Shown here piece after piece: positions 1 to 64,000 of a DNA stretch of 64,000 nt; positions within the stretch are counted from its first letter, which is position 1, and each line of letters starts with the position of its first letter. Source of the DNA: Pirellulales bacterium (GTDB lineage Bacteria > Planctomycetota > Planctomycetia > Pirellulales > Thermoguttaceae); contig JAFGRD010000039.1 of NCBI GenBank assembly GCA_016935315.1, positions 62,001 to 126,000 on the forward strand, read 5' to 3'. The position numbers and the translations under genes were made by a program. Below the pieces are notes generated by a model that searched no databases, was not told the DNA's origin, and saw nothing but the letters and a program-made list of their open reading frames with translations.

Positions 1-135
1 TCGCTCGGCGGTGACGATCAGCACTTCGTGCAGATAGTCCGTAGCCAAACGACGGATCGTCTGCACCGTGGCCCGTAACGAGTCGGTCTCGTTGAGAACC
101 GGCAGCACAAAGGTAATAGCCAGTTTCTCCGCCAA
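1..135 (-). CDS. Glycosyltransferase family 2, N-terminal fragment
   Basis: The open frame runs off the left edge; about 45 codons are present. The translation begins LAEKLAITFVLPVLNE and continues with a region typical of the GT-A nucleotide-binding start of dolichol-phosphate mannose synthase-like family 2 enzymes (a beta strand, then V-L-N-E-T-D-S-L). There is no ATG in frame before the stop at 172-174, so I place the start at a TTG (133-135). A purine-rich GAGTCCGAGG lies upstream; CTG at 121-123 is an alternative. By family it should transfer a sugar from a nucleotide sugar at the inner membrane face. It lies downstream of the PEP-CTERM gene and a likely terminator, so it is probably transcribed separately. 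The family call rests on the first strand only. Confidence 0.6.
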   Translation of the reverse strand, partial: MAEKLAITFVLPVLNETDSLRATVQTIRRLATDYLHEVLIVTAER

Positions 136-181
136 CGTGCCCTCGGACTCGCTGCCTGCCGAAAGGAAAGGTCACCCAAGA

Positions 182-220
182 AAAGCAATGGGCCCACCAT
201 TGTGGTGGGCCTGTTGCTTT
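182..220 (-). terminator. Strong hairpin after the PEP-CTERM gene
   Basis: AAAGCAA, two bases, GGCCCACCA, a 3-base loop, TGGTGGGCC, two bases, TTGCTTT. This gives a near-continuous 16-bp stem interrupted by one 2x2 internal loop. On the minus strand it lies about 70 nt after the stop of the PEP-CTERM gene and ends in TTGCTTTTCTT, so it could be a Rho-independent terminator for that gene. Confidence 0.6.
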
Positions 221-231
221 GTGTCAAGCAC

Positions 232-279
232 CCTGTTTCAGACTGCCGTTGGAGGCAGCTTTGTGCAGCCTGAAACAGG
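232..279. repeat. Inverted repeat CCTGTTTCAG/CTGAAACAGG
   Basis: A perfect 10-bp inverted repeat (232-241 and 270-279) around a 28-nt loop that itself holds a smaller CTGCC/GGCAG pairing. It lies just after the PEP-CTERM stop codon and before the terminator hairpin. It may stabilise the 3' end of the mRNA. Confidence 0.5.
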
Positions 280-291
280 CCAAATCGCTTT

Positions 292-1089
292 CTATCGCTT
301 CCGCCAACGCCAGGTGCCCACAACCACCAACAGCGCTCCGAGAGCCGACAGCGAGACCAGCGTCGAAGGTTCGGGGACTGCTACCACGCTATCCAACTCG
401 AAATCGACGTTGGGAGTGGGAGTTCCCGAGTTGTTGAACTCAAACGTCAGGCTTTCCACGCTGCCGAACACGTTGACCGGAAAGGCGGCAAAGGGTATGT
501 CGTAAACGAAGGGGGTTCCCGATTCGGGGACCAGGAGGTTGACCGTCGTCGGAGTGCCGCCGGCGCCGACGGCTGTAACGGCCAGGCCCAAAGCAAGCGC
601 GTTGCCTCCGTCGACACTGTTAAACGCCAGTTGGAGTCTGTCGTTGACGCCGCCATCGGTCAGGTCCACCGGTCCCAATCCCTTCGCGTCGACCAAGGCG
701 CCGCTTGAATCCATATCAACGCCGTCATATTGGGCAGTCACGCGTGTTCCGGCGCGCCCATAGGTTCCCACCTCAAGCACTCCATTCCCATAGACAGGCT
801 CGTAGCCAATGATACCGGCAGCGGAAATCGGCAAAGGCGTTCCCACGACCTGGACAAGGATATCGCGCTCTCCACCAAGAACGCCGACAACCGTATCCTT
901 ATTGAGGAACGGGTTGCCGCTGCCCCAAGGTGCGAGCCCCGGAACGAAGAAGTTCGTTCCCGGGTTAGGGTTGTCGAACGAATCAATCACAATCGTGTTC
1001 GCGAGGGTCGCGGCAGGGTTGACCACCAACGCACATACGAAGAAAAGACCAATTGCCAACGAGAACAAAGCCTTAAGACGATGACACAT
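292..1089 (-). CDS. PEP-CTERM sorting domain protein
   Basis: 265 residues. The N-terminus is a typical signal peptide: a basic start (MCHRLK), a hydrophobic stretch, and a likely cut after A-T-L-A-N. The middle (about 35-235) is rich in G, V, T and N and looks like a secreted beta-sandwich; I do not recognise it further. The C-terminus is a textbook PEP-CTERM signal: V-P-E-P-S-T, a hydrophobic helix, then W-R-W-R-K-R. In characterised systems such tails are recognised and processed by an exosortase, and one is encoded at 25475-26614 in this window. A strong ribosome site (AAAGGAGG) precedes the ATG. The gene sits behind 567 nt without genes, so it probably has its own promoter. It is a likely substrate or matrix protein of the EPS/exosortase locus. 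Confidence 0.9.
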   Translation of the reverse strand: MCHRLKALFSLAIGLFFVCALVVNPAATLANTIVIDSFDNPNPGTNFFVPGLAPWGSGNPFLNKDTVVGVLGGERDILVQVVGTPLPISAAGIIGYEPVYGNGVLEVGTYGRAGTRVTAQYDGVDMDSSGALVDAKGLGPVDLTDGGVNDRLQLAFNSVDGGNALALGLAVTAVGAGGTPTTVNLLVPESGTPFVYDIPFAAFPVNVFGSVESLTFEFNNSGTPTPNVDFELDSVVAVPEPSTLVSLSALGALLVVVGTWRWRKR

Positions 1090-1101
1090 AGCTGCCTCCT
1101 T

Positions 1102-1117
1102 TTGGGCGGTCGCCCAA
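1102..1117. promoter_or_regulatory. Inverted repeat in the 5' leader of the PEP-CTERM gene
   Basis: TTGGGCGGTCGCCCAA: 7-bp arms around a 2-nt centre, immediately upstream of the Shine-Dalgarno of the PEP-CTERM gene. It could be an operator or a small hairpin that controls ribosome access. Nothing further supports it. Confidence 0.3.
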
Positions 1118-1570
1118 CATGTGGTAATCCCGGTGCGGGAATCAAGGCTCTAGGTTCTGGTAGGAAGGTTCGATCATCGAGAACTCGCTACCATCCCGTA
1201 TACTCTACCTATTGTAATGGACGGCAAGAACCCATGTCAACGATTTTTACTGCGTAGACCCGATATCTTCCATTATATAGTGGGTAGTCTGCCCAGCGGC
1301 TGCGGCCTCTTGCCAACCTCAATTGCCGGACCCCTCCACAGGCACACAGCCTTTCCTTGACTCCATCACAATCGCCAAACACCGCCGATTTTACAGAATC
1401 AGACCAGCTTGTCAAGCAACTCCGGAGCGAGCAGCCCAATTTTTCTGAGAAAAAGTCCGAAGCCGCCAAAACGACCGCTGGCACGCCATAAAGACAATAC
1501 TGCAGGGTTGTATGGCTACCTCGCACGAAGGTGGTCCTCGTCCGGTTTACGCCGACAAGACATCCGCACC

Positions 1571-1600
1571 GGGGCGTCTCCAGTCGGGGCGTCTCCAATC
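1571..1600. repeat. 15-bp tandem duplication
   Basis: GGGGCGTCTCCAGTC followed directly by GGGGCGTCTCCAATC (one mismatch), about 60 bp beyond the stop codon of the first epimerase gene. It looks like a small slippage duplication. Confidence 0.7.
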
Positions 1601-1656
1601 GACGGTGGCCGGACGGAATCCACCTCCGATCGCCCGTCGCCCGGGTCGGCTTGCCC

Positions 1657-2769
1657 TTATGCGCCGGCCAAGACTGTCGCGGTCCGCTTGGCGGCCATGC
1701 CATCCCACAAGGGGGGGCAGGACCCCTTCTTGTATGAGTTTTGGATCACCTCGTCGAGGCACTTGCGCAACTTGACTGGGTCGTTGCCTACCAGCGTGCT
1801 TGTGCCCTGGTCCACGGTTACTGGCCGTTCGGTGTTGGGGCGCGCCGTCAGGCAAGGGATCCCCAGCACGGTCGATTCCTCTTGCAGTCCCCCGGAATCG
1901 GTGACGATCACCTTCGCCTGGGATGAGAGTGCCAGAAAATCGAGATACCCCAGCGGCGGCAGTTGCACGATTCCTTCGGCGGAAGCGAGTCTCTGGCTGA
2001 GATCGAACTGCTCGATACGCTTCTTCGTCCTGGGATGGATTGGGAACACCAGCGGCAACTCCCGCGAGGTGTCGATCAGCACCTCCAGCAGTCGCGAGAG
2101 GATTTCCGGGGTATCCACGTTTGCCGGGCGGTGCAGTGTCACCAGGCCATAGCGGCCGGGCTGCAGACCGTATTGTTGGTGCGTGTCGCGGGCCTTCGCC
2201 CTCGGCAACAACCACACCAGTGTGTCGATCATGATGTTGCCGACCAGATGGATTCGATCCTCCGCGTGCCCCTCTCGGCGAAGGTTCTCCACGCCTGACG
2301 GCTCGGAAACGAGCAGGATGTCGGCGATGGCATCGGTGACGACACGGTTGATTTCCTCGGGCATAGTGCGGTCGAAGCTTCGCAAGCCGGCCTCGACGTG
2401 TGCTACCTTGACACCGAGTTTTGCCGCGGCCAGTGTCGCGGCCATGGTCGAATTGACGTCCCCGACGACGACAACCAGGTCGTAGCGCTTGCCGCCGGGT
2501 GTCCCCCTTCGCAACACGTCCTCGAATCGTTCCAGGACGCGCGCAGTCTGCTCCCCGTGCTGCCCGGAGCCAACATCCAGCGAGACTTCGGGGCGTTTCA
2601 TTCCGAGTTCTTCGAAAAAGACATCGGAGAGGTTTTGGTCGTAGTGCTGCCCGGTATGGATGAGGACGGCCTCGATAGAGGGGTAAGCATCCAAAGCGCG
2701 CAGAAGTGGCGCCATTTTCATGAAGTTCGGCCGGGCGCCGACGACGCAGGCCAAGCGTAGGTTTGCCAA
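1657..2769 (-). CDS. wecB: UDP-GlcNAc 2-epimerase (non-hydrolysing), GARPNFMK type
   Basis: 370 residues, full family length. It interconverts UDP-GlcNAc and UDP-ManNAc in the cytosol, supplying ManNAc-type donors for glycan synthesis. Visible motifs are GARPNFMK (11-18), HTGQHYD (38-44), VGDVNS with D104, HVEAG with E126, PEEINR (137-142) and LHRPANVD with H213. These match the catalytic D/E/E/H set known in E. coli WecB. It differs clearly from the second epimerase at 17963-19111, which has GTRPEAIK and HRRENFG, so the two may act on different UDP-sugars. The ATG lies about 38 nt from repeat copy 1, which separates it from the heparinase-like gene upstream. Confidence 0.9.
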   Translation of the reverse strand: MANLRLACVVGARPNFMKMAPLLRALDAYPSIEAVLIHTGQHYDQNLSDVFFEELGMKRPEVSLDVGSGQHGEQTARVLERFEDVLRRGTPGGKRYDLVVVVGDVNSTMAATLAAAKLGVKVAHVEAGLRSFDRTMPEEINRVVTDAIADILLVSEPSGVENLRREGHAEDRIHLVGNIMIDTLVWLLPRAKARDTHQQYGLQPGRYGLVTLHRPANVDTPEILSRLLEVLIDTSRELPLVFPIHPRTKKRIEQFDLSQRLASAEGIVQLPPLGYLDFLALSSQAKVIVTDSGGLQEESTVLGIPCLTARPNTERPVTVDQGTSTLVGNDPVKLRKCLDEVIQNSYKKGSCPPLWDGMAAKRTATVLAGA

Positions 2770-2806
2770 AGGTGCTACTCCTCGATTTGGGGGAACGAAG
2801 GTGCGC

Positions 2807-2910
2807 GGTTGACGTTTACGCAGTCAACGCGCGAGGGCGACCAATGGGACCCCGATCTTTCCGGCCTTCCGTTGGCCGGCCTTGATCATCTGCAGTGCAA
2901 ATGTCAATAG
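2807..2910 (+). repeat. Palindromic intergenic element, copy 1
   Basis: About 104 bp. The left end is GGTTGACGTTTACGCAGTC, the core is a hairpin of CGACCAATGGGA-type arms, and the right end is TGCAAATGTCAATAG. The right-end bases TCAATA, read on the minus strand as TATTGA, are the last codon and stop of the heparinase-like gene. It sits 37 nt upstream of the first epimerase ATG. Confidence 0.85.
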
Positions 2911-4892
2911 GCATTTGTGATCGGTTGCAGGTGCAGGGCTCCGTCATTCTCACCCCAGCGCAGACTCGTATCGTCTCCTGCAAACGCCGTCAACGATGCT
3001 GGTACTTCGGGTCGGTTCCAGACAAGATGCCAACCGCAAACCAGCGGCAGCGAGGCAGTGGCGGTCCATTCCACCACAGGGCATCGTAGCCGCTGGCCCA
3101 ACTCGGGACAATACCAGCCGCTTTTCACGGTGACTTCCCCGGGCGCGAGCGCCCGGAGGTAGTAGGTGGCCCCGTGCGCGTCGAGGCGGATTTCGTTGGG
3201 CCCCAGTTGGCCCGCCTCGACGTCGGGGTGGAAGTGAAGCCGGCTGGTCAGCTTGTGCCGGCCCGCGGCATCGGCCCAGTCGATGCAGAACCAGGGCCCG
3301 CCCGGCCGGCAGGCCATCCAGCGGCCCACCGTGAAAACGCCCAGCCGACGGTAGGCGTCGTGACGTGCTCGGGCCCAGTAGAAGCCGCCGGTTTCTCCGG
3401 AGGCAAACCCCCGCGGCCACCCGCGATAGCCCATGCGGAACCGCGACCACATGTCGCACTGATCGGAATCGTCGATGACCAGGACGTTATGGGCCGCGCT
3501 GCCACGGCAATAGCGCCGCATGGCGTCGTCTTGGTAATTGAAGACACCACCGTCGACGAAGAAGCGTTTGCCCCGAATCGACGCCTCAAACGTCAGCAGG
3601 TCGGCGTGGGCGTGGGCCGGCAAGTGATCCGGCCCCACGGGCCCCGCGTCAAAGAGCAGGAAATCCGTGCCGTGATGATAGGTCCAATAGTCGCCGACGC
3701 GACAGGCTGACGGGACCATCGCCGGCGTGCGGATCGCAACCGTATCGCGCGGCTCGGCCTGAGAGTCTCCACTGCCGACTCGGGCAACAAGCCGTTTGGC
3801 GGGCGGCGACTCCCCGAAGCACGCGTCGCCCAGCAGCGGGATCTCGCCGTCGCAGTGGAGAATCGCCGTGAGGAAACCGGCCATTCTCTCCGCCGTTGCG
3901 CCGCAGATCTGGGCCAGTTCCGGCCGCAAGTGCGCGGCCACGTCCCGCACGTCGAGAAGGGCGTCGAGCATCAGGGCATGGTACATGGGTGAACGCTCGA
4001 AATGCTCGCCGTGCGGGAGGATCTGCTCATCGAGTTGCCCGCGCAGGAGGGCGGCCCCCGTCTGAAGCCAGCGGTCGGCGTCGGGACCTTCCAGGAATGC
4101 TCCCACCAGCACCAACGCCCTGGCGTTTTCCAGCAAGTGGTTGCCGCCGACGTCTCGTTCCAGGTGTGCTTCGAGGAACCTAGCCTGGCAGCCCAGGCTG
4201 GCGATGACCCGACGCGCCAATTCGCCTTTCGGAGGCGACGCCGACCACAGCAATGCCCAGGCCGGTAGGCGTCGCGAGATGCAGTAAGGGTGCCATGCGT
4301 CGCCCAGAACCCGCCCGTCGTCAAGCCGGTTGTGCTCGATCCAGTCGCAAACGAGTTGCCAGGCCCGTTCGAACCAGACAGACTCGCCGCGCCGGACTGC
4401 CTCGGCCGCCAGATCGAGCAGGAAGTCGTGGTAGTGGAGGTGGAATCGCCATAAATGCGGCGCTTCCGGCCAACTCTCCAGCCGCCAGTCGACCGGATCA
4501 GGCAGCTCGCGCGGCTGATTGAGGAACTCGAAGTTGCCTTGCAACACGCTGGATGCGCGTGCAGTCGAACCTTCTGCACAAGAGCTGGCCAGTTTGGCTC
4601 TCAGCAGCCGCTCGAAGGCCGGGATCACCGGCCGTCGGCCGACGATCCGGGGGCTCCGGCGGTAGCGTCGCCCGCCGTTCCAACGTAGGAGTCGGCGCCG
4701 ACCGATGGTCACCAACCGCATGGCCAACTGCGACTTGCGGTGGTAGCGCAACACGTACCACCATCGCAGAACTCTCTCGATCCGGCCCGGCGCGTGACAG
4801 ATATCGGTCTGCGGATCGTTCAACGCGGAGCCACCGGATCCTCGGAGACTGGAGAGGCACGCCACCAGGCGAACGGGCTGGCGAGACGGCAT
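2904..4892 (-). CDS. Heparinase II/III-like protein of the EPS locus
   Basis: 662 residues. The N-terminal half (about 130-370) is an (alpha/alpha) toroid with the GGNHLLENARA and FERSPMYHALMLDAL motifs of the heparinase II/III family. The C-terminal half has HAHADLLTFEAS and AAHNVLVIDD, typical of the beta-sandwich part. By family it would be a polysaccharide lyase; such genes recur in EPS clusters beside WbuB-like transferases and bi-domain oxidoreductases, where their role is not firmly known. No signal peptide is seen, so the protein may be cytosolic or non-classical. The gene begins 13 nt after the upstream transferase. Its last codon and stop (TAT TGA) are made by the end of repeat copy 1, so the natural C-terminus may have been changed. 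Confidence 0.85.
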   Translation of the reverse strand: MPSRQPVRLVACLSSLRGSGGSALNDPQTDICHAPGRIERVLRWWYVLRYHRKSQLAMRLVTIGRRRLLRWNGGRRYRRSPRIVGRRPVIPAFERLLRAKLASSCAEGSTARASSVLQGNFEFLNQPRELPDPVDWRLESWPEAPHLWRFHLHYHDFLLDLAAEAVRRGESVWFERAWQLVCDWIEHNRLDDGRVLGDAWHPYCISRRLPAWALLWSASPPKGELARRVIASLGCQARFLEAHLERDVGGNHLLENARALVLVGAFLEGPDADRWLQTGAALLRGQLDEQILPHGEHFERSPMYHALMLDALLDVRDVAAHLRPELAQICGATAERMAGFLTAILHCDGEIPLLGDACFGESPPAKRLVARVGSGDSQAEPRDTVAIRTPAMVPSACRVGDYWTYHHGTDFLLFDAGPVGPDHLPAHAHADLLTFEASIRGKRFFVDGGVFNYQDDAMRRYCRGSAAHNVLVIDDSDQCDMWSRFRMGYRGWPRGFASGETGGFYWARARHDAYRRLGVFTVGRWMACRPGGPWFCIDWADAAGRHKLTSRLHFHPDVEAGQLGPNEIRLDAHGATYYLRALAPGEVTVKSGWYCPELGQRLRCPVVEWTATASLPLVCGWHLVWNRPEVPASLTAFAGDDTSLRWGENDGALHLQPITNAY

Positions 4893-4905
4893 GGCACCGG
4901 CGACT

Positions 4906-6258
4906 TCAACCTTCTTCCGTCTCGGCTACGGCTTCGGGTTCCGCCTTGGGCAAGACGGCTTTGGCCTCTATCGGCTGCTCGACCGATGGCGGCGGCGTTG
5001 CCCCGGCCGGCGCTTCCGAGTCCGCCACGCCGGCCACCCGATGCAACAAGTCGAGATACTCGGCTGCCAGCAGGTCGCGATTGTAGTGTTTGGCCACATA
5101 GGTTCGAGCCGCCCGCCCGTGTTGGGCAGCGAATCCCGGGTCGTCGGCCAGAGTCTTGATGGCCTCGACCAACGAGGAGGCTGAATCGGGTTCCATTTCC
5201 AGCCCCGCGCCGGCCTCGACGACGATGTCTCGGGCTTCGCCCCGCACGCCAATGATGATCGGCCTTTCCATGGCCATCGTCTCGAAGATCTTCGAGGGCA
5301 ACACGGTTCCGAACAGCTCGCACTTCTTCAGATGGATCAGACAGGCGTCTGAGCTTGCCAGAATCGGCGGAATCTCCTCTTTGGGCTGTCGATCGACGAA
5401 GACAACCATGTCTGTCAAATCGGCCTGCTTCGCCTGTTCTCTCAGCCGCTGCCGTGATGCGCCGTCGCCAACCAAGGCAAAGCAGATGTCGCGTCGCTTC
5501 TTCTGCTTCAGGATCTTGGCCGCATCGAGTACCACCTCCAGGCCGTGGGCCATGCCGATTGTGCCGATGTACGAACAGACGAACCGATCCTCCAAGTCCC
5601 ACATGTGGAGGAACCGCACGTCCGGTTCAGCCGGTTTGAAGAACTCCAAGTCGACCCCGTTGGTGATCACCGAGATCCGATCGCCCAAACCGACCTTGCT
5701 GACGATATTGTCCCGGTAACCGCGCCCGACGGCGACGATGTGGCGGGCCGAGCGATACATTCGGCGTTCCATCCGCTCCAGCAACCGCAACAGCAAGCGG
5801 TTGCGCAGCGCCCCGACGGCCTCGATCGATTCGGGCCAGATGTCGCGGATTTCCAGGACCAGGGGCACGCGTTTCAACCACGACGCCAGCACTCCTGCCC
5901 AACCACAGAAGAGCTGGGGTGAGGTGGCCACAATCACATCGGGCCGCGAGAGCCTCAGCGATGCTAGCGTTGCTGTCGCCAAGAAGGAGACATAATTCAA
6001 CACCCGCCTTACCGTTCCGGCGTTGGGCGCCATATAGGTCCAAACGCGCACCACGCGAATGCCGTCAACGTCTTCGATCTGCCGCCGGACCCCATTCTTG
6101 TAGCCTGGGTAGACTACCCCGTTCGGGCAATTCGGTGCGCAGGTGACCACCGTCACGTCGTGTCCGGCGCGTACCCATCGCACGCAGTGTTCGTACGTTC
6201 GTGTGGCCGGCGCGTTGACTTCGGGCGGGAAATAGTGACTAAAGAAGAGAATCTTCAT
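4906..6258 (-). CDS. WbuB-like glycosyltransferase family 4
   Basis: 450 residues, GT-B fold. The start MKILFFSHYFPPEVNAPA is typical of the WbuB group, which in enterobacteria transfers an N-acetyl-fucosamine-type sugar. Later motifs are LEIRDIWPES, the linker VITNGVDLEFF (about 210) and the donor-binding LPSKIFETMAMERPII (about 320). Enzymes of this group act on the cytosolic side of the inner membrane on undecaprenyl-linked acceptors. The C-terminal 35 residues are A/E/P-rich and probably disordered. It lies between the bi-domain oxidoreductase and the heparinase-like gene, a recurrent arrangement. The actual sugar transferred cannot be read from the sequence. Confidence 0.9.
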   Translation of the reverse strand: MKILFFSHYFPPEVNAPATRTYEHCVRWVRAGHDVTVVTCAPNCPNGVVYPGYKNGVRRQIEDVDGIRVVRVWTYMAPNAGTVRRVLNYVSFLATATLASLRLSRPDVIVATSPQLFCGWAGVLASWLKRVPLVLEIRDIWPESIEAVGALRNRLLLRLLERMERRMYRSARHIVAVGRGYRDNIVSKVGLGDRISVITNGVDLEFFKPAEPDVRFLHMWDLEDRFVCSYIGTIGMAHGLEVVLDAAKILKQKKRRDICFALVGDGASRQRLREQAKQADLTDMVVFVDRQPKEEIPPILASSDACLIHLKKCELFGTVLPSKIFETMAMERPIIIGVRGEARDIVVEAGAGLEMEPDSASSLVEAIKTLADDPGFAAQHGRAARTYVAKHYNRDLLAAEYLDLLHRVAGVADSEAPAGATPPPSVEQPIEAKAVLPKAEPEAVAETEEG

Positions 6259-6388
6259 GCGGTGCGAGTCCCTCAGCCTGTAGGCATATTAACATGCACG
6301 TTCACTCGTGTCCATCGAGATCGGCGCGTTGTGGCCTCTGTTTTGGCCTGGTTGCGAGGACCCGGACATCAGTTGCATCGGGTCCCGG

Positions 6389-8575
6389 TCAGGAGGATGT
6401 TGACGTTATTTCCGATTGGAGCGACGCGATGGGTGTGGGTTCCCCCCGCTGGACGCTTTTCAGCGTGGCGAGGCTGACAAGCGTGGTGGCCACGAGCGAT
6501 TCGAACTCGATCGGCAGATTGCCGCCGGTCCGCAGCGCCGCGATGAATTCCGTCAGCTCTGCCTGATGCCCCTTGTCGGCCCGTACGAGCTTCCTCCGCA
6601 CGGAGCGTTTCCCGTCGGCATGGAGCTGTAAGCGCCGGAAATCTTCCAGCACGCCGGCATGACCGCCGGCGAACACCTCGATCCGCTCCTTGCTGAAGGA
6701 TGAGGGGCCCGTGCTCGTATAGGCCAGTTGGCACACGGACCCGTCGTCGTAGGCGACGGTGACCATTGCGTCGTCGGCCGATTGCGTGGCGGGCGCCGCT
6801 GCGTGAACCGTCTGCGGCGCGGAATCCGTCAGGTACGCGAAGAAGTCGAAGAAGTGACAGGCTTCGCCGAGGATTCTCCCGCCCTCGGCGGGATCGGAAA
6901 TCCAGTGATCGGCCGGCAGCGCGCCCGCGTTGCAGCGATAGAGCACACTGAGCGGCCCCCGCCCGGCCATAGACCGCTTCAACTCGGCGGCCAACGGGGA
7001 AAACCGGCGGTTGAAGCCGACCATCAAACGTCCTTCGTGCGACCGGCATGCCCGACATATTTCCCGCAGTTGATCGAGCGAAATGGCCAACGGCTTCTCC
7101 ACGAACACGGCTTTCCCGGCCGCCAATGCGCGGCAAATTCCGCCGGCATGTTGGGAGTGCGGCGTTGTAATGAACACGGCGTCCGTATCGGCATCGCCGT
7201 AGATTTCCTCTTCCGCCGAGGCGCAAAACGCGAATCCGAACTTCTTGCCGGCGGAGCGGGCGGCAATCCCCGAAGCATCGACAATCCCTCGCCGTTCTAC
7301 GTGAGAGAGCTTTGCAAGGTTCGGCAGGTGCACGGAACGGGCGAAGCCACCTGCGCCGATGAAAGAGACACCCACCGTGCCGATGGGTTTCGCTGCCACG
7401 GAAGTGGCCAACGAGACACGAGAGGTCTCCGTTGCCCGGTCGTGGCCCGGTTCCTCGGGATATGTCAACACGACACCGAGATACGGCTCCCGGTTGCTGA
7501 GGATCAGCTCGAAGGCCGTTTCCGCTTCGTCGATGGGAAATCGATGCGTGGTGCAGACTTCCGGCCGAACCGTGCCCGCGGCCACAAGGTCCAGGAACGC
7601 CTCGATATTGCGGTTCTCGGTCCACCGAACGTAGCCGACCGGATAGTCCTGTCCATGTTCTTCATATTGCGGGTCGTACCGCCCCGGGCCGTAGGAGCGA
7701 GAGACGATGAACGTCAACTCCTTGCGGAAGTATGGGGTGCGCGGTATGTCCATTCCGGTAACGCCCACCATCACCACGCGCGCCCGGTCGCGAGCCAGCG
7801 CGGCGGCCTGCTCGACGGGATCGTTGCTGGCGGTCGCTGCCGTAATCAGAATCGCATCGGCCCCTCGCCCTCGGGTGAATTGCAGCACTTCCTTCTCGGT
7901 GCGATCGCCCTCAATGACTAGTGGCCGGTCGGCGCCGTTGACAGCGGCCAGTTCCACGCGGCTCTTGTCCGGGTCGAGTCCCGCGACGCGGCAGCCGGAT
8001 GCCTTGAGGATCTGGACGGTCAACTGCCCGATCAGCCCCAGGCCGAGCACGACGACCGTCTCGCCGAATCGGACGTCCGCATTGCGGATTCCCTGGAGGG
8101 CGATCGTTCCGACCGTGGAATAGGCGGCGGCTTCGGTGGCAACGCCCGGGGGAACGGGCACGGCCAGCAGTCGCGGCACGTAGTTGACTTCGGCATGGTT
8201 GGCATATCCGGCCCCGGCGCACGCTACCAACTGCCCCACCTCGAACTGACGTGCCCCGGCACCAACTTGGAGGACTTCGCCACAAGCGCTGTAGCCCATC
8301 GGTGCCTCGCGGTCCAACTTCTCGCGAACTGCTTGAAAGGTGGCCAGGAATCCGTCGCGGCGGAGTTTGTCGAGCACCTTGCGAACAAGATCAGGGCGTT
8401 CCCGGGCCTTGCCGACCAGGCTCTTCTTCGCCAGTTGCAGCATCATCCGCTCGGTTCCGGCCGAGACGAGCGAGGCCCGGCTGCGCACCAAGATCCCCTG
8501 CGGCTGCAACAAGGGAACCGGGACCTCGTCCAGAGAAAGCTCGCCCGTTCTCAGGTTTTGCGTGAGCTGTTTCAA
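6389..8575 (-). CDS. Bi-domain oxidoreductase (MDR alcohol dehydrogenase-like plus Gfo/Idh/MocA)
   Basis: 728 residues. Residues 1-370 form a medium-chain dehydrogenase/reductase unit with the Rossmann motif VVVLGLGLIGQ (about 170-180). Residues about 395-728 form a Gfo/Idh/MocA unit: VGVSFIGAGGFA, then the catalytic FVEKPLAISL motif with the normal lysine. It probably carries out linked NAD(P)-dependent redox steps on a sugar nucleotide for EPS synthesis, in the cytosol. This fusion is common in EPS clusters that also carry WbuB-like and heparinase-like genes, and both lie next to it here. The substrate is unknown. The start MKQLTQNLRTGELSL is the usual one for the family. 130 nt separate it from the transferase downstream. 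Confidence 0.9.
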   Translation of the reverse strand: MKQLTQNLRTGELSLDEVPVPLLQPQGILVRSRASLVSAGTERMMLQLAKKSLVGKARERPDLVRKVLDKLRRDGFLATFQAVREKLDREAPMGYSACGEVLQVGAGARQFEVGQLVACAGAGYANHAEVNYVPRLLAVPVPPGVATEAAAYSTVGTIALQGIRNADVRFGETVVVLGLGLIGQLTVQILKASGCRVAGLDPDKSRVELAAVNGADRPLVIEGDRTEKEVLQFTRGRGADAILITAATASNDPVEQAAALARDRARVVMVGVTGMDIPRTPYFRKELTFIVSRSYGPGRYDPQYEEHGQDYPVGYVRWTENRNIEAFLDLVAAGTVRPEVCTTHRFPIDEAETAFELILSNREPYLGVVLTYPEEPGHDRATETSRVSLATSVAAKPIGTVGVSFIGAGGFARSVHLPNLAKLSHVERRGIVDASGIAARSAGKKFGFAFCASAEEEIYGDADTDAVFITTPHSQHAGGICRALAAGKAVFVEKPLAISLDQLREICRACRSHEGRLMVGFNRRFSPLAAELKRSMAGRGPLSVLYRCNAGALPADHWISDPAEGGRILGEACHFFDFFAYLTDSAPQTVHAAAPATQSADDAMVTVAYDDGSVCQLAYTSTGPSSFSKERIEVFAGGHAGVLEDFRRLQLHADGKRSVRRKLVRADKGHQAELTEFIAALRTGGNLPIEFESLVATTLVSLATLKSVQRGEPTPIASLQSEITSTSS

Positions 8576-8807
8576 AATGCCAACCTCATCGTATGAGCGT
8601 GTCAGTCTGTTGCTTGCCCGAGGTCCGAGCCACCAAGTCGAGCCTCGTGCCGCGAGAGCCGCAAGTCCTTTGTCGGGAAGGTGTTGCGCGGGGATGGACT
8701 CTCAGCCGGCTGCATTTGCGGTCCGCTTGCGGCGGTGGCCTCATCGTAGTGTACCATCTTCCCGCAGGCCAACGAGCGCCCTTTGAAACCTCCAACCGGG
8801 TAACACT

Positions 8808-10196
8808 TCAGCTACATGCCTCCAGTCGGCCTTGTTCCAGGTCAGAGACTACCACGCGGAGTTTCCCCGACGCAGAGCGCTGCAAGGCGTCGACGTATTC
8901 GATTGTCACCTCGGTCTGTTCGCCGAGCCGTTGCCGTGTCTCCTGCAACAGCCGCTGCTCGTCGGCGGGGCCGTACGCCTGGCCACGGACGACTCGCAGG
9001 GTGATCGCGCCTACCTGGCGCTGGTGAATCTGCGCTTCGCGAATATTGACCAGATCCTTGAAGATGTGATCCAGCCGACCGAGCCGGGCACCGCCCTTGA
9101 GTACCACGTAATCCTCGCGGCGCCCGTCGATCTCGCCAACGACACGGCCGGGCCGACCGCAGGGACAGGGCTCGTCCGAGACCGTGGCCAGGTCCTGCGT
9201 GTCGTAGCGGAGCAACGGCGTGGCGGGGTTGCTGAAGTTGGTCCCGATCACATGGCAGCCCGGCCCTGCGGAATTCGGCAGAAACTCGACGGCCGCGAAG
9301 TCTTCGTCCACGTGGAGCCGGCCGCACTCGCACTCCGACATGTTGGCCACGGCTTCAGCCATTCCGTAGTTCTGTTTCGGACGCCTTCCCATGGCTCGCT
9401 CGATCAGCGCTGCCTGCTGCGGCAGCAAGTTCTCCGCCCCCACGGTAATCTGGCTGACCTGGTAGCCCAAATCGCCTCGTGAGTCCAAAAGATAGGCCGC
9501 CAGCAAGGCCAGCAAGGAAGGATAGCCGTGAATCCAAGGAGGTCGTCGGCGGCGAAGCTCGGCCAGGTAGAAAGGTGCGTTCTCGGGGCTGAGATGGTAG
9601 CCGCTGAAGAGGATCTGCCGCCCGGGAACGTTGCGGCGCCAGAAGGGAGGGCGGCGTTGGGAGAGCGGTACGACCGAGCGGCCGCCAAAATAGCCGCACC
9701 ACGTGTCCGGCTGAATGTCGTGCCAGCGACGATATCGCCACCACACGGCCCATTGCTGCTGAACGGCGTCCAGCGTTGTGGTAAATCGCAGGCCGCTTCC
9801 CGTTGTGCCGCTGGTGTGCGCCGTCAGCCGCTGTTTCCGCGGGATTCGGTCGGCCGGCGGTTTCGGACAGCGGCACTGCACCTGTTGTTTCGTCAGGACG
9901 GGCAATTGCTGCAGATCCTCCAACGTGCGAATCTGCTGCGGATCGACGCCATGCTGCTTGAAGAGGTCCTGGTAGTACGGTACGGATGCGGCACAGTAGC
10001 GAACGAATGCCTGCAACTGCTGATCACGATAGGCCAGCAGCCGGTCTTTCGACCACCCGGCCCGCTCTTCCGCCAGCCGCAGGTGGCGGCGAAACCCCGG
10101 GCCGAAGCGGGTCCGTTGAATCTGCCACCCAATCAGGCTGCACGCAACGTTCTGCAGAAACGTGGGCAACTGCTGGTAGACGTTCTCCAGGTGCAT
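8808..10196 (-). CDS. CapK-like phenylacetate-CoA ligase family protein
   Basis: 462 residues, belonging to the adenylate-forming PaaK/CapK group. The P-loop-like TSGTTGSGLRF (about 128) is the ATP-binding signature, followed by HGYPSLLALLA and the C-terminal GEIDGRREDYVVL(K) region. Family members activate a carboxylate as AMP or thioester; CapK-type members are found in capsule loci, where their substrate is generally unknown. It is probably cytosolic. An AAGGAAG ribosome site precedes the ATG. It lies 33 nt after the DUF362 gene and 232 nt before the bi-domain gene. Confidence 0.85.
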   Translation of the reverse strand: MHLENVYQQLPTFLQNVACSLIGWQIQRTRFGPGFRRHLRLAEERAGWSKDRLLAYRDQQLQAFVRYCAASVPYYQDLFKQHGVDPQQIRTLEDLQQLPVLTKQQVQCRCPKPPADRIPRKQRLTAHTSGTTGSGLRFTTTLDAVQQQWAVWWRYRRWHDIQPDTWCGYFGGRSVVPLSQRRPPFWRRNVPGRQILFSGYHLSPENAPFYLAELRRRRPPWIHGYPSLLALLAAYLLDSRGDLGYQVSQITVGAENLLPQQAALIERAMGRRPKQNYGMAEAVANMSECECGRLHVDEDFAAVEFLPNSAGPGCHVIGTNFSNPATPLLRYDTQDLATVSDEPCPCGRPGRVVGEIDGRREDYVVLKGGARLGRLDHIFKDLVNIREAQIHQRQVGAITLRVVRGQAYGPADEQRLLQETRQRLGEQTEVTIEYVDALQRSASGKLRVVVSDLEQGRLEACS

Positions 10197-10229
10197 GCTT
10201 CCTTCTCTCGCGTTGCGTGTGGCTCGGCG

Positions 10230-11741
10230 CTACGATGCGTCGGAGCCAGGCTTCCCCTCAGAATCACTGGATGCGACTCGCTCGACATGTCCTTTCCACC
10301 CGAAATGTGGCATGAAGTGGAACGTGGCGTCGTCGCGAATCTCCGGCAGCGGTCCGCACCACTCCGGCCGATTACTGATCAGGCGAACGTCGGGCCAATC
10401 CCAATCGCTCAGTGGATAGTGGGTGCAGCGGAAGGCCTGGCGGACGATCGGGATCCGTTGCGGGTCGAAACCCATCAACCAGGCGCACGCCGCGTCGACA
10501 CTGGGGGCGTCGATTCCGAATACGACGGTTCCTGCGGCCACCGGATCGGGATTCATTGGGCCTCGGCCTTCTCCGGCTACGATCCCATCGACCAGCACAA
10601 AGTGTCGTTTGCGATGCTCCGGCGTCCCGCGGCGCAGAGAACCGTCCGGGCTGCCGTACAAGATGATCTTGTTCAAGTCGAGGCACGTTCGCCAGACCGT
10701 ATCGTTTCCCCACCAGTTGCCGCTGCGAATCACCTCTTCCGTATCGCCAAAAACGTGACGACCGACGCGCCGTGCCTGTCGCAAGATCCAGGGCCCGACG
10801 CCCGGAGCCCGCGCAGCCAGGTTGCGAAGCTGACGAACCAAGGTCCGCTCGGCCCGGTGTTTCGCCCCCGGCCTGGGGTGCTCATCGCCCGGATCATCCG
10901 ACCCGGCTTCCGTATGGTGCGGCAGCCAGTTCTTGTCTCCATTGACGCCGATGAGGTTCTTCAGGCTCACGGTCACGCCGGCCTTCTTGTGGGTTTTCAA
11001 CTTCGGCAGGCTGAACACGACGTCCGCCTGGATTGCCGTCCCGGCGATCAGGTACTCGTGGCGTCCCCCGCTATGGTGGCGATTGACTTCGCCGGCGTCG
11101 TAGTCGGCGCCGTAATACCGTCCCTCGCCGGAATGCCCCACGAACTCGCTGCTGTCCCCCAGGTCGAAGGCCACATAGCCGATGGGATCTCCGTCGAGAC
11201 GTTTTCGCTGGACAATCACTTCGTCCTTGGCGACCCACTCCTCCTTTCTCAGATCGACGATCTCGCACGCCAACCCTTGACGCCGGTAGAAGTCCCGGAT
11301 GGCATCGAGCCCGAGTCGCCGGCGGATCTGTGCAAACGAGGAATCGGTTTGCGGGGCGTCGGCAATGACGACCTTTCCGTCGCCGCCGAGGGCCTTGAAT
11401 ACGTAGTCGGCCACGGCCCGGATGACGCTGCCGTGCGTCAGCACGTAACGCCAGCCGCTCGGATCGCGGGGATGGCGTTCTTTGACGAGATTCGGCTTCA
11501 GCAGCACGGTTTCGCCGGGCTGGATCAAGTCGCGCATAGGATTCCAGGCCGCCGTGGCAAGATGCGCGGCGTCCAGCCCGGCCAGCCGAAAGCACTCGCG
11601 CACCGTCTCGTATGCGTCATTCGCACACGACGAGGTCGCCCCCAGCGCATATTCCGCGTACGCTTCCCCCGGGTGGAATGGCGGATCGGACGGGTATTCC
11701 GCCCCCGACCGTACACAGGCAATCACGTTTCGCTTATCCAT
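10230..11741 (-). CDS. DUF362 domain protein
   Basis: 503 residues from the ATG at 11741 (MDKRNVIACV); two in-frame GTGs upstream (11747, 11750) would add three residues. DUF362 features are visible: VLLKPNLVKER (about 80), VVIADAP, FSLPKLKTHKKAGVT and LIGVNGDKNWLPHH (about 270). No ferredoxin-type Cys cluster is present, although many DUF362 proteins carry one. Function is unknown; homologs recur in EPS loci. The start codon overlaps the stop of the upstream glycosyltransferase by 8 nt (ATGGATAA), which implies translational coupling. The C-terminal 40 residues are charged and serine-rich. Confidence 0.85.
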   Translation of the reverse strand: MDKRNVIACVRSGAEYPSDPPFHPGEAYAEYALGATSSCANDAYETVRECFRLAGLDAAHLATAAWNPMRDLIQPGETVLLKPNLVKERHPRDPSGWRYVLTHGSVIRAVADYVFKALGGDGKVVIADAPQTDSSFAQIRRRLGLDAIRDFYRRQGLACEIVDLRKEEWVAKDEVIVQRKRLDGDPIGYVAFDLGDSSEFVGHSGEGRYYGADYDAGEVNRHHSGGRHEYLIAGTAIQADVVFSLPKLKTHKKAGVTVSLKNLIGVNGDKNWLPHHTEAGSDDPGDEHPRPGAKHRAERTLVRQLRNLAARAPGVGPWILRQARRVGRHVFGDTEEVIRSGNWWGNDTVWRTCLDLNKIILYGSPDGSLRRGTPEHRKRHFVLVDGIVAGEGRGPMNPDPVAAGTVVFGIDAPSVDAACAWLMGFDPQRIPIVRQAFRCTHYPLSDWDWPDVRLISNRPEWCGPLPEIRDDATFHFMPHFGWKGHVERVASSDSEGKPGSDAS

Positions 11742-12897
11742 CGACACCACGACCAGCTACCGTTTCGATCCAATCGAGTTGCATTTGATACTTCTGCTCC
11801 GGCGAGGGATACCGGGCGAGTCGCCTGCGGCCCTTGACCACAAGGTCGGCCCGCAGCACCGCGTCCGAAGCGACACTCCGAATGGCGTCGGCTGCCGCTC
11901 TCGCGGACAAGGGCGCGAAGTAAACAGCCGCTTCGTCGCAGATCTCCCGGGCGAAGTCAAGATCGGTGGTCACGATGGGCCTTCCCATCTGCATCGCCTC
12001 CAGATAGGTCGCCGAGAACGTCTCCAGCAAGGTCGGCAAGAAGACGATGGTCGATTTCGCGTACCACCGCGGGCACTCCTTCAGTGTCAATCGGCCCGCG
12101 TTCTCGATCATCGATTCTACGCCAGCGGAGGCGACCAGACGCCAGAACCGGCTGACCTCTTTGCCCTCTTCGGGCAGCGTTACCACGAAGCGGTACTGAT
12201 ACTCGGGGTCTTCGGCCCGCAACAGCGCGGCGATCTCCGGGATGATCGCGAGATTCTTGTGCGGAAACGGGTTGGCCAACACCAACAGGCGGACGACTCG
12301 GTCGTCACCGCCATTGGGCGCGTTCTCCTCGGTGGCGGCGGCGAACACGTCCGAGAACGAATTCGGAATCACGGCGATTCGCTCCTCCGGAAGCCCCGCT
12401 CGCCGCACCAGCCCGTCCTTCGCTGTGGTCGTCTGCACGTGGTAGAAATCGCTACGGCGCAACCAGAAAACCTTGTACTGCGAATGGAGATACTGCTTGA
12501 GGCGGCGGGGAATCGAGAGTCGCCGCAACACCAGCTTCGACGGGTGCGAAACCCAACCATCGGCGAAGCGGGCCAATTCCGTCGCCGGGAATGTCATGTA
12601 CGACGGCGAGCCGACGGAGTAGACGAGGTCCGGCCGAAAATCGCGCACGATGCCGCGCAGCTTGCGCCGCGACGCCATGCCGCGAATCGGTTTGGCAGGC
12701 GACGGCGCCACGGCCACCACCGGCCGGCTGAAGTCGTCCAGCAGCACTTTGAGATTGCCCATCACTTGGGGCGAGACGGCGAAGAAGAACTCGTGCCCGC
12801 GAGGGTCCTCCAGCGCGTGCCGGATGAACGTCGTGGCCACTTGAATGCCGCCGCCGACCACACAGGTTGTCGCGTTAACCAGAATCCGCATCGGCAA
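11734..12897 (-). CDS. Glycosyltransferase family 4
   Basis: 387 residues, GT-B fold. The N-terminus MRILVNATTCVVGGGIQVA holds a glycine-rich acceptor-side loop. The C-terminal donor domain holds VIPNSFSDVF (about 195) and LEAMQMGRPIVTTDLDF (about 310), with the E-x7-E type donor site expected of family 4. It would add a sugar to the lipid-linked repeat unit in the cytosol. It overlaps the previous gene by 23 nt (17 nt if the second Met is used) and the DUF362 gene by 8 nt, so three genes are tightly coupled. Donor and acceptor are unknown. Confidence 0.88.
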   Translation of the reverse strand: MPMRILVNATTCVVGGGIQVATTFIRHALEDPRGHEFFFAVSPQVMGNLKVLLDDFSRPVVAVAPSPAKPIRGMASRRKLRGIVRDFRPDLVYSVGSPSYMTFPATELARFADGWVSHPSKLVLRRLSIPRRLKQYLHSQYKVFWLRRSDFYHVQTTTAKDGLVRRAGLPEERIAVIPNSFSDVFAAATEENAPNGGDDRVVRLLVLANPFPHKNLAIIPEIAALLRAEDPEYQYRFVVTLPEEGKEVSRFWRLVASAGVESMIENAGRLTLKECPRWYAKSTIVFLPTLLETFSATYLEAMQMGRPIVTTDLDFAREICDEAAVYFAPLSARAAADAIRSVASDAVLRADLVVKGRRRLARYPSPEQKYQMQLDWIETVAGRGVDG

Positions 12898-13990
12898 TGA
12901 CTTGGGCTATAACGGAGGCGTTGTCGATCGATTCGTAAAACTCGGTCGCCCGCCGGCTGAAGCCGGCATAGTCGTTTTCGATGCGGTCGACGGCATCGAC
13001 GACCTGTCGCGGGCCGTCCATGCTCGTACACACGCCCGCTCCGCTGGCGCCGATGGTAAACCGCAAGCCGGGCAGGTCCTGGCACAACATGGGGATCGCA
13101 AAACCTGTGTATTCCCAGATCTTGTTCGGAGCACAGAAGACCGAGTTGAGCGAATCATAGGCATACGCCGCGATCCCCACGTGCGCATGGCTGGTGATCT
13201 CCAGATGGGTCGGCGGAACGACCCAGGGGATGTGGATCAGGTCCGGACACAGCCGACGGAGCTGCTGGAGATGGCCGATCAGGTCTCGCCCCATGAGGAC
13301 AAACCGGTACTGCCGCCCCAGCTCGTGAATGCCCCGGGCAATCGTCGTCAGGTCGCGGTCTTTGGCCAGGGAGCCCTGGTACAGCACGATCTTCTGGCCT
13401 TCGTCCACGGTACGGAGGATCTCTGCCGCATTCTTGTCGCCGATAGGAAGGTCTCGGTGTCGTGGATGCGACAAAGGCCGATTCGGCAAGACGGCCGGCG
13501 TGCGGTCGAGCCCATACCAGCAGCGGAGAATCGCCGCCCGCGATGCTTCGGGAACCACCACACGCCGGGCGTGCCGTGCATAGCGTCGGATGGCCGTTCG
13601 ATAGCGTTGGGGCGAGCGGTCGTGCAATTCCTTGAGGTTCTGGACGTAGCGCCGGCTCAGCAGCCGGCGTCCCAGAGCCATCGCCGTATCGATGGTGAAG
13701 ACCCACAGCAGGGCGTCCTCGTCGGCCGAATCGACCGCCTCCCAAGCGCCACGCCGGAAGGCAGCGTAATGTCGGAGCTTGTCGAGTTTGGAGGACGCAT
13801 CGGCCAGACCCCGGCAGACCTCGACGACCTGAATGCCGGCCGATTCCAGGTCGGCGCGGGTCTGCTCCCGACAAGCGGAACAGACGCAGACCACGTCCTT
13901 CTGCAGCGTTCGCAGCGCATGGGCCAACGTCAGGGCGGGCGGGATCAGATCGATCCAACCTTTGACGAAGACGAGGACCTCGTTCGACAT
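12875..13990 (-). CDS. GT-B glycosyltransferase, divergent
   Basis: 371 residues. The frame from MSNEVLVFVKGWIDL shows a GT-B layout: N-terminal Rossmann half, linker AVLPNRPLSH (about 190), then KIVLYQGSLAKDRDL and a donor half with VGIAAYAYDS and APNKIWEYTGFAIPML. The last motif corresponds to the PSKxFEYMAxGxPVL region of family 4. The protein is less typical than the other transferases in this locus. It overlaps the next gene by up to 23 nt. Role: addition of one sugar of the repeat unit, inferred from context only. Confidence 0.8.
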   Translation of the reverse strand: MSNEVLVFVKGWIDLIPPALTLAHALRTLQKDVVCVCSACREQTRADLESAGIQVVEVCRGLADASSKLDKLRHYAAFRRGAWEAVDSADEDALLWVFTIDTAMALGRRLLSRRYVQNLKELHDRSPQRYRTAIRRYARHARRVVVPEASRAAILRCWYGLDRTPAVLPNRPLSHPRHRDLPIGDKNAAEILRTVDEGQKIVLYQGSLAKDRDLTTIARGIHELGRQYRFVLMGRDLIGHLQQLRRLCPDLIHIPWVVPPTHLEITSHAHVGIAAYAYDSLNSVFCAPNKIWEYTGFAIPMLCQDLPGLRFTIGASGAGVCTSMDGPRQVVDAVDRIENDYAGFSRRATEFYESIDNASVIAQVIADADSG

Positions 13991-14088
13991 GGCGTCCTGC
14001 TCGGTGTTGCGTGAAACAGCGTTACGGTAAGCGGGGAGCCGGTGGCTTGCGACGCCTATGGATCTGCACTTTCTGAAAAAACGGCACT

Positions 14089-14111
14089 TATTGACTGTGC
14101 AAGCATCAATC
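14089..14111 (-). repeat. Solo end of the palindromic element
   Basis: TATTGACTGTGCAAGCATCA followed by ATC matches only the outer end (F-left end, here reversed) of the 105-bp element. The hairpin core and the other end are absent. It lies 13 nt beyond the stop of the Wzy-like gene and looks like a deletion remnant. Confidence 0.55.
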
Positions 14112-14123
14112 AGGGGATCGGCC

Positions 14124-15455
14124 TCAGGGCCGTACGGTAATGAACCGTCCCACCAGAAACAAGACGAGAGTCAACACGGCCAACGGATATACCATGGTCG
14201 TAAAGGCGGAGAGCATATCTCCGCGTACAAACGCGGTGCTGACACGGAACAGCCCCAGACTCATCATGAGAACGCCGTAACTCGGTATGGTGAATCCGAT
14301 CAGGGCGTACTTGGCCGCCTTTCCGCAGAGAAGTCCCACTGCCAGCGAGAGCAAGACGATGCCGGCGTAGCCGCCGTTGGCGTAACCCTCGCCCGCCAAA
14401 CCGGCGGCATACGAGACTCGCGTCTGCCCGGCCGACTCGCCCGCCTTGATTTGCGCCAGAACGTTCCCGAATCCCACCGGCTTGCCGGGCCACAACTCGC
14501 GGGGAATCGGGTTGACGACGATGCTGTACGGCGTGTGGCCCCACAAGTACGGGGTCTTATCGCCAAACGTTTCCAGGCAATAGCCGACGTCTTCGCGGAC
14601 GACGCTGTGGGCGCCGATGGTAGCGATCAGTGCACGGGCGACCAGCCTCGGGCTGGACCTGACGAAACTCGTAACATCTCCCACCGAACCGAATTTCTGC
14701 GTGCGCAAGACCAGCAGCAACATGGCCGCGGTGAGAACCACGCCGGCGAGCACCATCGTGTCGAGCTTGATGCGCAGCTTGCGTTTGCCAACTACGCACG
14801 CGACGATATCGGCAAAAATGACGGCGATCACCGGATAGGTGAACCCGCCGACCGACCCGCGGGGAAAGGCCACGCCCAGGATCGCGATCAGCGTAATCCA
14901 GAAGGGCACCAGCCCCCGCTTGTGTACGCTGTAATTGTATCTCAGAACAAACATCACCAACATGGCCACATTGAACAGGTGTTGACTTGCCCGGAGCAAC
15001 CACGGAGACACCTGTCTTACCGGAGAACTGACGTAGAACCGAACGAGTGCCCGTTCGAGCCCCCCGTATTGCATCGCCGCTACGGTCAGGTTCAAGGTGA
15101 CGTAGCCGGCCGTCAGGAGCAAGCAGCACGTGATCGCCCCGGTGCCCAGCGGTCGCACGATGCGTCCCGGTCGCGGGTCGTGAGGCCAGAGCCATGCGAA
15201 GAACGCTCTGGCCCGTTGCGCGCCTCCCCGTTGGGCCAGGAAGTAGGCCACACTGAAGCACAGGAACGACAGCAGGACTGCGACGTCGATTCTCAGCGTT
15301 TCCCGCGAATACTCCGGCACCACTCCGTAGAATCGGAAAAACAGCAGAGTGACGATGAAGTAGGGATTGATGAAACTCTTGAACACGCCGTTGCGCAGAA
15401 CGCTGACTGCCGCAACCAACAAAGAGACGATCCCGGTGATCGCTATCGAAACCAT
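14124..15455 (-). CDS. O-antigen/EPS polymerase-like membrane protein (Wzy type)
   Basis: 443 residues with about 10-12 hydrophobic segments spread along the protein. A long periplasmic-type loop (about 255-340) contains VNPIPRELWPGKPVGF, a motif common in oligosaccharide repeat-unit polymerases. By family it would join flipped repeat units on the outer face of the inner membrane, with the Wzc co-polymerase (23049-25310) setting chain length. The ATG lies about 40 nt from repeat copy 2. Wzy proteins vary greatly in sequence, so the call rests on topology, the motif and the neighbouring Wzx-like flippase. Confidence 0.8.
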   Translation of the reverse strand: MVSIAITGIVSLLVAAVSVLRNGVFKSFINPYFIVTLLFFRFYGVVPEYSRETLRIDVAVLLSFLCFSVAYFLAQRGGAQRARAFFAWLWPHDPRPGRIVRPLGTGAITCCLLLTAGYVTLNLTVAAMQYGGLERALVRFYVSSPVRQVSPWLLRASQHLFNVAMLVMFVLRYNYSVHKRGLVPFWITLIAILGVAFPRGSVGGFTYPVIAVIFADIVACVVGKRKLRIKLDTMVLAGVVLTAAMLLLVLRTQKFGSVGDVTSFVRSSPRLVARALIATIGAHSVVREDVGYCLETFGDKTPYLWGHTPYSIVVNPIPRELWPGKPVGFGNVLAQIKAGESAGQTRVSYAAGLAGEGYANGGYAGIVLLSLAVGLLCGKAAKYALIGFTIPSYGVLMMSLGLFRVSTAFVRGDMLSAFTTMVYPLAVLTLVLFLVGRFITVRP

Positions 15456-15493
15456 CAGTTGATCTCCATGGGAGTAACGCTGTGGCAGGACCC

Positions 15494-15598
15494 CATTGAC
15501 GCTTGCACACTCCCTGTGCGAGGGCGACCAACGGGAGCCCGACTTGTTCGGCCTCCCGTTGGTCGGCCTGGATCATTCAACAATGCAAACATCAATAG
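15494..15598 (+). repeat. Palindromic intergenic element, copy 2
   Basis: About 105 bp, from CATTGACGCTTGCACAC to TGCAAACATCAATAG with the CGACCAACGGGAG/CTCCCGTTGGTCG hairpin core. The right end supplies TAT TGA, the last codon and stop of the methyltransferase gene on the minus strand. It sits about 40 nt upstream of the Wzy-like start. Confidence 0.9.
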
Positions 15599-16581
15599 TC
15601 GGATGGCTCCGCCTCGGCGCGGCATTTCGGGGTAGCGGGCCCGTGGCGGCGCAAGACCATAAACAGCGTGTGACGTGGTTCTTCAGACTGGTAGTCGTGC
15701 TGCAATCCTTGCCGAGGCCTCAGGGAATCCCGCGTCTTTCTCAATAAGCCCAGCACACCCAGCGACTTCAAGGCATTCTTGACCCGCTTTCGCTTGACAC
15801 TCTTGATCAGCCGGTTGGAGCCGCTTCCGCCGCCGGACAGAGTCCTTTCGATTTTCAGTCCGTATCTGGCCGCATATTGTTGAATCATCGCGGGCGAAAA
15901 GAAGTACAAATGTTCCAGGCTCTTGGAGAAACCTGCCCAGTTGGAAAGACCGATCGACCGGCCGCATTCGAGATTCGGAGTGGTCAGGCAGAAAATGGCT
16001 CCCTCTCGCATCAGCAGCGAAGCCTTCCTGAAGAAGGCGTCCGGGCTGCTCAGATGCTCGATCACTTCGAAAGCGAAGACCGCGTCGTATGTCTCACGGG
16101 GCTCCAGGTTGTCGATGGTGCCGTGTTCGAAGGCGATGTCGCCATAGCGCGAGCGCGCTTCCTCAATCGCGGCTTGGGAGAGATCGATCCCCGTCACCCG
16201 GTCGACCGTTGGGCATTCCTGGAGAAGGGTGTGGCAGAATTCGCCGGTAGCACAACCTACCTCCAACACCTTTCCCGAAACAGCAATGCCCGTCTCGGCG
16301 AGAATCGCCAGCCAAGCGCGTGCCTGCTCGAACAAAGATTCTCTTCGCCGATCCGAGAAGTAGTCACCCTGGTAACCCACGTCGCTGTCGCACGTATAGT
16401 AGTCCGCTTCGTACAATCGCGCGAGATGCTCGTCTTTCGGTCTTGGGCTGAGAAACACCAAACCGCAATCATCGCACTCGACGACATGCAGGCCGTCGGG
16501 TCGCTCGATCACAGGGTGATTCACCGCACCGCCGCAGAAGTCGCAAGGGTATTCGGCTAACAGGTCGGAAGGCCAGGGCAT
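15592..16581 (-). CDS. SAM-dependent methyltransferase with N-terminal zinc-ribbon-like motif
   Basis: 329 residues. Residues 13-40 contain CDFCGG and CDDCGL, a four-cysteine zinc-ribbon-like unit seen in a group of class I methyltransferases of EPS and antibiotic loci. The SAM-binding motif VLEVGCATGEFC is at about 105-116, the acidic strand end is TGIDLSQ, and FAFEVIEHL is motif IV. It probably methylates a sugar or lipid-linked intermediate in the cytosol. The start overlaps the flippase gene by 25 nt. The C-terminus ends in Asp-Tyr-stop, where Tyr and TGA come from the end of repeat copy 2. Confidence 0.85.
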   Translation of the reverse strand: MPWPSDLLAEYPCDFCGGAVNHPVIERPDGLHVVECDDCGLVFLSPRPKDEHLARLYEADYYTCDSDVGYQGDYFSDRRRESLFEQARAWLAILAETGIAVSGKVLEVGCATGEFCHTLLQECPTVDRVTGIDLSQAAIEEARSRYGDIAFEHGTIDNLEPRETYDAVFAFEVIEHLSSPDAFFRKASLLMREGAIFCLTTPNLECGRSIGLSNWAGFSKSLEHLYFFSPAMIQQYAARYGLKIERTLSGGGSGSNRLIKSVKRKRVKNALKSLGVLGLLRKTRDSLRPRQGLQHDYQSEEPRHTLFMVLRRHGPATPKCRAEAEPSDY

Positions 16582-17957
16582 GTCTCTGGGGACTCCTCGG
16601 GAAGGTCAGTAGGGGGCGTGGTGAGTCGCCGTGAATAGATGAAGACGTTGAAGGAGTGAAAGCCGTAGGACATCAGGAACGCCAAAGCCAGGCCCGTGGC
16701 GCCCCGGTCGATCAGCAGCCAGGCAAACAGCAGCAGTGCGGACGCCCAAAGCGCATTGAGGAAGAAGCCAGCCCACATCTTCCCTTTGCTCGCGATGACC
16801 TGCCCGATCGCACTGTTGACAGACATCAGGACCGACGTGAACACCAGCAGGACCAACGCCATCACGCCGCCCTCGAATCCTGGGCCGTAGCTGGCCATGA
16901 TCCACGGCGCGAGGATCGCGATGGGGACTGCCACCGCGGTCGCCACTCCGCTGTTCAGCAGCAGGTTGTATTTGAAGACCTTCCGGAACTTGGACCGATC
17001 CTCGGAGTCATTGAGGTTCGCCAACACGGGCAGGGCGATCTGCCCCACCGCCACGGGGATGAACAGGATTGCCATCCTCCATTGGTTGGCCGCGTCGAAG
17101 ATTCCCATCTCGGCGTAGCCGGTCGGCTGATTCACCAGCATCGCAGCGCAACACCAACTCGCCGGACCGACCATGATGCCACTCAAGGCCGCCGGCAAGC
17201 TGAAGTGCCAAAGGACGGCCCATTCGCGCGTACACCCGCGAAAACGGAGGGGCACCGATGCGCGGGCAGCCACCTGACGCAAGCTCAGATGGTTGATCGT
17301 CCATTGGACGGCCAAGGTCACGACCAGACCCCAGATGGTCGCCGGCAGGCCGCCCCAGATGGCGGCGCCGACCAGAATCGGGAAGGATACCAGCCCCGCA
17401 AAAAAGTTGACGCGCGCGATCGTCTTGAAGGCCTCGAAGCCCGCCAAGGTGCCGGTCTGGACACCGTTGAGAGTGTTCAGCAGAACAAGGAGACATCCGA
17501 CCCGAAGGGGATCCCCGAGGGCGGGGGCATTCAGCGTGTGTGCGGCCAACCAGGGTGCGAAGACAAAAAGCAGCAATGAGATCAGGCAGCCTGTGCCAAC
17601 CGCGACGAGATTGGACAGAGCGATGATGCGGCCGGCTCGCTCGGGATCGCTGCTGCGGAGTTCGGCAACGTGTTTGGTGGTGGTCATGCCGAGGCCAAAT
17701 CCGGCAAAAATGCCAAACATCCCCGCGGTGCTGCGGATAATGCCCAACTCCCCAAAAACCTCTTTGCCGAGCAGTCGTGCCACCAGAATGAATGCCAGTA
17801 GCATCAGACCCCGCGAGATGACCGCTCCGGCCAGCGACCAGAACGCACCCTTGGCCAAGCGATACCCGAGTTCCGAGGCCTCGATCCGGTCCCAAACCGG
17901 GCGCAACGCCCCCGGGCAGCAGCGGTACAGGGCAGTCTTGATGTTCAGGTTCCGCAT
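16557..17957 (-). CDS. Oligosaccharide flippase (Wzx-like, MOP superfamily)
   Basis: 466 residues with about 12-14 predicted membrane segments. The N-terminal part (residues 30-85) has KGAFWSLAGAVISRG and LLGKEVFGELGIIRS, typical of polysaccharide flippases. It would move undecaprenyl-linked repeat units across the inner membrane for the Wzy-type polymerase encoded downstream. The C-terminal tail is short and proline-rich and overlaps the methyltransferase start. It begins 5 nt after the epimerase stop, consistent with one operon. Confidence 0.88.
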   Translation of the reverse strand: MRNLNIKTALYRCCPGALRPVWDRIEASELGYRLAKGAFWSLAGAVISRGLMLLAFILVARLLGKEVFGELGIIRSTAGMFGIFAGFGLGMTTTKHVAELRSSDPERAGRIIALSNLVAVGTGCLISLLLFVFAPWLAAHTLNAPALGDPLRVGCLLVLLNTLNGVQTGTLAGFEAFKTIARVNFFAGLVSFPILVGAAIWGGLPATIWGLVVTLAVQWTINHLSLRQVAARASVPLRFRGCTREWAVLWHFSLPAALSGIMVGPASWCCAAMLVNQPTGYAEMGIFDAANQWRMAILFIPVAVGQIALPVLANLNDSEDRSKFRKVFKYNLLLNSGVATAVAVPIAILAPWIMASYGPGFEGGVMALVLLVFTSVLMSVNSAIGQVIASKGKMWAGFFLNALWASALLLFAWLLIDRGATGLALAFLMSYGFHSFNVFIYSRRLTTPPTDLPEESPETCPGLPTC

Positions 17958-17962
17958 AGGAC

Positions 17963-19111
17963 TCAGTCGAAGAGCGCTTCGATAGTCGCCAGGATCCGCT
18001 CACACGCGTGACCGTCGCCGTACGGATTGACGGCGTTGGCCATTCGGGCGTAAGCTTCCGGATCACTCAGTAATCGGGCCACGGCATCGACAATGGCCCC
18101 GGCATCTGTGCCGACCAATTCTACCGTACCCATTTCCACGGCCTCGGGACGCTCGGTCGTGTCGCGCATCACCAGGACCGGCTTACCCAAACTGGGCGCT
18201 TCTTCCTGGACCCCGCCGGAATCGGTCAACACCAGGGTCGCCCGATCCATCATGGCCACGAAGGGGAGATAGTCCAACGGATCGATCAAGTGGATCGTGT
18301 CGGTCCCCAGCTTTCCAAGGATTCGATACACCGGCTCACGAACGTTTGGGTTCAAGTGGACCGGGTAGACGAAGTGAACGTGCGGGAACCGGCTCGCCAA
18401 GGCCGCCACCGCACGGCAGATGTCCTCGAAACCCCGGCCGAAGTTCTCTCGCCGGTGCCCCGTGATCAGCACCACGGGCGTATCGGACGCCCCGAGTCGG
18501 TGATTGGCCGGTTGCAGCAAGTCTGGCAGTCCGGGAACCGCCGGAGGGTTCGCCCGGACCCGCGCAACCGCGATCAGCAGCGCGTCGATCACCGTGTTGC
18601 CGGTCACGTGGATCCGATCCTCGGAAACGCGCTCCTGGAGCAGGTTGCGCTTTGCCGTCTCGGTTGGGGCGAAGTGGACGTCTGCCACTCTGGTCGTCAG
18701 TACGCGATTGATCTCCTCGGGGAACGGCGAGCGCTTGTTCCAAGTTCGCAGGCCTGCTTCCACGTGCCCGACGGGAATTCGATGATAGAACGCACACAGC
18801 GCCGCACAGAAGACCGTGGTAGTGTCGCCCTGAACGAGCACCAGGTCGGGGCGGGATTCGCTCAGGTATCGATCGACCGCTGCGACGGCTCGCGATGTCA
18901 AACCGGCGAGGGTCTGGTTCGGCTGCATCAGGTGCAAGTCCATGTCGGGCGTGACGCCGAATACGTCGAGCACCTGATCCAACATCTGGCGATGCTGGCC
19001 GGTCACGCAGACGTGCGGCTGCATTCGTGGGTGGTCCAGCATGGCCAGCACCAACGGACACAGCTTGATGGCCTCCGGGCGCGTGCCAAAGACGAAGGAA
19101 ACTCTCTTCAC
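17963..19111 (-). CDS. wecB: UDP-GlcNAc 2-epimerase (non-hydrolysing), classic WecB type
   Basis: 382 residues when started at GTG 19111 (VKRVSFVFGTRPEAIK), which fits the family length; an in-frame GTG at 19201 would add 30 basic, unconserved residues. Catalytic positions are visible: QGDTT (D96), HVEAGLR (E118), FPEEINR, GHRRENFG (H219), and the C-terminal DSGGVQEEA. It converts UDP-GlcNAc to UDP-ManNAc. Together with glmS and the WecA-like transferase it supplies HexNAc precursors. It is a distant paralog of the epimerase at the end of the locus. The upstream 197 nt hold no gene. Confidence 0.9.
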   Translation of the reverse strand: MKRVSFVFGTRPEAIKLCPLVLAMLDHPRMQPHVCVTGQHRQMLDQVLDVFGVTPDMDLHLMQPNQTLAGLTSRAVAAVDRYLSESRPDLVLVQGDTTTVFCAALCAFYHRIPVGHVEAGLRTWNKRSPFPEEINRVLTTRVADVHFAPTETAKRNLLQERVSEDRIHVTGNTVIDALLIAVARVRANPPAVPGLPDLLQPANHRLGASDTPVVLITGHRRENFGRGFEDICRAVAALASRFPHVHFVYPVHLNPNVREPVYRILGKLGTDTIHLIDPLDYLPFVAMMDRATLVLTDSGGVQEEAPSLGKPVLVMRDTTERPEAVEMGTVELVGTDAGAIVDAVARLLSDPEAYARMANAVNPYGDGHACERILATIEALFD

Positions 19112-19375
19112 CGACCTCGATCTCGCTCGTTTGACGCGTCGTGGGACTGGGGCAGGCGCATACTCCGTTCCCGTGGGGCGCCCACCGCCTCTGTTATTCA
19201 CAATACCGTAGATCCTGCAAATTGGGTGCCCCTAAACGGACAAAGCGGGCGAAACGTCGGACTGGGGCAGTTCTGCCGATTTTGAGGCCCTCAGCACGCG
19301 TGCCGGACAAGCTCCCCCGCGCAAGATCCATGTACTCGCGGGGGGCTTTGGACGACGCGACGTTTCCCTTTGGCA

Positions 19376-19415
19376 ACGTCACTTGCCGGGAGAGAACGTC
19401 ACTTGTCGGGAGAGA
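19376..19415. repeat. 20-bp tandem duplication over a stop codon
   Basis: Two adjacent 20-bp units (19376-19395 and 19396-19415), identical except one base: ACGTCACTTG(C/T)CGGGAGAGA. The second unit encodes the last residues S-P-D-K and the stop of the aminotransferase on the minus strand. The first repeats that end, including a second TGA. Confidence 0.8.
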
Positions 19416-20553
19416 GGGAGTAGAAACGGGCGATGGTTTCTACCGTGTAGGCAGCCTGTTCGTCACTCAGCTCAGGGTAGACCGGCAGCGCGAGAGTCTC
19501 GCGGGCCGCAGCCTCACTGGCGGGGAAATCACCATCGCGATAACCGAGATAGGAAAAGCACTCCTGAAGGTGCAGCGAAACGGGATAGTAGACGGCGGAG
19601 GAAACGCGGTGGTCGGCCAAGTAGGACCGCAGTTGATCGCGCCGCTCGGCCCGAATCACGAATTGGTTGTAAATGTGCCGACGCTGGGGCGCCACCTGCG
19701 GCAACCGCACCAGACCGTTCGCGGTCAAGCCTGACCCCTCGAACAGCCGGCGATACCGCTCGGCGTTCGACTGGCGCGCTGCCGTCCACCCATCGAGGTA
19801 CGGCAGCTTGACATTGATGATCGCTGCCTGGATCGCGTCGAAGCGGAAGTTCCCTCCGACGTTCGCGTGATAGTAGGTCGAGCTCTGGCCGTGAACCCGC
19901 AACTGATCCAGTCTCTCGGCCCGTTGAGCGTCATCGGTGACGACCATGCCGCCGTCGCCGCCGCCGCCGAGATTCTTCGAGGGGAAGAAGCTGAAGCACC
20001 CGTACTGGCCGATCGATCCGGCACGCCGCCCCTTGTATTCCGCTCCGATCGCCTGGGCCGCGTCCTCGATCACCGTCAAACCGTGTCGCTCGGCGATTTC
20101 CAGGATCGGGTCCATTTCGGCACACTGGCCGAACAGATGCACGGGAATGATCGCCTTGGTGTTTTCGGTGATGCGGTCTTCGATTTGCGACGGGTCGAGG
20201 TTGAAGGTGCTTGGAAGGACATCGACGAAAACAGGCTTCGCGTTCAGCCGAGCGATGCTTCCGGCCGTGGCGAAGAATGTGTAAGGGGTCGTAATCACTT
20301 CGTCGCCGGCCCCGATCCCCTCGGCCATCAGAGAGACCAGCAACGCATCCGTGCCGGAGGCCACGCCCACCGCATGCGGACAGTGACAATACTCCGCAAT
20401 CCTGGCTTCGCATTCCTTGACCGTAGGGCCCAGAATGAACCACTGGCTGTCCAGAACGGCCCGAACCGCCTCGATGGTTTCCTCTCGAATGGGTGCGTAC
20501 TGCGCTTTGAGGTCAAGCAGCGGAACGGAAATCTCGCTTGTCTCACTGGCCAT
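19399..20553 (-). CDS. DegT/DnrJ/EryC1/StrS sugar aminotransferase (cytosolic)
   Basis: 384 residues from ATG 20553, chosen because GGAGGAT sits 5 nt upstream. A TTG at 20577 would add 8 residues. It is a PLP-dependent transaminase of nucleotide keto-sugars: IEDAAQAIGA (PLP-binding Asp), FSFFPSKNLGGGGDGG with the Schiff-base Lys, and GTDALLVSL in the cofactor pocket. It lacks a signal peptide and fits the EPS pathway as the maker of an amino sugar, unlike the three Tat-exported relatives at 50-55 kb. It lies between EpsI and the classic WecB gene. The stop codon lies within a 20-bp tandem duplication. Confidence 0.92.
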   Translation of the reverse strand: MASETSEISVPLLDLKAQYAPIREETIEAVRAVLDSQWFILGPTVKECEARIAEYCHCPHAVGVASGTDALLVSLMAEGIGAGDEVITTPYTFFATAGSIARLNAKPVFVDVLPSTFNLDPSQIEDRITENTKAIIPVHLFGQCAEMDPILEIAERHGLTVIEDAAQAIGAEYKGRRAGSIGQYGCFSFFPSKNLGGGGDGGMVVTDDAQRAERLDQLRVHGQSSTYYHANVGGNFRFDAIQAAIINVKLPYLDGWTAARQSNAERYRRLFEGSGLTANGLVRLPQVAPQRRHIYNQFVIRAERRDQLRSYLADHRVSSAVYYPVSLHLQECFSYLGYRDGDFPASEAAARETLALPVYPELSDEQAAYTVETIARFYSLSPDK

Positions 20554-20694
20554 CGGATCCTCCGTAATCTCTGCCAAGGGGAGAATAAACAGTCTGTGCG
20601 GATGCGACTCCGCGGCATGCCCGGTGCTGTGGAACGCGCTCCCTCAGCCGCACGCACACCCGGCAGCGGCACTCGCAGTATACCGGGAAACCGG

Positions 20695-21405
20695 CTACTT
20701 GACCACCCCGTTCGCCTGCGATGGATCCAGCGGCTGATGCATCCAGGCGTGCACCGTTCGGGCAAAGCTTCGCACCTGCTCCTTCGCCTGCTCGGACTCC
20801 AAGGAGGAAGTGGTGATCAGCACCTTGATCAGCGGCGGCCATGCTTCCTGCCCCCCCAACTTGAGGCGCACCATCCCGATGTCGAATCGACTGAGGATCG
20901 TGTACTGGTCCAATTCATACCAGTAGCAGGCGATGGCAGGCGCCCTGTCTTCGCGTCTCCAAACGGAAAGGCTCACGGATTGGGGGTCGCCCGAACCCTG
21001 CACGCCGCTGGAATCGTCTGAGTCTCGGACGTCGAATCGCTCGTTCTGGACCAGTTCAAAGCCTTGGCTTCGGAAGCAATTGGTCGGCAAGTGGAAGGCG
21101 CCTACGTCGTACTCGGTGAAGATGGCGCAGTGCAGCAGAATCTCTTGTCCCGCGGGATTGCGATATTTCCGCTCGACCACGTCGTGCGCGCCGATCTTGT
21201 CCCACAATTCCGGATCCTCGGCCTGCAGGTCGACTTCGCCGCCCACCCACTCGCCGATCTGAAGGGGCAACTGGTGATAATCCCGGTCCGGAAGAGCCAC
21301 CTTGGCCGGCTTCAGCCCGGCACGCAGATAGGCCGCTCCGCCGTGGACCAGCAAGGCCAACGCCGCCACGATCAGGATGCGAACGGTCGTATTCATCGAC
21401 GGCAT
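20695..21405 (-). CDS. epsI: EpsI family exosortase-associated protein
   Basis: 236 residues from ATG 21405 (MPSMNTTVRI), with AAGGAG 7 nt upstream; a longer frame would run into the preceding gene. One N-terminal membrane segment (about 7-27) is followed by a periplasmic domain with LPLQIGEWVG (about 50) and ELLLHC-type and FHLPTNCF (about 110) motifs, typical of the EpsI/exosortase C-terminal-associated family. Members always accompany exosortases or EPS loci; they may act in the processing complex, but the mechanism is not settled. It follows the WecA-like gene by 19 nt. Confidence 0.88.
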   Translation of the reverse strand: MPSMNTTVRILIVAALALLVHGGAAYLRAGLKPAKVALPDRDYHQLPLQIGEWVGGEVDLQAEDPELWDKIGAHDVVERKYRNPAGQEILLHCAIFTEYDVGAFHLPTNCFRSQGFELVQNERFDVRDSDDSSGVQGSGDPQSVSLSVWRREDRAPAIACYWYELDQYTILSRFDIGMVRLKLGGQEAWPPLIKVLITTSSLESEQAKEQVRSFARTVHAWMHQPLDPSQANGVVK

Positions 21406-21424
21406 GGAGGTCTCCTTCCGTTGA

Positions 21425-23020
21425 TTACTTAGGGTGTTTCTGCGCCAGAACCGGTTCGCCACGGGGGCGATCGGCATCAGCATCGTCACCGTCGCCTATC
21501 GGCAGCAAGACCTCTTGCGCCGAGAGGGCCAGCAGTTGCTTTTCGAACGGCTCGATCAACTCGATCAACCGTTGCAGTTGTTCGCAGACGGATCGTCCAC
21601 TGCGGCGCCCCACGATCCGCAAGCCCCCGATGGGGCGGCCCGTGAGCACCAGCGGGACATCCAGCCGCCAAGACTTCTGCGGATCGTCGCGTCGTCGCAG
21701 TTCCCATGAGGCGTGATATCCCTCATGGGCCGCGGGGAGATTAACGTCCAAGCGGATCTCGCTAAGGTGCAACTCTTCGACCGATTTGACGAACGCCTTC
21801 CAATGCTGTTCCCAGTGCCGCGAGCCCTGCAACCGGATCGAACTCTGTTGGATTTCGGGCGGTTTTCCCGCAATGGGAGTCACGATCGAGCGGCCGACCT
21901 GGCGAAGACGATTGCCCAACAGCAGCAGTTCGGCGCGGCCGAATACACCGGTGGCAATGAAAATGATCACGATGGCAGAGACGGTTAGCAAGGCGATCAG
22001 GTCGGCTCGATCCGACTGGCCCCAACGATACCGCAAAACGACACTCGAGAGTGCGGCGGCCGAAGTCGCCGCGCAGCAGGAGGCCAGGCAGAGCAGCACG
22101 CGTCGGTTGGTGCCCAGCAGGCTGAGAAGCCGGTGGTGTAGATGGCCGCGATCAGTCGCGTAGATGCTCCGACCGGTGAGTTTCCGGCGGACGATAGCCG
22201 CCGCCGAGTCGAGGATCGGAATCGCCCAAACCGCCAAGGGTGCTGCCAGCAGCACGGTGCCGGGTCCTTTAAGCGAGCCTTGGATGGCCAGGGCTCCCAC
22301 CACCAGCCCGATCAGCATGCTGCCGGTGTCGCCCAAGTAGATGCTGGCCGGCGGAAAGTTGAATCGCATGAATCCAACCAGGCTGCCGGCAAACACGAAT
22401 CCAATGATCATGACCTCTGGACGGGGGGGCTCCAGCATTCCTGCCATGGCCGCGATGGTGGCCACCAGAATGATGCCTACCATCGTCGCCAGGCCGTCGA
22501 TCCCGTCCAGCAAGTTCAGAGAATTCACGGCGCCGAGCAACCAGAACAAAGTCACCGGAACGGCAAGCCAACTCAGCTTGATCTCCAAGCCGAACAGCCC
22601 TATTCCCTGAATCACCAACCCGCCGTACACGAGAATGGAAGCCGCCACCAGTTGCCCGATGAGCTTATGCCAGCCCCGCAAGCCGAACCGGTCGTCCACC
22701 AATCCGACCAGCACGATCACCGCACCGGCGAGCACCAGGGAGGAGGCCGTCTGCCAGTGCTTGATCAGCACGTGTTGGAACGGGTTGGGCTGAAGGAACA
22801 GGGTCGGCTGGACCACGACCACACCCAAGACGCTCACGGTTGCCAGAAAGATGGCCACGCCGCCACCCAGCGGCATGGCCTTGCCGTGCAGCTTTCGGTG
22901 GCCGTCCGGACGGTCGGTCAGCCCGACGTACGGAGCCACCTCGCGGACCAGCGCCGTCAGTATCAGGCTGGTCACGCACGCGAGCGAGAAGAACAGAACA
23001 ATGGCTACGACTACGATCAT
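21425..23020 (-). CDS. MraY/WecA-type undecaprenyl-phosphate sugar-1-phosphate transferase with C-terminal extension
   Basis: 531 residues. The membrane part (1-365) has about 11 helices and the family motifs DRPDGHRKLHGK (36-47), LVGLVDDRFG (104-113), NLLDGIDGLA (169-178), YLGDTGSM (228-235) and HLHHRL (293-298). It would start repeat-unit synthesis by moving a HexNAc-1-phosphate to undecaprenyl phosphate. WecA-type enzymes are usually about 350-380 residues. Here residues about 370-531 form an extra soluble, probably cytosolic region with conserved-looking W and R positions and no motif I recognise. The gene lies between the Wzc-type kinase and EpsI. Confidence 0.9.
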   Translation of the reverse strand: MIVVVAIVLFFSLACVTSLILTALVREVAPYVGLTDRPDGHRKLHGKAMPLGGGVAIFLATVSVLGVVVVQPTLFLQPNPFQHVLIKHWQTASSLVLAGAVIVLVGLVDDRFGLRGWHKLIGQLVAASILVYGGLVIQGIGLFGLEIKLSWLAVPVTLFWLLGAVNSLNLLDGIDGLATMVGIILVATIAAMAGMLEPPRPEVMIIGFVFAGSLVGFMRFNFPPASIYLGDTGSMLIGLVVGALAIQGSLKGPGTVLLAAPLAVWAIPILDSAAAIVRRKLTGRSIYATDRGHLHHRLLSLLGTNRRVLLCLASCCAATSAAALSSVVLRYRWGQSDRADLIALLTVSAIVIIFIATGVFGRAELLLLGNRLRQVGRSIVTPIAGKPPEIQQSSIRLQGSRHWEQHWKAFVKSVEELHLSEIRLDVNLPAAHEGYHASWELRRRDDPQKSWRLDVPLVLTGRPIGGLRIVGRRSGRSVCEQLQRLIELIEPFEKQLLALSAQEVLLPIGDGDDADADRPRGEPVLAQKHPK

Positions 23021-23048
23021 GGTGTCCTATCGGCGTGCGAGGTGATGG

Positions 23049-25310
23049 TTAGGCCGGGGCCGGAAGTCGAGCCTCGTAGCCCAGGTCCTTGGCACGCATG
23101 TTCTCACTTGAGCCGATCACAACCGCCTCCAAAGTGCGTACGCCAAACGCCTTGAGAATCTCGCAGGTTTCCTGGACCTTCGGAGCGCGACTGACGTCGC
23201 GAAACACCGAGAGGATCACGGCGTCTACGTACTGGCTGACGAATCGCGTATCCGCCACCGGCAGGACCGGGCTGGCGTCGATGATCACGAAATCGTATTC
23301 CGCCTGCAGTTCCTCGACGATCGCTTCCGCCGCGCCATTGGCCAGCGCCGCCAAGGCATGACGATCCCAACGTCCCGCCGTTACGACCGACAGATTGCCC
23401 GTCCCCGTGCGGTGGATCGACTCCGACAACTCGCTCTGGCGACGCAATACCTCGCAGATTCCCGGCACCGGCGGCAAACCGAAGGCCTCGTCAAACGCCG
23501 GTCGTCGCAAGTCGAAGTCGACCAGCACCGTATTTCTGCCGCTACGGGCGAGGCTCATGGCCAATTGCATGGCCAGCGTGGTTTTGCCCTCGCCACCCAC
23601 GGCACTGGTCACCAGCACCACGCGATCCTGTTCGACCGTGGCTTGGCGGAGCAACCGTGCGGCCACGCCATCGATCGATTCGGTCAACCGCATCTGCCAA
23701 CCACGGTTCTGCTTCGACGGGGAGTCCAGCCGGCGCAGAACGCGGGCCGGAATCAGCGGTACCGACCCGATTACCGGCAGGCCGAGGTCCCGGCTGACTT
23801 CCTCGCTGGTGTTGACTCGGCGGGATCGCACGTCCCACAGAGCAATGGCGACGCCCGGAACGCACAAGCCGATCAGCATCATCATGACCGTCAGCGTAAC
23901 CCGGACGGGCAGACTGGCTTCGATCTTGGGGGTTTCTGCCCCACGAAGGAGCTTGATTCGTGGCATGGCCCGAATTTCCACGGCCAACTGGTCTCGTTCC
24001 TGGCCGATCCTGTTCAGCGTGGCCGCCAGCATCTCGATGTTGGCCCGCATCATCTCGATCTCGACCGAGGATCCGCTGAGTCGCTCGATCTCCTGCTTCT
24101 TGGCCTCCGTCTGACCGATCAGCTCCTGTTCCTGCTTCTCCAGGACTGCCAGCATGGCCTTGATCTTCTCGGTCCCCTCGTCGATCTCCGAGCGCTTCAT
24201 CTCTCGGATCCGCTCCTGGAGCGATTCCTTCTGCGCGTCCAACTCCGCCTGCGCGGCATCGAGGCTGCTCTGATGCGCCTCCATGTGCCGGGTTCCGGCA
24301 CCTTCTCGGACGAGGACTCGGGCTTGGGACAAGGCCATCTGGCGCATCGCGAAATCGGTGGCCAGTTGCTTGGCAACCGGGTCGGAACTCATCAGCCGAT
24401 CAAGCTCGAACAGCGAGACTTCCGCCTGGTCCACGTGCTTGCGCCACGCCTGTTGCCCTTCCAGCTCCCCGAGGGCCCGACGCCTCTCGGTCTGCACTTG
24501 GATCAGACTGCGCTGCAAGGAACCCAACTCTTCCATCCGAACCCTCTGCGTCAGGGTCACGTTTTCCGCGTCCGAAGTGCCCACCTGCCGGGCATAGTTT
24601 TTCAAATTGGTCCGTTCCTTCTCGACATCGGTATGCTTGTCGTTGTAGATCGTCTGTAGTTCGCCGAGCCGGTTTCTGCGCTGTCTTTGCTCGACCTCGA
24701 CGACCTCCTTCAAGTAGGCGTCCATGACCGCGTTGACCAGCGCTGTGGCTTCGTCCCGGTTGTAGCTCGTCAGGCTGATCTCCATGACTTCCGCGTCGCC
24801 GGGGAAGCCCACCCGCAACTCCTCCTGGAGCCAGACGATAGGGTCTTCTTCCCGTTGATCGAGATTGTACTTGGCGATCTCCGGGTTCCGCAGCGCCGCG
24901 GCCAGCACGAAGGGGCTTTGGAGAAGCTGAAGCTGCGTGTTCTTGAAAATATCGAAACTCGTTCGCGTGAGGCCCTCGCTGTCCTGCGAGGCGAACACGA
25001 TGTGGGTCGGACGTGCCGAGATCTGCAGGTAAGCGCTGGCCTTGTATTCCGCCGGCCACAGCCAGAACCACATCGCCGGCCCGATCAAGGCAACGCAGAC
25101 CAGGCCCACGGATGTGGCCAGCACCCAGTGGCGCCGCAAGGCGTGAAGATACACGGTGGCGTTCTGTGACGCCGGCTGCGATAACGGGGCCAACGCACCG
25201 CCGTCGGTCCAGCCCGCGTCGTAGCTCGCCGGTGATCCCGTGTGATGGACGGTCATTGCTTGGTGACCGGACGGGTGGTCCGGCATGGAAGTGTTGTCGT
25301 TCGTCGTCAT
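23049..25310 (-). CDS. Wzc-type polysaccharide co-polymerase with BY-kinase domain
   Basis: 753 residues. An N-terminal disordered part (1-60) and first membrane helix (about 65-90) lead into a Wzz-like periplasmic domain with long coiled-coil stretches (about 190-440). A second helix (about 475-497) precedes a cytosolic kinase: Walker A SAVGGEGKTT (about 590), A' VLVDFDLRRP, and Walker B DFVIIDASP. It would control chain length and export with the Wzy-like polymerase. BY-kinases normally end in a cluster of tyrosines that are autophosphorylated; this tail has a single Tyr (DLGYEARLPAPA). Either regulation differs or other tyrosines are used. Confidence 0.9.
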   Translation of the reverse strand: MTTNDNTSMPDHPSGHQAMTVHHTGSPASYDAGWTDGGALAPLSQPASQNATVYLHALRRHWVLATSVGLVCVALIGPAMWFWLWPAEYKASAYLQISARPTHIVFASQDSEGLTRTSFDIFKNTQLQLLQSPFVLAAALRNPEIAKYNLDQREEDPIVWLQEELRVGFPGDAEVMEISLTSYNRDEATALVNAVMDAYLKEVVEVEQRQRRNRLGELQTIYNDKHTDVEKERTNLKNYARQVGTSDAENVTLTQRVRMEELGSLQRSLIQVQTERRRALGELEGQQAWRKHVDQAEVSLFELDRLMSSDPVAKQLATDFAMRQMALSQARVLVREGAGTRHMEAHQSSLDAAQAELDAQKESLQERIREMKRSEIDEGTEKIKAMLAVLEKQEQELIGQTEAKKQEIERLSGSSVEIEMMRANIEMLAATLNRIGQERDQLAVEIRAMPRIKLLRGAETPKIEASLPVRVTLTVMMMLIGLCVPGVAIALWDVRSRRVNTSEEVSRDLGLPVIGSVPLIPARVLRRLDSPSKQNRGWQMRLTESIDGVAARLLRQATVEQDRVVLVTSAVGGEGKTTLAMQLAMSLARSGRNTVLVDFDLRRPAFDEAFGLPPVPGICEVLRRQSELSESIHRTGTGNLSVVTAGRWDRHALAALANGAAEAIVEELQAEYDFVIIDASPVLPVADTRFVSQYVDAVILSVFRDVSRAPKVQETCEILKAFGVRTLEAVVIGSSENMRAKDLGYEARLPAPA

Positions 25311-25474
25311 GGCTCTCTTCCTGGACTGCGAGGTTGAGGGTCAACCCCTGGGAAAGCGTGTAAGAAAAGGATCCGCGGCGGCGACGACACCCCGGATCAA
25401 GGAAGGCGTGTTTGGAAAAGGTTTTGCCGGCATGGTTGCCAGTCTTTCATCCACTAGGTTGAACGAGTAGGGGT

Positions 25475-26614
25475 TCACGATTGACGGTTGCGGAAATCCG
25501 CCGCGAGCGTCCTGCCGAGTGTGAGGGGGCGCTCCGATGCCGGTTCGAGGAACAGGAGTTTCAACAGCGAAAGCTCGCCCCACAGCACCAGAAACGCCAA
25601 TGGCATCATGAACAGCCCTGCCCCCTTGTGGATCAGGTGATCAGCCAGTTCTCCCCAATCCAAATGGTATAGAAGCGCCGTGATCGTGAGTCTCACGACG
25701 TTGGCGAATATGGCGATCGGCGCGGCACTGAGAGCGATCACGATCCTTTCCCACAGGGGGCATTTTAAGACGAACGCCGTGCCCACGCAAACGGCGATAA
25801 ACAACATCAGCATCCGCAACCCGCTGCAAGCTTCGACAACGTTCAGCTGCCGGTTCTCCAACTGAATCACGTTCCCTTGAGCAACCGCAGACAGCCCCAG
25901 CGTCTGAATCGTGAAAACCGTGGTCTTCGTTCCGATCTTCTGAAGGGTCTGGGCCGACATGCCCGACAGAAAACCCGGCAGCGGCACCATGAACAGCAGG
26001 AATACGATGGCCGGCCAAGCCCACCGCATCGCGCGCCAACCGCCGATGAACAGTGTCAGTCCCGCAACCCACGGAACCAGAGCAAACGGGGCCAACAACT
26101 GGAAGAAGAAGTACTCCGAAACCGCGCGACAGAACGCGGCAAACCCGAGAAACGCCAGACCCCACATGCTGCCGGGCGCCGAGAAGGGCTCGCCGGTTTC
26201 GCCTTCCAGGAACAGGGGGGCAAGCTGCAACAACGCAGCGCCCAATGTTCCTCCGTACAACGCCGCCAACCAGGGGTGATACCAGGCGAAGGAAGCTTCG
26301 GGAATCTGAGACGCCATCAGGAATCCGGAGATCGTTCCCAGAAGACCACCGGCCAATCCCCAGCCCCATTTCTCCCAGCATTCCTCCAGACTCATGGGAT
26401 GGATCATCTCGCGCCGGGTCCACAACAAGACCGCCGCGAAGACGGGCACGAGAAACCCGTGCCCGTAGTCCGGCGACTTCCACCAGGCCGCTACAATCGT
26501 GGCCATGGCCGCACTGTACGACCACGCCAGCACGGCGATCATCACGAGCCAGGCCATCAAGACCTTCGGCCGCGACAACGAACCCTTCAACTCCGCTAAA
26601 GTGAGTTTCGTCAT
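25475..26614 (-). CDS. Exosortase
   Basis: 379 residues from ATG 26614 (MTKLTLAELKG); an earlier in-frame start at 26659 adds 15 unlikely residues. It has about 8-9 membrane helices. The active-site set of the exosortase/archaeosortase family is visible: Cys in VVEACSGLRML (about 263), Arg in ANVVRLT (about 308) and His in HKGAGLF (about 329). It recognises and cleaves PEP-CTERM tails at the outer face of the inner membrane; a matching substrate is encoded at 292-1089. It is the second gene of the EPS locus, before the Wzc-type gene. It may belong to the planctomycete XrtU-type group, but I cannot settle this by eye. Confidence 0.9.
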   Translation of the reverse strand: MTKLTLAELKGSLSRPKVLMAWLVMIAVLAWSYSAAMATIVAAWWKSPDYGHGFLVPVFAAVLLWTRREMIHPMSLEECWEKWGWGLAGGLLGTISGFLMASQIPEASFAWYHPWLAALYGGTLGAALLQLAPLFLEGETGEPFSAPGSMWGLAFLGFAAFCRAVSEYFFFQLLAPFALVPWVAGLTLFIGGWRAMRWAWPAIVFLLFMVPLPGFLSGMSAQTLQKIGTKTTVFTIQTLGLSAVAQGNVIQLENRQLNVVEACSGLRMLMLFIAVCVGTAFVLKCPLWERIVIALSAAPIAIFANVVRLTITALLYHLDWGELADHLIHKGAGLFMMPLAFLVLWGELSLLKLLFLEPASERPLTLGRTLAADFRNRQS

Positions 26615-26741
26615 GACTTCACTGTGATTGGCACTTGCCGGGCAGCGGCCGCGAGGCACGCAACGGCCGACCGTCAGAATCTCGTTCCGTAGTCACGTTC
26701 GCAGATTGGAAGCGCACCGAATGAAGGAGAGGAGAGCAGTT

Positions 26742-26755
26742 GGCACGCTACGGCC
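26742..26755 (-). promoter_or_regulatory. ops-like element
   Basis: On the minus strand GGCCGTAGCGTGCC. The enterobacterial ops element at which RfaH is recruited reads GGCGGTAGCGTG, often followed by CC, so this site differs at one position. It lies about 130 nt before the exosortase start, in the direction of transcription. Whether planctomycete NusG paralogs use such a site is not known to me. Confidence 0.45.
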
Positions 26756-27161
26756 ATCGGGAAACGACCTTTGGACATTGGGGATACGGGGTCCGCCCCC
26801 TGTTCCCTCAGTTTGATTGGACGGCACGCAGAAGTCAAGCGCCTGGCAACCAGAATTCCCGAGAATCGAGGATAGCTCGCTTGGGGGGATTCCTCGCGCA
26901 CTCGTCCCTCCTGGGTCGTACCAGTGGCAGAGGAATACCCGGCCGCCGGCCCAAAGACCATGCGCTAACTGCCCTACGGCCAGCCGATAGCGCAAGTTCG
27001 CTTGCGCTGCCGGAGTCCGGCCTCAAGAGACCGTGTGATCCCGAGATTTCGGGGAGGGCCTGAAACAGAACGTACACGAAGAGGTGGCGAATCGACCGCC
27101 GGCACACGGGATTGCGGAGCTACCGCCAACCAGCAGCCCCCCAACACGGCAAACGGGCAAC

Positions 27162-27174
27162 GCCGCCGGGCGGC
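27162..27174 (-). other. Short GC hairpin after the NusG paralog
   Basis: GCCGC, loop CGG, GCGGC (on + strand), 14 nt downstream of nothing but the stop region of the NusG-paralog gene. There is no U-tract, so at most it is a pause or partial terminator. Confidence 0.3.
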
Positions 27175-27187
27175 AAGCAGGACGGTT

Positions 27188-27745
27188 TCAGCCGATCGGC
27201 TCCAGCAAGTAGTCGTCTATCTCCACCGACGCTCCTTGCTGCAAGAAGTTGATGCTTACCAGAAGACGCGTCTCGCCACGCCGGGTCAGCACTGTACCTT
27301 CAAGCCCCGCAAAAGACCCGTGCCTGACACGCACGCGGTTGCCCGGCACCAACCGGCTCTCCACCGTCAGAGGGGCATTTGAGGTGATCAGTTGCCGCAA
27401 TTGCCGCAAATCGTGAACCAACTCACCCGGATCGTCCACGCTGAGAATCCGCGAGATCCGGTTGGTCATCAGGCTGCGAACCCGCTCTTCCTCCGACCCG
27501 TAAAGAAATACATAGCCCGCAAAAAGTGGGACGTGCGAAACCACACTGCGGCCGCGATGGATCGACGTCTTCCTGACCAACGGCAAGTAGAAAGGGATCT
27601 CGAATCCCAGCAGGTCGCGCGAGATCGCTTTTTCCTGTCTGGCCCTGGTATAAAGCACCCACCACTGGCGCTGCGACCGATCGAGGACGATCTCGTCGAG
27701 AAGTGCTTCCGGATACAGGCAAGGCTCTTCACTGAGAATGGGCAT
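27188..27745 (-). CDS. NusG paralog (RfaH/LoaP/UpxY-type antiterminator)
   Basis: 185 residues. Residues 26-120 form an NGN domain: QWWVLYTRARQEKAISRDL and, after a variable part, PLFAGYVFLYG. Residues about 130-185 form a KOW domain: VPGNRVRVRHGSFAGLEGTV. It would bind RNA polymerase and raise processivity. Paralogs at the head of long polysaccharide operons (RfaH, LoaP, UpxY) prevent early termination there. This gene is the first of the minus-strand EPS locus, diverging from glmS, and is followed by a 573-nt leader with an ops-like site. It is not the housekeeping NusG, whose gene normally lies beside secE and ribosomal genes. ATG at 27745; the ribosome site is weak. Confidence 0.9.
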   Translation of the reverse strand: MPILSEEPCLYPEALLDEIVLDRSQRQWWVLYTRARQEKAISRDLLGFEIPFYLPLVRKTSIHRGRSVVSHVPLFAGYVFLYGSEEERVRSLMTNRISRILSVDDPGELVHDLRQLRQLITSNAPLTVESRLVPGNRVRVRHGSFAGLEGTVLTRRGETRLLVSINFLQQGASVEIDDYLLEPIG

Positions 27746-28077
27746 CGTCAGTCGGTCTCTGCTGTTGGCAGTTCAAGGGCTCTTCGCGTGAACTCGATTC
27801 GGCGACAGTCTCCTCGCGCGAGCAGACTTCAGACAGGTAATCGTTCAAGTATAGTGCATTATTCCCCAGCAGCTTCCGAAGGGCACGAGACCCTCCGTAC
27901 AGGCTAAAGGGGGGCGATCGTTTGTGCAACCCCAGGGCGCGGGAGGCCGGTCAGCGGAAAAGCATGACTGCCGCCTCCGACTCTCCCGATTCTCAGCGCC
28001 CTTTCACAAGGCCCTGATTTTCCGTGGGTTACATTCGGATGGGCTCCTGATTGTGCTAAACTTGGTAGACTTGCGTC
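27746..28077. other. Divergent intergenic region NusG paralog / glmS
   Basis: About 330 nt without a supported gene, expected to hold promoters for both directions. A TATACT on the minus strand (27849-27854) lies about 105 nt before the NusG-paralog ATG, but no good -35 box stands 16-18 nt from it. I see no strong promoter for glmS. Confidence 0.35.
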
Positions 28078-28182
28078 CTATTGACGTTTGCACAGTCAGT
28101 GCGAGAGGGCGACTAACGCAAGCCCGGTTTTTCCGGCCTCCTGTTGGTCGGCCCGAGTCATGTGCAGTGCGAGCATCAACAA
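28078..28182 (+). repeat. Palindromic intergenic element, copy 3
   Basis: About 105 bp: CTATTGACGTTTGCACAGTC at the left, hairpin core with GCGACTAACGCAAG/CTCCTGTTGGTCGG, right end GTGCGAGCATCAA. It has more mismatches in the stem than copies 7 and 8. It ends 46 nt upstream of the glmS ATG and opens a false in-frame extension of 28 codons before glmS. Confidence 0.85.
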
Positions 28183-28227
28183 ACGGCGCATTGGGGCCTC
28201 GTCTGCGGAAAAACGGAGAATTTCGGA

Positions 28228-30096
28228 ATGTGTGGAATCGTCGGATACGTGGGCCCGAAAGAAGCGGCGGAATTCTTGATCAGCGGGTTGCGTCGCCTCG
28301 AGTACCGGGGTTATGACAGCTCGGGGGTCGCCACCATCAGCCTCGAAGGCCGGTTGGTTGTGGCAAAGACCTCCGGGCGGATCGAGCGGCTCGAGGCCCG
28401 ATTGGCCGATTCGCCCGCGCCCGGGCACATCGGAATCGGCCACACACGCTGGGCCACCCACGGCGCGCCGACTGATGGCAACGCGCACCCGCACGTCGGT
28501 GGCGAGAACACGCTGGCGGTCGCCCACAACGGCGTGATCGAGAACTTCCAAACGCTCAAGAGCCGTCTGACCGCCGAAGGCTACCAGTTCCAGTCGGCCA
28601 CCGACACGGAAGTGATCGCCCACCTAATCGACAGTTGCCTGAAGCGACAACCGGCGGTCGACGACATGGCGGCGGCCGACTACAGGCCGTTGGTGGCGGC
28701 GGTCCAGGAAGCCTTGGCACAGCTCCAGGGGACCTACGGCTTGGTGATCGTCTTCCGGGACTGGCCGGACGTGATGATTGCGGCCCGGCTCGGCAGCCCC
28801 TTGATTGTGGGCGTCGGCCCGGAAGAGCACTATGTGGCCAGTGACGCCTCGCCGCTGGCCGGCTATACCGACAAGATCGTTTACCTGGCCGATCATGAGC
28901 TGGCCGTGCTCACATGCGACAGCCTCCGTGTGATCCACCGCGACCAGGGGCACATTCGCCACAACATTCACGTATTGGACATCGAGGCCGGCGACGTCGA
29001 CTTGGGGACATACGACCACTACATGCTCAAGGAGATCTTCGAGCAGCCCGAGACGATCCGCAACGCCATGCGAGGGCGGCTCGATCACGACGCTGCCACG
29101 GCCAAGTTCGGCGGTTTAACGCTCACGCCGCGGCAACTCCGCCGCGTGGAGCGTTTCGTCCTGACCGCTTGTGGCACGAGTTGGCACGCGGCGCTGGTGG
29201 GCGAGTACCAGATCGAGTCGCTGGCCCGCTTGCCGGTGGAAGTCGAATATGCCAGCGAGCTCCGCTACCGCAATCCGCCGCTGGGCAACAATACGCTCTT
29301 GTTCGGCATCACGCAGAGCGGCGAAACGGCCGATACGCTGGCCGCTCTGCGGGAAATGAAGCGCAAAGGACACCCCGTGCTGGCGATCAACAACGTGGTC
29401 GGCAGTTCGATTGCTCAGGAAGCCGACGGCGGGATCTATCTCCGCGCCGGACCCGAAATCGGCGTGGCTTCCACCAAGGCTTTCACGTCTCAGTGTACGA
29501 TCCTGGCCATGCTGGCGCTCTATTTCGGCCGGCTGCACCACCTGAGCTACCATGCGGGCACGCGGATTATCGAAGAATTGATGGAGCTGCCCGACAAAGT
29601 GCAAGGAGCGCTGGACACCAGCGACGAGGTCAAGCGAATTGCGTCGAAATATGCCGACTGCAACAACTTCCTCTATCTTGGCCGGCAGTTCAATTTTCCC
29701 ACGGCGTTGGAGGGGGCATTGAAGCTGAAGGAAATCAGCTACATTCACGCCGAGGGCTATCCGGCCGCCGAGATGAAGCACGGCCCGATCGCGCTGGTCG
29801 ATGGCCACACGCCGAGCGTGTTTCTGCTGCCGCACGGCCCCGTCTACGACAAGGTGATGGCCAACTTGCAGGAGATCAAAGCCCGGCGTGGCCCGGTGAT
29901 CGCCGTCGTGTGCCAGGGCGACACGGAAGCCGCCGCGCTGGCCGACGACGTGATCGAGGTGCCGGCCGTCGAGGAGTTTCTCCAGCCGATCGTCAGCATC
30001 ATCCCGCTGCAGTTGCTCTCCTACCACATCGCGGTCGCCCGCGGCTGCGACGTCGACAAACCTCGCAACCTGGCCAAGAGCGTGACCGTCGAGTAG
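28228..30096 (+). CDS. glmS: Glutamine-fructose-6-phosphate aminotransferase (isomerising)
   Basis: 622 residues. It makes glucosamine-6-phosphate from fructose-6-phosphate and glutamine, the first step to UDP-GlcNAc. The start is fixed by the N-terminal nucleophile: MCGIVGYVG, with Cys2 exposed after Met removal. The upstream 28 codons of open frame come from a repeat. The class II glutaminase domain spans about 1-230 (GHTRWATHG, NGVIEN). Two SIS domains follow: CGTSWHAALVGEYQIE, TQSGETADTLAAL and SSTKAF-type SGVASTKAFTSQ, then HAEGYPAAEMKHGPIALV. The C-terminus NLAKSVTVE is canonical. It diverges from the EPS locus, whose epimerases and WecA-like enzyme need its product. Confidence 0.97.
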   Translation: MCGIVGYVGPKEAAEFLISGLRRLEYRGYDSSGVATISLEGRLVVAKTSGRIERLEARLADSPAPGHIGIGHTRWATHGAPTDGNAHPHVGGENTLAVAHNGVIENFQTLKSRLTAEGYQFQSATDTEVIAHLIDSCLKRQPAVDDMAAADYRPLVAAVQEALAQLQGTYGLVIVFRDWPDVMIAARLGSPLIVGVGPEEHYVASDASPLAGYTDKIVYLADHELAVLTCDSLRVIHRDQGHIRHNIHVLDIEAGDVDLGTYDHYMLKEIFEQPETIRNAMRGRLDHDAATAKFGGLTLTPRQLRRVERFVLTACGTSWHAALVGEYQIESLARLPVEVEYASELRYRNPPLGNNTLLFGITQSGETADTLAALREMKRKGHPVLAINNVVGSSIAQEADGGIYLRAGPEIGVASTKAFTSQCTILAMLALYFGRLHHLSYHAGTRIIEELMELPDKVQGALDTSDEVKRIASKYADCNNFLYLGRQFNFPTALEGALKLKEISYIHAEGYPAAEMKHGPIALVDGHTPSVFLLPHGPVYDKVMANLQEIKARRGPVIAVVCQGDTEAAALADDVIEVPAVEEFLQPIVSIIPLQLLSYHIAVARGCDVDKPRNLAKSVTVE

Positions 30097-30123
30097 GGCC
30101 GGGCGATTCGGCACTACGCGGCA

Positions 30124-32112
30124 CTACCGGGGAGGACTTCTCTTCAGTGAGGCCGGACGCTTCCTTTTTCGCTTGCTGGCCACGTAATTCGGGTTGTCGG
30201 CCTGCCCGGTGATCTCGTAGAGAAACCGGCTGGGGTCGGTCGGCCGTGCCTTTCCCCACTTCCGCCGGGTCAAGGCCAAGGTGAGCGTCAACCTTCGCTG
30301 GGCCCGGGTCACCCCCACGTAGCAGAGCCGCCGCTCTTCATCGATGGCCGATCCGGCCGCCGCCACACTGCGGTGGTGTGGTAGCAGGCCCTCCTCCATG
30401 CCGACCATGTAGACCTCGGGAAACTCCAGTCCTTTGGCGGCATGCAGCGTCATCAGGGCCACCGCATCGCGATTGAGCTGTGATTCCTTGTCTTTCTCCT
30501 CGTCGGTTCCGCTGAGAGCCACGTCTCGCAAAAAGCCCACCAACGTGGGCTTCGACGCCCGTTGGGCATAGTCGCCCACGGCGTTGACCACCTCCTCAAC
30601 GGCGGCCCAGCGAGCCTGCTGGTCGTCCGGGTTTGGATACAGGCGAGATAGCTCGTCCTGATATCCGATGTCTCGCACGATGCCTTGGACGACTTCGGGC
30701 AACGAGGCACTTCGGGCAAGCCGACGATACTCGCCGATCAGGCCGCGGAATTGGTCGATCGCCTCCAGCGAACTGACCGTCAGTCCTCCCAGGCTCCTCG
30801 CCCGAGGCATCACGTCCCAGACCGGTTTCCCGAGGTCGACGGCTTCTTCGAGCAATCGTCGCACGGTGATCTGTCCGATGCCCCGGGCAGGAACGTTGAT
30901 GATCCGCAACAGGGACACCTCGTCGCGAGGATTGACGATCAGTTTCAGATACGCCAGCACGTCGCGGACCTCTTTGCGGTCGTAGAACGACATGCCGCCC
31001 AGCAACACGTACGGGATCTTGGCACGGCGCAACTCCATCTCGAACGACCGCGGCTGCTCATTGGTCCGGCAAAGGATGGCGAAATCTCGCGCCTGCCGCT
31101 TCTTTGTCGCCAGCCGGGCCGCGATCTCGTTGACGACCGTCTTGGCCTCCTCCACCTCGTCCGGAAGTTGCAGGATCCGCGGTGGTTCGCCGCTACAGGT
31201 TGCCCGCAAGACCTTGCCGTGGCGCAGCTTGTTGAATGCGATCAGCCGATTGGCCCAGCCGAGAATCTCCCGTGTGGAGCGGTAATTGACCTCCAGCCGC
31301 ACGATCTTGGCCTCGGGCCAATCGTTCTTGAAGCGGAGAATATGGGTCACTTCGGCGCCGCGCCATCCGTAGATCGACTGGTCGTCATCGCCCACCACGC
31401 AGAGGTTGCGATGCCCAGATGCCAACGCCTTGACGATCCGGTATTGGCTGCCGTTGGTGTCCTGGTATTCGTCGACCAGAAGGTGGTCGAAGCGGTCGGC
31501 CTCGGCATGTCGCGTATCGGGAAAGCGGCGGAAGAGCTCTTCGGTGCACAGCAGCAGGTCGTCGAAATCGACGGCGCCGGCGGCTTTCAAGGCGTTCTGG
31601 TACCGGCGATAGGCCGCAGCGGCCAGATGTTCCTTGTCGGTCTCGGCGATTGAGGCCGCCTGGTGAGGGTGGATCGAGGCCATTTTCCATCGGCTGACGA
31701 AGTGCAGCAGATCGCCGGGCCGAAGCATGCCTTCGGCGACCCTGATTTCGCGCAGGGCCGTCCGGGCAACGCTTTCCTGGTCTCCCCGATCGTAGATCGC
31801 AAACGCGGTCGGATATCCCAAGTGCCGAATGTGGCGTCGCAGGATGCGGACGCAGAGGGAATGAAACGTCGAGATCTCGGGCCCTGCCTTGGTCCGCTTT
31901 CCGATCAAGGCGGCGACCCGCTGCTGCATCTCGTTGGCCGCCTTGTTTGTGAAGGTGACGGCCAGGATGCGTCCCGGCCGAACGCGATTCCGGATTAGCT
32001 CGGCAATGCGGTACGTTACCACCCGCGTCTTGCCCGTTCCCGCACCCGCCAGAACCAAGAGCGGCCCGGCAAGGGTGTTTACGGCGTCGTATTGTGCGGG
32101 GTTGAGATCCAT
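30124..32112 (-). CDS. UvrD/Rep-type superfamily 1 DNA helicase
   Basis: 662 residues from ATG 32112 (MDLNPAQYDAV). A TTG just before it is also possible. It is a 3'-5' DNA helicase using ATP, for repair or replication restart. SF1 motifs are visible: Q motif LNPAQYDAV, Walker A AGAGTGKT, AVTFTNKAANEM (Ia), VDEYQDTN (II), DDQSIYGWRGA (III), LEVNYRST (IV), TLHAAKGLEFPEVY (V) and VGVTRAQRRL (VI). The length is closer to Rep or a short PcrA than to UvrD (about 720). The C-terminus ends in a basic tail (KRKRKRPASLKRS). It converges with glmS, 27 nt apart. Confidence 0.93.
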   Translation of the reverse strand: MDLNPAQYDAVNTLAGPLLVLAGAGTGKTRVVTYRIAELIRNRVRPGRILAVTFTNKAANEMQQRVAALIGKRTKAGPEISTFHSLCVRILRRHIRHLGYPTAFAIYDRGDQESVARTALREIRVAEGMLRPGDLLHFVSRWKMASIHPHQAASIAETDKEHLAAAAYRRYQNALKAAGAVDFDDLLLCTEELFRRFPDTRHAEADRFDHLLVDEYQDTNGSQYRIVKALASGHRNLCVVGDDDQSIYGWRGAEVTHILRFKNDWPEAKIVRLEVNYRSTREILGWANRLIAFNKLRHGKVLRATCSGEPPRILQLPDEVEEAKTVVNEIAARLATKKRQARDFAILCRTNEQPRSFEMELRRAKIPYVLLGGMSFYDRKEVRDVLAYLKLIVNPRDEVSLLRIINVPARGIGQITVRRLLEEAVDLGKPVWDVMPRARSLGGLTVSSLEAIDQFRGLIGEYRRLARSASLPEVVQGIVRDIGYQDELSRLYPNPDDQQARWAAVEEVVNAVGDYAQRASKPTLVGFLRDVALSGTDEEKDKESQLNRDAVALMTLHAAKGLEFPEVYMVGMEEGLLPHHRSVAAAGSAIDEERRLCYVGVTRAQRRLTLTLALTRRKWGKARPTDPSRFLYEITGQADNPNYVASKRKRKRPASLKRSPPR

Positions 32113-32277
32113 CAAGGGCCGATCGTCAGGTGTTTTCGTGCCGCATCAGCAGGATGCAGTTCTTCGGAGGGGTGCCGCAATCTCACTCAAGCCCATCAAT
32201 GGTAAGAGCCAATGGCATATCGCGAAAGAGGGTCGGAGACCTCGCCGCGAGTTGCACTGTCTGGCCATTGGCCGATC

Positions 32278-32307
32278 TTGACGCCTTTTGGGCGACGGCC
32301 CTATACT
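32278..32307 (+). promoter_or_regulatory. Sigma-70-type promoter of the TPR gene
   Basis: TTGACG (32278-32283), 18 nt, TATACT (32302-32307). The -35 and -10 boxes each match the consensus at five of six positions. The predicted start lies about 70 nt before the TPR-gene ATG. The same box pair with the same spacing recurs at 52174-52203. Confidence 0.6.
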
Positions 32308-32386
32308 TCGGTACGCAGTCTGCCGTGGCAGATGTTGCCGTCCAGACAGCCGTTATCTTCTCCCGTCCGAAAACGAGCGAGCCGTA

Positions 32387-33463
32387 ATGAAAAGCGAACG
32401 TCGACACGAACTCGAACAGAACCAACTGGCCGACTGGCTGGCCAAGAAGATCGAGGCCGTCAAACCGTATCAAAACGCGATCTTGGGTGTTCTGCTGTTG
32501 GTCTTGGTGGCCGTCGTGTGGTACTCGTGGTCTTCCCGCCAGGCCGCCGTTCGGACCACCGAAAGCTGGGACCAGTTCTTCGCGGCCATGAATGTCGCCA
32601 TGAACCTGCAGAATCCTGCCCCTGAAGCCTTGGAGGATCTTGCAGAGGAATACGCAGGGGAGTCGGTGGGGTTTTGGGCGGCCACCGTTGCCGGCGATGT
32701 CCGGATGGCGATTGGCTGCAGTGCCCTCTTCAAGAACAAGCCAACCGCCAACGAGAACCTGCGGCAGGCGGCGGAACACTACAGAAGCGTTCTCGACGGC
32801 AGCCAAAGCCCCACGCTCCTCGAGCGGGCCAATTATGGCTTGGCTCGGACCCTTGAGGCCCAAGGGAGTCTCGGCAAGGCCGTCGAGCACTACCAGGCGG
32901 TGGTTTCGAGATGGCCTGACGGCGCGTACGCCGTTGCGGCGAGCCGTCGATTGGATGACCTGGAGAAGGCATCGACGAAGGAGTTCTACGACGATTTCGC
33001 CAAGTTCGACCCGACTCCGCGATACTCCGCCGAGCCCGGCCAGCCCGGCGAGCGTCTCCCGTTCGATCTCGAGAGCTTGCCCGAAGGCCCTGTGTTCTCA
33101 CCCGCTTTGACGACCCCGCTGGAGCAGAGGGGCGTCGAAAATGAGAAGCCTCTGCCGGAGGAGACGCCGGGAGACTCTATGGACACCAGCCCAGCGGAGC
33201 CGGCCACCACCACGCCGGAGGGTACTGCCCCGGATGTTCCGGCCGCGGCTGCACCTACCCCAGACGCAACACCGTCAACACCGGATGCGAGCCCTTCAGC
33301 CCCGGATGCAACTCCTTCAGGCACGTCCGCTCCGGACTCAGCGGTTCCGGACTCCGTGCCGCAGCCGCCTGCTGCGGAGACTCCCGCGATGGAAACTCCC
33401 GCTACGGAAACTCCCGCCACGGAGGCCCCCGCTGCGGAGGCTTCTCCGGAAAAAGGGGAGTAA
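32387..33463 (+). CDS. Membrane-anchored TPR protein (YfgM/CpoB-like) with Pro/Ala/Thr-rich tail
   Basis: 358 residues from ATG 32387 (MKSERRHELEQNQLADWLAKK); the frame continues upstream, but that part is basic, irregular and covers the promoter. One membrane helix (about 36-56) follows a charged cytosolic start, as in YfgM. Two or three TPR-like helix pairs follow (about 110-185: YGLARTLEAQGSLGKAVEHYQ). The tail (about 225-358) is low-complexity with repeats of P-D-A-T-P-S and E-T-P-A-T/M, probably disordered and exported. YfgM-type proteins work with the Sec translocon or outer-membrane assembly. A strong promoter lies upstream, and the pseudouridine synthase gene starts 32 nt after the stop. 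Confidence 0.75.
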   Translation: MKSERRHELEQNQLADWLAKKIEAVKPYQNAILGVLLLVLVAVVWYSWSSRQAAVRTTESWDQFFAAMNVAMNLQNPAPEALEDLAEEYAGESVGFWAATVAGDVRMAIGCSALFKNKPTANENLRQAAEHYRSVLDGSQSPTLLERANYGLARTLEAQGSLGKAVEHYQAVVSRWPDGAYAVAASRRLDDLEKASTKEFYDDFAKFDPTPRYSAEPGQPGERLPFDLESLPEGPVFSPALTTPLEQRGVENEKPLPEETPGDSMDTSPAEPATTTPEGTAPDVPAAAAPTPDATPSTPDASPSAPDATPSGTSAPDSAVPDSVPQPPAAETPAMETPATETPATEAPAAEASPEKGE

Positions 33464-33495
33464 ACCGGTTGTCCAGGTAGGGTTCCCGCCTCACG

Positions 33496-34488
33496 ATGTC
33501 GCCCCGCCAGCTTTCTTCCGAACCGGCCGAATTGACCGTCGACGAGTCGGAATCTGGCGAGCGGCTGGACGCATTCCTGGCCCGCCGTTTCGATGCCTAT
33601 AGCCGAGTCCATCTGCGCCGAGTGATCACTGCCGGTGGCGTCAAGGTGGACGGCAACGGCGGAAAGCCCGCGTATCGACTGAAGCCGGGGCAGCGCGTCA
33701 CCATTGTCTTGCCCGAGATCCCGCGAGAGGCCCCGCAACCGGAGAACATCCCGCTGGAGATTCTCCATCAAGATGATTTCCTCGTCGTGGTCAACAAGCC
33801 GGCGGGCATGGTGGTGCATCCGGCCCGCGGCCATTGGTCGGGCACCCTGGCCAGTGCGCTGCAGCATCATTTCGGCCGGCAGCTCAGCGCCGTGGGCGGC
33901 CCCAGCCGACCGGGCATCGTGCACCGGCTCGACCGGGACACGAGCGGGGCGATACTGGTGGCACGAAACGATCAGGCCCACGCCAGGTTGGCCGCCCAGT
34001 TCGAGTCGCGATCCATTGAGAAAGAGTACTTTGCCCTGGTTGCCGGCAGCCCGAACCGGGATCGCGACTTCATCGAACAACCGATCGGCGCCCATCCGCA
34101 CCAGCGCGAGAAGATGGCCATTCGCCGCGACGAATCGATCGGCCGATCGGCCCAGACGTTCTACGAGGTGACCGAGCGATTCGACGGTTTCGCGGCCGTC
34201 AGACTGTTGCCGAAGACCGGCCGCACGCATCAACTCCGCGTGCACCTGAGCCACATCGGCTGCCCGGTGCTCTGTGATCGTCAGTACGGCGGCCGATCCA
34301 GAATCACTCGCGGTGAGATTCGCCGCGACGCGCAAGACACGCGGGTGCTTCTATGCCGCCAGGCGCTGCACGCTCGCCGTCTGAAGTTCACGCACCCGCA
34401 AACGGGAGATCCGCTGGAAATCGAGGCCCCGTTGCCGGGCGACATGGCGGCCGTGCTGGCCGAATTGCGGCAATATCGCGCCGTGTAA
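33496..34488 (+). CDS. rluD: RluA-family 23S rRNA pseudouridine synthase (RluD-like)
   Basis: 330 residues. An S4 RNA-binding domain (about 18-80: GERLDAFLARRFDAYSRVHL, KPGQRVTIVLP) precedes the catalytic domain. The signature HRLDRDTSGAILVAR contains the catalytic Asp. Later motifs are EKEYFALV and GRTHQLRVHLSHIGCPVLCD. It isomerises uridines in 23S rRNA helix 69 if it is a true RluD; RluC or another RluA-type specificity cannot be excluded. The gene follows the TPR gene closely and may share its promoter. Confidence 0.9.
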   Translation: MSPRQLSSEPAELTVDESESGERLDAFLARRFDAYSRVHLRRVITAGGVKVDGNGGKPAYRLKPGQRVTIVLPEIPREAPQPENIPLEILHQDDFLVVVNKPAGMVVHPARGHWSGTLASALQHHFGRQLSAVGGPSRPGIVHRLDRDTSGAILVARNDQAHARLAAQFESRSIEKEYFALVAGSPNRDRDFIEQPIGAHPHQREKMAIRRDESIGRSAQTFYEVTERFDGFAAVRLLPKTGRTHQLRVHLSHIGCPVLCDRQYGGRSRITRGEIRRDAQDTRVLLCRQALHARRLKFTHPQTGDPLEIEAPLPGDMAAVLAELRQYRAV

Positions 34489-34499
34489 TTGCCTGTTGC

Positions 34500-34528
34500 T
34501 TGCTGCCGGCGGAGCGACACCTTACAAT
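34500..34528 (+). promoter_or_regulatory. Possible promoter of the prolyl oligopeptidase gene
   Basis: TTGCTG (34500-34505), 17 nt, TACAAT (34523-34528). The -10 box is good; the -35 box is weak. It lies about 120 nt before the chosen start. Confidence 0.35.
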
Positions 34529-34647
34529 AGGACCGTGGCAGGTCCATGTGCATCGTCTTGTGCCGTGCGTGAAAACGCTTCCGATGTCCGCCGGAGATGC
34601 CTCGGGCCACGCGTCCACGAGACCGATTCTTTCGGGAGCCATGCACC

Positions 34648-36897
34648 GTGCCAGTGTTCAAGCCGATAGCGATCCTGCTGGTTTTCTCCTTCTCAGGCGC
34701 GTTTGCCGGGGCGCCCGCCACGGAAAACGGGCCGCCGGCGACGAAGAAGGTGCCGGTGACCGACACGTTTCACGGCGTTCCGGTCACGGAGCACTACCGC
34801 TGGCTGGAGAACTGGAACGACCCGGCGGTCCGGCGGTGGAGCGAGGCCCAGAATGCCTACGCCCGCGGTTTGCTCGATCATCTGCCGCACGTGGAGCCGA
34901 TTCGGGCGAGACTGACGGAGATCATGACGGCACAGACGAGCCGCTACGGCAGTTTGGCATGGCGTCGGGGAAAGCTCTTCGCCATCCAAGCACAACCGCC
35001 CAAGCAGCAGCCGTTTCTGGTCATGATGCCTTCGCCCGACGAACCGCAGAAGGCCCGAGTGCTGGTGGATCCGAACGGTCTGGATTCCCAAGGCACCACG
35101 GCCATCGACTGGTATGTGCCGTCGCCGGACGGCACGCTGATTGCCGTTTCCTTGTCCGAAGGCGGCAGCGAATTGGGCGACGTTCACGTGTACGAAACCG
35201 CCACGGGCCGGCAGGTGCACGAGGTCATTCCGCGCGTCAATAGCGGGACGGCGGGAGGCGACCTGGCCTGGACCGCCGACGGCAAGGGGTTCTTCTACAC
35301 GCGTCATCCCCGCGGCAAGGAGCGCCCGCCGGAAGATATGGGGTTTTATCAGCAGGTGTACTTCCATGGCTTGGGGACCCGTACGGAGGACGATCGCTAC
35401 GAGTTTGGCAAGGATCTTCCGAGGATAGCCGAGATCGAACTGGAGATGCACCACGCTTCCGGCCGACTGCTGGCGACCGCGCAGAATGGCGACGGGGGTG
35501 AGTTTTCGCACGCCCTTCGCTCGGCCCATGGCCACTGGCGGCAGTTGAGCCATTTCGGCGACAAGATCGTGCAGGCCACGTTCGGTCCCCAAGGCGATCT
35601 ATTCCTGATTTCCCGCCGGGATGCCCCGCGAGGCAAAATCTTGCGGCTCTCGACGACCGACCCCGGCCCCACCCACCCCGAGACCATCGTTCCTCAGGCC
35701 CGCGACGCCGTTGTGACCAGTTTCTATCACAGCCCCCCCAGCCTGTTGCCCACCGAGTCGCGGCTCTACGTGACCTATCAGCTTGGCGGGCCAACCGAGA
35801 TTCGCGTTTTCGATCACCTGGGGCGTCCGGTCAAGGGGCCAAGCCAGTTTCCCGTTTCCAGCGTCGGCGGGCTTACCCGGCTTGAAGAAGATGACGTGCT
35901 ATTCACCAACACGTCGTTTGTCGATCCGCCGGCCGTCTATCGCTATCGGCCCGGAACCGGAGCGACCGAAAGGACGGCCCTGGCCACGAGCTGGCCGGTC
36001 GATTTCAGCGACGTGCAGGTCGTGCGCGAGTTCGCCACGTCGAAGGACGGCACACGGGTGCCCGTCAACATCCTACTCCCCGATGGTGTCCGGCGCGACG
36101 GAACCAATCCGACGGTCGTTTACGGCTACGGCGGATACGCCAGCAGCCTCAGTCCCCGGTTCAGCGCGACCCTGCACGTGCTGCTCGAGCAAGGATTCGT
36201 CTACGCAATCGCGAATCTGCGGGGCGGCGCTGAGTACGGAGAGCAATGGCACCGGCAAGGCAACCTGACGAACAAGCAGAACGTGTTCGACGACTTTGCA
36301 GCCGTGATCCAACACATGATCGATCGCGGCTATACTCGTCCGGAAAAGCTCGCCATACAGGGCGGCAGCAACGGGGGTTTGCTGATGGGAGCGACCATGA
36401 CCCAACATCCGGAACTGGTCGGAGCTGTGGTTTCGTACGTCGGCATTTACGACATGTTGCGCGTGGAGCTCTCCCCCAACGGCTCATTCAACATTCCCGA
36501 GTTCGGCACGGTGAAGAACCCGGCCCATTTCCGAGCTATGTACGCCTACTCGCCCTACCACAACGTCAAGGACGCTGTGCATTATCCGGCAACGCTGTTT
36601 CTGACCGGGGCCAACGATCCCCGTGTCGATCCGATGCAATCGCGGAAAATGACTGCCAGACTCCAGGCGGCCGCCTCGAGGCAGCCGATTTTGCTGCGGA
36701 CCAGCTCGGACTCCGGCCATGGGCTGGACACGGCCCTCTCGGAACGCATCGAACAGACCGTTGATGTCTACGCGTTTCTCTTCGATCGGTTGGGCGTCGA
36801 GTACCGGCCGGTTGCAGGAGCCGTTGCCGGAGGTGCGGCAGATGCCTCCCCAACGCCACGACGGTCGCAGGCGATCGAGAGCGACACACCCTATTGA
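34648..36897 (+). CDS. Secreted prolyl oligopeptidase family serine peptidase (S9)
   Basis: 749 residues from GTG 34648 (VPVFKPIAILLVFSFSGAFA), chosen because GGGAG lies 9 nt upstream and this start gives a clean signal peptide; the longer frame would bury the signal. The N-terminal catalytic edge (VTEHYRWLENWNDP) and a seven-bladed propeller (about 80-410) precede the alpha/beta hydrolase domain. The triad is Ser in IQGGSNGGLLMG (about 560), Asp in GANDPRVDP and His in SDSGHGLDTA. It would cleave short proline-containing peptides outside the cytosol. Its last codon and stop, TAT TGA, are made by the start of repeat copy 4. Confidence 0.93.
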   Translation: MPVFKPIAILLVFSFSGAFAGAPATENGPPATKKVPVTDTFHGVPVTEHYRWLENWNDPAVRRWSEAQNAYARGLLDHLPHVEPIRARLTEIMTAQTSRYGSLAWRRGKLFAIQAQPPKQQPFLVMMPSPDEPQKARVLVDPNGLDSQGTTAIDWYVPSPDGTLIAVSLSEGGSELGDVHVYETATGRQVHEVIPRVNSGTAGGDLAWTADGKGFFYTRHPRGKERPPEDMGFYQQVYFHGLGTRTEDDRYEFGKDLPRIAEIELEMHHASGRLLATAQNGDGGEFSHALRSAHGHWRQLSHFGDKIVQATFGPQGDLFLISRRDAPRGKILRLSTTDPGPTHPETIVPQARDAVVTSFYHSPPSLLPTESRLYVTYQLGGPTEIRVFDHLGRPVKGPSQFPVSSVGGLTRLEEDDVLFTNTSFVDPPAVYRYRPGTGATERTALATSWPVDFSDVQVVREFATSKDGTRVPVNILLPDGVRRDGTNPTVVYGYGGYASSLSPRFSATLHVLLEQGFVYAIANLRGGAEYGEQWHRQGNLTNKQNVFDDFAAVIQHMIDRGYTRPEKLAIQGGSNGGLLMGATMTQHPELVGAVVSYVGIYDMLRVELSPNGSFNIPEFGTVKNPAHFRAMYAYSPYHNVKDAVHYPATLFLTGANDPRVDPMQSRKMTARLQAAASRQPILLRTSSDSGHGLDTALSERIEQTVDVYAFLFDRLGVEYRPVAGAVAGGAADASPTPRRSQAIESDTPY

Positions 36898-36996
36898 TTT
36901 TTGCATTGTGAATGATCCAGGCCGACCAACGGCAGGCCGGACAAGTCGGGTTCCCGCTGGTCGCCCTCACGCATTGAGTGTGCAAGCGTCAATTAG
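36891..36996 (-). repeat. Palindromic intergenic element, copy 4
   Basis: About 106 bp, reversed relative to copies 1-3: CTATTGATTTTTGCATTGTG, then the CCGACCAACGGCAGGCCGG core, then GTGTGCAAGCGTCAATTAG. Its first bases TAT TGA end the prolyl oligopeptidase gene. It stops about 50 nt before the PQQ-propeller start. Confidence 0.9.
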
Positions 36997-37046
36997 CGAG
37001 ACAATCGAAGCCTCATTCACCGGAAAGCAGACGGAGGTGAGAACAA

Positions 37047-38672
37047 GTGTACATGCAACGAACGATTCCACGGTGTTGTCTTGGGCTGCTGGGGCTGATG
37101 TTCTGCTCGAGCACGGCATGGAGTGCCGACTGGCCGCAGTGGGGCGGGAGTGACAACCGGAACCTCGTTTCGGATGAGACAGGTCTCCCCGACTCGTTTG
37201 TGCCCGGCAAGAGGATGCCCAGCGGCGGGGGCATCGATCCCAAAACGACAGAGAACGTGAAATGGACTGCCCGACTCGGTTCCGCCGCCTACGGAAATCC
37301 GACTGTCGCCGGAGGCAAGGTCTTCGTGGGAACCGACGACCTGATGCTGGCCGATGACCCACGATTCCAGCGGACCCGGGGCGGTTTGGTCAAGTGCCTC
37401 GATGAGGCCACCGGAAAGCTGCTCTGGCAGTTGGTCACTCCCAAGCGGACCCGATTGCCGGAAGGCGCCCACTTCAGTCACCAGCATCTGGGCGGTTGCT
37501 CGTCGCCGACCATCGACGGAAATCGTATGTACGTGGTCGGTAGCGCCGGCGATGTCCTTTGCGTGGACGTCAACGGCCAGGCGGACGGCAACGACGGGCC
37601 GTTCCAAGAGGAGGCACGATACATGGCGGGAGAGGATAACCCGCCGGTGGAGCTGACGGCCGACGACGCCGATATTGTCTGGCGATTCGATCCGATCGAT
37701 GAGCTGGCGGTGATTCCTCACGATGCCGCCAGTTGCTCGGCGCTGATCCACGGCGAACTGGTCTACGTCGGCACGTCCAACGGAGTCGACGAGCCGCACG
37801 CCAAGGTGCTCTCTCCCTTGGCCCCGAGTCTGATCGTGCTCGACAAGCGGACCGGCCGGTTGGTGGCCACGGACGACGAGAAGATCGGCACGCGTCTCTA
37901 CCACGCCCAATGGTCGTCGCCTTCGCTGGGACAGGTGGGAGAGGAGACTTTGGTCTTTTTCGGCGGTGGCGACGGTGTATGTTATGCGTTTGAGGCGCTC
38001 TCCGGCCCGCAACCGCAACCGGTCCACCTGAAGAGGGTTTGGTCTTATGACTGCAATCCGCCGGAGTACAAGCTCCGTGACGGCAAGCCGATCCCCTACT
38101 ACGAGGGCGATAAGCGAAAGGGCTACAGCACGAACAAGAACGACGGGCGTTACGTCGGGCCCAGCCAGATCATTGCCACGCCGGTCTATTGCGCCGGCCG
38201 GGTCTATGTGGCCATCGGCCAGGACCCCGCACACGGCCGGGGGAAAGGGATGCTCCACTGTATCGACCCGAGCGGAAGCGGCGATATTACCGAGACTGGC
38301 CGTGTTTGGACCTATGGCGAGCTCGACCGGAGCATCTCCACCGTTTCCGTTGCGGACGGTCTGCTGTACATTCCCGACATTGCCGGGCGGCTGCACTGTC
38401 TGGACGCCGACACGGGAGAGCGTCGCTGGGTTTACGATACGGAAGCCGAAACCTGGGGCGGTCCGTTGCTGGTTGACGGCAAGATCTTCCTTGCCAACAA
38501 GAACGCGTTCTTCACAATGGTCGCCGGCAGCCAGCCGAGGCTGCTCAGTCGGACGCGGCTTGGCTCTCCCGCCTACAGCACACCGATCGCCGCCAACGGC
38601 GTGCTGTACGTTTCCTCGCAACGGTATCTATGGGCGGTTCGCCAGGATCCACAGGTGGCGCAGCGTCCCTGA
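37047..38672 (+). CDS. Secreted PQQ-like beta-propeller protein
   Basis: 541 residues from GTG 37047, with GGAGG 9 nt upstream; the ATG two codons later is 15 nt from it. A signal peptide is clear (LGLLGLMFCSSTAWSADWPQWGG, cut near A-W-S-A). The rest is an eight-bladed quinoprotein-like propeller; W-x-x-G and LHCLDADTGERRWVYD, IPDIAGRLHC and LYVSSQRYLWAV show the repeated blade ends. Planctomycetes encode many such proteins, often called BamB-like; no enzymatic function can be assigned. Residues of a true PQQ dehydrogenase (vicinal Cys pair, Ca site) are not evident. Confidence 0.88.
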   Translation: MYMQRTIPRCCLGLLGLMFCSSTAWSADWPQWGGSDNRNLVSDETGLPDSFVPGKRMPSGGGIDPKTTENVKWTARLGSAAYGNPTVAGGKVFVGTDDLMLADDPRFQRTRGGLVKCLDEATGKLLWQLVTPKRTRLPEGAHFSHQHLGGCSSPTIDGNRMYVVGSAGDVLCVDVNGQADGNDGPFQEEARYMAGEDNPPVELTADDADIVWRFDPIDELAVIPHDAASCSALIHGELVYVGTSNGVDEPHAKVLSPLAPSLIVLDKRTGRLVATDDEKIGTRLYHAQWSSPSLGQVGEETLVFFGGGDGVCYAFEALSGPQPQPVHLKRVWSYDCNPPEYKLRDGKPIPYYEGDKRKGYSTNKNDGRYVGPSQIIATPVYCAGRVYVAIGQDPAHGRGKGMLHCIDPSGSGDITETGRVWTYGELDRSISTVSVADGLLYIPDIAGRLHCLDADTGERRWVYDTEAETWGGPLLVDGKIFLANKNAFFTMVAGSQPRLLSRTRLGSPAYSTPIAANGVLYVSSQRYLWAVRQDPQVAQRP

Positions 38673-38714
38673 TTTCCGCACGGCTCTGCCGACAGCAGAG
38701 AAAGAAGCCGCGGC

Positions 38715-40097
38715 TCAGCACGTTACGTGGATCAACGCAGCCCTACGCTGCTTCGACTTGTTGTAGGCTTCGGCCGCTTTGGGGGTCGGGAGAACTGCAC
38801 ACTGAATCGATCGCCGGCTGAGATAGCGTCGGGCGTCCTCGTTCAGGCTCAGTTGGCCCGACTGGCCGGCGCCGACGAACAGCATCTCGAGACCACCTCG
38901 GCAAACCTTCTCCAGTTCCTCGGGCCCCACGGTGTGCGAGCTTCCGTAGACGGCCTTGGCCGTGGCCTTGTCTCGCTTCTTGACCTTGCCGTCGGCACGA
39001 ATATAGATGTCCCGGCTATAGGTCTTGCGTCCCACAGTGATTTTGCCGAACTCGGTGCCGATGATGTGCGGATACTCCGGCTTTACGGCAAACCGCTTTT
39101 TGAAGGGGTTTCGGCCGACGAGCTTTCGGGCCAGGGCCACGGCGCCGACCACCACGGCGTCGTCGCCCAAGGCCGATAGGAGGACCCGGCCACCCTCGCG
39201 AGCACCGGTGAGCTGGTCGGAAGCCACGACCTCTTCCACGATCGGAAGGATCAAATCGCCGCACGCTTCGACGACGCCTCCCCCGAGCACGATTACCTCG
39301 GGATCGATCAGGTGACGGACGGTCAGGCAAGCATAGCCAAGGACCTCTGCCGCCCGGCGCATGATCTCGGTTACCAACTCATCATTCAGCGCCAGCGCGC
39401 GACGGAGCATCCCACTGCGAATCACGCTCAGGTCAGCCGGGGCCACCGTGTGCAAAACGGTCTCTCGCCCGGCGGCGATCGCCTCACGAATGTCGCGCTC
39501 GATCGCCGTGCGACTGGCCAACGCCTCGAGGCATCCACGGTTGCCACAACCGCACAGGGGCCCGCCGATCTGTATCACGATGTGGCCGATTTCCGCGGCC
39601 GATTCCCGAGCTCCCCGCCACAGCCTACCCTTCTGGACGAATCCGCCTCCGATGCCCGTGCCGACCAGGATGGCCACAACGCTGTCGGCATCTCGCGCGG
39701 AGCCCAGCCACTGCTCGCCCAGCGCGCCAAGGTTGCAGTCGTTTCCCAGCGCCACCGGAACGCCCAGCTTCTTTTCCATGTGCGAACGCAGCGCAACCCC
39801 CGTGAGACTCATGTTGGGGGTGACGACCACCCGTCCCGCATCGGGATCGACCACTCCAGGCACGGCTACGCCAATCGCCGTCAGATCGGCCGGCTTGACC
39901 CTTTCCTGCCTCATCAGGTCTTCGACGAGCTTCTCGATGGCCTCGACGACTGGCTCTGAGCCTCCGCCACGTGGCGTTGAACACCGCTGTCGGCCGACGA
40001 TTGCGCCCGATTCTTCGGCCAGCGAGGCCTGTAGCTTTGTCCCACCAATATCGATGCCGATATATGCTCGGCCAGCTTCCTTCACCGCGTCCGCCAT
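38715..40097 (-). CDS. ROK family kinase fused to an Mth938-like domain
   Basis: 460 residues. Residues 1-330 form a ROK sugar kinase: ATP motif GIDIGGTKLQ, catalytic region GNDCNLGALGE, NVGTGIGGG-type ILVGTGIGGGFV, and the zinc motif CGCGNRGCLE. By family it phosphorylates glucose or another hexose. Residues about 345-460 match the Mth938/NDUFAF3 (DUF498) fold: FGKITVGRKTYSRDIYI, YGSSHTVGPEELE, FVGAGQSGQLSL, PTPKAAEAYN and the terminal ALIHVTC. I do not know this fusion as a described enzyme. AAGGAGG precedes the ATG. It lies downstream of rpoD, with repeat copy 5 between them. Confidence 0.88.
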   Translation of the reverse strand: MADAVKEAGRAYIGIDIGGTKLQASLAEESGAIVGRQRCSTPRGGGSEPVVEAIEKLVEDLMRQERVKPADLTAIGVAVPGVVDPDAGRVVVTPNMSLTGVALRSHMEKKLGVPVALGNDCNLGALGEQWLGSARDADSVVAILVGTGIGGGFVQKGRLWRGARESAAEIGHIVIQIGGPLCGCGNRGCLEALASRTAIERDIREAIAAGRETVLHTVAPADLSVIRSGMLRRALALNDELVTEIMRRAAEVLGYACLTVRHLIDPEVIVLGGGVVEACGDLILPIVEEVVASDQLTGAREGGRVLLSALGDDAVVVGAVALARKLVGRNPFKKRFAVKPEYPHIIGTEFGKITVGRKTYSRDIYIRADGKVKKRDKATAKAVYGSSHTVGPEELEKVCRGGLEMLFVGAGQSGQLSLNEDARRYLSRRSIQCAVLPTPKAAEAYNKSKQRRAALIHVTC

Positions 40098-40164
40098 GAT
40101 CCGATCCTCCTTGCGTCTGAATGGGTGCGGTGGGCAACGAGTCGCTCGCGCTGCCTGCCCGTGT

Positions 40165-40266
40165 CTAGTGCCCCTTGCACAGTCAGTGCGCGAGTGCGAC
40201 CAGCGGGAGCCCGGTTTTTCCGGCCTCCCGTTGGTCGGCCTTGATCATTGGCAGCACAACCATTAG
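40165..40266 (+). repeat. Palindromic intergenic element, copy 5
   Basis: About 102 bp with eroded ends (CTAGTGCCCCTTGCACAGTC and GGCAGCACAACCATTAG) but an intact GCGACCAGCGGGAG/CTCCCGTTGGTCGG core. It lies between the sigma factor gene and the ROK fusion gene, 67 nt upstream of the latter's ATG. Confidence 0.85.
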
Positions 40267-40333
40267 TAGTATTAGCCGTCGGCGCAGCGTTGTAAAGCGC
40301 AGATTCGCTTTCGTCGGACACCCCGAGGACAGC

Positions 40334-41995
<1,662 letters not shown>

Positions 41996-42424
41996 GGCGG
42001 AATCCTCGAAAAGGCACGGAATACAGGAGAATCAACCCTTGGACGGACGGGATACGCCCGCTAGAAAGAGCACTTCGGGTGCCAACACGTCGGCCGAGCG
42101 CTTCCGCGCGGACGTAAGGCGTTGTATTCAAAGAGCTTGCGGATTGCGCATCAAGCCGGATCAGCCGACCACTGGATTCGCCGTGTTGGCTTCCTGACGC
42201 ATTTCGCTACGGGAGCGTCGCGTTTTGGAATCACAAATTCCGGAGGGGTGTAAGCCCACGGAAAGGCATACTGCCCCTTTTCATTCGACGCCAAAATCCG
42301 CGCTATCCTCCCATGTGGCATATATCATCTACTTTACCTGTTCTGCTTGACCGCAACAACCGCCCAGCAGTTTCAACGGGCCAGGCGGAAAGGGTCACCG
42401 GAGGTAGCCGCCGGAAGTAGCCGG
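41996..42424. other. Gene-free stretch upstream of rpoD
   Basis: 429 nt between rpoD and the LPG-synthase-type gene. An AT-rich patch at 42315-42340 may hold the rpoD promoter, but no box pair is convincing. Nothing else was recognised. Confidence 0.4.
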
Positions 42425-43381
42425 TCAGGATCGGTCGCGCTGTTGGAGGCCTCCCGGGCGCCACATCCAGAGGACGCTCGAGGCGGCCAGCTCCGAGAGC
42501 AGCCAAACCAGCCTCAGCAGCACGGCGCTCACCAGGGCGACGACTTCGCCCATGTGCGGCACCATGAGCTGGGCGAGGATCGCCTCACGCACAACGGCCC
42601 CGCCAGGCACCAACGAAAGGAAGCCGGCCACCATTGCGAGGGAGACACCGGCCGTGTAGAGATGAAGCTGCCGGATCGGGTGGATGTCGGAGATCCCCAT
42701 TGCCTTGAGCACAGCCCAAAGGCTCCACCCCAACAGCACCCAGAGCAGAGCCATGCTGATCCATCCGATCACCAGCGTTCGCCAATCGAGCTTCTCCAGA
42801 TTTGCCTCCGTCGCCGGGTCCGATTTCCCCACGCCGGCCAGTCGGACCAGGCGTTTGAAGATCGGCGGAAGCGTCGGCATGCCGGCCGCGACCATCAGCC
42901 CGATGGCCACCCAGAACAACAACGTCTGGTCGCGAAACCAGGCGGCCAGGATGGCTGCGGCGATGAATGCCCCCGCGGCCATCATCGTGAGCGTCTCGAA
43001 GAACACGCTGATGGCCGCCACGGCCGTGTTGACCCGCTGGCTGCGGATCAGGCCGGCGCGGATCACGACGACCATGGCCTTGCCGGGCACGTATTTCCCG
43101 AGGTGGCCGATGTAGTACGCCCGCAGCGTCTCGCCAAGCCGCGCGTCCTGCCCCAGCACGTGCAAGACACGGTGCCAGAAGAGCCCCGCTGGCAGCAGTC
43201 CCAGCAGATACAGCAGGCCGGCCAGCAGGAGCCAGACGGGATCGAAATTCCAGGGGTACTGGCCCAGATCGGCCAAGGCCTTGGTGATCGTGTGGCGCAC
43301 GGCAAGGAGCACCGCAGCCACTATCAGCAGCTTGACCATGGCCATCAGCCATTTCTTGCGGCGAGATCGGTCGGGGCTCAT
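42425..43381 (-). CDS. LPG-synthase transmembrane-domain (UPF0104) membrane protein
   Basis: 318 residues with about 8 membrane helices. YYIGHLGKYVPGKAMVVVIR (about 88-107) is the signature of the MprF flippase-like/UPF0104 family, and VPGGAVVREAILAQL is the second conserved region. There is no soluble aminoacyl-transferase domain, so it is not a full MprF; a lipid or polyprenyl-glycan transport role has been proposed for such stand-alone parts. The N-terminus is basic. It stands 155 nt from the divergent AI-2E-family gene. Confidence 0.88.
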   Translation of the reverse strand: MSPDRSRRKKWLMAMVKLLIVAAVLLAVRHTITKALADLGQYPWNFDPVWLLLAGLLYLLGLLPAGLFWHRVLHVLGQDARLGETLRAYYIGHLGKYVPGKAMVVVIRAGLIRSQRVNTAVAAISVFFETLTMMAAGAFIAAAILAAWFRDQTLLFWVAIGLMVAAGMPTLPPIFKRLVRLAGVGKSDPATEANLEKLDWRTLVIGWISMALLWVLLGWSLWAVLKAMGISDIHPIRQLHLYTAGVSLAMVAGFLSLVPGGAVVREAILAQLMVPHMGEVVALVSAVLLRLVWLLSELAASSVLWMWRPGGLQQRDRS

Positions 43382-43535
43382 CGGCTGTTTCCGCGGGTGT
43401 GAGCAATTGGGCTGCTGTCAGGTCAGTTCCACCGTCGCAGTCTCATTGTGACTGCCGCCACCCCACTCGGCAAGGTGGCAGCGGATCGGCTACAATGTCG
43501 GTGGAAAAGTACATCCCTCCCCTGGAGAATCCGCC

Positions 43536-44606
43536 GTGTCCCGCATCGTGTCGTTTGTTGTGCTGGTGGCGATCCTGCTGGTCATGGCCGCGTTGTTCTT
43601 TCAGGTCATGGCCTCCTTTCTGCTGCCGATGTTTCTGGCCGTGCTGTTGGTGATCATGTTCGGGCCGCTGCACCGGTGGGTCGTTGCCAAGTGCAAGGGC
43701 CGCATTCGCCTGGCCGCGGGCTTGACCACGGCGGCAATCCTCTTGATCCTGCTGATCCCGGTTCTGCTGATTCTCGTGCCCGCCACCGTCCAGGGCTTCG
43801 GAATCTACAACGGTCAGGACTTCTCCCAGTTCAACCCGGCCGGGTTGGCCAAGGCCAGCGTCGACGCAGCCGGGCGACTCGGCGTTCACTTGGATGAGCA
43901 AGACGTTCGGAAGCTGATCATCGAGAAGACGCAACAGTGGCTGGCTCCTTTGGCCCTGAGCACCACACAATACCTGGGCCGCACGCTGATCGGGCTGGGC
44001 GTGATGATCATCTCCTTGTACTACTTTCTGGCCGACGGGCCCGGCATGGTCCGCACCATCATGCGGCTTTCGCCCTTGGACGACAAATACGAGGAACAGC
44101 TCATCGAGCAATTCGACACGATGACGCGGGCGGTCGTGGTGGCGACGGTGCTTTCGGCGTTTGTCCAGGGGGTGCTGGCGGGAATCGGTTTCGCGGTGGC
44201 CGGCGTGGGCTACGTCTATTTGCTGACGGCCCTGGCCATGCTCTTCGCCATGGTGCCCTTTGTGGGAACCACAATTGTCTGGGTCCCGGCGTGCCTTTGG
44301 CTCTATTTCAGCCCCGACGGATCGACGGTTGCCGCCGTTTTCCTGGCCATCTACTGCGGCGGGGTCGTCTCCCTGGCCGACAACGTGATCAAGCCGCTGG
44401 TGCTCCACGGCCGCTCGAACCTCCATCCGTTGCTGGCCCTGTTGAGCGTGTTGGGCGGCGTCCAGGCCCTGGGACCGATCGGGATCTTCGTCGGCCCGAT
44501 GGTCGTGGCCTTCCTGCAAACCCTGCTGAACATGCTCCACACGGAACTCGACGCCATGGGCAAGCCGCTGAAAGCGGATGACGCGAGACCGGCCTTCCCC
44601 CCCTGA
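43536..44606 (+). CDS. AI-2E family transporter
   Basis: 356 residues from GTG 43536 with GGAG 8 nt upstream. About 8 membrane helices in the AI-2E/PerM pattern: an N-terminal pair, a soluble segment (about 85-150), then ISLYYFLADGPGMVRTI, the FVQGVLAGIGF region, PFVGTTIVWVPACLWLY (about 243-259) and a C-terminal LHPLLALLSVLGGVQALGPIGIFVGP. Family members export small molecules or act as Na+/Li+-H+ antiporters; the name does not prove AI-2 transport. It diverges from the UPF0104 gene. Confidence 0.9.
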   Translation: MSRIVSFVVLVAILLVMAALFFQVMASFLLPMFLAVLLVIMFGPLHRWVVAKCKGRIRLAAGLTTAAILLILLIPVLLILVPATVQGFGIYNGQDFSQFNPAGLAKASVDAAGRLGVHLDEQDVRKLIIEKTQQWLAPLALSTTQYLGRTLIGLGVMIISLYYFLADGPGMVRTIMRLSPLDDKYEEQLIEQFDTMTRAVVVATVLSAFVQGVLAGIGFAVAGVGYVYLLTALAMLFAMVPFVGTTIVWVPACLWLYFSPDGSTVAAVFLAIYCGGVVSLADNVIKPLVLHGRSNLHPLLALLSVLGGVQALGPIGIFVGPMVVAFLQTLLNMLHTELDAMGKPLKADDARPAFPP

Positions 44607-44647
44607 TGCCTTCTCGGTCGTAGCCTCCGTACGCAGCACAATCGAAT

Positions 44648-44667
44648 GCCCCCGCTTTTGCGGGGGC
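44648..44667 (+). terminator. GC hairpin after the AI-2E gene
   Basis: GCCCCCGC, loop TTTT, GCGGGGGC: perfect 8-bp stem 42 nt after the stop codon. There is no U-tract, so it may act with Rho or only protect the 3' end. A second, larger inverted repeat (AGCCGCG/CGCGGCT, about 44693-44729) follows. Confidence 0.4.
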
Positions 44668-44811
44668 GGGTAGGAAGCGGGGCCTTGCTTTCAGCCGCGG
44701 CCAGCGACTCCGCGGGGGCGCGGCTTCGCTGCGGTCTTTCGCACAGTAGTCTTGGGGAGTATCATGGGAGCCGGCCTTCTCCGCAAGGAGGGATGGAAGA
44801 AAGGGCACACG

Positions 44812-47800
44812 ATGATACGGGGAGAAAACACTGTGACGAAGCGTCTATCCCAAAACGCCTCGCCCCCGGTGCCACTCTCCGCAGGCGGGGCGATCGGAGA
44901 ACATTTTCGAATACGCGGCAGGAAAACGACGTGGATAATCTGTCTCTGTGCTCTCGGAGTGCTTGGTCAAGTCTTGGCCTTCGGCCCGAGAGGACTGGCC
45001 GCCGATCCGGAACAGGCACGCCAGATTCTCGCGGCCAGCGGCGTCCAGGGCGGGCTGATCGTTCATCTCGGCTGCGGCGACGGCAGCTTGACAGCCGCGT
45101 TGCACGCGAGCGATAGCTACCTGGTCCACGGCCTGGACGCCCAGCAGGCCAACGTCGATCAGGCCCGCCGCAATTTGCAGGCGAGAGGACTCTACGGCCC
45201 GGTGTCGGTCGAGCAGCATAGCGGCACCCGGCTGCCTTACGCCGACAACCTCGTGAATCTGGTCGTCGCCGAAGATCTTGGCGGCGTGGCCATGGACGAG
45301 GTCCTACGCGTGCTTGTGCCCGATGGCGTGGCTTACTTGAAACGCGACGGGAAGTGGACCAGAAGCGTCAAGCCCCGTCCGGCCGAGATCGACGAATGGA
45401 CGCACTATCTGCACGACCCCAGCAATAACGCGGTAGCCCGCGACACGGTGGTCGGCCCACCGCGCCGGCTGCAATGGACCTGCGGTCCCGACTGGTCGCG
45501 GCACCACGACCACATGGCCAGCCTCAGCGCCCTGGTTTCGGCCCATGGCCGGATCTTCTACATTATGGACGAAGGGCCCCGAGAGGCGATCCTGTTGCCG
45601 GCCCACTGGATGTTGATCGCTCGGGACGCCTTCAACGGAACGATCCTCTGGAAGCGGCCGATCGCTGAATGGAACACGCACCTCTGGCCGCTGAAGAGCG
45701 GTCCCAACCAGCTTCCTCGCCGCCTGGTGGCCGTGGGCGATCGCGTCTACGCCACGCTGGGCATCGACGCCCCGCTCAGCGCGCTGGACGCCGCCACCGG
45801 CGCGACGATCCGGACCTATGCCGCCACGGAGCACACGGACGAGGTGCTCGTCTCCGACGGCGTGCTGTTTCTTTTGGTCGCCGAATCGCCCAACAAGTGG
45901 AAGGAATATCGTCCGGCGTCGACCTACGTCTGGGACAACACCCGGCGCGCCAACAGCGAGTGGGCCTGGGACCAGGCAACTCGCCACGTGATGGCCGTCC
46001 AGGCCGATACGGGCACGGTGCTGTGGGACAAGGAGCGTCGTGTGGCCCCGCTGACCCTGGCCGTCGACGGCGAGCGGGTGTTCTTCTACGACGGCGAGAG
46101 GGTCGTCTGTCTCGATCGCACCGACGGCGACGAGCTCTGGGGGTCCGAGCCGGTGCCGCGAAAGTCGCCGTTTCCCACCGGCTACGGTCCGACGCTCGTT
46201 GTCCAGCAGGGCGTCGTCCTGCTATCGGTCGAGAATCGATCGATGCACGCGTTTTCGGCGGTCGACGGCGAGACGTTGTGGGCCGCCCCGCATCATCGCG
46301 GCGGGCACATGTCTCCCGACGATATGCTGGTCATCGACGGGCTGGTGTGGTCGGGCGCCGTGGCCAACGGCGCGGACTCGGGCGTCTTCACGGGCCGCGA
46401 CGTGCAGACGGGCGAGGTGAAGAGCGAGTTTCCGCCCGACGTGAATCCGCCCTGGTTCCATCATCGCTGTTATCGCAGCCGCGCCACGGACAAGTACTTC
46501 ATCGCCTCCCGCACCGGCACGGAGTTCATCGACTTGAAGGCGGAGCACTGGGACATCAACCACTGGGTCCGTGGCGGTTGCCTTTACGGATTCATGCCCT
46601 GCAACGGTCTGATCTACGCCCCGCCGAATTCCTGCGGCTGTTTCCTCGAATCGAAGCTCTTCGGGTTCAGTGCGCTGGCGCCGCAGCCAAACGGCGGGCC
46701 GATGCCGCAGGAGGTTTCCGACGACGCCCGATTGCAGCGGGGCCCTCTCTACGGCGTGCCGTTGGGAGAGCCGGCTTCCACGGGCGTCGACCAGTGGCCC
46801 ACCTACCGCCACGACGCCCTGCGGAGCGGATCCGTGAAGAGTTCGGTGCCCACCGATCTGAAACGCGTGTGGCAGGCCGATCTGGACGGGAAGCTCAGCA
46901 GCGTCGTCGTGGCCGGCGGCAAGGTCTTCGTGGCCGCCGTCGACGCACACACCGTGCATGTCCTGGATGCGGACTCGGGGAAGCCGGCCTGGAGCTACAC
47001 GGTCGGCGGTCGCGTCGATTCGCCTCCCACGATCCACCGGGGCCGCGTCTTGTTCGGCTCGGCGGACGGTTGGGTGTATTGCCTTCGCGCCGAGGACGGG
47101 GGACTCGTTTGGCGTTTCCGCGCCGTCCCCGACGACCGGCGGGTGATCGCCTACGAGCAGCTCGAATCGGCCTGGCCGGTCTCCGGCAGCGTGCTCGTGC
47201 ACGACGACGTCGTCTACTGCGTGGCCGGCCGATCGGCGTTCCTCGACGGGGGCATGCGGCTGGTGCGGCTTGACCCGAAGACCGGCCGCAAGCTGTCGGA
47301 AACCGTGCTCGACGAGCGCGACCCCGAGACCGGCGAGAACCTGCAGAGCAAGATGCTGGGACAGGACATGCCCGTGGCCCTGCCCGACATCCTCTCGTGC
47401 GACGGCCGGTCGGTGTATATGCGGTCCCAGGCGTTCGACTTGCAGGGGGTCCGTCGCAACGTCGCGCCGGTGAAGCTCAGCCTGCTGCTGCGCCGCCGCG
47501 GCAACGCCGGCGCAGAAGACGACGAGTTGACGGAAGTCGACGACCACCTGTTCTCCCGCTCGGGTTTTCTCGACGATTCCTGGTTTTTCCGCTCCTACTG
47601 GATCTACGGCAAGGCTGTGGACAGCAACTACGGTGGGTGGCTCCGCCCGGGACACTTTGCACCATCCGGCCGCCTGATGGTCTTTGACGATACCTGCGTC
47701 TACGGCTTCGACCGCAAGCCAGAATACTTGTGCAACGCCTCCGTGCAGGAGTACTATCTCTACCGTGCCGATCGCGAGGTAAGCGACGAGTCGATCAGGC

Positions 47801-48846
47801 GGGTCCAGGCCGCCACCGGCCGAATCAACGCCGCTTCACCCCAGAAGAGTGCCTCGTCGTCCGATTGGGCAACCCGGAAGAAGTTCTCCCTGACGGACCA
47901 GAGCGTCGCCGCCTTCAGGTGGGCCAACGCCTATCCACCGATCCAGGCGCGGGCCATGGTCCTGGCCGACGAGACGCTTTTCGTGGCCGGTCCGCCCGAC
48001 GTCGTCAACGAAGAGGAAGCCTTCCGAAATCCAATCGATCCGGCGATCCGGGCCAGACTCGAGGCCCAGGCCGCCGCGCTACAAGGCCGCCTGGGTGGGC
48101 AGATGTTGGTCGTCTCGGCCGCCGACGGCAACGTGTTGAGGGCCTGGGAACTCGGCGCCACGCCGACCTTCGACGGCATGGCCGCGGCCGGCGGCAGGCT
48201 GTACCTGACGACCGTCGACGGCGCGGTGCTCTGCCTGGGCGGCGAAGGGACCCCGCTGCCTGAAGCCGAGGAAGTCAAGCTGGAGGCCCTCGACGTCGGC
48301 GTCAAGCCGCCCCCCCCCGAGCCCAAGCTCGAATCGGGCCCGTCGCTTAAGGGAGATTTCGCCAAAGTCGTGCGGGCGCAAGTCACGGGTTCCCAATTGG
48401 GCTATCGCGTGGGCGCCGGTGGCAAGCGATCGGCCATGGCGGTGAAGAAGCTGCCGACACCGCTGCGAGGGAAGGTCCACTTGAAGGGCCGGCTGCAATG
48501 CGCGCCTGGCGGGCAATTGAAGAACGGTTTCCTGGTCTTCGGCGACACGGCGGACGAAGCCGGCCTGGTGAAATGCGGCCTGCGATTCAAGATGCAGAAG
48601 GCTGTCATTGTCGAGGGCCCGTTTGACGAAGGTAAGACGGTGGAGGAGGACGTCAAGCTGGACGAGGCGAAGGTCTACGAAGCGGACGTGACCGTCGAGT
48701 TGGCCACCGGCCAGGTCACCATGAAGGCCGGCGGGGTAACGGTGACCGCCACGTTGGACCGTTGCCCCAAAGAGATCTCGTACGTCGGCTATGCCGTTCT
48801 GAACACAATCACAGATTTCACTCTGGTGGAGATATCCGGCGATTGA
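44812..48846 (+). CDS. Large exported protein: methyltransferase-fold domain plus PQQ-like propeller
   Basis: 1,344 residues from ATG 44812 (AAAGGG 6 nt upstream). GTG 44833 with GGGGAG 8 nt upstream is an equally good start. A membrane helix or signal (about 37-60: TTWIICLCALGVLGQVLA) comes after a long n-region. Then comes a class I methyltransferase-like domain (about 65-170): VHLGCGDGSLTAAL as motif I, GLDAQQANVDQARRNL, and a late EVLRVLVPDGVAYL. The rest is a large quinoprotein-like propeller in two parts, with a split around residue 650 (DQWPTYRHDALRSGSVK), and a C-terminal beta-sandwich (about 1180-1344). If the signal works, the methyltransferase fold lies outside the cytosol, where SAM is not expected. 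Confidence 0.82.
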   Translation: MIRGENTVTKRLSQNASPPVPLSAGGAIGEHFRIRGRKTTWIICLCALGVLGQVLAFGPRGLAADPEQARQILAASGVQGGLIVHLGCGDGSLTAALHASDSYLVHGLDAQQANVDQARRNLQARGLYGPVSVEQHSGTRLPYADNLVNLVVAEDLGGVAMDEVLRVLVPDGVAYLKRDGKWTRSVKPRPAEIDEWTHYLHDPSNNAVARDTVVGPPRRLQWTCGPDWSRHHDHMASLSALVSAHGRIFYIMDEGPREAILLPAHWMLIARDAFNGTILWKRPIAEWNTHLWPLKSGPNQLPRRLVAVGDRVYATLGIDAPLSALDAATGATIRTYAATEHTDEVLVSDGVLFLLVAESPNKWKEYRPASTYVWDNTRRANSEWAWDQATRHVMAVQADTGTVLWDKERRVAPLTLAVDGERVFFYDGERVVCLDRTDGDELWGSEPVPRKSPFPTGYGPTLVVQQGVVLLSVENRSMHAFSAVDGETLWAAPHHRGGHMSPDDMLVIDGLVWSGAVANGADSGVFTGRDVQTGEVKSEFPPDVNPPWFHHRCYRSRATDKYFIASRTGTEFIDLKAEHWDINHWVRGGCLYGFMPCNGLIYAPPNSCGCFLESKLFGFSALAPQPNGGPMPQEVSDDARLQRGPLYGVPLGEPASTGVDQWPTYRHDALRSGSVKSSVPTDLKRVWQADLDGKLSSVVVAGGKVFVAAVDAHTVHVLDADSGKPAWSYTVGGRVDSPPTIHRGRVLFGSADGWVYCLRAEDGGLVWRFRAVPDDRRVIAYEQLESAWPVSGSVLVHDDVVYCVAGRSAFLDGGMRLVRLDPKTGRKLSETVLDERDPETGENLQSKMLGQDMPVALPDILSCDGRSVYMRSQAFDLQGVRRNVAPVKLSLLLRRRGNAGAEDDELTEVDDHLFSRSGFLDDSWFFRSYWIYGKAVDSNYGGWLRPGHFAPSGRLMVFDDTCVYGFDRKPEYLCNASVQEYYLYRADREVSDESIRRVQAATGRINAASPQKSASSSDWATRKKFSLTDQSVAAFRWANAYPPIQARAMVLADETLFVAGPPDVVNEEEAFRNPIDPAIRARLEAQAAALQGRLGGQMLVVSAADGNVLRAWELGATPTFDGMAAAGGRLYLTTVDGAVLCLGGEGTPLPEAEEVKLEALDVGVKPPPPEPKLESGPSLKGDFAKVVRAQVTGSQLGYRVGAGGKRSAMAVKKLPTPLRGKVHLKGRLQCAPGGQLKNGFLVFGDTADEAGLVKCGLRFKMQKAVIVEGPFDEGKTVEEDVKLDEAKVYEADVTVELATGQVTMKAGGVTVTATLDRCPKEISYVGYAVLNTITDFTLVEISGD

Positions 48847-48852
48847 CGAGCT

Positions 48853-48957
48853 CTGTTGACCTCTGCGCAGTCAATACGCGAGGGCGACCAACGGGAGCCC
48901 GGTGTTTCCTACCTCCTGTTGGTCGGCCTTGATCATGGGCACTGCAAATATCGACAA
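48853..48957 (+). repeat. Palindromic intergenic element, copy 6
   Basis: About 105 bp: TGTTGACCTCTGCGCAGTC, core GCGACCAACGGGAG/CTCCTGTTGGTCGG, right end ACTGCAAATATCGACAA. It begins 6 nt after the stop of the large propeller gene and ends 40 nt before the sulfatase ATG. It creates a false 32-codon extension of the sulfatase frame. Confidence 0.87.
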
Positions 48958-48997
48958 CAACTTCACTCAACTGCCTCTGCTGGGAAAGGAGAGCAAG

Positions 48998-50686
48998 ATG
49001 GGAACTTCTGGCCCCAAAACGCGGCTTGTGACGACCGTGCTCGCCCGCCCGCCTCGACTCGTCGCTTGGGCCGCGGCGGCTGTCGCGATGATCGCCATAT
49101 TCGGCAGCCTGCTGACGGCCCCGGCCCGCGCCGCCGAGAAGGGCGCGGCGCGGCGGCCTAACATCCTCATGATTTTCTGCGACGATCACGCCTATCAGGC
49201 GATCAGTGCCTACCGGTCGGTCAGCGCCTACGGCCTGAAGCTCAACGAGACGCCGAACATCGACCGCCTTGCGCAGGAAGGAATCCGGTTCGACAACTGT
49301 TTCGTGACCAATTCCATCTGCGGGCCGTGCCGGGCGGTTATCCAGACCGGCAAGTACAGCCACTTGAACGGGTTCTGCTGTAATGGGAATCGTTTCGACG
49401 GTACGCAACAGACCTTTCCCAAGTTGCTGCAGAAGGCCGGCTACCAGACGGCCGTCATCGGCAAATGGCACTTGGGTCAGCACATGACGCCGCAGGGTTA
49501 CGACTACAGCGAGGTGCTCATCGGCCAAGGCCCTTACTACAATCCACCGATGTTGCGCGGCGGACAGCGCGTCCAACACACGGGCTACACGACCGAGATC
49601 ATCACCGATCTGGCGCTGAGCTGGCTCAAAGACAAGCGTGACGCGTCGAAACCGTTCTTGTTGATGTGCCAGCACAAAGCACCGCACCGCAACTGGCAGC
49701 CCGGCCCGGGTTACCTGAACCTGTACGACGACGTGACGATTCCCGAGCCCGACACGCTCTTCGACGATTATTCCGGCCGCGGCACGCCGGCCAAGACCCA
49801 GGACATGACGATTGTCAGGACGATGAACGATTCGGACCTGAAACTGGTGGCCCCGCGGAACCTCACGCCCGACCAGTTGGAGGCTTGGAACAAGGCCTAC
49901 GACCCGAAGAACGAGGCGTTTCGCAAGGCGAATCTCCAGGGCCGGGACCTGGTCCGCTGGAAGTACCAGCGGTATATGAAGGACTACCTGCGGTGCATCG
50001 CCGCGGTCGACGACAACGTGGGACGCATCCTCCGGTATCTCGACGACAGTGGCCTGGCCGACAGTACCGTGGTCGTGTACAGCTCGGACCAGGGCTTCTA
50101 CCTTGGCGAGCACGGCTGGTTCGACAAGCGGTGGATCTACGAAGAGTCGCTGCGAACGCCGTTGCTGGTCCGCTGGCCGGGCGTGGTCAAGCCGGGAAGC
50201 ACCAACCGGGACATCGTTTCGAATCTCGACTTCGCCGAGACGTTCCTGGACATCGCCGGCGCCGACGTGCCCGACGATATGCAGGGCCGCAGCTTCGTGC
50301 CGCTGCTGCGAGGCCGCACCCCGGCCGACTGGCGGAAAGCGTTCTACTACCAGTACTACGAGTATCCCGCCGTGCACAGCGTCCGTCGCCATTATGGAGT
50401 CGCCACCGACCGGTACCGGCTGGTCCATTTCTATCCGAATCCCTGGGACCCGAACCCGATCGACGAGTGGGAGATGTACGACGTGGAGTCCGACCCGAAG
50501 CAGATGCACAGCATCTACGGCGACCCGCGGCATGTGGAAGTCCAAAACGAGCTCGAACAGGAACTCGGCCGACTCCGCCGGGAACTCCAGGTTCCCGAGA
50601 TAGATCCGCCGGCAAGCGCCCGCGGCCCGGCTCGCCGCGAGTCGGCGGCCCCGAGACGAGTAACATCTCAGCCGAATGGTAGCTGA
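48998..50686 (+). CDS. Secreted type I sulfatase
   Basis: 562 residues from ATG 48998, with GGAGAG upstream; the longer frame is repeat-derived. A signal peptide with a long basic start covers about 1-45 ([20 protein letters not shown]). Sulfatase motifs follow: [13 protein letters not shown] (metal Asp pair), [17 protein letters not shown], where the first Cys of C-G-P-C-R is the residue converted to formylglycine, IGKWHLGQH, and [14 protein letters not shown]. It hydrolyses sulfate esters, probably on sulfated glycans, outside the cytosol. A formylglycine-generating or anaerobic maturase is needed and is not in this window. The substrate is unknown. Confidence 0.93.
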
Positions 50687-50729
50687 GGTCGCAAGACTTC
50701 AGATCTGGTACAACAACAGACGACGATTC

Positions 50730-50775
50730 GATAGGCTGCATTTTCTGAGGAAACGGCGCATGGGCCTATCAGAAA
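50730..50775 (+). promoter_or_regulatory. Two competing inverted repeats before the first Tat aminotransferase
   Basis: GATAGGC (50730-50736) pairs with GCCTATC (50764-50770), and TTTCTGA (50742-50748) pairs with TCAGAAA (50769-50775). The two pairings share two bases and cross, so only one can form at a time. They lie 50-95 nt before the ATG. They may be an attenuator-like switch or chance. Confidence 0.3.
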
Positions 50776-50823
50776 GGGGATAGGACACGCGTGCATCGAA
50801 ACACTGGATAGGAGGATCTGACC

Positions 50824-52152
50824 ATGAATCAGGAGGACTCCGTCTCGCGACGCCAGTTTGTCGCCGGTGCCTCCAGTCTGCTGTTGGCGGGTGCGGCGGC
50901 GAGAGCCGCTGAAAAGACCGGTTCCAGCCAAGGTTCTCAGCTTGCTGTGCACGGCGGTGAAAAGGCCGTCAAGAGGGTGCCTGCTTCGCAACGTCGCTGG
51001 GGGGAAGTGGAACGCAAGCAGCTCGAGGCGATGCTCCAGCAGAACTCGCTCTTTTACTGGCAGGGACCGCAGACCGAACTGCTCATAGAACGGTTTCGGG
51101 AGGTCTGCCCGGTCGAGTACGTGCAGACCTGCTCCTCAGGCACCGCCGCGATTCACACTGCCGTGGCCGCGGCCGGCATCGGACTGGGCGATGAGGTGAT
51201 CACCTCGCCCGTCACGGATATCGGGACCGTGATCGGGGTCCTGTACCAGCAGGCCGTGCCCGTATTTGCCGACTTGGGCAAGGGCACACACAATCTCGAC
51301 CCGGCCGACGTCGCGCGACGGATTACGCCGAAGACCAAGGCGATCATCGCGGTCCATTTGACGGGCAACCCCTGCGATCTGGACGTGCTGAAGACCTTGG
51401 CTGACCGCCACAAGCTGGTTCTGATCGAAGACTGCTGCCAGGCGTGGGGGGCGAAGACCCGCGGCCGGCCGATCGGCACCGTGGGAGACATCGCGTGTTT
51501 CTCGCTCCAAAACTCGAAGCACGTGACCTGCGGCGACGGCGGCTTGGTCGGCTCCAACGACGAGCGTTTCGGACCCCTGTTGCAGAAGTTCGGCGACAAG
51601 GGTGGCAACCGGCGCAAGTGGGGCGGGTTCGACGCGTTCGCCACCAACTACCGCATGAGCGAGCCGCAGGCCGCCGTGGCAGCCGCCCAACTCACGCGCC
51701 TGGAGGAGATCGTCACGAAACGCAACCGCCTGGGCACCCTGCTGACGGAGAACATCGCGGACGCTCCCGGCATCATCCCGCACGAGGTGCACCCGGAGGA
51801 CCGCGCTGTCTATTGGTTCTACTTCTTCCGCCTGCGTCCTGAGGCCTTTCGCTGCGGACGCTCGGAGTTCGTCAAGGCGCTTCTGGCCGAAGGCGCGGGT
51901 GTGCGGGGAGGATACATCGGCGTGCCGCTCTATGGCGAACCCGTCTTCCAGAACCACGGCTTCTTCGCCGGCCGCTGGCCCGTCAAGGAAATGGGCCTTA
52001 CCACCATGGATTTCACTAAACACAAGTGTCCCAACGCGGAGTCCATGCTGACCGAAGGTATCCGCGTACCGATCTACGAGTACATGACGGAGGACTACAT
52101 TCTTGACGTGGCGGCGGCCATCCAGAAGGTAGCCCGCCACTACGCGGCGTAA
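50824..52152 (+). CDS. Tat-exported DegT/DnrJ-type PLP aminotransferase, copy 1
   Basis: 442 residues. The N-terminus is a Tat signal: SRRQFVAG followed by a hydrophobic stretch and cut near A-R-A-A (about 29). The rest is a complete DegT fold: SSGTAAIHTAV (cofactor pocket), IEDCCQAWGA (PLP Asp) and FSLQNSKHVTCGDGG with Schiff-base Lys232. It should be catalytically competent, but outside the cytosol, where family members are not classically described. Tat export of a folded, PLP-loaded enzyme is plausible. It is followed by two paralogs. The substrate is unknown; a keto-sugar or keto-cyclitol is likely from the family. Confidence 0.87.
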   Translation: MNQEDSVSRRQFVAGASSLLLAGAAARAAEKTGSSQGSQLAVHGGEKAVKRVPASQRRWGEVERKQLEAMLQQNSLFYWQGPQTELLIERFREVCPVEYVQTCSSGTAAIHTAVAAAGIGLGDEVITSPVTDIGTVIGVLYQQAVPVFADLGKGTHNLDPADVARRITPKTKAIIAVHLTGNPCDLDVLKTLADRHKLVLIEDCCQAWGAKTRGRPIGTVGDIACFSLQNSKHVTCGDGGLVGSNDERFGPLLQKFGDKGGNRRKWGGFDAFATNYRMSEPQAAVAAAQLTRLEEIVTKRNRLGTLLTENIADAPGIIPHEVHPEDRAVYWFYFFRLRPEAFRCGRSEFVKALLAEGAGVRGGYIGVPLYGEPVFQNHGFFAGRWPVKEMGLTTMDFTKHKCPNAESMLTEGIRVPIYEYMTEDYILDVAAAIQKVARHYAA

Positions 52153-52173
52153 ACCACAGGGGCCGGCTCCGTA

Positions 52174-52203
52174 TTGACCACGGGCGTGCCCCAGGTCTAT
52201 ACT
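52174..52203 (+). promoter_or_regulatory. Sigma-70-type promoter before the second Tat aminotransferase
   Basis: TTGACC (52174-52179), 18 nt, TATACT (52198-52203), each box matching five of six consensus bases. It lies in a 256-nt gap, about 200 nt before the ATG at 52409, so the second aminotransferase has a long leader and need not be cotranscribed with the first. Confidence 0.55.
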
Positions 52204-52408
52204 AGCGTTTCCAGGTGAGAGAACATCGCTGATTCGGCCGCTTGTTATCGAGTCCTGTGCAGCCAATGAATCGGTGGGTGCCATGGGTGGTTTGTCCGCC
52301 TCTGCACTGAGGCAGCGGCAGACAAGCTACTGCCGTCACTCCGGCCATTGACAAAGCAGGACTCAACGAAGCCGCGCCATCTCTTCGTCAATTTGAGAGG
52401 ACCGTGCG

Positions 52409-53776
52409 ATGAATGAGCCGATTAAGAGCCGTCGTGAGTTCCTGGCAACCGTTGGCGTCGCGGGCGCCGCTTCGGTGCTGGTGGGTTCCAGCGAGGCTCG
52501 CCGGGGCTTTGCCGCCGAGGGCCAGCAGAAGCTTGCCATCGACGGGGGGACTCCCGTACGAAAGACCCTGCTGAGCTCGAGCCCCTACGGGCCCCAGTTC
52601 TACGACGAGGTCGAGAAGCGCGAAATCCTCGAGGTTATTGAGTCGAGAAAGCCTTTCCGCTGGTGGAAGGGCGGCTCCAAGGTCCTCCAGTTCGAGGAGG
52701 CGTACGCGGCCCACATCGGTGTGAAGTACGCCCTCGGAGTGACCTCGGGAACGACGGCCCTGTCCGCCGCCTTGGCAGCGCTGGAAATCGGGCCCGGTGA
52801 CGAGGTCATTCTCCCCGCTTGGACCTGGTACGCCGATTACGATACGGTCGTCCTGGCGGGAGCGCTGCCAGTCTTCGCCGAGATCGACAGCTCGCTCAAT
52901 ATCGATCCTGAGGATATCGAGGCGAGAATCACGCCCCGCACCAAGGCGATCATCGCCGTCAGCCTTCAGGGATGCCCGGCCGACATGGGCCCGATCCTCG
53001 AAATCGCGCGGAAGCACAAGCTCCGTGTCTTGGAGGACTTCTCCCAATGCGTGGGAGGGCGTTATGAGGGGAAGTACCTGGGCTCGATGGGCGATATCGG
53101 CATCAGCAGCTTCCAGCAGAGCAAGACCATCACGGCGGGTGAGGGCGGCGCCGTGGTCACCAACGACCCGATGCTCTTCGAGCGAGCCGTGCGCGCCCAC
53201 GACGTCGGCGCCCTCCGCTCTCCCTACAGGGAAGGCCTTGGCGGCGGGCAACTCCCGGGGTTCGCGGCGTCCAACTTCCGCATGAACGAATTCACCGGCG
53301 CAATCCTCAAAGCACAGGAGCAGGACCTCGAAACCATCTGCAAGGCCGTTCGGAGCAACGCCCGGAAGGTCCGCGACGGCATTGCCGGCCTGCCGGGGCT
53401 GAGAATGCGGAAAACGCCGGACCTCGAGGGGGATTTGGGCGTAACCGTCTTCCTCGACCACGGCACCCGCCAACGACGCGACCGGTTCCTGCGTGCGTTG
53501 CGGGCTGAGGGGATCTCGGCCTCGTCGCCGGGCGGCTCGGTGATTCTGCCGATCGACGAGCGGGTTGAGAACAAGGTCACCGTCCACCCCGATTGGCCTT
53601 CCTTCAACACTCCTCAGGGCAGGGCCATCCGCTACGGGCGCGAGTGCTGCCCGAAGACGATCGACATCCAGGGACGCCTGGGTGGCGTGATCATGGACCC
53701 CAACTTCACCAATGACGACGTCGCAGACATCGTCCGGGCCATCCGTAAGGTCTATTTGGCCATGGGCGCAGCGTAG
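52409..53776 (+). CDS. Tat-exported DegT/DnrJ-type PLP aminotransferase, copy 2
   Basis: 455 residues. Tat signal KSRREFLATVGVAGAAS, cut near S-E-A-R (about 30). The catalytic part has TSGTTALSAAL, VLEDFSQCVGG and SSFQQSKTITAGEGG with Lys239. The S-F-Q-Q-S-K...GEGG form resembles aminotransferases that act on inositol-derived or AHBA-type ring ketones more than common nucleotide-sugar enzymes; this is by eye only. GAGAGG precedes the ATG. It differs clearly from copies 1 and 3, so the three are not recent duplicates. It would act in the periplasm on an unknown keto substrate. Confidence 0.87.
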   Translation: MNEPIKSRREFLATVGVAGAASVLVGSSEARRGFAAEGQQKLAIDGGTPVRKTLLSSSPYGPQFYDEVEKREILEVIESRKPFRWWKGGSKVLQFEEAYAAHIGVKYALGVTSGTTALSAALAALEIGPGDEVILPAWTWYADYDTVVLAGALPVFAEIDSSLNIDPEDIEARITPRTKAIIAVSLQGCPADMGPILEIARKHKLRVLEDFSQCVGGRYEGKYLGSMGDIGISSFQQSKTITAGEGGAVVTNDPMLFERAVRAHDVGALRSPYREGLGGGQLPGFAASNFRMNEFTGAILKAQEQDLETICKAVRSNARKVRDGIAGLPGLRMRKTPDLEGDLGVTVFLDHGTRQRRDRFLRALRAEGISASSPGGSVILPIDERVENKVTVHPDWPSFNTPQGRAIRYGRECCPKTIDIQGRLGGVIMDPNFTNDDVADIVRAIRKVYLAMGAA

Positions 53777-53859
53777 GCGTTTCGCCAGACACAGTAGATT
53801 CTCGCCGCACCGCCGTTGCGTGACGGTGGCTGCGACAACACGGATAACTTGGTGAACCC

Positions 53860-53964
53860 TTATTGATGTTTGCATTGTGAATGATCCAGGCCGACCAACG
53901 GGAGGCCGGACAAGACGGGTTCCCGTTGGTCGCCCTCGCGCATTGACTGTGCAAAGGTCAATAG
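53860..53964 (-). repeat. Palindromic intergenic element, copy 7
   Basis: About 105 bp, reversed: TTATTGATGTTTGCATTGTG, core CCGACCAACGGGAGGCCGG / CCCGTTGGTCGCC, end GTGCAAAGGTCAATAG. It is among the best conserved copies, with TA at both borders. It ends 40 nt before the third Tat aminotransferase ATG. Confidence 0.92.
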
Positions 53965-54003
53965 CAGGGAGTATCACCCGACAATCCGAGAGGAACCAAC
54001 GCC

Positions 54004-55353
54004 ATGAAAAACGATTTGACACGACGTGCATTTGTCCGCAACGCAGCGGCTGGTTCTGCCGCACTGACCTGGCTGGGTGCCGGCCGAGCGCCGACGGTCT
54101 TCGCCGCCGAGGCCAACAAACCGGCTCTGCTCGGAGGCACGCCGGTGCACAAGGGCGGCTGGCCCAAGTGGCCCCAATGGGACGAGTCGTGGGAGCCCGA
54201 AATCGTCGATGTCCTCCGTAGTGGGCGGTGGTGCTCTTCCGGCAGCGGCGGGCGCGCCGCGGAGTTCGAGGAAGCCTACGCGAAACTGCTCGGCGCCAAG
54301 GGTTGCGTTTCCACGGCCAGCGGCACCACCGCGCTGCTCACCGCCCTGCACGTGACGGGCGTCGACGCCGGCGATGAGGTGATCACCTCGCCCTACACGT
54401 TCATCGCCACGTACAACGTTTGCCTGATGCACCGGACCCTGCCGGTGTTCGCCGACACGGACCCGGCCACGCTGACCATGGACCCGGCTTCCATCGAAAG
54501 CCGCATCACCGACCGCACCCGCGCCATCTTGCCGGTGCACATTTACGGCATGCCGTGCGACATGGACCCGATCAACGCGATCGCCAAGAAGCACGACCTC
54601 GCCGTCGTTGAGGACGCCTGCCAGGCGTGGCTGGGCGAGTACCAGGGCCAGAAGTGCGGCACGCTGGGCGACCTGGGCTGCTTCAGCTTCCAGAACTCCA
54701 AACACATCCCCGTCGGCGACGGCGGCGCCATCACCGGCAACAACCAGGAACTCCTGGACCGTTGCTGGTCGTACCACAACTGCGGCCGCGCCCACGGCAC
54801 CTTCAAGGGGAGCGGCTCGTTCAGCCGCGGCACCAACTTCCGCATGATGCACTACGCGGCCGCCTTGCTCCACCAAGAGATCGACAAGCTGGTCACGGAT
54901 ACCAAGCGGCGGCAAGAAAACGCCGACTATCTGACGGCCGGTTTGAGGGAGATCCCGGGCGTTGAGCCGGTGCGTTTGCCGGAGAACAGCCGGGCGGTTT
55001 GGCACCTGTTCGCGTTCCGGTACGACGCCAACCAGTTCCACGGCCTCTCGCGCGGAAAGTTCATGGCGGCCCTCCGCGCCGAAGGCGTCCCCTGCGGCGG
55101 CGGTTATCACGAGCAGTATTACGACGGCCTGCTCGACGAGGCGATCGCCTCGCGCGGCTTCCAGCGCCTGTTCTCCGCCGAGCGGCTCAAGGCCTATCGC
55201 GACAGCCTCGAAGAGCTCAAAGGCAATAAGCAAGTCTGCGCGACGACCGTCGCCGTGTTCCAGACTCTGCTCCTGGCCGACCGCAGCGACATGGATCACA
55301 TCCTCGAAGCGATCCGCAAGATCCACGCTCACAGCGCCGCGCTGGTGACGTGA
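54004..55353 (+). CDS. Tat-exported DegT/DnrJ-type PLP aminotransferase, copy 3
   Basis: 449 residues. Tat signal LTRRAFVRNAAAGSAAL, cut near V-F-A-A (about 34). Conserved parts are ASGTTALLTAL, TSPYTFIATYN, VVEDACQAWLG and FSFQNSKHIPVGDGG with Lys233. It is closest to copy 1 in the lysine motif (NSKH) and keeps every residue expected for transamination. GAGAGG lies upstream of the ATG. The oxidoreductase gene starts 97 nt downstream with a strong ribosome site, suggesting cotranscription. A dehydrogenase and an aminotransferase side by side would fit oxidation of a sugar or cyclitol hydroxyl and amination of the ketone. Confidence 0.88.
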   Translation: MKNDLTRRAFVRNAAAGSAALTWLGAGRAPTVFAAEANKPALLGGTPVHKGGWPKWPQWDESWEPEIVDVLRSGRWCSSGSGGRAAEFEEAYAKLLGAKGCVSTASGTTALLTALHVTGVDAGDEVITSPYTFIATYNVCLMHRTLPVFADTDPATLTMDPASIESRITDRTRAILPVHIYGMPCDMDPINAIAKKHDLAVVEDACQAWLGEYQGQKCGTLGDLGCFSFQNSKHIPVGDGGAITGNNQELLDRCWSYHNCGRAHGTFKGSGSFSRGTNFRMMHYAAALLHQEIDKLVTDTKRRQENADYLTAGLREIPGVEPVRLPENSRAVWHLFAFRYDANQFHGLSRGKFMAALRAEGVPCGGGYHEQYYDGLLDEAIASRGFQRLFSAERLKAYRDSLEELKGNKQVCATTVAVFQTLLLADRSDMDHILEAIRKIHAHSAALVT

Positions 55354-55450
55354 TTGTGTGTCCGTCTGGCCAAAACCTGGGGCTACGGCCTTCGATGGAC
55401 ACAGGCGGAAGGGCTCGCCGAAGGGAACATCACGAAAGGAGGATACGCGA

Positions 55451-56893
55451 ATGACAGTTGCCCGAAGGGTCTCGCGGCGCCGACTGCTACGACAGGCGCT
55501 GGGTGCGGGGATCAGTTTGCCTCTGTTTGTTTCCTGTCGGAAGGAGCCGATACCGGGCTCGGCCGGGCCTCCGCCACGGGTTCCCGAGCCCTCCTCGGAC
55601 GACGAACCGGCTGCCGGCCCCAACGACCAGGTCGGCGTGGGGATCATCGGCTGTGGGCGGCGCAACGGACAACTGGCCATCGGAAAGGGCGGGCAGGGGA
55701 AGATGCCCAAGTATGCCCGCATTGTGGCCGTCGCCGATTTCAACAAGAAACGGGCCGGCCAATGGGCGGCCAAGTACGAGTGCCCGGCGTTCCAGGACTA
55801 CCGCAAACTCCTGGAACGCAAGGACGTGGACGTCGTGATCTACGCTACCCCCGAGCACTGGCACTACCTGCCCTGCATCCACGCGTGCCAGGCGGGTAAG
55901 GACATCTACGGCGAACAGCCGCTCTCGCACACGATCCGCGAGGGTCGCGTCATGGCCGACGCGGTCCGCAAATACAAGCGCGTGTTCCAGACCGGCGAGC
56001 AGCAGCGATCTCACCCGCTGACGCGCAAGGCCGTGGAGTTGATCCTCAACGGGCGGATCGGCAAGGTGCACACGGTCATCGGCTACAACTATCCCAGCCC
56101 TTATGAGTGCAACTTTCCCGCCCAGCCGATTCCCGAGTGGCTGGACTGGGACCGGTGGTGCGGGCCGAACGAACTGGTGCCCTACCATACCGACCTCTAT
56201 CTGTCGCGGATTCCCTATGTCCGCGAGAAGTACCCGGCCCAGCCGGCGGAAAAACATGCGGTCGGGCCGGGGTGGATGTCGTTCCGACCCTATTCGGGCG
56301 GCGAGCTGGCCAACTGGGGATGTCACGGACTGAGCATGGTCCAATGGGCGCTGGGGATGGACAAGAGCGGTCCGGTCGAGGTTTGGGTCGACCCCGCCGA
56401 GAAGCTCCAGGAGGTGGTCTACGACAACCCGGAGAATCGCGATCGCGGCGATAACATCGCCAGCAGACCGATCATCAACTGCAAGTATGCCAACGGCGTC
56501 GTGCTGACACTCAGCGGGACCGACAGCCGGCTGGGCGGCGGAGCGACCTTCCTTGGCGAGAAGGGCAAGATCACAGTCTTTCGCGAGGGTTACGAGTGCG
56601 ATCCGGTGGGCCTCGACGAAGACCCGCTCCCGGCCGGCGCGATCCGCGTCTACCGCAACGACCACCACATGGGCAATTTCTTCAGGTGCGTGCATTCGCG
56701 CAAAGACCCGATCATGAACGTGGAAAACGCGCATCGCGTGGCCACCTTGTGCCATCTGGGCAATATCGCCCGCTGGCTGGGACGCCCGCTGAAGTGGGAC
56801 CCGGAAAAGGAGGTCTTTCCCGGAGACGAGGAGGCCAACGGCTATCTCGACATCCCCAGACGCAAGGGCTACGAGTTGCCCGATCAAGTGTAA
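55451..56893 (+). CDS. Tat-exported Gfo/Idh/MocA family oxidoreductase with Lys-to-Gln change
   Basis: 480 residues from ATG 55451 (GGAGG 9 nt upstream). Tat signal SRRRLLRQALGAGISLPLF ends in V-S-C, a possible though imperfect lipobox, so it may be a lipoprotein. A Pro-rich linker (about 32-55) follows. The Rossmann motif is VGIIGCGRRNGQ. In the usual E-K-P motif, where Lys is functional, this protein has GEQPLSHTIREG. The C-terminal half is the beta-sheet domain, with GELANWGCHGLSMVQWALG. By family it is an NAD(P)-dependent sugar dehydrogenase or a retaining glycosidase (GH109-like). The missing lysine leaves catalysis uncertain. Confidence 0.88.
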   Translation: MTVARRVSRRRLLRQALGAGISLPLFVSCRKEPIPGSAGPPPRVPEPSSDDEPAAGPNDQVGVGIIGCGRRNGQLAIGKGGQGKMPKYARIVAVADFNKKRAGQWAAKYECPAFQDYRKLLERKDVDVVIYATPEHWHYLPCIHACQAGKDIYGEQPLSHTIREGRVMADAVRKYKRVFQTGEQQRSHPLTRKAVELILNGRIGKVHTVIGYNYPSPYECNFPAQPIPEWLDWDRWCGPNELVPYHTDLYLSRIPYVREKYPAQPAEKHAVGPGWMSFRPYSGGELANWGCHGLSMVQWALGMDKSGPVEVWVDPAEKLQEVVYDNPENRDRGDNIASRPIINCKYANGVVLTLSGTDSRLGGGATFLGEKGKITVFREGYECDPVGLDEDPLPAGAIRVYRNDHHMGNFFRCVHSRKDPIMNVENAHRVATLCHLGNIARWLGRPLKWDPEKEVFPGDEEANGYLDIPRRKGYELPDQV

Positions 56894-56939
56894 ACCGAAC
56901 CCTCGACCGCTTTCCGAGCCATCTCGTTGATGACTGATT

Positions 56940-57043
56940 CATTGACGCTTGCACACTCAATCCGCGAGGGCGACCAACGGGAGCCCGACGTGTCCGACCT
57001 CCCGTTGGTCGGCCTTGATCATTCACAATGCAGACATCAATAG
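56940..57043 (+). repeat. Palindromic intergenic element, copy 8
   Basis: About 104 bp: CATTGACGCTTGCACACTC, core GCGACCAACGGGAG/CTCCCGTTGGTCGG, right end CAATGCAGACATCAATAG. The final AG forms part of the AGGAG ribosome site of the RidA-like gene, whose ATG is 11 nt beyond. It also opens a false 35-codon extension of that frame. Confidence 0.92.
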
Positions 57044-57053
57044 GAGCAAACGC

Positions 57054-58355
57054 ATGATATGGCGACCTCTCGTATCGGTTGGGCTGGTCGGCTGTTGCCT
57101 CGTGCTGGCCGTTTTCCCGGCCGCCAAGGCCGCGACCGACGATGGCGCCCCCGCGGACGCCCCAGCCGTCGACGACATGCCGGTCCAGGAAACGAACGAG
57201 CCATCGCTCCAGTACGTTGCTCTCGATGCCCCGGCAGGCATGTCGCAGGCCGTGGTGGTCCAGGGGTTTCCGCTGGTGTATACGCGCCAGCTTCTGCCGC
57301 TGGACGGTGAGGGGAAACTCGTGGGCGAAGGCTCGGCCGACGAGCAGATCGAACAGGCCCTGGACAATCTGGAGGCCGTATTGGACGCTGCCGGATCGGG
57401 CCTGGCCCATCTGGTTCGCCTGAACGTCTACGCCCTCTCCCACCAGGCGGCCGACCGCCTGCGTGAGCAATTGACCGGGCGGCTCGACCCGGCCGTGCGC
57501 CCGGCGATGACCGTGGTTCTGACACCCCTTCCACATCGCCAGGCGCTGGTGGCCGTCGATGCGGTCGCTCTGGCTGCCGCGGCTGACCCGGGGTCGGCGC
57601 CCAGGCAGACCTTGGGCCTTCAGCGTGTCGAGGCCGTGGCCGGCGACAGAGACTGCGCCGATGCCGCGGTGCTGCCGCCCGGCGGCGTGGCCTACCTGTC
57701 CGGTCAGCCGGAAAAGGGCGGACTGGCCATGTCGGCCGTTGCCCAGTCGCTGTCCACCCTGCTTGGAAGACTCGAACAGTTGAAGCTCTCGCCGGCCCAG
57801 GTGGTGCAGGTAAAGGTGTTTCTCACCCCGGCCTCGTCGGCCGACGAGGCCCTGCGCGAGGTGAAGAAGCTCTTCCCGGGCCAACTCACTCCGCCGGTGG
57901 TCTTCGCGGAATGGATCGCCTCGGTGCCGGTCGAGATCGAGCTGGTCGCGCAGTTGCCCGCCGCGGGCCAGCCGGCCGAGAACCTCGAACATTACAACCC
58001 ACCCGAGGTCAGACCCTCGCCCGCCTTCAGCCGCGTGGCGCTGGTCCACACCCAGCGGCAAGTTTTCATTTCCGGCCTGTCGGCGCGCGCCGCGGGCGAC
58101 GGCGAGGCCCAGGCCCGCGATGTGTTCGAACAGTTGCAGTCGATCCTGGCCAAGACGGGCAGCGACATGCTCCGTCTGGCCAAGGCCACCTACTATGTGT
58201 CCGACGACGACGGGAGCAGGGGGATCGACATCTTGCGTCGCGAAGCCTTCGACCCGCAGCACCCGCCTGCGGCCTCCAAGGTCACCGTCCACGCCGTGGG
58301 GCAGCCCGACCGCACGCTGACGATCGACGTGATCGCCGTCGGCGCCGGGCAGTAG
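57054..58355 (+). CDS. Exported protein of three fused RidA-like domains, catalytic Arg absent
   Basis: 433 residues from ATG 57054 (AGGAG 7 nt upstream). A signal peptide (MIWRPLVSVGLVGCCLVLAV, cut near A-K-A-A) is followed by three RidA/YjgF-type units at about 40-175, 185-305 and 315-433. Each has the A-x-x-x-L-x-x-L helix and the beta strand ending in (V/I)-x-(A/V)-V-A. RidA is a homotrimer whose sites lie between subunits, so this is a trimer on one chain. The Arg of the P-A-R-S motif, needed for enamine/imine deamination, is replaced by Met (RPAMT), Val (PPVVF) and Ala (PPAAS). It is probably a binding or non-canonical protein. It lies next to exported PLP enzymes, whose reactive products RidA normally clears. 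Confidence 0.85.
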   Translation: MIWRPLVSVGLVGCCLVLAVFPAAKAATDDGAPADAPAVDDMPVQETNEPSLQYVALDAPAGMSQAVVVQGFPLVYTRQLLPLDGEGKLVGEGSADEQIEQALDNLEAVLDAAGSGLAHLVRLNVYALSHQAADRLREQLTGRLDPAVRPAMTVVLTPLPHRQALVAVDAVALAAAADPGSAPRQTLGLQRVEAVAGDRDCADAAVLPPGGVAYLSGQPEKGGLAMSAVAQSLSTLLGRLEQLKLSPAQVVQVKVFLTPASSADEALREVKKLFPGQLTPPVVFAEWIASVPVEIELVAQLPAAGQPAENLEHYNPPEVRPSPAFSRVALVHTQRQVFISGLSARAAGDGEAQARDVFEQLQSILAKTGSDMLRLAKATYYVSDDDGSRGIDILRREAFDPQHPPAASKVTVHAVGQPDRTLTIDVIAVGAGQ

Positions 58356-58395
58356 CGGTAGTCGGGTTCAGCAACGAGACCGGAGGCACAAGCCG

Positions 58396-59565
58396 ATGAG
58401 CGAAGCACCGGAATCCTCGCCCGGCAAAGAGGGCGGCGAGAAGGGCGGCAAGAAACGCTCCCGGGCCTGGAGGATTCTCAAGCGGGTCGCCTTGGCCCTT
58501 TGCGTCGCCTTGCTGCTGGTTACCCTGGTCGTTGGCATCGCGGTCAAGGACCACGTGAGGACGCTGTGGTCGCTGCGGCGCATTCCGAACACGAACATGT
58601 ACTGCATGGACTACTACGGCACGTACAACATCCGGGAGATTCGCGAGAACGGGGTCGACGTCACGGATATCGAGGGGAGCCTGATTCGCACGTTCTTTCC
58701 GAGTTTTCTTGTGCCGCTGGCAAACGACGTCGCGGAGTCCACCGAGCCGCAAGCCGTGGCTCGCCCCGATCTCGTCGTTGCACATCGTTGTTCTACGGTG
58801 TCGTTTCGCACCGAAAGCGGCCAGGTCCTCTTCGGCCGCAACTTCGACTGGTCGCACGACTCCTGCCTGATCCTGACGATTCACGGCCGCGACGGGTACT
58901 CATCCGTGGCGGTGCTCGATCTGCACTACCTGGGCCTCGATCAACGCAACCTGGAAGACCTCGGGGTGCTGGAGAAGGTCCGTCTGCTGTTTGCCCCCTA
59001 CCTGGTCATGGACGGCATGAACGAGCACGGCCTGGCCGTCTCGGAGATGGCCTGCAAAGCGGAGGTGAGCTTCGACGACCGCAAGCCGAACGTCAACGAC
59101 TCGCTGGCGATGCGGCTGATGCTCGACTACGCGCGGGACGCGGACGAGGCCGTGGCGCTGCTGCGGGAGTACAACGTCCACTTCGAGGAGATCGCCTGTC
59201 ATTTCATGGTCGCCGACGCCGGCGGCCGCAGCCTGATTGTCGAGTTCGTCGACGGCGAAATGCGCACGCTCCCGGCCGACGACCGCTGGCAAGTCTGCAC
59301 GAACAACACCATGAGCGGGAAGTCGGAAGCGGAGAGGGACGCCGCCTGCGACCGATACCAGCGTGCCTCCGACCGCCTGGTGAAGCTTGGTGATGAAATC
59401 GACTGCGACCGACTGCGGCGGGTGATGGCGTCGATTTCGGCCAAAGACTGGACGATGTGGACGAGCCTCTACAATCTTACCGGCGGGCAGTACCAGGTCG
59501 TCTATCGGCGGCAGTTCGACGCGCCCTACGCGGATCGCCTGGCGGTCGACCGCGGCGGGCCGTGA
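58396..59565 (+). CDS. Membrane-anchored Ntn hydrolase, C45/linear amide C-N hydrolase type
   Basis: 389 residues. A basic cytosolic start and one membrane helix (about 29-50) place the rest outside. The Ntn motif is HRCSTVSF with nucleophile Cys132, then GQVLFGRNFDW and, further on, MDGMNEHGLAVSEM and CTNNTMSG. These match the choloylglycine hydrolase/penicillin acylase V and C45 acyltransferase superfamily, which cleaves linear amides or acyl groups. Maturation would require a cut before Cys132, releasing 131 residues including the anchor unless the halves stay together. GGAGG precedes the ATG. It follows the RidA-like gene by 40 nt and may deacylate an N-acyl amine. Confidence 0.82.
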   Translation: MSEAPESSPGKEGGEKGGKKRSRAWRILKRVALALCVALLLVTLVVGIAVKDHVRTLWSLRRIPNTNMYCMDYYGTYNIREIRENGVDVTDIEGSLIRTFFPSFLVPLANDVAESTEPQAVARPDLVVAHRCSTVSFRTESGQVLFGRNFDWSHDSCLILTIHGRDGYSSVAVLDLHYLGLDQRNLEDLGVLEKVRLLFAPYLVMDGMNEHGLAVSEMACKAEVSFDDRKPNVNDSLAMRLMLDYARDADEAVALLREYNVHFEEIACHFMVADAGGRSLIVEFVDGEMRTLPADDRWQVCTNNTMSGKSEAERDAACDRYQRASDRLVKLGDEIDCDRLRRVMASISAKDWTMWTSLYNLTGGQYQVVYRRQFDAPYADRLAVDRGGP

Positions 59566-59589
59566 GTCAAGTGCCCCGGGGGAGCTAAC

Positions 59590-60422
59590 GTGCGCCTTCT
59601 GCGATTCCAGTACAGTCTGCGGACTCTCTGCCTCTTTGTCGGATTCGGCGGCGCGGCGCTCGGCTGGCTCGGCTACTGGTATCGGTCATCTGGAGGACCG
59701 TTGGCTAAACGGAACAGGCTCTACGGGAAATTCGAGGTCGAAATGCTCATTGGTGACAGCAAGGAGGTAGCCGCCTTTTTCCACAATTGCGCGCCCATGC
59801 AGGATGGCGACCTGGTATGCATCGAAGACTTGGCTGAAGCCGGATTCGATCTGGACGAGCTGAACATACCGGGTGCACCGATCAACGGTTCGGGCTTGAA
59901 GTATCTACAGTGGGCACCGAATCTGACGGGTCTGTATATTGCGGATACTCGGGTAACGTCTGATGCTCTTGTCCACGTCAGCCGGTTGAAGCTGCTCGGA
60001 TGGCTCGACTTGACACGTACCAACGTGGACGACGAAGGGCTTGCATTTCTGGCGAAGTCAAAGGGATTGAAGTGGCTGTGCCTGAGAGAAACGAATGTTC
60101 TGACAATGGCCTCAAACACCTGAAGGACCTGCGTGAGTTTGAGCAACTAAGCTTGCGTGGTACTCACGTTACAGACGCGGGACTGATCCATCTTCAGCAG
60201 ATGACGCAGCTCTTTAGACTTGACCTTGGCATGTGTGACATTAGCGAGGAGGGACTGATGCAATTACGTTGCCTTCCTTGCCTGCGCGACATCTGCGTCG
60301 ACGGCACGAAATGCGAGCCGCAGGTAGTGGGGCGACTTCTCGACGCTATCCAGCGTGAAGCGGACAAGAAGGGGAAGAAGACGCGTGAGAGCATCCCCCG
60401 AGAATCGGCGCCGCGCGATTGA
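59590..60422 (+). pseudogene. Leucine-rich repeat protein gene with a frameshift
   Basis: GTG 59590 (GGGGGAG upstream) opens a frame with a membrane segment (MRLLRFQYSLRTLCLFVGFG) and LRR units such as LNIPGAPINGSGLKYLQWAP and LDLTRTNVDDEGLAFLAKS. It stops at 60123. The next LRR units (SDNGLKHLKDLREFEQLSL, THVTDAGLIHLQQM, CDISEEGLMQL) continue in the -1 frame to 60422. The switch lies at about 60099, where T-N-V joins S-D-N-G exactly as one LRR unit if one base is added. There is no slippery heptamer, so I read a one-base deletion or sequencing error rather than programmed shifting. The intact protein would have about 277 residues. The GC content looks lower than in the neighbours. Confidence 0.75.
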
Positions 60423-60451
60423 CGCATAAACACCAGTTTGCAGTTTGTAGG

Positions 60452-61261
60452 TCATGCTTCAGCATGACGAATGCCCGAGTCCGCGGCCGGCCGTGCGCGG
60501 CGCAGTCGTCGGGCGTTCTCCCGGGTAATGGCCCTGACCTGGGCCGGCGGCAACTCGGATTCCTGTAGCTTCAGCAGGGCCGATTCCAGCACGAACAGCG
60601 GGAAATGGGACCCAAACAACAGCCGGTCGACCGGCACGCGTGCCAGCAGGTTCGCGACGCCGCCGACGCCTTCGAGCATGGAGATCTCGAAGTAGACCTC
60701 GCCCGCACGCAGCAGCCGCGTGATCGCGTCGCCGCGGAGGATCGGCAGCGCGCCGAGCAGCACCAGACGCAGACGGGGACGGGCGACGAGCAGTTCCGGC
60801 AGCGGTCCGACGTCCACGTCGGGCACGCGCATCAAGGGATGCTGCACGCGAGGGTCTTCGAGGCGCGCGGCGAGCTGCACGATCAGCCCGCGGCGCTCGG
60901 CCAGGGTAAGAAGCTCGGCGAACGCCGGGTTGTCGAGTCGATAGCCATGGTAGGCCGGGCAAAGACGAATCCCCGGCATGCGGTGGTCCTCGTGGCAGCG
61001 GCGAAGGTCCTCGCGCCAATCGGGAAAGGCGGGATTGACCGAACCGAACGGGCGCAACAGGCCCGGCCGGCACCGGCGGCAATCGTCTGCCAGCCGGGCG
61101 TTCGCGCCGCCGAGGTCCTTGTGAAACACGCCGTCGAAACTTCCTGCCCAGGCCTCGGTCACGCCGCAGACGTGGAGCTTCTCGGCCAGCCTGGACAGCT
61201 CGTCGCAGGGGAGTCTGCGGAACGGCCAGCGCGACAGATGGACGTTTACGTCGACGATCAT
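60452..61261 (-). CDS. Amidohydrolase family protein (cytosolic)
   Basis: 269 residues. The start MIVDVNVHLSRWPFRR overlaps the stop of the upstream amidohydrolase in an ATGA, which fixes both ends. It is an amidohydrolase-2-type TIM barrel: D-V-N-V-H stands for the D-x-H metal motif, with RLCPAYHGYRLDNPAF, PVDRLLFGSHFPLF (the late S-D/S-H site) and NARRLRR at the end. The first metal motif is D-V-N-V-H rather than D-x-H-x-H, so metal binding may be reduced. No signal peptide is present. It is translationally coupled to a Tat-exported relative. The substrate is unknown. Confidence 0.82.
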   Translation of the reverse strand: MIVDVNVHLSRWPFRRLPCDELSRLAEKLHVCGVTEAWAGSFDGVFHKDLGGANARLADDCRRCRPGLLRPFGSVNPAFPDWREDLRRCHEDHRMPGIRLCPAYHGYRLDNPAFAELLTLAERRGLIVQLAARLEDPRVQHPLMRVPDVDVGPLPELLVARPRLRLVLLGALPILRGDAITRLLRAGEVYFEISMLEGVGGVANLLARVPVDRLLFGSHFPLFVLESALLKLQESELPPAQVRAITRENARRLRRARPAADSGIRHAEA

Positions 61262-62175
61262 GGTCTGATCCCCTTGGCGGCAAAGATCGGTGCGAGCATC
61301 CTCTGGATGTTGCCGGCGAAAATCAGTCGCTTGGCGTCTTTGGAAACGTCGGCGCCGTGGACCTTGGCCAGTTGCGAGGCGAAGCTGCGTCCGGCGTAGT
61401 CGCTGCCGTACATCACGCGTTCGGCGCCCAGCTCGCGCACCGCCATTTCGACCATGCCGGCCGCGGGGTCGCTGCCGCAGATTTCCGCCGTGACGTTCGT
61501 GGTCGCCCGGATCGCCCGGATGCCGCGCTGCCAATCGCCGGCCGTGTGGGCGGCAATGAACGAGGCCGCGGGATGCCGCGCGGCCAGGATGGCCAGATCG
61601 GCGGCCGTCGACTCGCCGGGCAGGTTCCCCGTGATCTTGTGCCAGGTGTGTTGCAGCACGGGGGCCTTCAGCTCCGTGGCCCGCCGGACGATCGGGTCCA
61701 GACACTCCTCGTGGCAGCGCGCCGCAACCCACAGCTTGACGCCGACCATCGGGCCGTCGCGGACACAGCGATCGAGTTCGGCGAGACTCGCTTCGGTGTG
61801 CTTCGGGTTGAGATAAACGAAGCCGAACGCCCGCCCGCGAGCATGCTCGACCGCCTCGAGGACCTGATCATTTTGGCGGCGGACTTCCTCGGGCGACGGA
61901 TCGTAGGCCCAGGGATAGCCCATAAACACGATCAGCCGTTCAATCCCCATGCGGTCGGCGTATCTCAGCAGATTGGCGATTCTCTGGCCAGGTGTGTCGC
62001 CGGGTGAGCTCAAATGTCCGTGCACGTCCCAGATGACGTAGTCCGGGTTGCCGGACGCCGGCTCTTCTTCCGCGATGGCTGGCCGGCAACGGGGCACGAG
62101 GGAGGCGGCCACGGCAGCCTTTGCCCCACCCGTCAGCATTGCCCGTCGCGTGAGCGCGTGATTGGCGGATTGCAT
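61258..62175 (-). CDS. Tat-exported amidohydrolase family protein
   Basis: 305 residues from ATG 62175 (MQSANHALTRRAM), with GGGGAAG upstream; the frame continues upstream across the divergent region but has no family features there. The Tat signal LTRRAMLTGGAKAAVAASLV ends near residue 35. The TIM barrel shows VIWDVHGHLS (D-x-H-x-H), VLQHTWHKITG, FIAAHTAG and MYGSDYAGR with the catalytic Asp. It is a metal-dependent hydrolase or decarboxylase of the amidohydrolase-2 type acting outside the cytosol. It diverges from the SGNH hydrolase gene. Confidence 0.87.
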   Translation of the reverse strand: MQSANHALTRRAMLTGGAKAAVAASLVPRCRPAIAEEEPASGNPDYVIWDVHGHLSSPGDTPGQRIANLLRYADRMGIERLIVFMGYPWAYDPSPEEVRRQNDQVLEAVEHARGRAFGFVYLNPKHTEASLAELDRCVRDGPMVGVKLWVAARCHEECLDPIVRRATELKAPVLQHTWHKITGNLPGESTAADLAILAARHPAASFIAAHTAGDWQRGIRAIRATTNVTAEICGSDPAAGMVEMAVRELGAERVMYGSDYAGRSFASQLAKVHGADVSKDAKRLIFAGNIQRMLAPIFAAKGIRP

Positions 62176-62314
62176 TTCTCGCTTCCCCCAGGGAAGTCGG
62201 ACAAGGTGACACCTTCTTGCTCTTTGCGCAGTGTAGCCGCTCGGGGAGATTCTGCAAGCAGGCGCGGGTCTTCGCCGCCGGCAGCCGGCCAATGTGGCCG
62301 AAATGTTGTCCGAT

Positions 62315-62343
62315 TTGCTCGTCGCCGGCGTGTGTGCTAGACT
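62315..62343 (+). promoter_or_regulatory. Possible promoter of the SGNH hydrolase gene
   Basis: TTGCTC (62315-62320), 17 nt, TAGACT (62338-62343), about 110 nt before the ATG, in the divergent gap. Both boxes are only moderate matches. Confidence 0.3.
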
Positions 62344-62452
62344 ACCGGGCTGCGGCACTCGGCTCGGTGGTGTTTTCCGCTCTAGCACCTCGAGAATGCC
62401 GCTTTCTCGCCATTCTGCAAGAACCCTGTTCCATGACACGGAGGCACTCCTG

Positions 62453-63730
62453 ATGAAGAGACTCTTTCACGCCACGATCGGATTGGCAGCCGCCGTGTTG
62501 CTTTGCGCCGCGGCAACTGCCGCCGACGAATTCCCGCGCGTCGCCGCCGCCATGCACCACGCCCGCGACGGTCTTGGCAACGTGCTGGCCCGACTTGAGC
62601 GCGGCGAACCGGTCCGCATCGGCTACCTCGGCGGGAGCATCACCGCCCAGAACGGCTGGCGGCCCAAGACGCTGGCCTGGTTCCGCCAACAGTATCCCGA
62701 CGCAGAGATCGAGGAGATCAACGCGGCGATCGGCGGCACCGGCTCCGATCTGGGTGTGTTTCGCTATCATCAGGACGTCCTGCGGCACCAGCCCCATCTG
62801 GTCTTCGTCGAGTTCGCCGTCAACGATGGGGGCGCGGCCCCGGAGCAGATCCGCCGTGCGATGGAAGGCATCGTGCGGCAAACATGGCGGGCCGATCCAA
62901 ACATCGACCTGTGCTTCGTCTACACGGTCCATCGCGGTCAGATGGAGGATTATCTGGCCGGCCGTTGCTCGCGGAGCGCCTCCGTGCACGAACAGATCGC
63001 CGATCATTACGGCATCCCGTCGATCTGCATGGCCCTGCGCGTGGCCCAGTTGGAGAAGGCGGGCAAGTTGGTCTTTCCGGCCGACCCCGACGATCCGGCC
63101 AACGCCGGCAAGATCTGTTTCGCCCGCGACGACTGCCACCCGACCGACGCTGGTCACGATGTGTTCCTCGCGGTTATCTCCGAGGCGATCGGCAAGATGC
63201 GGCCCGAGTCGAAACCCGGTCCCCATGCACTGAAGGAACCGATGCGGGCCGACAACTGGGAGCAGGCGAAACTCGTCGCTCTAAAACCTGCAATGCTGAC
63301 CGGCAGTTGGCGGAAGCTGCCGACCGACGAGGGTCTCGGGCGGAGCTTTCAGAACCGTTTGCCGGAGATCTGGCTCGGCTCCACGCCGGGCGACAAGCTC
63401 CAATTCCGCTTTCGCGGCACGATGGTCGGACTGTACGACCTGCTCGGTCCCGACGGCGGCAAGGTGGTCTGCACGGTCGACGGTCGCAAAGGCGACGCGC
63501 GGCCCCGGTTCGACTGGTACTGCACCGGGCACCGGCTGGCCTCGCTGCGAATCGCCGAAGGCCTGGAGGACCGGCCCCACACGGTCACGGTCGAGATCCT
63601 GGCGGAACAGCCCGACCGCGGCCCCGTGGTCGATCGCGTCCGCGACCAGCCAGGCTTCGACCCAAAGCGATTCGACGGCACGAACCTATGGGTGGGCTAC
63701 CTGATGATGATCGGCGAGCCGATCGAGTAG
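62453..63730 (+). CDS. Secreted SGNH/GDSL hydrolase
   Basis: 425 residues from ATG 62453 (GGAGG 8 nt upstream). A signal peptide (MKRLFHATIGLAAAVLLCAA) is cut near A-T-A-A. The N-terminal SGNH domain (about 30-250) has the block I nucleophile in GYLGGSITAQNG, the Gly of block II in AIGGTGSD, Asn in AVNDGG, and the Asp-His pair in RDDCHPTDAGH. The C-terminal 170 residues form a beta-rich module (LQFRFRGTMVGLYDLLGPDGG), probably carbohydrate-binding. It is likely an esterase or deacetylase on glycans, fitting the sulfatase and other exported enzymes nearby. The exact ester is unknown. Confidence 0.9.
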   Translation: MKRLFHATIGLAAAVLLCAAATAADEFPRVAAAMHHARDGLGNVLARLERGEPVRIGYLGGSITAQNGWRPKTLAWFRQQYPDAEIEEINAAIGGTGSDLGVFRYHQDVLRHQPHLVFVEFAVNDGGAAPEQIRRAMEGIVRQTWRADPNIDLCFVYTVHRGQMEDYLAGRCSRSASVHEQIADHYGIPSICMALRVAQLEKAGKLVFPADPDDPANAGKICFARDDCHPTDAGHDVFLAVISEAIGKMRPESKPGPHALKEPMRADNWEQAKLVALKPAMLTGSWRKLPTDEGLGRSFQNRLPEIWLGSTPGDKLQFRFRGTMVGLYDLLGPDGGKVVCTVDGRKGDARPRFDWYCTGHRLASLRIAEGLEDRPHTVTVEILAEQPDRGPVVDRVRDQPGFDPKRFDGTNLWVGYLMMIGEPIE

Positions 63731-63745
63731 GAGCCGACGGCCGCC

Positions 63746-64000
63746 TCACGGCAGGAACTGGATCGAGTACAGGTCCGCGTCGCGGAGCACAAACCGCAAA
63801 CGGACGGGTTTCCCGGCAAGCTGTCCGACGCTCTCGCCGCCCGTCCAGCGAACGGTCCCCTCGATCCGGTCGCCGACGATTTCCGGGCAGTCGGCCAGGG
63901 TGAAGCCGTCAATCGCCTGGCGACTGGGTGTCTGCAATTCGACTTGCAGGCTGCCGGCCGCGGAAGTCGCGTAGTTGATGCTCAGCCGGCTTCCCGAGAA
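63746..64000 (-). CDS. C-terminal fragment of a secreted-type protein
   Basis: The frame enters from the right edge, and only the last 84 residues are present. The end reads VRLRFVLRDADLYSIQFLP, preceded by IEGTVRWTGG and LSINYATSAAGSL. Such an ending is typical of beta-sandwich modules at the C-terminus of planctomycete glycosidase-like or BNR-repeat proteins; the enzyme domain is outside the window. It converges with the SGNH hydrolase gene, 15 nt apart. Confidence 0.65.
   Translation of the reverse strand, partial: FSGSRLSINYATSAAGSLQVELQTPSRQAIDGFTLADCPEIVGDRIEGTVRWTGGESVGQLAGKPVRLRFVLRDADLYSIQFLP

Follow-up and report, generated by a model that had tools for sequence, protein, structure and literature searches.

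As the textbook example of metabolite-damage control, RidA proteins reside in the cytoplasm or in organelles. In the Toblerone cyclic amide hydrolases, such as AtzD and barbiturase, three concatenated units form one chain. According to Niehaus et al. (2015, PMC4433059), proteins termed "3x-RidA", such as EF_0115 of Enterococcus faecalis, carry three fused RidA domains and are presumably covalent trimers, the subfamilies Rid4 to Rid7 lack the critical arginine, and the Arg105Ala exchange almost abolishes imine hydrolysis by RidA. The RutC variant R104A is likewise inactive, and Rid4 to Rid7 proteins, devoid of Arg105, have so far displayed no deaminase activity (PMC8113886). Here, we compare with these systems a putatively exported triple-RidA protein from a Pirellulales bacterium and the family to which it belongs.

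The triple-RidA gene occupies positions 57054..58355 on the plus strand of the window, that is, the whole stretch of 64,000 nucleotides that was analysed. Its open frame encodes 433 amino acids, and an AGGAG ribosome-binding site was read in the sequence at 57042..57046 (plus strand), 7 bases 5' of the ATG at 57054. The protein belongs to the Rid/YjgF/YER057c/UK114 superfamily (PF01042), whose Pfam profile matches it in three stretches with an E value of 8.6e-31 and 106.9 bits, far above the cut-off of 27.3; all 48 members of alignment A2 also match this profile. A score of this size excludes chance, and together with the open frame, the ribosome-binding site, and the AlphaFold model it rules out a frame artefact. 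Judged by eye, the N-terminus MIWRPLVSVGLVGCCLVLAVFPAAKA (residues 1-26; 57054..57131, plus strand) looks like a Sec signal peptide, and export-like N-termini of the Sec, lipobox, or Tat type were recognized by simple patterns, rather than by a trained predictor, in nearly all family members with a placeable start. This agrees with an earlier note on this DNA, which had assigned a signal peptide to the protein, and we infer a periplasmic location. Just upstream of the gene, at 56954-57036, lies an 83-base, partly palindromic intergenic repeat, present in at least 40 copies of 90-100% identity in the genome; its 15-mer core has 13 matches in the window, against 0.55 expected.

AlphaFold models of the triple-RidA protein (mean pLDDT 91.8, pTM 0.88; built from 48 family members) and of a Daejeonella relative with 34% identity (pLDDT 92.5, pTM 0.90) both contain three RidA units, each predicted to fold as beta-beta-alpha-beta-alpha-beta-beta. 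These are unit 1 (residues 61-176; 57234..57581), unit 2 (residues 203-303; 57660..57962), and unit 3 (residues 321-431; 58014..58346), all on the plus strand; in the model of the window protein, the secondary-structure elements of the units span residues 66-173, 204-301, and 328-429. Single RidA chains from the PDB matched the triple-RidA model with Z scores of up to 14.9 (YabJ, on unit 1) and the Daejeonella model with Z scores of up to 16.6. Profile comparisons related the units to one another as well, at 1.3e-12 for units 1 and 3, 6.6e-9 for units 1 and 2, and 7.2e-7 for units 2 and 3. The earlier note had read three RidA-like units from the letters, and fewer than three folds, which it had named as an observation that would contradict it, were not seen.

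Residues of the RidA trimer interface are kept in all three units across 81 sequences: the equivalent of Glu122 is acidic in every one of them (D169, E296, and D425 in the window protein), and units 1 and 3 carry a basic residue in place of Lys73. In Arabidopsis RidA, the inter-subunit salt bridge is formed by K136 and E182 (PMC4960622). With these interface residues retained, the single chain is likely to be a built-in RidA trimer, as had been proposed. An N-terminal beta strand in the model (residues 51-55; 57204..57218, plus strand) appears to complete unit 3, suggestive of ring closure; several single RidA chains align to the model between residues 50 and 432, over 114-116 residues at 1.6-1.8 Å. 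The VIA comparison of the Daejeonella model listed unit 1 only, and the hint of ring closure did not recur there.

Homologs of the protein form a broad family. When 60 related genomes were searched with this one sequence, 23 gave matches, and 15 sequences spanning the three units made up alignment A1. A wider scan, over 84,980 species genomes, yielded 197 confirmed loci; 80 of them were retrieved for analysis. The members belong to Planctomycetota, Verrucomicrobiota, Bacteroidota (Daejeonella), and Hydrogenedentota, and some scanned loci carry labels of other phyla, perhaps through errors of binning or naming. When the individual units were placed in a tree, units 1, 2, and 3 each formed one group across the four phyla (SH-aLRT 88, 98, and 95), which places the triplication before the spread of the family, thus dating the event whose age the earlier note had left to a phylogeny, and rules out a recent triplication. 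Branches of single RidA proteins in this tree were long, and their placement is unsure. Plasmids as a source of similar proteins were considered and dismissed, with one match only, at 15% coverage.

Three fetched relatives (L116:7926-10025, L101:4851-7235, and L092:7953-9851) carry C-terminal fusions, the fused domains being a 3-keto-disaccharide hydrolase domain (PF06439), a BNR sialidase-like domain, and Sel1 repeats. The frame of another relative, 1405 amino acids long, runs on into a region that by eye resembles PVC-type haem proteins.

To map the pockets, we followed six positions of the RidA footprint, Tyr17, Ser30, Asn88, Arg105, Cys107, and Glu120, unit by unit; position 107 is part of the described pocket footprint (PMC6435465), and T167 of Arabidopsis RidA, at this position, touches the ligand carboxylate (PMC4960622). 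The position of E. coli RidA Arg105 is taken by Met152, Val282, and Ala407 in units 1, 2, and 3, exactly the replacements reported in the earlier note, and neither arginine nor lysine occurs at this site in any unit of the 81 family members. The protein thus lacks the Arg at 105 on which imine hydrolysis by the RidA subfamily, and by Rid1-3, depends. The three sites had, however, been regarded as equally dead, and this part of the claim did not hold. Over the 81 sequences, units 1 and 2 reach entropies of 2.1-2.7 bits at the Arg105 and Cys107 sites (in unit 1, neither Met152 nor Val154, at the Cys107 site, is conserved) and lack the aromatic residue of Tyr17. They do retain the inter-subunit contact positions: besides the acidic Glu122 equivalent, Thr or Ser stands at the Ser30 site of nearly all sequences. 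In unit 3, by contrast, the entropy is 0.0 bits at the Arg105 site and 0.26 bits at the Cys107 site. Within the motif PPAASK (residues 404-409; 58263..58280, plus strand), Ala407 is found at the Arg105 site in 81/81 and Lys409 at the Cys107 site in 78/81 sequences, and unit 3 alone has Phe or Tyr at the Tyr17 site and mostly Asn or Asp at the Asn88 site. Arg395 (codon 58236..58238, plus strand), at the RidA Tyr91 site, is invariant (81/81). The alignment places it one helical turn past the Asn88 position, and we infer that it lines the unit 3 pocket; an arginine reaching the pocket from another position, which the earlier note had said would count against its reading, is therefore partly present. 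Glu120 has the equivalents A167 in unit 1, E294 in unit 2, and T423 in unit 3, where the position is Thr or Val; unit 2 keeps Glu294, Glu296, and Trp287 in 81/81 sequences each.

Conservation in the 80-locus set is inflated, since the scan behind it used the PPAASK and KATY patterns. Alignment A1 alone is free of motif seeding, and its 15 sequences, found by plain similarity with phmmer, all contain PPAASK and have their pockets split in the same way as the 81-sequence set. Judged from these alignments, the loss of the arginine is real, yet one site has been rebuilt, in unit 3, while units 1 and 2 drift at the majority of ligand positions.

A classical imine or enamine deaminase in which Arg395 or Lys409 replaces Arg105, clearing 2-aminoacrylate-like compounds formed by exported PLP enzymes encoded nearby, seems very improbable to us. 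The RidA fold, the basic residues at nearby pocket sites, and the catalytic lysine kept by the adjoining PLP enzymes speak for such an activity; however, DegT enzymes of the operon type are usually sugar aminotransferases and are not known to release 2-aminoacrylate. Thr or Val at the Glu120 position of unit 3 argues against it too, as do the losses of activity in Arg105Ala RidA and R104A RutC cited above.

The absence of Arg105 from all three units in 81/81 sequences and the lack of deaminase activity in the Rid4 to Rid7 proteins would also suit an exported protein that has lost catalysis and serves for binding or as a scaffold; its unit 3 might bind free PLP/PMP or a sugar that is acidic, sulfated, or phosphorylated, for delivery or for protection of the DegT enzymes. 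Conserved basic residues in a single pocket fit anion binding, and sulfatase genes lie near several members. On the other hand, PPAASK, Arg395, Tyr380, and Asp425 are strictly conserved along with Glu294 and Trp287, a pattern more typical of catalysis than of loose binding, and no consistent receptor or transporter neighbour was seen. We consider this explanation unlikely, and the passive binding or sensing role suggested in the earlier note gained no direct support.

Preceding the triple-RidA gene on the same strand are genes for three DegT-type PLP enzymes (50824..52152, 52409..53776, and 54004..55353), all with the catalytic lysine kept, and for a GFO/IDH/MocA oxidoreductase (55451..56893), a conserved operon partner with GEQP in place of EKP. 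All four products carry Tat motifs. Exported PLP enzymes beside the triple-RidA protein, as anticipated from this DNA alone, are thus real, and the link recurs in other genomes: DegT and/or GFO genes are found near 28 of the 80 related loci, always on the strand of the triple-RidA gene. The order of partners varies, being DegT-GFO-RidA in Pirellulales and RidA-DegT in Daejeonella and some Thermoguttaceae, with DegT directly downstream. The catalytic lysine motif of DegT is intact in 31/31 cases. Where the match covers the full length, operon GFO copies share 67-85% identity with the window GFO, and GEQP is present in 18/18 operon orthologues, versus EKP in all 24 other readable GFO proteins of this genome. 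Since strong DegT genes number only six in the genome, three of them in the window operon, adjacency to DegT is not explained by abundance; GFO genes, with 92 matches, are plentiful, which makes their adjacency by itself weaker evidence. No DegT or GFO gene was present in the flank examined at 52/80 loci, some of these flanks being short, and both were missing from 24 of the 41 loci with more than 4 kb on both sides. DegT and GFO therefore cannot be essential to the function of the family, and with more than half of the long-flank loci lacking both, the role of the triple-RidA protein is probably wider than this operon.

Two further genes of the window are mentioned here for completeness. A C45-family acyltransferase/choloylglycine-hydrolase-like gene (58396-59565, same strand) starts 40 bases downstream of the triple-RidA gene; as a candidate part of the system it was rejected, having been found near 0/80 relatives. 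Farther upstream, a frame of 1364 amino acids (44752-48846) combines an N-terminal methyltransferase-like domain with BamB/PQQ-type beta-propellers.

Among the relatives, Bacteroidota members have heparinase II/III and SusC/D-like genes nearby, heparinase II/III-like genes accompany members from Daejeonella and Singulisphaera, and ceramidase-like and DUF1501 genes are further neighbours. The heparinase-like genes are compatible with a chorismatase-like role for the protein, as an enol-ether hydrolase or an isomerase of enol or unsaturated sugars, e.g., products of polysaccharide lyases. For both models, the best PDB matches over the full length are the FkbO/Hyg5 chorismatases (4BPS, 5A3K, and 5AG3), which have RidA-like units in one chain, and the genome encodes two chorismatase-like multi-RidA proteins. 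Nevertheless, the FkbO/Hyg5 chorismatase profile TIGR04444 did not match the triple-RidA protein even at E 10, and the window operon contains no lyase gene. Superposition of the whole chain on the chorismatases was poor (TM 0.23, rmsd 17 Å), so that the global arrangement of the units gains no confirmation from a known pseudo-trimer. On balance, such an activity appears quite improbable. The two multi-RidA proteins just mentioned (L002:499-1854 on contig C25 and L005:418-1842 on contig C11; 451 and 474 amino acids) are FkbO/Hyg5-like with 61 and 172 bits, the cut-off being 325.

We favor an exported, covalent RidA pseudo-trimer in which a single specialised pocket works on an intermediate of exported sugar chemistry, be it a carbonyl, an imine, or an enol, and we give this interpretation about even prospects. 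The computations show the fold, the three units, the absence of the arginine from each site, the uneven conservation, and the recurring operon, whereas the chemistry is a proposal. The three folds of the chain would assemble in the manner of the RidA homotrimer, presumably with compact closure, units 1 and 2 serving mainly as structural partners. The active pocket would be centred on unit 3, with Arg105/Cys107 exchanged for Ala407/Lys409 and Arg395 gained, and Lys409 and Arg395 might take over the anion binding or acid-base work of Arg105. The carbohydrate intermediate that this pocket would most likely bind and turn over, a carbonyl, imine/enamine, or enol compound, would be produced outside the cytoplasm by the Tat-exported GFO/IDH/MocA and DegT-type PLP enzymes of the operon. 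Because one pocket is conserved and many relatives adjoin exported sugar-modifying enzymes, the protein probably performs an as-yet-unassigned step of sugar chemistry outside the cytoplasm; the PF06439 and BNR sialidase-like fusions and the heparinase II/III and SusC/D-like neighbours form the sugar context of the family. It is possible, although rather doubtful, that this is a new exported single-chain Rid family whose composite Ala/Lys/Arg pocket carries out a new non-deaminase step with the Tat-exported, cofactor-carrying DegT and GFO enzymes; oxidised sugars, for example, might undergo lysine-based carbonyl or enamine chemistry there. The broad exported family, the unequal pockets, and the recurring DegT/GFO partners and fusions go beyond the earlier note. 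A widespread exported branch that dropped the arginine but froze another pocket would extend the functions of the RidA family. The Tat-exported DegT and GFO enzymes with which planctomycete genomes are filled would then have a defined partner. Having a single asymmetric pocket makes the hypothesis easily testable.

Neither a three-unit RidA protein nor the loss of the arginine is new alone, both having been published. Our literature search returned no paper on an exported RidA family with DegT and MocA partners in planctomycetes. The Toblerone hydrolases are among the best full-length PDB matches by fold, but their whole-chain superposition is poor, a sequence-level match to the triple-RidA protein was not found, and their chemistry differs. 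With 3x-RidA proteins, the family shares three RidA units in one chain, evident from Pfam, both models, and the unit profiles. A compact covalent trimer may be formed as well: the models (pTM 0.88 and 0.90) and the kept interface residues fit it, but a whole-chain superposition was not obtained. In the available portion of PMC4433059, 3x-RidA is described as a subset of RidA, and export, arginine loss, a specialised pocket, and a DegT/GFO operon are not part of that description; the distinction is drawn from the description. Rid4 to Rid7 resemble the triple-RidA protein in having the RidA fold without Arg105. However, they are single-domain proteins with Trp (Rid4 and Rid7) or variable residues (Rid5 and Rid6) at the Arg105 site and with Glu120 kept, whereas the triple-RidA protein combines Ala at 105 and Lys at 107 in unit 3 with Glu120 in unit 2 only. 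The triple-RidA family is absent from the papers searched, assembled from known parts, and well conserved.
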